From assembly GCA_023247085.1 (NCBI GenBank), contig JAHFHC010000013.1, positions 1 through 23,287 of the forward strand: 23,287 nucleotides of DNA, written 5' to 3'. This document shows, one piece after another, positions 1 through 23,287 of this stretch. The translations under genes were made by a program, and so were the position numbers. Each line of letters begins with the position of its first letter. Positions within the stretch are counted from its first letter, which is position 1. The notes below the pieces were generated by a model that saw only the letters and a program-made list of their open reading frames with translations, had not been told where the DNA came from and searched no databases. This DNA is from Microcaldota archaeon. GTDB lineage: Archaea > Micrarchaeota > Micrarchaeia > Norongarragalinales > UBA8480.

Positions 1-176
1 TTGATATTATATTGAATAATTTGTTTCCAGACTTAGTCGCAAGATCAGTTGTTGATGGTTGGATGGATAGCCCCGGGCATCGCCAAAATATACTGACTTC
101 AACTTATGATCGAGAAGGTATAGGCGTAGCTACTACGCTTTTTGGTCAAGTCTACGTAACAGAAAACTTCTGTTAA
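1..176 (+). CDS. CAP-domain (SCP/PR-1-like) protein, C-terminal fragment
   Basis: The reading frame is open from the window edge (first full codon at position 3) to the TAA at 174-176. It encodes the end of a CAP superfamily domain: the segment GWMDSPGHRQNIL is the classic W-x-x-SPGHR-x-NIL signature, followed by a glycine-valine strand (REGIGVA) and the terminal strand ending VYVTENFC. Bacterial and archaeal CAP proteins of the YkwD type are normally secreted; their biochemical role is poorly known. The start, any signal peptide and the first half of the domain lie outside the window. The family assignment is firm from the motif; the function is not. Confidence 0.8.
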   Translation, partial: DIILNNLFPDLVARSVVDGWMDSPGHRQNILTSTYDREGIGVATTLFGQVYVTENFC

Positions 177-179
177 ATG

Positions 180-343
180 TAAACAATAGAGAAACTATTT
201 CCTGTAGGCTGGCATTTTAGCAGCGGCGCTGGTCGGTTGTAAAAGTCAAGTCACCCAAAGGCTACGCATTGAGTCCAAAAGCAAAAGACTTGAAAATCTA
301 CCCAACTGCCAAATTGTTAAAAAAGAAACTAGAACAACTATAA
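180..343 (+). pseudogene. possible decayed coding remnant
   Basis: Just after the CAP gene, two short open stretches in different frames read like protein but have no credible start. One encodes VGWHFSSGAGR (204-236). The other runs from about 221 to the TAA at 341-343 and ends SPKAKDLKIYPTAKLLKKKLEQL in pieces. Joining them needs a one-base shift near 236-239. This would fit an old frameshifted gene or a short fragment left at the edge of an element. The stretch is too short to be sure it is not chance. Confidence 0.2.
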
Positions 344-559
344 TTTTAGCCGAACTGCAAAATCATTATAACAATATGCTGGAGCTGTTTTACTGCCAGT
401 AAAATTACAAGTTTGTCTTCGATGCGCAGAACTACCTCCGTGCGTGTGCTGTATTTGTACCTTACCTTGTTCTAATGCTGCAATAACAACTTTCTTCCCG
501 GCAATTTTTCCAGTCGGACAAATTTCTAATTCTTCCAGTAAAAGAATATCCCTAGTCAT
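338..559 (-). CDS. hypothetical small protein (73 aa)
   Basis: Last of four tightly packed minus-strand genes. I start it at ATG 559, directly after the TAA (563-561) of the preceding 53-aa ORF, in the string GATTAAAATG; an in-frame GTG at 568 is the alternative. The protein begins MTRDILLLEELEICPTGK, then has a basic and histidine/cysteine-containing middle (HTHGGSSAHRRQTC). No family is recognised and there is no signal peptide or membrane segment. The stop-start arrangement suggests translation by re-initiation within one mRNA. The product could be an accessory protein of a small mobile element (inference). Confidence 0.45.
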   Translation of the reverse strand: MTRDILLLEELEICPTGKIAGKKVVIAALEQGKVQIQHTHGGSSAHRRQTCNFTGSKTAPAYCYNDFAVRLKL

Positions 560-560
560 T

Positions 561-722
561 TTAATCACGCTTTAAGAAATTGGGTACATCTATGTAGCAT
601 TGAGCTTTATCTGCAGTCCAAAAATAATAATTGCCTTGTTGAACGGTTTGGCGTATATTACGGGCCACGCAGATTATTCGTTCTCCACAAATTCCTAGTG
701 GTTTATCACGCAAGCTTACCAT
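561..722 (-). CDS. hypothetical 53-aa protein, possibly the frameshifted end of the winged-helix gene
   Basis: A short ORF from ATG 722 to TAA 563-561. It starts MVSLRDKPLGICGERIICVA and ends VPNFLKRD. It overlaps the end of the upstream winged-helix gene by 17 nt and its stop abuts the next start. Two readings are possible. It may be an independent small gene of the operon. Or, because the upstream protein stops right where the wing of its winged helix should begin, skipping one base near 712-710 would join them into a protein continuing GKL-RDKPLG and then NYYFWTADK, which looks like the closing strand of a wing. No homolog is recognised. Confidence 0.4.
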   Translation of the reverse strand: MVSLRDKPLGICGERIICVARNIRQTVQQGNYYFWTADKAQCYIDVPNFLKRD

Positions 723-1065
723 CTTCTTTTAGCGATGAAATAACTTTCAAAACGGTTTTAATTGGAAGCTTTAGGTCATAGGCAATTGCACTCGTGTATG
801 CACCATCATTGTTTTGTAAATAATCTAATATCTTTTCCTTAGCTACTTTGAAAGGAACTTCTTCGACTACAATGACTTGAGGTTCAAGTCTTTCAAGTTT
901 AGCCTTAAGTCGCTCATTATCTTCTACGCTTTCAATGTATTTTTCCTTTAATTCTCCAATTATTCGTTTTTGATCAAATTCTAAACTAGGCCTTAGATAT
1001 TGGTACTGCTCAAAACCAGAGACTAAAATTCCCCTTGTTGGATTAATTAAGTCCATTTTAACCAT
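706..1065 (-). CDS. coiled-coil plus winged-helix DNA-binding protein (119 aa)
   Basis: The N-terminal third contains a charged heptad-like helix (about residues 30-60, around SVEDNERLKAKLERLEPQ). The C-terminal 45 residues look like a winged helix-turn-helix: KEKILDYLQNNDGAYTSA, then IAYDLKLPIKTVLKVISSLK and EDGKL. It probably binds DNA as a dimer (inference). The start is ATG 1065, overlapping the upstream gene by 8 nt; a second ATG at 1056 follows the upstream TAA by one base (TAAAATG), the same junction type as before the 73-aa gene, and is equally likely. The protein ends abruptly in the wing. The TATGTGCA repeats upstream of the operon are a natural candidate binding site. Confidence 0.6.
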   Translation of the reverse strand: MVKMDLINPTRGILVSGFEQYQYLRPSLEFDQKRIIGELKEKYIESVEDNERLKAKLERLEPQVIVVEEVPFKVAKEKILDYLQNNDGAYTSAIAYDLKLPIKTVLKVISSLKEDGKLA

Positions 1066-1336
1066 CTTTTTTAATTGCTTTTGCCATCTTTTGTACGTCC
1101 ACTATATCTGGATTGCTTGATGCGATTCTAATAGTCTGTTTCTTTTGATCTTCTTCCGAATCATGAGAAATTTGAACAAATGTAGGAATTTTCTTTCCTT
1201 CGACTTCAGTTATTTTAACTCCTATCACTGTTATTGGCATTAGTCCTTCGGTTTTCATTGTAGCTACAAATTCCTTAGTAAAAAAAGATTCTATACTAAT
1301 ACCATCTACTAATACCTTTTCAATCTTAACCGTCAT
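1058..1336 (-). CDS. hypothetical protein (92 aa), first gene of the small-gene operon
   Basis: Leads the minus-strand cluster of four small genes. The ATG at 1336 is preceded by a strong purine-rich ribosome site (AAGGAGAGGAAAGGG), which fixes the start. A TATA-like ATTTAAAAG lies upstream at about 1395-1387. The protein is a mix of strands and helices with alternating valine/isoleucine (KIEKVLVDGISIESFF, then PITVIGVKITEVEGKKIPTF) and a charged end (MAKAIKKDG). No family is recognised, and there is no membrane segment. Its place in front of a winged-helix gene and beside iteron-like repeats suggests a plasmid- or element-maintenance role, which is inference only. Confidence 0.55.
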   Translation of the reverse strand: MTVKIEKVLVDGISIESFFTKEFVATMKTEGLMPITVIGVKITEVEGKKIPTFVQISHDSEEDQKKQTIRIASSNPDIVDVQKMAKAIKKDG

Positions 1337-1425
1337 CCCTTTCCTCTCCTTATGGCCTTAGTTTAGATTGATTAGGGACGTGGTCTTTTAAATCACAATG
1401 GTACGACAAAGCGACAACCCTTCAT

Positions 1426-1452
1426 GGAGTACCCTAGGGGTAGTGGTACTCC
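1426..1452. repeat. inverted repeat GGAGTACC / GGTACTCC
   Basis: Perfect 8-bp arms at 1426-1433 and 1445-1452 separated by 11 bp that contain the palindrome CCCTAGGG. Two more pairs form beyond a single mismatch. It lies between the small-gene operon promoter and the TATGTGCA cluster, so it may be an operator, part of an origin, or an RNA hairpin. Confidence 0.55.
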
Positions 1453-1489
1453 TTGGTAAACATGGTCTTCCGTTTTTATACTTGTTAAT

Positions 1490-1623
1490 TATGTGCAACT
1501 AAGGTAATAAATGTGCAGAACCTATTCTATGTGCAATGCCCTGGAAGTGGGCGTTGCACATAAATTAACTATTGGTTGGTAGTTTCTTGTGTTTTATGTG
1601 CAAGTGGCTGAATTTATGTGCAG
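1490..1623. repeat. iteron-like cluster of six TATGTGCA elements
   Basis: The 407-bp gene-free region 1337-1743 contains five direct copies of (T/A)ATGTGCA(A/G), at 1490-1498, 1510-1518, 1528-1536, 1595-1603 and 1615-1623, and one inverted copy TTGCACATA at 1554-1562. The spacing is 20 bp in the first and last pairs and 18 bp between the second and third copies, close to two helical turns, so bound proteins would lie on one face of the helix. The cluster sits upstream of both the minus-strand small-gene operon and the plus-strand DUF4389 gene. The arrangement fits an iteron-type replication origin or a cooperative operator. Outside the repeats and hairpins I see only promoter-like AT-rich sequence here. 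Confidence 0.7.
1528..1562. repeat. long hairpin, 14-bp arms
   Basis: TATGTGCAATGCCC (1528-1541) faces GGGCGTTGCACATA (1549-1562) across a 7-nt loop. The single mismatch would be a G-U pair if transcribed. The outer parts of both arms are copies of the TATGTGCA element, so the hairpin is the inverted pair within the cluster plus a GC-rich clamp. Confidence 0.75.
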
Positions 1624-1743
1624 TTTTGGTAAATCGATATTGAAGTTGTTTTTGTGAGCTTCTGCAATTAAGACACAAATATTGTGGTGTGGCTATACCC
1701 TTTAAATTTAGCGAGCATAAATGTATTGGAAGGTGTTTTTGTT

Positions 1744-2025
1744 ATGAATTCGGTTCAATTAAAAGTAAATGTTCCTGCTAAGTCTTCGCGCAAGGAGCTG
1801 TTAGTTAGGCTAGTTTATTGGATTCCTCTTGTGTTTGTAGCTTATGTCCTTGAATTAGCTACTCTGATTTGCTTAATTGTTAACTTTTTCTCTGTGCTAT
1901 TTCGCCAAAGAGTGAGCATGACTTTTGCTAAAGTTCAAAAAACCACTGTTGATTATTTAACTAAGATGTGGGCTTACTATACGTTTTTGACTGACGAACG
2001 CCCACCAATAATCCCAGAAGGTTAG
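1744..2025 (+). CDS. DUF4389 membrane protein (93 aa)
   Basis: Small membrane protein matching the DUF4389 pattern: an N-terminal RLVYWIPLVFVAYVLELATL helix running into a second hydrophobic stretch (ICLIVNFFSVLF), and the conserved end YLTKMWAYYTFLTDERPPI, where the family has a Tyr-rich helix followed by L-T-D-x-x-PP. The role of the family is unknown. I chose ATG 1744 because GGAAGGTG stands at 1728-1735 and a TATA box (TTTAAATTTA, 1701-1710) would start transcription near 1730; the longer frame from 1684 would begin before the promoter. The stop codon overlaps the stop of the convergent cupin gene (2022-2025). Confidence 0.8.
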   Translation: MNSVQLKVNVPAKSSRKELLVRLVYWIPLVFVAYVLELATLICLIVNFFSVLFRQRVSMTFAKVQKTTVDYLTKMWAYYTFLTDERPPIIPEG

Positions 2026-2408
2026 ACCCAAGTTATGTCGTTTGGGTCTTCATCCCACTTAAAGATGTGAAGCACGAACGGTTCTTTTCCCAGGTTGTGC
2101 AGCGCGTGGCTATCTTTTGGCTGAATTAAGAAAATGTCGCCTTTCTTTGCGTCATATGGTTGCTCGTTAATTGTTATTTTGCCTTCTCCACTTTCAACTA
2201 GGAAAACTTCTCGCACAATCGCGTGAAAGTGTGGTGCAACACTTGCATTTTTTGGAAAAGAAACAATTTGATACTTCGCACCTTTAACGCCAATATTGGT
2301 TTCGCCAAAAACACTTATTTTGTCATAAGTGTAAACTTTTTTGCCTTGAATGTTAAAAACGCGAGGCGTTAATTTTTTGAGCGACTTACTTGTATTTGTT
2401 TTTTTCAT
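2022..2408 (-). CDS. cupin-domain protein (128 aa)
   Basis: Single-domain cupin. The first metal-binding motif is PHFHAIVREVFLVESGEG (His60, His62, Glu67, then Gly) and the second is KGDIFLIQPKDSHALHN (His101, Asn105), so all usual metal ligands are present. Small cupins act as metal-dependent isomerases, dioxygenases or ligand sensors, and the sequence alone does not say which. It is the third gene of the minus-strand operon; its ATG overlaps the stop of the YjbQ gene by 4 nt (ATGA type). An N-terminal basic segment (about residues 1-15) precedes the fold. Confidence 0.85.
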   Translation of the reverse strand: MKKTNTSKSLKKLTPRVFNIQGKKVYTYDKISVFGETNIGVKGAKYQIVSFPKNASVAPHFHAIVREVFLVESGEGKITINEQPYDAKKGDIFLIQPKDSHALHNLGKEPFVLHIFKWDEDPNDITWV

Positions 2409-2842
2409 TGTCCGATCACGGTTATTGATACCTTTCTAAATCGTGCAGAGTCTAGTTCAATTAAGAAAATGCTTTGCCAAGTTCCTAGTTTTAATTTTCC
2501 ATTTACAATCGGAATTGTTTGTGAATTGCCAATTAGTGCTGCAAGTACGTGACTGCGTCCATTTTGTGGCTCGTTTTTTGGAACGTTGCGCTTGTGCAAA
2601 TCGTTGTGGTTATAATGTTTATTCGCTGGTGCAATTTGTTTTAATTTAGCTCGTAAGTCTTCAAAGAATCCTTCTTCATATTCATTAACAAAAATTGCAG
2701 TCGTAGTATGTTGAGTTGCTATTGTTGCAATTCCGTTTTTAACTCGGCTTTGGTTGATTTCTTCTTGTACTTGTTCGGTTATTTCGGTTATGTCAAATCC
2801 TTTCGTTGTATTTAGTTCAATTTCTGTTGTTTTGACAATCAT
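2405..2842 (-). CDS. yjbQ: YjbQ/UPF0047 family protein (145 aa)
   Basis: Full-length member of the secondary thiamine-phosphate synthase-like family YjbQ (UPF0047), normally about 130-145 aa. The family signatures are visible: HTTTAIFVNEYE (residues 45-56), NGRSHVLAALIG (94-105), and GKLKLGTWQSIFLIELD (115-131). E. coli YjbQ has weak thiamine phosphate synthase activity; the physiological role is unsettled. It overlaps the methyltransferase stop and the cupin start by 4 nt each, so the three are co-translated. The family call is sure; the function in this operon is open. Confidence 0.92.
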   Translation of the reverse strand: MIVKTTEIELNTTKGFDITEITEQVQEEINQSRVKNGIATIATQHTTTAIFVNEYEEGFFEDLRAKLKQIAPANKHYNHNDLHKRNVPKNEPQNGRSHVLAALIGNSQTIPIVNGKLKLGTWQSIFLIELDSARFRKVSITVIGQ

Positions 2843-3717
2843 TTTCTCACCTCTAATACGTGCAGCGTGTGATATTCTGGAACGGTTGGCTGGTCAAATC
2901 CGAGGTTTTCTATTTTGATTTGACGTAAGCCATATTTTTCAAAAAATGCCTTCCATGCTTTTGGTGTTTGAAAGTTAAATGGTACATTGACTTTATTTTC
3001 TTCAAATTCGCTGTAGTGGATTACGCGGTTGTAAAAGTGATCAAAGAATAGATTAGCTAAGCGTTGTGCTTCTTCATTTAGGTTTTTAGAGTACTCAGTA
3101 ATTCCGTAAACTGATTCAATTACAATTATGCGGCCATTATTTTTCGTTACGCGTCTAGCTTCAGTTATAACTTCAACTGGATCGTTACTGTGGTGCAATA
3201 CGGTTAAAACTAGGGTTGTATCGAAAAAATTGTCTTCAAATGGTAGCTTGCCATTTTGTTTTGTAAACACGAAGGGTAGTTCAATGTTTGAGATGTTGCC
3301 GTTTTCGTAAACATCGGCAAGTACAACGTGCCTACCTTGTTTTGAAATTAGTTCTCCAATTTTTCCATCTCCGCAGCCAAGGTCAAGCACTTGATGCCCT
3401 AAAATATGTGGTTTTATTTGACTGAACATTATTTGCGCGCGATTAGCTAGTTTAATAGGAATTCGCTGAGTTATGCGTTTTTGATCAAATAACTGGTGTA
3501 TGTTTTTCTCATAATTTGCAACTTTGTCATAGTGTTTAGCAGATTTTACAACTACGTCTACAACTTGTTTTGCATCCGTTACCTCTAAGTATTCTAGAAC
3601 TTCAGTTAGTCGTTGAATTATGTATTTTTCAACATCGGTATTTTGAAATACTTCCTTTATTTCTGGAATTTTCGCACCAAATGCATTTTGTTTTTTGTTA
3701 ATAATTTTTTCCATCAT
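2839..3717 (-). CDS. class I SAM-dependent methyltransferase (292 aa)
   Basis: Rossmann-type methyltransferase. Motif I is VLDLGCGDG (residues 110-118); motif II ends with the acidic residue in VVLADVYE; the DNFFDTTLVLTVLHH segment is the usual post-II/motif IV strand of Methyltransf_11 proteins, followed by ARRVTKNNGRIIVIES. About 100 helical residues precede the domain, and a C-terminal sheet region (GLRQIKIENLGF, then PEYHTLHVLEVRK) closes it. The substrate is unknown. It heads the operon with yjbQ and the cupin. ATG 3717 is followed at once by ATG 3714; the TATA box at 3750-3741 puts the transcript start at or just before the first ATG, so the mRNA is leaderless. Confidence 0.85.
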   Translation of the reverse strand: MMEKIINKKQNAFGAKIPEIKEVFQNTDVEKYIIQRLTEVLEYLEVTDAKQVVDVVVKSAKHYDKVANYEKNIHQLFDQKRITQRIPIKLANRAQIMFSQIKPHILGHQVLDLGCGDGKIGELISKQGRHVVLADVYENGNISNIELPFVFTKQNGKLPFEDNFFDTTLVLTVLHHSNDPVEVITEARRVTKNNGRIIVIESVYGITEYSKNLNEEAQRLANLFFDHFYNRVIHYSEFEENKVNVPFNFQTPKAWKAFFEKYGLRQIKIENLGFDQPTVPEYHTLHVLEVRK

Positions 3718-3740
3718 TGCAGTTACTAGCGAATAATTTA

Positions 3741-3809
3741 GTATTTATAACTAATTCTCCCTTAGGGAGGAAAACCTTACTTTCCCCATGGGGAAGAGCT
3801 TTATAAATA
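3741..3809. promoter_or_regulatory. divergent TATA boxes flanking twin palindromic operators
   Basis: Minus-strand TATA box TTATAAATAC (3750-3741) serves the methyltransferase operon; plus-strand TATA box TTTATAAATA (3800-3809) serves the regulator. Between them are palindrome CTCCCTTAGGGAG (3757-3769) and palindrome TTCCCCATGGGGAA (3782-3795). Each palindrome stands 4-6 bp upstream of its own TATA box, where the BRE would be, in a nearly symmetric layout. The neighbouring TrmB-like protein is the obvious ligand. In Pyrococcus/Thermococcus TrmB proteins, sites upstream of BRE/TATA activate while sites over or downstream of TATA repress, so activation at both promoters is possible (inference). 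Confidence 0.7.
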
Positions 3810-3828
3810 GCTAGTGCGTAGATATTTC

Positions 3829-4584
3829 GTGGATACTAAGATACTTGAAGAAATCGGCTTAACTCCTGGCGAAATTAAGGTTTACTTGGCGTTGATTGGC
3901 TTAGGAGAAACGTCAACTGGCCCAATTGTCCAAGAGTCTAATGTTTCAGTTTCAAAAGTTTATAATATTCTTGACCGTTTAGCAAAAAAAGGGCTAGCTA
4001 GTCACATTGTTCGAGGCAACGTAAAATACTTCAAAGCAGCTGATCCGTGGTTATTACTTAGTTACTTAAAAGAAAAGGAAGCGCGAATAAAAGCGCAAGA
4101 AATTCAATTGGAGCGCATTATTCCTGAGTTACAATTAAAGCAAAATTCAGTTGTAACTGAAGAAACGGCACAAGTTTTCGATGGTTTACGCGGGATTCAA
4201 ACTGCGCGTGAACGTACGTTGAATATTATGAAAAAAGGAGACGAAATGTGGATCATTGGTATTGCGCGTACGCCTTATGATCGGTTAACCACTTATTTCA
4301 ACGAATATCACAAACGTAGGGTGAAGAAAGGAATTAGGTGTAAATATATCTACAACGACTACGCTCGTAAGCCGTTTGGGGAACATTCGGCTGCTTTTCC
4401 ATTAAGTGAAGTGAAATATACTCCTGAAGGTATGGTTACCCATGCGTGGATAGAAATCTACGCTGATACGGTTACAATTGGGCTTAATTTCAAGCAGTCT
4501 TTTTCAGTTGTCATTCAGAATCAAGATGTTGCAGATTCGTTTAGAAACTACGCTCGTTTATTGTGGCAAATGGCAAAGAAGTAG
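3829..4584 (+). CDS. TrmB-family transcriptional regulator (251 aa)
   Basis: The N-terminus (residues 1-75, starting MDTKILEEIGLTPGEIKVYL) is the TrmB winged helix, with SVSKVYNILDRLAKKGL as recognition helix and wing lead-in. A coiled-coil helix follows (YLKEKEARIKAQEIQLERI), then a PLD-like C-terminal domain (GLRGIQTARERTLNIMKKG, then WIIGIARTP). It lacks the long sugar-binding domain of Thermococcus TrmB and so belongs to the shorter TrmB-like group with unknown effector. I chose GTG 3829 because the TATA box at 3800-3809 predicts transcription starting there; the GTG at 3814 would precede the transcript. It likely controls itself and the divergent operon. Confidence 0.85.
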   Translation: MDTKILEEIGLTPGEIKVYLALIGLGETSTGPIVQESNVSVSKVYNILDRLAKKGLASHIVRGNVKYFKAADPWLLLSYLKEKEARIKAQEIQLERIIPELQLKQNSVVTEETAQVFDGLRGIQTARERTLNIMKKGDEMWIIGIARTPYDRLTTYFNEYHKRRVKKGIRCKYIYNDYARKPFGEHSAAFPLSEVKYTPEGMVTHAWIEIYADTVTIGLNFKQSFSVVIQNQDVADSFRNYARLLWQMAKK

Positions 4585-4599
4585 TGAAGCACGGTGGTG

Positions 4600-5136
4600 T
4601 TAGCGTTTCGGAAACACTTTTGGCAGTTCTTCGTGGCATTTTTGGTAGAATTCAAGAAAAGCTTCTGTTTCTTCTTTAATGTATTGTTCAATTTTGTCGT
4701 ATTCTTTGTTTCTGTACCATGGGGCTATTACGCTTCCGTTTGTTTTTTTTGAAGTGAAGTTATGCATTCCGCAGCCTTTGAATTGGCCTTTGTTTAAGAT
4801 AACGAAAAGTGATTGTATGTCAATTGCTGGAGAATTGTACGTGAAATCATAAATGTCAAAAGGTATTGCGTGTTGTAAGCATTTGGTTTTCAAGAATTTG
4901 CGTTCATAGTTTAAATTGTTTCCAACGGGTATAAATGACCAGGGTTTTAGCAAGGGAATAAACTCTTTTAGAATTCCTTCTTCTCCTTTTTCCCATTCTT
5001 TCAAAATGTTCAACGAACCTGCAGGCGTGCCGTTTGCGTTCATTTCTTGATATTGAATAGTGATTATTTTGTCCTTTATCGGATTAGGTGTAGCGCCTTC
5101 GCTGAAAGTTTCAATGTCTAGATAAAAATAAGCCAT
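4600..5136 (-). CDS. predicted DEDD-type 3'-5' exonuclease (178 aa)
   Basis: RNase H-like exonuclease fold. The N-terminus MAYFYLDIETFSEG carries the first DxE motif (Asp7, Glu9); PVGNNLNYERKFL (70-82) takes the position of the N-x-x-F-D motif II but has Glu78 where Asp is usual; a C-terminal helix rich in acidic residues (YDKIEQYIKEETEAF) corresponds to motif III, again with Glu. It resembles PolB-type proofreading exonucleases standing alone. The start ATG 5136 is chosen because the protein then begins at motif I and an AAACTTAAAA TATA element lies at 5170-5161, about 29 nt upstream. It is divergent from the 180-aa gene. If the substitutions are real, the metal site is altered and activity is uncertain. 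Confidence 0.6.
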   Translation of the reverse strand: MAYFYLDIETFSEGATPNPIKDKIITIQYQEMNANGTPAGSLNILKEWEKGEEGILKEFIPLLKPWSFIPVGNNLNYERKFLKTKCLQHAIPFDIYDFTYNSPAIDIQSLFVILNKGQFKGCGMHNFTSKKTNGSVIAPWYRNKEYDKIEQYIKEETEAFLEFYQKCHEELPKVFPKR

Positions 5137-5235
5137 TAGCAATAAATAGCAGGTTAAGGGTTTTAAGTTTACGTTATTGTCCGGTGTCCCATTAACCCTT
5201 GGCCTTTTTATTTGACTTTTGTTTTGTTTATTTTG

Positions 5236-5778
5236 ATGGCTGTTTTTTCTTCTAATTTTGATCATTTGCGTGAATTGTTTGTACAGCGTAATTCAGATGG
5301 TTTAAAGCAATTTGCTGTTGAAACTAGTTTGCAAGCGTTGCAAAACAACGATAGGCGATTAGTTCAATTCAGTATAGTTAGCTATTCGTTGGCGAAATTA
5401 ATGGAAAAGCCTTACATTGTGCACAGTAGCCGTTGGGCTAAGTTTTCGAAATTTTTATTACAAAAACTGGCGCAAGCTGATAAGTGCGATGAAGCTTCTA
5501 AAACTTGCGACGATGCGTTATTTGCTATTGTCTCAGAGTTACGCGATTTAAGTTCCGATTTAGGGAGATTTGTATTTAATGTAGTTGAAAAAGCTAAAGT
5601 AAAAGCAGCTACAGAAATTTATTGTCACGGCGCTTCAATTGGAGTGGCAATTGAATTAACTGGCGCAGACCGGAAGGAATTAATGAGTTATATTGGTGGT
5701 ATGACTTTAGCAGATAAGTTTGAAACTAAAACAGTTAGCCAAAGGTTAACGCGCGTTGAAAAACTTTTCAAAAAATAA
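5236..5778 (+). CDS. conserved-looking helical protein of unknown function (180 aa)
   Basis: No family is recognised. The protein is almost all helix: FDHLRELFVQRNSDGLKQFA, then RRLVQFSIVSYSLAKLMEKP and SRWAKFSKFLLQKLAQADKC. A glycine-rich middle part (ATEIYCHGASIGVAIELTG) and a basic end (RLTRVEKLFKK) follow. I start it at ATG 5236; a TATA-like TTTTTATTTG at about 5206-5215 lies the usual distance upstream, giving a leaderless mRNA. The PIN-domain gene follows 28 nt downstream on the same strand, so the two probably form one transcript and may work together, for example as nuclease and partner (inference). Confidence 0.55.
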   Translation: MAVFSSNFDHLRELFVQRNSDGLKQFAVETSLQALQNNDRRLVQFSIVSYSLAKLMEKPYIVHSSRWAKFSKFLLQKLAQADKCDEASKTCDDALFAIVSELRDLSSDLGRFVFNVVEKAKVKAATEIYCHGASIGVAIELTGADRKELMSYIGGMTLADKFETKTVSQRLTRVEKLFKK

Positions 5779-5806
5779 AATTGTTTAAATTTTGTGGTAA
5801 GATTAC

Positions 5807-6472
5807 ATGGTAAAAATAATGTGCGATAGTGGCCCACTGATTTCATTTTCAGATACGTGTCTAATCAACGTATTGCCTTTTTTGGCAAAACTCGGCGCTG
5901 AGTTTTTAATTACGCCCGCTGTTGAAAAAGAAATTGTTTTGAATCCAATTAACGTCCACCGCTACGCGTTTTCAGCAATTAGGCTACATAAAACCATTGA
6001 TGATAAATGGTTGCGAGTTATTGATGTTGACTTACATTTAATGAATCTTATAATGCGCGCTGCCAACACTGCTTTTTTGCTTCGTGGAAAACCAATGAAG
6101 TTAATCCACGCGGGCGAAGCAGCGTGTCTAGCAGCTTATAAGCAAAACGGTTGTTCAGCACTTGCAATTGATGAAAAGACAACGCGTTTACTAATAGAAA
6201 ACCCGGGGTTGCTTGCCGATAATATTTCGGAACAGTTTGGCCAACGCATTATTGTTGAAAAGCGTAGTTTAGATGAATTCACTTCGCTTACAAGTGGCAT
6301 TGAAATAATGCGTTCAAGTGAATTACTTGCAATTGCAACTAAGAACGGGTATTTTGATTCTTTTGGAAAGCATAAAGAACAGGCTTTTCACACTGCTATA
6401 TATGCATTGAAACAAGCTGGGTGCAGTTTATCAGAAAAAGAAGTAATCGACTATCAAAAACTCAAGTTCTAA
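5807..6472 (+). CDS. PIN-domain nuclease (221 aa)
   Basis: N-terminal PIN fold with the four acidic positions in place: Asp7 in MCDSGPLISF, Glu42 in PAVEKEIV, Glu104 in HAGEAACLAAY and Asp122 in ALAIDEKTTR. These bind the metal ions used for RNA cleavage in VapC-type toxins and rRNA-processing nucleases. Unlike a ~130-aa VapC toxin it is 221 aa long, with a helical C-terminal part (about 150-221). The upstream gene is larger than a typical VapB antitoxin, so a housekeeping RNA-processing role is as likely as a toxin. A T-rich tract follows the stop. Confidence 0.8.
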   Translation: MVKIMCDSGPLISFSDTCLINVLPFLAKLGAEFLITPAVEKEIVLNPINVHRYAFSAIRLHKTIDDKWLRVIDVDLHLMNLIMRAANTAFLLRGKPMKLIHAGEAACLAAYKQNGCSALAIDEKTTRLLIENPGLLADNISEQFGQRIIVEKRSLDEFTSLTSGIEIMRSSELLAIATKNGYFDSFGKHKEQAFHTAIYALKQAGCSLSEKEVIDYQKLKF

Positions 6473-6474
6473 TT

Positions 6475-6536
6475 GTATTATTTTTCTTTGGCTTTTTTTC
6501 TAATGTTTTTCTTTCTTGAACCGTCAACGGCTTTTT
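6475..6536 (+). terminator. T-rich termination region after the PIN gene
   Basis: A series of T-tracts (TATTTTTCTTTGGC, then GCTTTTTTTCTAATG and TTTTTCTTTCTTG) and a short CCG/CGG stem followed by eight T residues at about 6529-6536. Archaeal RNA polymerase terminates on U-rich stretches without a strong hairpin, so this fits the end of the 5236-6472 transcript. Confidence 0.5.
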
Positions 6537-6560
6537 TTTCTGAAGAAAGAAGGGTGTTTA

Positions 6561-6691
6561 TGGACTTGCCGGGATTTTCGCAGCGCTTTCTTTTTTTCCA
6601 AGGTTTTTTTCTTTCCAGAAAGAAAAAAAGCTTATCGAACCCGGAGTCTCCACCTTGCGGAGGCGGCGTCTTACCATTCGACTACAAGCCC
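6561..6691 (-). tRNA. tRNA-Ala (anticodon CGC) with intron in the T-loop
   Basis: Exon 1 (6691-6634) gives acceptor GGGCTTG, T8 A9, a D-arm GTCG-AATGGTA-AGAC containing GG18-19, anticodon arm CCGCC-TCCGCAA-GGTGG and T-stem start CCGGG with TTCGAT. Exon 2 (6574-6561) gives T, CCCGG, CAAGTCC and A73. Joined, the T-arm is CCGGG-TTCGATT-CCCGG with a normal 7-nt loop, and the acceptor pairs fully with a G3:U70 pair, the alanine identity element. Anticodon CGC also means Ala. The mature length is 72 nt without CCA. Position 33 is C instead of the near-universal U, and the D-arm and anticodon stem resemble archaeal tRNA-Gly; both are odd. Confidence 0.85.
6575..6633 (-). other. 59-nt tRNA intron between positions 59 and 60
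   Basis: The junctions fold into a bulge-helix-bulge-like motif: outer T-stem CCGGG:CCCGG, central 4-bp helix TTCG:CGAA, 3-nt bulges ATA and AAT. Cutting each bulge after its second base gives the 7-nt T-loop TTCGATT. On the intron side the symmetry is relaxed, with an extra G (6581) opposite the first bulge before an AGC:GCT pairing. The intron body carries a perfect 12-nt inverted repeat (6604-6615 and 6618-6629, T7CT3C against GA3GA7). Non-canonical T-loop introns are known from Thermoproteales and a few other archaea. Confidence 0.75.
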
Positions 6692-6714
6692 ATGTAAAAA
6701 TAAGTGATGAAAAG

Positions 6715-6723
6715 AAACTTATA
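6715..6723 (-). promoter_or_regulatory. TATA box of the tRNA gene
   Basis: TATAAGTTT on the minus strand, centred about 28 nt before the 5' end of the mature tRNA at 6691, the usual archaeal distance to a start at or close to the first tRNA base. Confidence 0.55.
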
Positions 6724-6771
6724 CGTGTGGTAGTAAAAATTATGCCCAGTACATATACTAAACTTTCTAAG

Positions 6772-8895
6772 TTATTGTTTTTGAGTCTTCGCTAATATCG
6801 CCACTATTCCAATTAATAGTATTAATATAACTGCAATTTGCGGCATTACGCTTGGTGAAACAATGCTTAAAGCGGGAATAGTGATTGCTTGTGAGTTTGA
6901 AACCCCTTCGTTTGCGCTGAATTGAAGGGTAATTGTTTGGTTAACGTTTGTTGGACGCTGTGCTGCTTTTAAGTTAATTCGAATTTGTGCGCTTTCCCCA
7001 CCTTGCAGCGAAATAACTGGCGGGGTTTGCGCGTAAATATAATTTAAATCATTTATGAGTGGGGTTACTTGTGAAATTGTTGCTCCGCCGTTGTTTGTTA
7101 CTGTGACAACTAAGTCGACACTTGTTGTTTCACCTGTGGGGTTTCGGTTTTCAATTATTTGATTTACAATAAAGCCGAATGCAATGTCGGTTGTTGTAAA
7201 TGTAATTGGTTGTGAAGCAAATTCGCCGTTTGTTGTGCGTGCAGTTAAATTAGCAAAAAATTGAGAGTCAGTTGCAGTTTGTGGTACTGTTACTAGTAAT
7301 GAAAAGTCTTCTGTTTCACCTGGAAATATGGTTCTAGAATCAGCTACGTACCAGGTTGATGGGATACCGTCGAGTGCAATTTTTACATCTGATTGCGGGG
7401 TTTGGCCAATGTTTTCAATTGTAATGTTAAATGCTTTTGCAATTCCTTTGACGAGTTTCACTTCTTCAACGCTTGTTATTTTTAGTAGTGATTCGCCGCT
7501 TCTGCCAGTTGGATAAACTGCTACATTTAAACCAATGTTTTTTGAAAAGCTCGGGGTGTCTAAACGTAGTTGAATTGTTTGGGCGCCAAGCGGTGTGTTT
7601 AAGTTTGAAACGAACCCAAGTGAAACAACTTGTGTTTCTCCAGGGTTAAGCGAAAATGTATTTGGCTGAATTTGTACATTTAGTTCAGTTGTTGGCACTG
7701 ATGACAATGCATATTCGAGTCTGGTGCTGCCTGCGTTTGTAATGTTTATCAATGTGTTTGTAATTCTAGTGCGTTCAATTACTATATTGCTCGGTGCAGC
7801 GATGTTCGTATCTGTAATGCCTTGTACTGTAAAGCAAAAGCTTTTGTCAAGAAATACAAAACCTTGGTAGGTTCCGCGTACTTTAAACGTATAATTGTCA
7901 ATTGGAGTGCGTAACTGTGGAGTTATTTGCACTTGAAATGGCTTTTGTTCACCTTGAAGTAGAGTCAATGTAGATTCAGTTACTTTAGTAATGCCCTTTA
8001 CCGTAGTGCTTCCTTCAATTAACAAATTAAATGGCCCGGTTGTCTCTTCATTGTTTTTCAAGATGAGTGGAATAGAAGTTGTGTTTCCAGGCGTAACTGC
8101 CAAGCAAGTATCCTGAATTGGAACATTTAGTAATTCGACTGATAGTTTTGGTGCATCTACGGTTATAGACAAAGGCAAGTCGAGGCTATAGTTGCAGCAG
8201 TTACCTGCGTCGACTTTGTAAATCCAAGAATAAACCCCGCCAGGAGTGCCTGGGGGCAATCGAACCGTTACAGTGACGTATTTTGTTTCACCTGAGAGTA
8301 AGGCGATGTTTGAAGCAGTGAGGCTAGTGGATGTTTCAAATGGATTAGTGTTTTTTGAAGTAATTGTTGCAAATATTTTTTTGTTTTCATTATTCTTTAC
8401 GCCGATTTTAAATTCAACTAAGTCACCTGGTCTTGCATTTTGGGGTTCAACGGGGGTTATCCAAGCTGTTACTGGTTGTGCAGTTGTCGAGTTGCCTTGA
8501 GTGACACTTGCGTGGAACGTAAGCGGGGTAGTGCATGTTGATCCGCTTGGCCCTGCGCGGAATTCTCCAGGAATGTCAAATGTTCCACTTGCACTCATTG
8601 CTTGAACATTTAACCTAACCGCTATTCTTTGTCCCGGTGCAAGTAGTGTGCTGTCACTTATACCACTATAAGAACATCTTAATTCAAGCGGGTTGCACTG
8701 TGCACTTGCACTTATGTGTTCGGTTGTTGTACCTTGGTTAAAAGCATTTATTGTAAAAGAACCCGTTTCTCCTGTTGTGATCACTAGATTATCATTGTAG
8801 TCTAAGTTTACTAGCCCGCAGTCAGTAGAAACGGCATTAGCCGAGAGTGAAAGTGCTAAAAATGCAAATAAGAACATTAAAACTTGTTGCTTCAT
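6772..8895 (-). CDS. secreted, membrane-anchored protein with NEW3/CARDB-type beta-sandwich repeats (707 aa)
   Basis: Signal peptide at residues 1-22 (MKQQVLMFLFAFLALSLSANA), a long extracellular part and one C-terminal membrane helix (about 680-703, PQIAVILILLIGIVAILA) with a short cytoplasmic KTQKQ tail. The body is a row of about 100-residue beta-sandwich domains with repeated signatures of the type L-x-P-G-E-T/S and variable V-x-N-x-G: LAPGQRIAVRLNV, LNPGETQVVSLGF, IFPGETEDFSLLV, LQGGESAQIRINL. This is typical of NPCBM-associated NEW3 and CARDB domains in archaeal surface proteins. It probably forms part of the cell envelope. A TATA box (AACTTTAAAA, 8930-8921) about 29 nt before the ATG implies a leaderless mRNA. 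Confidence 0.85.
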   Translation of the reverse strand: MKQQVLMFLFAFLALSLSANAVSTDCGLVNLDYNDNLVITTGETGSFTINAFNQGTTTEHISASAQCNPLELRCSYSGISDSTLLAPGQRIAVRLNVQAMSASGTFDIPGEFRAGPSGSTCTTPLTFHASVTQGNSTTAQPVTAWITPVEPQNARPGDLVEFKIGVKNNENKKIFATITSKNTNPFETSTSLTASNIALLSGETKYVTVTVRLPPGTPGGVYSWIYKVDAGNCCNYSLDLPLSITVDAPKLSVELLNVPIQDTCLAVTPGNTTSIPLILKNNEETTGPFNLLIEGSTTVKGITKVTESTLTLLQGEQKPFQVQITPQLRTPIDNYTFKVRGTYQGFVFLDKSFCFTVQGITDTNIAAPSNIVIERTRITNTLINITNAGSTRLEYALSSVPTTELNVQIQPNTFSLNPGETQVVSLGFVSNLNTPLGAQTIQLRLDTPSFSKNIGLNVAVYPTGRSGESLLKITSVEEVKLVKGIAKAFNITIENIGQTPQSDVKIALDGIPSTWYVADSRTIFPGETEDFSLLVTVPQTATDSQFFANLTARTTNGEFASQPITFTTTDIAFGFIVNQIIENRNPTGETTSVDLVVTVTNNGGATISQVTPLINDLNYIYAQTPPVISLQGGESAQIRINLKAAQRPTNVNQTITLQFSANEGVSNSQAITIPALSIVSPSVMPQIAVILILLIGIVAILAKTQKQ

Positions 8896-9053
8896 AGTCT
8901 AAATATTGGCATTTTGCGCTTTTTAAAGTTGTTATTTGATGAAGCAAATTGTGCCTTGCTCTCTTTGAAGTACGAGAAAAACGCCGCCCCCCTGTTTTTT
9001 ATAATCCCTTTTCGTTGAGTTGTTCTAACAGCTTAAATGATTGAAATATTGCC

Positions 9054-9770
9054 ATGACCCATAATCTGTGTTCTTTGTCCGTTGTTGTGCCAACTTTTAA
9101 CGAATCGCTTAACATCAGCAAGACACTGCGCTACATTCGTTGTATTGATCCAGTTGCCGAGATAATTGTAGTTGATGGCGGTTCAACTGACGGTACAATT
9201 GAAATCGCTAAAAAATACGCAGATAAAGTGATCATAAATAAAACCGGAACAATAGGCGGAGCACGTAATCTAGGTGCAAAGTTTGCTAAAGGCGAAGTGA
9301 TTCTATTTGTTGATGCGGATACTTTGCCGCATATAGAATTTCTTGAGAAACTACGATTGATTTGCTCGCGCGATCACAAAGTAGTTGGGGTGGGTTGTCT
9401 CATAATGCCTCGTGGGTTAAATTTTTTTGAGAACCTTTTCTTTTACTTTTTGAACTTCATCGTATTTTTATCAGTAAAAGTTAAGCGGCCGTCAATTGCG
9501 GGCAGCTGTGTTGCATATAGACGAAAAGAGTTTTGGAAAATAGGTGGGTTTGATGTTGAACGCGCTGCAAGCGAAGACCAAGACCTTTCAATTCGCATTT
9601 CAAAAACAGGGGATGTGATATTCTTTCCGCGTATAGTTGCTTATACGTCTTCGCGGCGGTTACGCCAATTAGGTTTCTTTGGATTACTATTAGACTGGTC
9701 TAAAACTACGATTAATTTCTTATTGGGTATAAAAACGAAACATTACAGATTGACGCATGAAAAACAGTAA
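9054..9770 (+). CDS. family 2 glycosyltransferase (238 aa)
   Basis: GT-A fold glycosyltransferase, GT2. LSVVVPTFNESLNI is the N-terminal nucleotide-sugar strand, AEIIVVDGGSTDGT the second motif, GEVILFVDADTLPH the DxD-like metal site, and AASEDQDLSIR the ED acceptor motif. A hydrophobic segment FFYFLNFIVFLSVKV (about 125-140) suggests membrane association. It likely transfers a sugar to a lipid carrier or glycan on the cytoplasmic face; donor and acceptor are unknown. The next gene encodes a clear paralogue 14 nt downstream, so both are in one transcript. Confidence 0.88.
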   Translation: MTHNLCSLSVVVPTFNESLNISKTLRYIRCIDPVAEIIVVDGGSTDGTIEIAKKYADKVIINKTGTIGGARNLGAKFAKGEVILFVDADTLPHIEFLEKLRLICSRDHKVVGVGCLIMPRGLNFFENLFFYFLNFIVFLSVKVKRPSIAGSCVAYRRKEFWKIGGFDVERAASEDQDLSIRISKTGDVIFFPRIVAYTSSRRLRQLGFFGLLLDWSKTTINFLLGIKTKHYRLTHEKQ

Positions 9771-9784
9771 TTTTGGCGAATAAA

Positions 9785-10486
9785 ATGCATCCAATTATTT
9801 CAATTATAATTCCTGCTTTCAATGAAGAAAAAAATCTAGTGAAGACGATCGATGCCATTAAGAAAAGCATTGCATTTGCAAAAATCCCTGCCGAAATCAT
9901 AGTAGTTGATAATGATAGTAGTGACGGAACTTACAAAATCGCGAAGAGATTATCCGATGCGGTTTTCATTGAAAAACGCCACGTAATTGCTGCGGTTAGA
10001 AACACTGGCGCAAAGCACAGTCATGGGGCTTATTTGTTATTTATAGATGCGGATACGCTTATTCCAGTTCAATTGATTCGAGATTTTGTAAACGCATTAC
10101 GTACGCGCGCGGTTATAGTTGGGTGCAATGTAATGCCATTTCCTTTAAATCCAATTGAGCGCAATTTGTTTAAAGCGTTTAATTTAATACTTCGTTCTTC
10201 TGCGCATCATGGCGCCGCGTTTTCAGGTAATTGTGTTGGCTATCGCAAAGATGTTTTTCAAAAATTAGGTGGCTTCGACGAAGATAGGGTTGCAAGCGAA
10301 GATCACGATTTGTCAAACCGTGCTTCTAAGCTTGGCAAAGCAGTTTTTCTCAAACACTTAACCGTTAAAACATCTAACCGCCGCGTGAAGAATTTAGGAT
10401 TGCCCTTAATGCTGATGGGCTGGTCTAAAACAACTTTATTTTATTTATTGGGGTTAAAACGCAAAAAATATCGAATAACAAGATAA
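9785..10486 (+). CDS. family 2 glycosyltransferase, paralogue of the preceding gene (233 aa)
   Basis: Same layout as the upstream enzyme: IISIIIPAFNEEKNL, AEIIVVDNDSSDGT, GAYLLFIDADTLIP, VASEDHDLSNR, and a shared ending pattern (WSKTT, then FYLLGLKRKKYRIT against FLLGIKTKHYRLT). The two look like products of a tandem duplication that have since diverged. I start at ATG 9785; an upstream in-frame TTG at 9773 would overlap the leader between the genes and adds only MANK. Unlike the first copy it lacks a strongly hydrophobic mid-segment. It probably adds a related sugar to the same glycan (inference). Confidence 0.87.
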   Translation: MHPIISIIIPAFNEEKNLVKTIDAIKKSIAFAKIPAEIIVVDNDSSDGTYKIAKRLSDAVFIEKRHVIAAVRNTGAKHSHGAYLLFIDADTLIPVQLIRDFVNALRTRAVIVGCNVMPFPLNPIERNLFKAFNLILRSSAHHGAAFSGNCVGYRKDVFQKLGGFDEDRVASEDHDLSNRASKLGKAVFLKHLTVKTSNRRVKNLGLPLMLMGWSKTTLFYLLGLKRKKYRITR

Positions 10487-10520
10487 TTGCATTTAGCATG
10501 ATTGTGCTGAGCTTACTGTG

Positions 10521-11801
10521 TTAGTTAATTTGCCATATTTTTTTCATGCGTTTAATTGCTGTAATCGCATCGCGTGGAGTTTTTAATTCTCTACCGATTT
10601 TCAATAATACTTTTAAAGCGGATTTCTTTTTATGCCCTTTAATTAGCGCTTTTTGATAAACTGAAATTGTTTCTCGCGCAGCTTTTGTCCAGTTAAATTT
10701 CTTTTCAACAATTTTCCTTCCGTTTAATCCAATTTTACGTAAATCTTTTCTCTTCAAAGCAGTGGCAATAGCTACTGCAAGTGCTTTTGAGTTACGTGGG
10801 CGTACAAGCCAACCGTTTTTGCTTTGTACTATTTCTGGAATGCCGCCAGTGCGCGCTGCCACTACTGGTAAACCTGAAGCCATTGCTTCAATTATAACTA
10901 GTCCAAATGGTTCCCAAATTGAAGGGAACACAAACAAGTCACAGCCATTTAGCAAGCCGTTTAGTTTTTTACGATTATTTTCAGCGCCGTAAAATACAAC
11001 TGCATCACTTATGCCTAATTTTTTGGCTTGTTTTTGCAATTTTTTAGCAGAGGTTCCTGTCCCTATAATCAATAATTTCGCAGTAGGAAATATTTTCAAC
11101 ACAGTTGGCAATGCCTGCAATAAATATTTCAAGCCTTTTTGTTCAATTACTCTTCCAACCCAAACAAGCAATGGGTCACTTGGCTTCATTCCAAGCTTTT
11201 TCTTTACATTCGAGTTATGCTTTGTTGAAAATTCATTTGCATTAATTGCATTGTAAATTACCTTAAAACGGTTCTTTGGAATCTTATATTTGGCTACGTC
11301 GTCTCGAGTCCATTTGCTCACTGCAATTAATTCATCTGCGCTTTTCAAAACCGCTTTACCAATTGCTAGTTCATACGCAGAACCGAATAACGTATACGCT
11401 GGACTTATCCCATTTGGTCGCGCGTTATGGATGGTTAACACAAGTGGCTTATTGGTTTCTTCACAGTGTTTTCTCACTAAAGTGAAGTCAGGGAACCACC
11501 TGCCGTGCAAGTGGAACAAGTCGAATTTTTCTTTTTCATCAATAACTCTTAAGTATTTCAAAAAATCTGGGCAAACGACTAGTGGTGGGGGATACAATCC
11601 CGCTATCTTTACAACTTGAGCTGGTATGCGGTGTACTTTTATTCCACGTATTGTTTCGGTTTTTTGAGTCCCTTTAAGTTGACCGGTAATTACGTGTACT
11701 TCAACACCTTGTTTTACTAACGCTTCGCCAAGCTCCAACATGTGATTTTCAGTACCACCGCGAAACGGGTAAAACAATGCATTAACAAAACAAACTTTCA
11801 A
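10521..11801 (-). CDS. family 4 glycosyltransferase (426 aa)
   Basis: GT-B fold retaining glycosyltransferase (Glycos_transf_1). The N-terminal domain starts MKVCFVNALFYPFRGGTENH, the glycine-rich acceptor loop seen in GT4 enzymes. The C-terminal domain carries VWVGRVIEQKGLKYLLQAL (donor binding) and EPFGLVIIEAMASGLPVV, the E-x7-E motif. I start at TTG 11801 because it gives the usual family N-terminus and GGTG at 11812-11809 is a good ribosome site; the frame stays open to 11894 but that extension is not family-like. It is convergent with the GT2 pair and likely belongs to the same glycan pathway. Confidence 0.88.
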   Translation of the reverse strand: MKVCFVNALFYPFRGGTENHMLELGEALVKQGVEVHVITGQLKGTQKTETIRGIKVHRIPAQVVKIAGLYPPPLVVCPDFLKYLRVIDEKEKFDLFHLHGRWFPDFTLVRKHCEETNKPLVLTIHNARPNGISPAYTLFGSAYELAIGKAVLKSADELIAVSKWTRDDVAKYKIPKNRFKVIYNAINANEFSTKHNSNVKKKLGMKPSDPLLVWVGRVIEQKGLKYLLQALPTVLKIFPTAKLLIIGTGTSAKKLQKQAKKLGISDAVVFYGAENNRKKLNGLLNGCDLFVFPSIWEPFGLVIIEAMASGLPVVAARTGGIPEIVQSKNGWLVRPRNSKALAVAIATALKRKDLRKIGLNGRKIVEKKFNWTKAARETISVYQKALIKGHKKKSALKVLLKIGRELKTPRDAITAIKRMKKIWQIN

Positions 11802-11968
11802 CCTTAAACACCTTTTACGGGTAACTAGCAAAATATCAAAGCCAATTCCCGAATAAAAAACTAGCTTGTGCACTTTTTGAACTAATAGCCACAAAAGTAA
11901 TTAAAACCGACAATATAATAAAAGCAGAAGTGGATGTATGTTTTGTTTATAATTCGTAGGTGAAGGAA

Positions 11969-12577
11969 ATGGCTCGGACAAGACTTGGATATGTTGCGGA
12001 AGTTCAGAGAAAGATCCTTAAGGGTAAGCCTGTTTCAATTGGGGTTTTTTGTTCTGGCAATGGGGATAGGAGCCCATTTGCTCAGGCGGTTTTGGAAAAA
12101 ACTTTTAGGGATATTGAATACTATAATGTGCGCGTGTTTTCTTTTGGAACAAGTGTATCGCCAAATAGGCATCATGGCCCCGCTTCTGCGCGTACATTTC
12201 GGCATGCTAAAGAAATGGGTTATGATTTAAGCGGTCATAAAAGAAGGCACATAAGCGATGCAGATGTACAGCAAGATATTAAAAAAGCGGATTTGCTTTT
12301 AGCTATTTCTCCTTCACACGCGGCATTAGCTGCTGAATATTCTGCAGATGAAGCACCAAACGCGCTTAAGGATATTTTGAAAAAAACCTGGACATTAAAA
12401 GGGTTTGCAAATAGAAGTGAATGGACTCTGCCCTTTCGAGGAAGGTTAGCGCGAGGGCTAGCGTTGAAAGACCCGTATTTTCATCCTGAAACTCTTGCTG
12501 GTGAACGAAAGTTCAGGGCAGACCTCATAGCAGTTGGAAATGCAGCGTTAAAGGCATTTAGGCGGTTAATAATATAA
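11969..12577 (+). CDS. low-molecular-weight protein tyrosine phosphatase-like protein (202 aa)
   Basis: The signature C-x5-R-S loop is present as FCSGNGDRSPFA (Cys28, Arg34), near the N-terminus as in the LMW-PTP/arsenate reductase family, and the general-acid motif DPY (LKDPYFHP, Asp168) is near the C-terminus. It is longer than the usual 150 aa owing to a 20-residue start and an insert around 135-165. In bacteria such enzymes control tyrosine-kinase-driven capsule and exopolysaccharide export, and its neighbours here are glycosyltransferases and an epimerase. The start ATG 11969 is fixed by GGTGAAGG immediately upstream (11959-11966). Substrate unknown. Confidence 0.8.
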   Translation: MARTRLGYVAEVQRKILKGKPVSIGVFCSGNGDRSPFAQAVLEKTFRDIEYYNVRVFSFGTSVSPNRHHGPASARTFRHAKEMGYDLSGHKRRHISDADVQQDIKKADLLLAISPSHAALAAEYSADEAPNALKDILKKTWTLKGFANRSEWTLPFRGRLARGLALKDPYFHPETLAGERKFRADLIAVGNAALKAFRRLII

Positions 12578-12578
12578 T

Positions 12579-13847
12579 TTAAATTTTTATTTTATCTCCA
12601 TTCATTGGTGCAGTTGCGTTGAATCCATCTGCTTTTAGTAATTCTGCAAAACTTTGCGTGTCGTCGCCGTGAACGCAAAAAATCTTATTTGGATTAACTT
12701 TTTTAGCATATTGCAATAATTCCCTTTGGCTAGCATGAGCTGAGAACTCAAATTTTTTTACTGGCAGCGAGACGCGCAAAAAACTTCGTTTTTTTCCATC
12801 TGAAATAATAATTGGTTCACCCTTTAGCAATCGGCGTCCATTTGTTCTATCGCCTTGATAGCCAACCAAGAAAATTTTTGATATCCCGCTGCTTTTTTCC
12901 AACTTTTGCAAATAGCTCAGCACTGGTCCGCCTTCAAGCATACCTGCAGTTGTGATTATAACATTGCCGCCTTGAATGGCTTGTTTTCTATCTTCATTTG
13001 TTGACACTACTGTTGCTTTTTGCAAGGCGTTTTTGTATCCCTTTGGGTTTTTCAAATAACCGCTATACTGGTAATAAATGTCATTTATTTGCGTGCCCAT
13101 TCCATCTATGAAAACATCTCCCCGAAAATTCTTTTCGCTTAATAGTGTAAGTATTTCTTGGGTTCTACCAACCGCAAAACACGGGACAAGCGCGGTTCCG
13201 CCATCATCAACAACTTCTTGGATTGATGCTGTGAATTCAGCTTCTGTTTTTTGTCTATCAGTCTGGTTACTTACGCCATAAGTGGATTCCATTACTAAAG
13301 TATCTACGTCGATTGGAATTTGCGCTCCATTATGCATTCGAGTGGCATTTAGTTTCAAATCGCCAGTATAAACTAATTTTTTCTTTTCTGCCTTTATTTC
13401 AATTTGTGCTGACCCAATTATGTGGCCTGCATCGAGAAACGAAAAATGCATATCGTCTGATAGTTTGAATTCGTTGCCGTATCCAAGAGTAGAAAAACGC
13501 GCTAAACATTTGTTTAAATCAACTTTCGAAAATGGTGCTGGTTGTTTTTGTTGTTGAGCTATTTTTATGGTATCGTTGTACAACACATTGCTAACTGAAA
13601 GAGTGGGGGTTGTACAGTAAACTGTTGGTGCTGAATGTTTGAACAATGCAGGTATGGCACCACAATGATCAAGATGCGAGTGTGACAAAATTACTGCTTG
13701 TGGTCGCTTGGCGCGTTCAAGCAATGGAAATTGATTATTTGCTTCCATTTTTAATCCGCAGTCAAGATAAACCGTTGTTTCTCCGCTTGTGAGTGAAACA
13801 CAACTTCTACCAACTTCGCCTGCTCCGCCCAGAAATTGCAATTCCAT
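12579..13847 (-). CDS. beta-CASP metallo-beta-lactamase ribonuclease, aCPSF2 type (422 aa)
   Basis: Metallo-beta-lactamase core with HSHLDHCG (His56-His61), GHIIGSA (His142), and YTGDL (Asp163), plus the beta-CASP motifs A (ESTYG, 187-191), B (EFSAHAS) and C (FCVHGD). The length and absence of N-terminal KH domains match archaeal aCPSF2, a CPSF73-related nuclease in RNA processing or decay, rather than the KH-containing aCPSF1 that drives termination. All metal ligands appear intact. A TATA box (TTATAAAAAA, about 13880-13871) lies 29 nt before the ATG, giving a leaderless mRNA; it overlaps the promoter area of the divergent epimerase. The stop nearly touches that of the convergent phosphatase gene. 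Confidence 0.9.
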   Translation of the reverse strand: MELQFLGGAGEVGRSCVSLTSGETTVYLDCGLKMEANNQFPLLERAKRPQAVILSHSHLDHCGAIPALFKHSAPTVYCTTPTLSVSNVLYNDTIKIAQQQKQPAPFSKVDLNKCLARFSTLGYGNEFKLSDDMHFSFLDAGHIIGSAQIEIKAEKKKLVYTGDLKLNATRMHNGAQIPIDVDTLVMESTYGVSNQTDRQKTEAEFTASIQEVVDDGGTALVPCFAVGRTQEILTLLSEKNFRGDVFIDGMGTQINDIYYQYSGYLKNPKGYKNALQKATVVSTNEDRKQAIQGGNVIITTAGMLEGGPVLSYLQKLEKSSGISKIFLVGYQGDRTNGRRLLKGEPIIISDGKKRSFLRVSLPVKKFEFSAHASQRELLQYAKKVNPNKIFCVHGDDTQSFAELLKADGFNATAPMNGDKIKI

Positions 13848-13889
13848 GCAATTGGTATTTATTCCTCCTGGTTTTTTATAATCTTGCTT

Positions 13890-14861
13890 ATGGTTTTTCT
13901 TGTGACAATCACTGGCTCAACTGGTAGATTAGGTCAAGTTGTTACGCATCTAGTTAGTAAAAAATACAAAACTCGGCTAATTGTACGAAACGTAACAAAA
14001 GCCGAACGTGAATTTCCAAGAAGTAAACTCATTTCGCTTGACTTGAGCGCCGCTTCAATTCCTGAACTGCGGCGTGCTGTTCGCGGGTCAACGGTTGTCA
14101 TTCACTTAGTTGGGTTAGTTGACCTTCTCGCTAGTCGTAAAAAATTGTTTGCTGTTAATTTTGAAATCACAAAAAAGCTTGTCGCTGCTTGCGAAGCCGA
14201 AAGAATACCATTTTTTCTTCATGCATCATCCATTTCAATATACGCTGACTCCGATAAGCCAATAAATGAAGAAAGCGAGAAAAATCCAGTAACTATTTAT
14301 GGCGAAAGCAAATTAGCTGCAGAACAAATTGTTGCAAGGAGTAATCTCAAGTGGGTTGCGTTGCGCCCAGGTATAATTTACGGCCCCCATTTTAAAGAAG
14401 GGTTTTGGCCACTGCTTAGACAAATGAAAAAACGTCGAGCAGCAATTATTGGTAGCGGAGATAATTGCGTTCCATTAGTGTACGAAGACGATGTGGCAAA
14501 AGCGTTTGTTAAATGCGTTGAGGAGTTGAAAAAAGGAAATAAGAAGATTTTACGCCAAGCCTTTAATATCGTCGGCGAACATCCAACACAACGTGAAGCG
14601 TTTAACTTATTGTCGCAAGTTTTTAATGTGACGATGCCAACGCGGCAAGTTTCAGTAAGATTTGCAAGAAATGTCGCAAGTGTCATCTCATTTTTGTACA
14701 AATTTTTTGGAAAAACGTCGGCATTTCCGCCAGAATACGTAGACTTATTAGCACGTAGCCGAGTTTATGATACGTCAAAAGCAAAACAGTTACTTCGGTT
14801 CAATGCAAGTACTCCAGTTAAACAAGGAATGAGAGAAATACGAAAAGCATGGCTTAACTAG
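13890..14861 (+). CDS. NAD-dependent epimerase/dehydratase (extended SDR, 323 aa)
   Basis: Rossmann fold with GSTGRLG (residues 9-15) at the N-terminus, the catalytic Y-x3-K in YGESK (Tyr137, Lys141), preceded by the Ser of HASSISIY, and the sugar-nucleotide loop RPGIIYGP. This is the extended short-chain dehydrogenase family that makes or interconverts nucleotide sugars, or oxidises other substrates. I start at ATG 13890 because the glycine motif is then properly placed; a TATA-like GTATTTATTC at about 13854-13863 is about 30 nt upstream. It probably supplies sugar donors to the neighbouring glycosyltransferases, which is inference from position. Confidence 0.85.
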   Translation: MVFLVTITGSTGRLGQVVTHLVSKKYKTRLIVRNVTKAEREFPRSKLISLDLSAASIPELRRAVRGSTVVIHLVGLVDLLASRKKLFAVNFEITKKLVAACEAERIPFFLHASSISIYADSDKPINEESEKNPVTIYGESKLAAEQIVARSNLKWVALRPGIIYGPHFKEGFWPLLRQMKKRRAAIIGSGDNCVPLVYEDDVAKAFVKCVEELKKGNKKILRQAFNIVGEHPTQREAFNLLSQVFNVTMPTRQVSVRFARNVASVISFLYKFFGKTSAFPPEYVDLLARSRVYDTSKAKQLLRFNASTPVKQGMREIRKAWLN

Positions 14862-14864
14862 TTC

Positions 14865-14996
14865 TCAAGCTATGTTGCCTATTATTTTAGCGGCTCCGCC
14901 AACTATGAATACTATTAGCAAAGTATCTATTTGCATTAAGCCGGTTAATGTTAGGATCATGCCACCGGCAATAATTGCAGTAAATGTTCCATTCAT
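14865..14996 (-). CDS. small hydrophobic membrane protein (43 aa)
   Basis: ATG 14996 to TGA 14867-14865. The product starts MNGTFTAIIAGGMILTLTG and ends VFIVGGAAKIIGNIA, with two hydrophobic helices separated by the turn LMQID, so it could be a helical hairpin in the membrane. Its stop lies 4 nt beyond the stop of the convergent epimerase gene, as is usual for adjacent real genes in this compact genome. A TATA-like CTTATAAATT is directly upstream of the ATG (15006-14997), which would instead suit a start at the internal ATG 14960, preceded by GGTGG. The ORF looks coding; which start is used is unclear. Confidence 0.5.
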   Translation of the reverse strand: MNGTFTAIIAGGMILTLTGLMQIDTLLIVFIVGGAAKIIGNIA

Positions 14997-15106
14997 AATT
15001 TATAAGCAACTCAATCTAGCAATTAACGCGTAAATTACTAGTTAATTAACATAAGATAATGAGCGAAAAATATTTAAAACGTATAAAATTACTGGATTTT
15101 ACGAAT

Positions 15107-15118
15107 CTTTATATATTG
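15107..15118 (+). promoter_or_regulatory. TATA box of the cysteine-rich protein gene
   Basis: CTTTATATATTG centred about 27 nt upstream of ATG 15140, so the mRNA should begin at or within a base or two of the start codon. Confidence 0.65.
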
Positions 15119-15139
15119 TGCTGATTTTAGTCTATTCGT

Positions 15140-18100
15140 ATGCAAAAGACAAAAATTTCCATTCAAAAAACTCTTTTTTCACTTTTTCTGCTTATCTCGC
15201 TTTCATTAACTGTGGTGGCTCAACCTGTTTTTGTTTCAACAGCTGGCGCAGGTGCAGAGGCGCATTATATTCCGCCGTCTTTTGATGCTTATTCTCCTGA
15301 AGAGGTTATACTTGCTTTTGTTGGAAAAGAGGTATTTTCAAAGACAAGTGAAGATAAATTTTTGAAGTATTGTGCAGAGCCAGATGGCGTTGACAAAATA
15401 ACTGAAGAAGTTGCAAAAGTTTTAGATAATAGTAGCTTTGACTACGCTAGTGTTTGTACGTCGCTTGAAGGTGGATTTAGAGCTGCAGATGTAGGTGCTG
15501 ATTGGTGTGAAAAAGCACAGTCAGTTAAAAGTGTATCTTGTCCAGTGAATGAAGAGAAACTAGTTGAACAGTGTAAAAACCGGCTTAAAGATGAAAGTAA
15601 ATATAAAGATGTCGAAGAAGATGATGCTTTTGTATGTAAAAATGAATTCCGTAACCACAAAAAAGAATTAGAACAATTTTGTAAAGGTGGAGTAATTCAA
15701 TTTGAAGGTAAGTGTCCAAAGTTTCCAGAGTCAAATGAATGGGAACAAGAATGTAGGGTAAGGGGTGGAGTTCCTTCACGAGAAAAAACCAATGAGGGCT
15801 GTGAGTTTCCAAGATGTGATTTTAAAGGTGACCGGCCGCCGGTTATAACTGATTTTAATTCATGCCCGCCTATTCCGTTTGGCTGGGATGAGATGTGTAG
15901 GCGAACTGGTGGCGTCCCTAATACTGAAAAAAGAGGAAAATGTGAAGTTCCGCGCTGCAATTTTCAAGATGATACTGACCGCACGCGAATTTGCCCTGCA
16001 ATTGCCATTTCCCCAAACTGGCAAGAAGAATGCAGGAAAAGCGGCGGAATTCCAATTCCAAATAATAATTATGGTTGTCCAACTGCGGAGTGCAGGAAAC
16101 CAAACCAGTGTCCAGTTAACTACCTTGCAACAATTTGTGGAGCAGGTCAAGAACGTGTAACTGGAATAGATCCAGCAGGATGCCAATATACTTATTGTAA
16201 AACAACTGGAGAAATAGACCACACGCAAACGCCGTGTCCAGAGATTTCCTCTTCATGGTACGATGAATGCAAGCGAAGTGGAGGAACGCCAGAAGTAAAG
16301 CCTGATCAATATCGGCCTGCTTGTATGCAATTCACTTGCCCTGGCGCAGGAACCACCAATACGAAATGTCCTTCCAGTGATGAAAATCTAGAAGCATCTA
16401 AACAATGCATTTCGCGCGGTGGAAGCGTGTATTACAATTACGGTCAAGGAAATTGTCCAATAGTATCTTGTTATCAAGGCGGGTCGCAAACTTGTTCAGC
16501 TGATCCGTTTACTGAAACACAAGTACAACAATGTAAACAATCAGGCGGAACAGTTTCAACTAACTATGCAAATGGATGTGCTTATAGGTACTGCTACTTT
16601 GTTCCAGTAAACACTTGTCCAGCTCCAACTTCATGCCCAGCTGGTCAAGCATCTCGAGTTTCAAGTTATTCTGGAACGTGTCCAATTTATACTTGTGAAG
16701 CAACTAGCTGCCCTGCAACGCCAAGCTGCCCATCAAGTCAAATACTGCAACCCAATGGCAAAACCGCCCAAGGGTGTACACAATATGTGTGCAGCGCATC
16801 TTTACCTGGCACTTGTCCATCGCCACATCAATGTGCAGATGGCTCATATGCATCTTCAACAGGGTACACTACTCCCAGTTCAACTGGCCAAGCTTGTCCA
16901 GTGTATCAATGCAATGTAGCTACAACTGGGGAAGCTTGTCCGCCGATATCCTACCCTCCAGGTTGCACTTCTTACACTGCTAATATTGTTCCCTATCCTT
17001 ACACTACGCCTTCTGGAAAACAATTAAGTTGTAACATGTACGCTTGTGGCACGTCCAATACTTGCCCGAGTCCAACAAGTTGTCCGGCAGGTCAACGGTC
17101 AGAACCAGATCCAACAAACCAAGCCGCTTGCCCAGTGTATCGTTGTGTTCCTATATCTACTACTGGTGGCGGTGGAACGATTCCGACTTGTCCATCCTCT
17201 TCGCCAATGAGTTGCTCGTATGGTTCGCCCACTACGACGTATTATAATTATTCCACTTCCGGTGGGTGGACAATGTGCCCATCTTATAGTTGCAGTGGTG
17301 GGCCAATAAGTTGTCCGCCTGCGCCAGCATGCCCCGCTGGTCAATACTCTTATGCAGGTTCTGGTTCGTCAATGAGTGGTAGCTGTCCAACTTACCAGTG
17401 TATTTCAAACTCGTGTTCATGTTCATCTTCAGGTTCCATGGCTTCGCTTACCTGCCCCGCTGGCCAAGTTGCAACTTGGGAAGACCAAGCTCAATCATGT
17501 GGAACAACAACAATCCAGTGCTCTAAACCAGTTTGCAAAACTCTTCCAAAATGCACAAGTGGCTGTTCGTCAGGTACACAAACAACCTGTTCAGCTGGAA
17601 TGAAGTTAAAAACAAGCCAAAGTCCAATGTATTCCGGTAGCCAACAATGCTACTGTGAATCTTCATGGTGTGAAACAGACTACACTGCCCTGCCCGCTTG
17701 TTCGTCGTCGTCTACGTGCTATACTCCTACTTGCTCAGCTGGTCAAGTTGTAAAGACAAGTGACTCTTATTCCACTTACTCTGAAAATGGCCAACAATGT
17801 AAGTGCCAGTCAAAGTGGTGCGAGAACACTGCTACTTCATGCGCAAGTGCAACTTGCCCATCTAGTTATTCTACTCCGACTTGTACCGCCGGCCAAGTTC
17901 AAAAAACATCCACTACACCATACACGCCACCAGGCTGTTCAACTTCAATCCAGTGTACTAGCACTTGGTGCGAAACGGATTACTCTTCCTTACCAACTTG
18001 TAGCGCTTCAACTTGCCCGAGTTCATCATGCGGAACAGGACAAGTCCGCCGTACAGGAAGCGGATATTCTACGTATACTGAAAATGGCGCTCAATGTAAA

Positions 18101-19162
18101 TGTCAATCTTCATGGTGCGAAACAGATCCATCGCAATGCGCATCTGCAACATGTCCATCAAACACCCAGCCAACTTGCACCGCAGGCCAAACGCAGAAAT
18201 CATCAACTTACTACTACACGCCACCAGGTTGCACTGGCGCAAGTAATTCTATCCCTTGCCAAAGTTACTGGTGTGAAGGTTCTTCATCCACTACGACAAC
18301 TACCGCCAACACAAGCGGCTCTCGCATAAGCGGATTAGTCACTGCAAGCGAAACCGCTGCCGAAGTGGTTCCTCAAACTACTGCCCCCATACCATCGCAG
18401 CCTGCACCGCCACAGCGTGACACAATTCGCAGCATTTGCACTTCAAATGACGAACCTGACGAAACCGCGTTTGTAACTCAATGCTTATCTAACCGTAGAG
18501 TATACGCTTATAGCAGTTACGCGCCTAGAAACATTGAAGAAGTATGCAAAGAAGAAGTTAGACGCACTTTGCCGGAAATAACTTCATTCTGTGCTCAAGG
18601 AAAAGACCCTTACCAAGAATGCAAACAACGTTCTAAATTAACCCGGGCTAAATGTGCTGATGCATATTCGCAATGTAAACTGCTTGCTAATAAGTTTGAC
18701 GTACTTAATTTAGTTAAAAAGAGAGCTGCTACTGAATGTAAGCAACGCGCGTTCAATATTGACTTACTTTCTAATTCTTCAGTTGAACTAAGTCCAGTTG
18801 ACCAAGCACATGCCGATCTTGTAGCTGGCAAAATAGTCTTGACAAAAGAAGAGTTAGAGAAGCTAAAACAAGATATTAGAAAAGATGTACTAGCACAAGT
18901 GCAGTCTGATTTAGCGCGTTTATTCGGCGGCCGCGCAGACGAAGATAAAGCAGAAGCTGCACGTTCTATTAAACTAGCAACCGAGCTTGAAAGCAATGCA
19001 GTGCAAGTACGTGAAGTTTGCCAAAAAATAAATGACGATACTTGCAAAGCTGCGGTTAGTTTAGATGCACAAGCAAAAGAACTACGCACTCAAGCACAAG
19101 CTAGAATAAACACCGCTGGCGGAATAGTACAAATAATTTCAAACATATTAAGCGGAAAGTAA
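15140..19162 (+). CDS. giant secreted cysteine-rich modular protein (1340 aa)
   Basis: Signal peptide at about 1-28 (TLFSLFLLISLSLTVVAQ). Residues 30-190 form a charged, mostly helical region with scattered cysteines. From about 190 to 490 come modules of the form CP-x-W-x-x-E-C-x3-GG-x-P-x-GC-x4-C; from 490 to 795 modules of the form CP-x4-CPAGQ-x-CP-x-Y-x-C; from 843 to 1044 four 50-residue modules each opening with WCE. A Thr/Ser/Pro linker leads to a helical C-terminal domain (1094-1340) with more paired cysteines. I count about 109 cysteines, probably disulfide-bonded. There is no membrane anchor or sorting motif at the C-terminus. It may be an adhesin or envelope protein (inference). 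Confidence 0.85.
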   Translation: MQKTKISIQKTLFSLFLLISLSLTVVAQPVFVSTAGAGAEAHYIPPSFDAYSPEEVILAFVGKEVFSKTSEDKFLKYCAEPDGVDKITEEVAKVLDNSSFDYASVCTSLEGGFRAADVGADWCEKAQSVKSVSCPVNEEKLVEQCKNRLKDESKYKDVEEDDAFVCKNEFRNHKKELEQFCKGGVIQFEGKCPKFPESNEWEQECRVRGGVPSREKTNEGCEFPRCDFKGDRPPVITDFNSCPPIPFGWDEMCRRTGGVPNTEKRGKCEVPRCNFQDDTDRTRICPAIAISPNWQEECRKSGGIPIPNNNYGCPTAECRKPNQCPVNYLATICGAGQERVTGIDPAGCQYTYCKTTGEIDHTQTPCPEISSSWYDECKRSGGTPEVKPDQYRPACMQFTCPGAGTTNTKCPSSDENLEASKQCISRGGSVYYNYGQGNCPIVSCYQGGSQTCSADPFTETQVQQCKQSGGTVSTNYANGCAYRYCYFVPVNTCPAPTSCPAGQASRVSSYSGTCPIYTCEATSCPATPSCPSSQILQPNGKTAQGCTQYVCSASLPGTCPSPHQCADGSYASSTGYTTPSSTGQACPVYQCNVATTGEACPPISYPPGCTSYTANIVPYPYTTPSGKQLSCNMYACGTSNTCPSPTSCPAGQRSEPDPTNQAACPVYRCVPISTTGGGGTIPTCPSSSPMSCSYGSPTTTYYNYSTSGGWTMCPSYSCSGGPISCPPAPACPAGQYSYAGSGSSMSGSCPTYQCISNSCSCSSSGSMASLTCPAGQVATWEDQAQSCGTTTIQCSKPVCKTLPKCTSGCSSGTQTTCSAGMKLKTSQSPMYSGSQQCYCESSWCETDYTALPACSSSSTCYTPTCSAGQVVKTSDSYSTYSENGQQCKCQSKWCENTATSCASATCPSSYSTPTCTAGQVQKTSTTPYTPPGCSTSIQCTSTWCETDYSSLPTCSASTCPSSSCGTGQVRRTGSGYSTYTENGAQCKCQSSWCETDPSQCASATCPSNTQPTCTAGQTQKSSTYYYTPPGCTGASNSIPCQSYWCEGSSSTTTTTANTSGSRISGLVTASETAAEVVPQTTAPIPSQPAPPQRDTIRSICTSNDEPDETAFVTQCLSNRRVYAYSSYAPRNIEEVCKEEVRRTLPEITSFCAQGKDPYQECKQRSKLTRAKCADAYSQCKLLANKFDVLNLVKKRAATECKQRAFNIDLLSNSSVELSPVDQAHADLVAGKIVLTKEELEKLKQDIRKDVLAQVQSDLARLFGGRADEDKAEAARSIKLATELESNAVQVREVCQKINDDTCKAAVSLDAQAKELRTQAQARINTAGGIVQIISNILSGK
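17666..18271 (+). repeat. four tandem ~150-bp repeats (WCE modules)
   Basis: Trp codons of the WCE motif lie at 17666, 17816, 17966, 18113 and 18269, i.e. at intervals of 150, 150, 147 and 156 bp. Units alternate: odd units contain a YSTY-(S/T)-ENG-(Q/A)-QCKCQ end, even units a CASATCPS and TPPGC pattern. The region therefore looks like a duplicated ~100-residue pair rather than four equal copies. Confidence 0.8.
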
Positions 19163-19184
19163 GTGTGTTGTTAAACCTTACACT

Positions 19185-19216
19185 ATTTTTTTGATTTTTT
19201 AATTCTTTTTTTATTT
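19185..19216 (+). terminator. T-tract terminator after the cysteine-rich gene
   Basis: Three T-tracts in a row (ATTTTTTTGATTTTTT, then AATTCTTTTTTTATTT) start about 23 nt after the TAA. This is a typical archaeal U-rich terminator. It reaches the stop codon of the convergent CBS gene. Confidence 0.6.
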
Positions 19217-19703
19217 ACAATTCACTTAGTAGCTCGAGTATTGTCTTTGTTCTGCCAAGTACCCCGTTTACTTCTCCTGTTTTATCTGTTACCAGTAACC
19301 TGCGTAAATCACTAGCTTTCATTTCGTGAACTGCTTTTGTAAGTGACGCGTCTTCTGAAATTGTATTAAAGTGGCGATTCATTATGTCGCGCACTTTAGT
19401 TTGTTTAAACTCCTTTGCGCGTTTCTTTGCATTTTCAAGCTTAGCATTTTGTAATTCATGTTGAGCGATTCGTTCGCCGTGAAATTTATAATCTGGTAAG
19501 TGACAGCCAACATGTAGATAAAACGATTTAAACCAATCTCCAGCTGTAAGCAACCCAATAATTTTTTTATTTTCAGTTACAACTAGCATGCTAACTTGGT
19601 TTTTGTCCATTTGCTTACCTGCGTTTTCAAGAGAATCATCAGCATCAATAGTAACTATATTACGCGTAGCAATGCTTCCAACCATCTTTTCTCCATTTGT
19701 CAT
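19215..19703 (-). CDS. CBS-domain pair protein (162 aa)
   Basis: Two CBS motifs: the first at about residues 8-55 (MVGSIATRNIVTIDADDSLE, then MLVVTENKKIIGLLTAGDW) and the second at 102-155 (VRDIMNRHFNTISEDASLTK, then RRLLVTDKTGEVNGVLGRT). A 45-residue helical insert with charged residues (YKFHGERIAQHELQNAKLEN) separates them. CBS pairs bind adenine nucleotides and sense energy state; as a stand-alone protein its partner is unknown. It is divergent from the GAPDH-PGK operon. A TATA box (AGTTTAAAAC, 19737-19728) 29 nt before ATG 19703 supports that start over the internal ATG at 19685. Confidence 0.87.
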   Translation of the reverse strand: MTNGEKMVGSIATRNIVTIDADDSLENAGKQMDKNQVSMLVVTENKKIIGLLTAGDWFKSFYLHVGCHLPDYKFHGERIAQHELQNAKLENAKKRAKEFKQTKVRDIMNRHFNTISEDASLTKAVHEMKASDLRRLLVTDKTGEVNGVLGRTKTILELLSEL

Positions 19704-19783
19704 AACGTTTTCTCACTGTGCATAATTGTTTTAAACTTCGCGTTTTAATACTCTTTGTTATTTTTTAATGATATTTTCGCGCG

Positions 19784-19793
19784 GTTTATAGGC
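19784..19793 (+). promoter_or_regulatory. TATA-like element of the GAPDH-PGK operon
   Basis: GTTTATAGGC lies about 25 nt before a predicted start near 19813, leaving a short leader that holds the AGGTGG ribosome site (19816-19821) in front of ATG 19829. The only other T/A-rich stretch, TTTTTTAATG near 19761-19770, is less well placed. Confidence 0.4.
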
Positions 19794-19828
19794 TCGCATT
19801 GGATAGTTTGTTTTTAGGTGGTATTCAA

Positions 19829-20842
19829 ATGGTTAAAAAGAAAATTGCAATAAATGGGTTTGGCAGAATAGGTCGAATGTTTTTTCGTGCAGCAATGCAA
19901 GATGAGGGCTTTTGCAAGAATTTTGAGATAGTTGCCATAAATGATTTGACTGATTCTAAAACACTTGCTTATTTGTTGAAATATGACTCAGTTCATGGTA
20001 AATTAGACGCTGACGTAACCGCTAGTGAAACTACGTTGTTTTACAAAGGTAAGGAAATTGCTGTGTTCAGTGAAGACAAAGTGTTGAAACTACCTTGGAA
20101 AAAAATGGGCGTTGATTATGTATTAGAATCAACTGGCAGGAATACAGATAGAAATGCAGCTTCACAGCACTTAGTTGCAGGCGCTGAAAAAGTCGTTATA
20201 AGTGGTCCGTCAAAGAACTCAGATGCAGTACTTTTACCTGGAACTAATCTGGACAAATACGATTCAAGTAAACACGACGTCGTGTCAATGGCTTCTTGTA
20301 CGACTAATAGCATTGCGCCACTGTTAAAACTGTTAAACGATGAGTTTACCGTTGTAAAAGGTTTTCTCACAACCGCACACGCGTACACAAATGACCAACG
20401 GTTACTTGACTTGCCTCATGATAATTTACGCAGGTCGCGTGCAGCTCCAGTTTCAATTGTTCCCACGTCTACAGGCGCAGCAAGTGCAATTGGACAAGTG
20501 CTTCCAGAACTAGCCGGTAAACTTGATGGCATTGCTTTGCGAGTGCCGATTGCGTGTGGTTCAATAAGCGATTTGACTCTTGTATTATCTCGCAGTGCAT
20601 CTGTCAATGAAATTAATTCGCTTGTGAAAAAAGCAAGTGAAGGAAAATTAAAAGGAATTCTAGCTTACACTGAAGAAGAAATTGTATCTGCGGATATAAT
20701 CGACGACCCACACAGTGGAATTTTTGACTCTAAATTAACTAAAGTAAACGGGGACTTAGTTAAAGTCTATGTTTGGTACGACAACGAATGGGGCTATTCG
20801 GTTCAATTACTTGACTTGTTCAAGCATATTGCTAAAAAATAA
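19829..20842 (+). CDS. gap: glyceraldehyde-3-phosphate dehydrogenase, class I (bacterial type), 337 aa
   Basis: Converts glyceraldehyde 3-phosphate to 1,3-bisphosphoglycerate with NAD. The N-terminus MVKKKIAINGFGRIGRMFFR is the class I dinucleotide fold; VAINDL gives Asp39, which favours NAD over NADP. The catalytic cysteine is in SMASCTTNS (Cys157), the base is His184 in TTAHAYTNDQ, and WYDNEWGYS closes the domain. Archaea usually carry the unrelated class II enzyme, so this is a bacterial-type gene as in haloarchaea and several DPANN groups. ATG 19829 follows AGGTGG; the frame is open back to a TTG at 19799, but that extension is not homologous. PGK follows 18 nt downstream. Confidence 0.95.
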   Translation: MVKKKIAINGFGRIGRMFFRAAMQDEGFCKNFEIVAINDLTDSKTLAYLLKYDSVHGKLDADVTASETTLFYKGKEIAVFSEDKVLKLPWKKMGVDYVLESTGRNTDRNAASQHLVAGAEKVVISGPSKNSDAVLLPGTNLDKYDSSKHDVVSMASCTTNSIAPLLKLLNDEFTVVKGFLTTAHAYTNDQRLLDLPHDNLRRSRAAPVSIVPTSTGAASAIGQVLPELAGKLDGIALRVPIACGSISDLTLVLSRSASVNEINSLVKKASEGKLKGILAYTEEEIVSADIIDDPHSGIFDSKLTKVNGDLVKVYVWYDNEWGYSVQLLDLFKHIAKK

Positions 20843-20860
20843 CTTTTAAGTGATTTGAAC

Positions 20861-22078
20861 ATGCTTGGAAAAATATATACGATTGACAATGTTGAAGTTA
20901 AGGGCAAAACTCTTTTAGTGCGAATTGATTTAAATTCCAGCATAGGGGAAGACGGCAAAATCCAGTTGAACTCGCGTTTCCTCAGCCATGGAAAAACCAT
21001 TGTTGAACTGGCAAAAAAAGGAGCTAAAGTAGTTGCAATTTGCCACCAAGGCAGGCCGGGCGATTCAGAATTCCGTTCTTTACGCGAACATGCTGCGCTT
21101 CTAAGCCAAGCGACGGGCATCGATGTACATTTTCTCCAAGACATTTTCGGCCCAGCGTCATTAGATAAAATAAAAAATCTCGCAGAAGGAGAAGTTCTTC
21201 TTCTTGAAAACTTACGCTTATTATCTGAAGAAATGCTTGAAAGAAGTTCAACAGATGCCGCGAAGTCACTGCATGTACAAAAGTTATCCAGCTGCGTTGA
21301 CTTATTTGTAAACGACGCATTCTCAGTTGCCCACCGGTCACAAGCAAGTATAGTTGGGTTCAATGCATTGCTCCCTTCAGTTGCTGGTAGGGTAATGCAG
21401 TGTGAATTAAACGCCGTGGAGCGTTTACTACAACGCCAAAACGGGGCAGTGTTTCTTCTCGGTGGCGTAAAATTCAAAGAAGTACTAGACTTGGCAGAGG
21501 CCGTTTGTAAAAACGGAAAAGCCAAGAAAATACTGTTTACTGGCGCATGCGCTTTACTTTTCCTAAAAGCAAAAGGGTTAGCACTCGGCGAACCAACTGA
21601 AATCAAACTAGAGAAACTAGACGCAAATAATTACATCCGCCGCGCAAAAGTGCTATTAGAAGGCTATCCTGATGTAATAGCCACTCCAGTTGATGTTGCG
21701 GTTGATCAAGATACCAAGCGAAAAGAATATCCTACAGTAGATTTGCCAGTTAATTACCCTATTCTTGATATAGGGATGAAAACAATTTCAAAATATTGCC
21801 AACTTATAACCGGCGCAGAAACTGTTTTTGCAAAAGGCGCCCCGGGTAACTTTGAAAAACGCGAATTTTCACACTCAACACGCGAACTATGCACTGCGCT
21901 TGCTAATTCAAAAGCGTTTACTGTACTCGGCGGCGGCTCACTACTAACCGCTTTTGAAGCATTCAAACTAGACAAAGCAAAAATTTCTCATGTCAGCTTA
22001 TCCGGTGGCGCATTACTTGAAGCACTAGCAGGTAAAAGCTTACCCGGAGTAGAAGCACTTGAAAAACACCAACTATGA
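20861..22078 (+). CDS. pgk: phosphoglycerate kinase (405 aa)
   Basis: Transfers the phosphate from 1,3-bisphosphoglycerate to ADP, the step after GAPDH, and is co-transcribed with it. The substrate motifs are LLVRIDLNSSIG, QGRPGDSEFRSL, LLLENLRL and VNDAFSVAHRSQASIVGF. The nucleotide side has GGVKFKEVLDLAE, KGAPGNFEKREF and LGGGSLLTAFEAF. The VNDAFSVAHRSQ segment and overall pattern are archaeal rather than bacterial, so the pair mixes a bacterial-type GAPDH with an archaeal PGK. ATG 20861 is preceded by AGTGAT, a modest ribosome site; the upstream in-frame TTG at 20855 is less likely. Confidence 0.94.
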   Translation: MLGKIYTIDNVEVKGKTLLVRIDLNSSIGEDGKIQLNSRFLSHGKTIVELAKKGAKVVAICHQGRPGDSEFRSLREHAALLSQATGIDVHFLQDIFGPASLDKIKNLAEGEVLLLENLRLLSEEMLERSSTDAAKSLHVQKLSSCVDLFVNDAFSVAHRSQASIVGFNALLPSVAGRVMQCELNAVERLLQRQNGAVFLLGGVKFKEVLDLAEAVCKNGKAKKILFTGACALLFLKAKGLALGEPTEIKLEKLDANNYIRRAKVLLEGYPDVIATPVDVAVDQDTKRKEYPTVDLPVNYPILDIGMKTISKYCQLITGAETVFAKGAPGNFEKREFSHSTRELCTALANSKAFTVLGGGSLLTAFEAFKLDKAKISHVSLSGGALLEALAGKSLPGVEALEKHQL

Positions 22079-22160
22079 TCCGAAGTGAGTAACTACTGCT
22101 TAATCCTAACTTTTATATATTTAGGGTAGCATTATATATACGGGAAGTGTTCAAACTGGC

Positions 22161-22493
22161 ATGGAAACTATTAAAGCTACTATTATAACCTGCAGCAATT
22201 GCGGTTTTGACCAATTTTTTGATTTAAGTAAAAAGTTTAAAGTCTGCCCGAGCTGTAGTCACGCTATTGTTATGCGAACTGCCTCTGGCTCTGAGCTTAA
22301 AGACATTAAAGATAACATGAAGCTAGATGGAGTTGTCACAAAAGAATTAGCTTATAGCGATTACCGTACTTATTCTTTGACTGTTGAAGAGATACGTGAA
22401 CTGAAGAAGTTAGCAAGAGAAAAGAAAAAGGCAGCTGCTTCAAAAGCGTACAAACTCCACGGCGGCAAAAAACCAATGCGATTACTTTCTTAA
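22161..22493 (+). CDS. zinc-ribbon protein of unknown function (110 aa)
   Basis: The N-terminal third is a zinc ribbon, TCSNCGFDQFFDLSKKFKVC ending PSC, with Cys11, Cys14, Cys29 and Cys32 as ligands. The rest is a charged helix (VEEIRELKKLAREKKKAAAS) with a basic, glycine-lysine-rich tail (LHGGKKPMRLLS), consistent with RNA or DNA binding (inference). No family beyond the ribbon is recognised. The TATA box ATTATATATACG (about 22130-22141) is 25 nt upstream, so ATG 22161 is probably the first codon of a leaderless mRNA. Confidence 0.7.
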   Translation: METIKATIITCSNCGFDQFFDLSKKFKVCPSCSHAIVMRTASGSELKDIKDNMKLDGVVTKELAYSDYRTYSLTVEEIRELKKLAREKKKAAASKAYKLHGGKKPMRLLS

Positions 22494-22592
22494 CAACACC
22501 GCGCCACAAAAAGTGAAATTAGTTAACTACAGCTATTAACTCCTACGCAGCACATTTAGCACCGACCTAGAGTTAAGTACGTTTTTGTTAGT

Positions 22593-23287
22593 TCATCGTT
22601 CTTTTGGTAGTGATGTAGTTGTTTTTGAAAATGCGTATGCCGCTGCTTCTTGTGTTACTTGTACAATAATTTCATCAAGTATTGCTTGTGCATTTCTTTC
22701 GCCAGTCTCTAAAATTTCTAAGGCAGCTAATTGAGCTATTTGTTTAGCATCTTCTTTGCCTAAGTAACTAGCATCGAAGTTGTCAGCAATTCTTTCAATG
22801 GCTGGGTCAAGTGCGGCTAGTGCTTGGTTTCTATTCAGTTCTTTTAATTCTGGTATTTTCAAGCCACGAAGTTGTACTTTCCTTGCTTGTTCGCGAAGTT
22901 CTGCTACGCGTCTATCATATGCTTGTTTAGCTTCTTCGATGCTTTTGTATTGTTTAGTGAAGAGTCGGTTTGCTGCTGTTCTAACTAGCAGCGCGGTTTC
23001 TGGGTCTCCTCCAAAAACGCGTGTAGCGTCTTTCAAGTGTTGGTCGTACGCGTGTTTGGCTTCTTCAATGGTTGAGTATTTTTTCATGAAAAGTTGGACT
23101 GCTGCTGTTCTTGCTAGTGGCGCGGTTTCTGGGTTTGCTCCGAAGACGCGTGTAGCGTCTTTGTAGTGTTGGTCGTATGCTCTTTTGGCTTGTTCTATTG
23201 AACTGTATTTTTTTGTGAAGAGGTGGTTTGCGGCGGTTCTGACTAGTGGTTTTGAATCTTCTTCTGCGCCAAAGATGAGTTTGGCGT
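22593..23287 (-). CDS. helical repeat protein, 5'-truncated by the window edge
   Basis: The minus-strand frame is open from the window end to the stop at 22593, with no stop before the internal Met at 23087, so that Met is not the true start; 231 residues are visible. The N-terminal part consists of 43-residue tandem units (LVRTAANHLFTKKYSSIEQA, then KRAYDQHYKDATRVFG), each probably a helical hairpin. After the third, diverged unit comes a different helical region (LREQARKVQLRGLKIPELKE, then DAKQIAQLAALEILETGERN) and a Ser/Thr-rich end. No family is recognised; it may be a TPR-like scaffold (inference). Confidence 0.7.
   Translation of the reverse strand, partial: AKLIFGAEEDSKPLVRTAANHLFTKKYSSIEQAKRAYDQHYKDATRVFGANPETAPLARTAAVQLFMKKYSTIEEAKHAYDQHLKDATRVFGGDPETALLVRTAANRLFTKQYKSIEEAKQAYDRRVAELREQARKVQLRGLKIPELKELNRNQALAALDPAIERIADNFDASYLGKEDAKQIAQLAALEILETGERNAQAILDEIIVQVTQEAAAYAFSKTTTSLPKER
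22914..23287 (-). repeat. 129-bp tandem repeats coding 43-aa units
   Basis: Units at 23246-23118 and 23117-22989, a partial unit at 22988-22914, and the end of a preceding unit at 23285-23247. The string CGCGTGTAGCGTCTTT (plus strand) recurs exactly at a 129-bp offset, so the first two copies are recent or kept alike. The array continues beyond the window. Confidence 0.8.

Follow-up and report, generated by a model that had tools for sequence, protein, structure and literature searches.

Position 59/60 in the T-loop is among the known non-canonical sites of archaeal tRNA introns, for which Crenarchaeota and Nanoarchaeota are rich sources (reviewed in PMC4090602). In Thermoproteales a large-scale transposition of tRNA introns has been reported (Fujishima 2010, as cited in PMC4090602), and ARMAN-1/2 have already been listed with multiple-intron tRNAs and an epsilon2 splicing endonuclease (PMC4033280). 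Permuted tRNAs joined at 59/60 occur in Thermofilum pendens and Cyanidioschyzon (PMC3218864). Class II intrastrand triplex motifs are a repeat type in bacterial DNA (PMC4666352); according to work cited in that paper, purine-motif triplexes were reported not to form in RNA.

We analyzed a window of 23,287 nucleotides (contig JAHFHC010000013.1) from a metagenome-assembled genome (MAG) of a Micrarchaeota archaeon, a DPANN host as a preliminary description of this DNA had supposed. Direct reading of the minus strand from 6691 to 6561 gave a tRNA-Ala(CGC) gene interrupted by a 59-nt intron at 59/60, in the order GGGCTTG TA GTCG..GAC, anticodon arm, CCGGG TTCGAT, 59 bases, T CCCGG CAAGTCC A. After excision of the intron in silico, the T-stem (5 bp, CCGGG:CCCGG), the T-loop (7 nt, TTCGATT) and the acceptor stem (7 bp) all close. 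The spliced tRNA carries the alanine identity features G3:U70 and A73 together with the anticodon CGC, and its 3' exon encodes no CCA. The features of the locus are listed below, where G001 and G002 denote two genomes of the same genus.

6634..6691, minus: 5' exon of tRNA-Ala(CGC), comprising the acceptor 5' strand, D-arm, anticodon arm, variable loop, T-stem 5' strand and T-loop positions 54-59 (TTCGAT); direct reading and partial RF00005 match; 58/58 identical in G001 and G002
6575..6633, minus: 59-nt intron at 59/60; the syntenic gene of G001 lacks it, and G002 has it in diverged form
6561..6574, minus: 3' exon with T60, T-stem 3' strand CCCGG, acceptor CAAGTCC and A73; identical in G001 and G002
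6636..6639, minus: exon strand of the central BHB helix, T54-G57 (TTCG), in the RNAfold model of the precursor
6577..6580, minus: intron strand of the central BHB helix, CGAA, in the same model
Minus strand, at the 3' splice junction: 3-nt 3' bulge, formed in the model by the last two intron bases (AA) and T60
6619..6629, minus: core strand Y, T7 C T3
6604..6614, minus: core strand R1, A3 G A7, complementary to Y
6598..6603, minus: linker CCTTGG between R1 and R2; a short GC hairpin in most family members
6587..6597, minus: core strand R2, A7 G A3, mirror of R1 and parallel complement of Y; the register rule is seen in relatives too
6507..6554, minus: 3' trailer stretch with weak resemblance to the intron family, possibly degenerate (nhmmer E=0.24 only)

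The gene was missed in the window by ARAGORN and by Rfam at the gathering threshold; RF00005 covers only its 5' part, at 25.7 bits, which is below threshold. Because these searches see nothing in the window, we wrote a custom cloverleaf-plus-intron scanner that allows up to two introns per gene, and ran it with a shuffled control on the 892-kb genome, which is 92% complete. tRNA-Ala(CGC) scored 24.6, and no score of 22 or higher was obtained in eight dinucleotide-shuffled genomes. An exact T-stem 3' strand with a pairing acceptor strand was present in only 4 of 20,000 random downstream stretches of the genome. The gene is not a product of chance. GCG codons are in use, with 77 in the window ORFs. 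Directly upstream of the tRNA gene lies a reading frame for a 707-aa membrane-anchored protein with NEW3/CARDB-like domains (6772-8895, minus). Elsewhere in the window (15140-19162, plus) a 1340-aa secreted-looking protein with many Cys-rich repeats (CPxxxxC..) gave no Pfam match.

The predicted spliced 72-mer was used as a BLAST query against 60 related genomes. G001 contains an uninterrupted tRNA-Ala(CGC) identical to it at 72/72 bases, which bears out the tRNA identity, intron boundaries and 59/60 site proposed in the preliminary description, and G002 contains an interrupted form. The three loci are syntenic, with the same gene just downstream; the exons are 100% identical across the three species, and the flanks are 85-90% (G002) and 63-67% (G001) identical to those of the window. 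Judged from these sequences, G001 vs. the window and G002 is an empty/filled site pair, which fixes the junction at 59/60 and the mature loop as TTCGATT. A cut at 58/59 would give the loop TTCGAAT; it was ruled out by the TTCGATT of the intronless G001 gene and by the BHB geometry, which gives 59/60. The Ala(CGC) intron of G002 is 93% identical to the Ala(GGC) intron of the window genome and 69% to its Ala(CGC) intron, despite the 85-90% flank identity, and this points to conversion or transposition of introns between tRNA genes after the two species split. The preliminary description did not note that the anticodon loop of the window gene, UCCGCAA (6653-6659, minus), has C33 where U33 is near-universal. 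A G29:U41 pair accompanies it; both are identical in the two congeners, and U33 is found in two relatives from the same family (G003 and G005).

The precursor was folded with RNAfold (z = -2.7 vs. shuffles). The fold contains the T-stem, a 4-bp central helix UUCG:CGAA and a 3-nt 3'-side bulge AAU, so that the relaxed BHB with a TTCG:CGAA helix described earlier was recovered. In place of a clean bulge, a 4x4 internal loop (AUAA/GCUG) lies on the 5' side, and the intron-side bulge is non-canonical; as modeled, the junction conforms to the archaeal BHB motif in relaxed form only.

The window intron is not a lone oddity, since the genome has about twenty such introns. T-arm introns were found in at least 20 tRNA genes (15 scored and at least 5 further), many of which have a second intron. 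The scored genes include Ala CGC/GGC/TGC, Val CAC, Arg CCT, Thr TGT/CGT, Trp CCA and Gly TCC; the others are several class II genes, whose isotypes were not trusted since the scanner is unreliable for class II (Ser/Leu) isotypes. Equal scores were obtained 0 times in eight shuffles. The further ones, at least five, were read by eye around family hits at C35:82521, C5:12536, C3:25056, C4:7695 and C5:11363; to these come Leu genes that carry inserts in the same region. Trp(CCA), the sole Trp gene found in the genome, has a T-arm intron inside. All four central pairs between T54-R57 and intron bases -6 to -3 are possible in 10 of the 15 scored T-arm introns and not in the other 5. Position 59/60 would be a ready-made half-site: the T-arm half of the BHB motif is common to all tRNAs, and an intron ending in YGAANN would fit almost any tRNA there. 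Annotation overlooks many tRNA genes of these genomes; when introns were permitted, ARAGORN gave 17, several of them doubtful.

A family profile was built from nine T-loop introns and searched against the genome. It found dozens of related stretches, among them T-loop, anticodon, D-loop and variable-arm introns as well as tRNA trailers and leaders. Near-identical introns occur in different tRNA species, as in the transposed families of Thermoproteales: the Ala(GGC) and Gly(TCC) introns are 91% identical, and two introns on C35 and C3 are 95% identical. The window Ala(CGC) intron is more divergent (62-72%). A clear member lies in the tRNA-His trailer (C25:38460-38504), and the family core is found inside the 16S rRNA gene, where the insert C28:1566-1617 (minus), within the SSU match 713-2267, is probably an rRNA intron. 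An element near C35:30854-30994 matches no Rfam RNA. Antisense core elements lie inside longer tRNA introns at C28:321-361, C29:5339-5385 and C36:6162-6205, which looks like the insertion of one element into another. A different, GC-rich element (CCAGCGTCGACCCCT..CTGACCCCTCTGCAACC) was seen in the trailer of the intronless tRNA-Ala of G001 (about 1570-1620 of that stretch) and in the anticodon intron of the host tRNA-Glu(TTC) (C36:8117-8253); in the window genome it matches the tRNA-Glu intron only. Its two locations suggest another family moving between intron and trailer.

Many, not all, of the T-arm introns share a core of three strands: Y = T(a)CT(b), then R1 = A(b)GA(a), which forms a hairpin with Y, a linker, and R2 = A(c)GA(d), the letters in brackets being run lengths. 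R2 mirrors R1 and, almost without exception, follows the register of Y; matched to the Y:R1 helix, it would run antiparallel to R1. The core is absent from some T-loop introns of relatives (L072 and L074). The run lengths obey c = a in 37 of 43 elements of the genome (permutation mean 16, maximum 27) and in 27 of the 33 asymmetric elements, and 1 of the 33 has the Watson-Crick register c = b. In related genomes, searched with patterns that fixed Y and left R2 free (at least three As), 83 of the 84 distinct sequences with a = 5 also had c = 5, and c = 6 went with a = 6 in 22 of 23. Of 92 genera, 28 had a match to the a = 5 pattern and 41 to a looser one; controls with reversed patterns were close to zero. 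In 114 distinct elements, R1 and R2 are flanked by G-C or C-G in 75 cases and by G.G in 30. From these sequence comparisons we firmly conclude that Y and R2 follow a register rule. Neither duplication nor inversion explains the origin of R2, since neither gives a mirror image when the runs are unequal; such a mirror image would need selection for a position-by-position match of R2 to the Y:R1 helix.

The layout of a class II intrastrand triplex (Y-R-R' on one strand, R' the mirror of R) is present in the window element and the family. An RNA triple helix formed by the three strands is no more than a possibility, against which speaks the reported failure of purine-motif triplexes to form in RNA (work cited in PMC4666352). 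The polarity would be the same for an A-rich strand docked in the minor groove, a feature of some RNA pseudoknots. We put forward, as a conjecture that we hold to be rather unlikely, that Micrarchaeota harbor spreading BHB introns that fold as an intramolecular three-strand RNA helix (U-A.A and C-G.G triples), conserved through covarying run lengths in dozens of genera. Such a helix would make a purine-strand RNA triplex of natural origin, and might serve as a handle for reinserting the excised intron into T-arms. Signatures of a three-strand interaction are seldom as clean as this covariation, which gives a sharp structural prediction.

The same class II layout is a known repeat type of bacterial DNA (PMC4666352), and the core may instead act as DNA, as an intrastrand triplex, a PIT-type repeat or a small mobile element that merely came to lie in introns. 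This is a reading with some standing though not the one we favor. The viral contigs of IMG/VR gave only 10 motif matches, none with a tRNA found by ARAGORN and 8 of them away from tRNA genes, and some copies in the host genome are intergenic or antisense. On the other side, 47 of the 51 copies inside tRNA genes are in sense (15:3 in this genome and 32:1 in relatives), when a purely DNA element should be indifferent to the direction of the transcript; this bias argues that the transcript matters. The IMG/VR contigs (L194-L203) show the hairpin and mirror purine strand, e.g., CTTTTTCTTT..AAAGAAAAAGTTACAAAAAGAAA, and the motif type is thus wider than Micrarchaeota.

It is improbable that R2 is an alternative Watson-Crick partner of Y, in an RNA switch or a long-range closing stem, and not a third strand. 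The minimum-energy fold of the window precursor does pair Y with R2, not R1, in RNAfold, a program that cannot model a triplex. The register that such pairing needs is seen in 1 of 92 asymmetric elements vs. the mirror register in 87 of 92.

The splicing endonuclease gene of the host is on contig C26 (about 5060..3893, minus) with a 10-N assembly gap inside. The two halves match the ARMAN-2 enzyme 4FZ2 (E=8.5e-43 and E=3.7e-82) and are collinear with it (residues 12-180 and 198-387) across the gap; a fragment is 99% identical to the endonuclease of Micrarchaeota MAG isolate nzgw34. By homology the host enzyme is of the epsilon2 type, with three fused units alphaN-alpha-betaC. The alignments show conservation, in 4FZ2 numbering, of the catalytic Y236, H251 and K282, of R275, and of Y160 and K161 in the loop. 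Loop residues of the Y160/K161 type confer broad specificity in the ARMAN-2 enzyme (residue roles from PMC6379350 and PMC12397907). By analogy the host endonuclease would be homodimeric with broad cleavage specificity, and the catalytic triad and lysine loop agree with the broad-specificity enzyme predicted in the preliminary description. An RtcB ligase is also encoded in the host genome. A Y-R1-R2 core element lies antisense on C26 (3845-3879), just past the endonuclease stop codon, possibly regulatory and possibly a coincidence.

We consider this a working tRNA-Ala(CGC) gene with a non-canonical archaeal BHB intron that belongs to a recurrent family, many of whose members have the Y-R1-R2 core, at a probability of about 0.86. 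We infer that the transcript would fold with the T-stem formed and T54-G57 paired with the terminal CGAA of the intron; the epsilon-type endonuclease, presumably as a dimer, would cut in the two bulges, and RtcB would join the exons into a normal T-loop. The intron would be one of a recurrent, mostly sense-oriented family of roughly 60 nt that has spread among the tRNA genes of the lineage, with 59/60 as a convenient landing site. The likeliest role of the core would be a compact three-strand fold that holds the intron ends together.

It is very unlikely that the insertion killed tRNA-Ala(CGC) and left a disrupted pseudogene, with another tRNA reading GCG. tRNA-Ala(TGC) (C28:291-569), itself a gene with two introns, could read GCG by wobble, and the failure of standard finders on tRNA-Ala(CGC) would also fit. 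Against this, the exons are unchanged in three species with 10-37% flank divergence, the end of the insertion coincides exactly with a BHB cut that would restore the tRNA, and many other tRNA genes would need to be dead likewise, the one Trp gene found among them. An intact tRNA-Ala(CGC) elsewhere had been named beforehand as a sign against the spliced gene; none was found in the 92%-complete genome. A group I, group II or homing-type intron has a negligible chance. Group I introns do occur in archaeal rRNA (PMC6125680), but this one has 59 nt, no ORF, no Rfam match, no catalytic core and a BHB junction.

Returning to the spliced gene and its intron family, tRNA intron gain on a large scale has so far been described mainly for Thermoproteales, and Micrarchaeota would be a second lineage, with a different broad-specificity endonuclease. 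Empty and filled forms of one gene in one genus offer an independent test of whether enzyme breadth permits intron spread. The intron had been called notable for lying outside Thermoproteales; the DPANN host supports this, but the intron is less exotic within its lineage given the multiple-intron tRNAs listed for ARMAN-1/2 (PMC4033280). We did not find the shared Y-R1-R2 core described in the literature, in which ARMAN introns were compared from secondary sources; T-loop BHB introns and epsilon endonucleases are already known.

Like Thermoproteales introns, those described here use the 59/60 site and a relaxed BHB, occur several per tRNA and are similar in different tRNAs. Unlike them, they are in a DPANN host with an epsilon and not an alpha-beta endonuclease, and many contain the core, which we did not find described for Thermoproteales. 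The permuted tRNAs (PMC3218864) share the T-loop junction, whereas the exons here are in normal order. With the bacterial PIT/BoxC/TM class II motifs (Hoyne 2000, as cited in and extended by PMC4666352), the core shares a pyrimidine stretch followed by a purine and then a mirror purine stretch, all on one strand, in many copies per genome. The E. coli element is, as presented in that source, G/C-rich DNA described relative to ORFs, whereas the present core is T4-7CT3-5/A-rich and lies in sense inside tRNA introns and in the 16S rRNA gene. The introns of ARMAN-1 and ARMAN-2, in the same phylum (Fujishima 2011; Hirata 2012; 4FZ2, 9W2K), are likewise non-canonical and come with the same three-unit lysine-loop enzyme. 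Taken alone, the tRNA-Ala(CGC) intron is a BHB intron at the known 59/60 site; the family with the mirror-register core is the new part.
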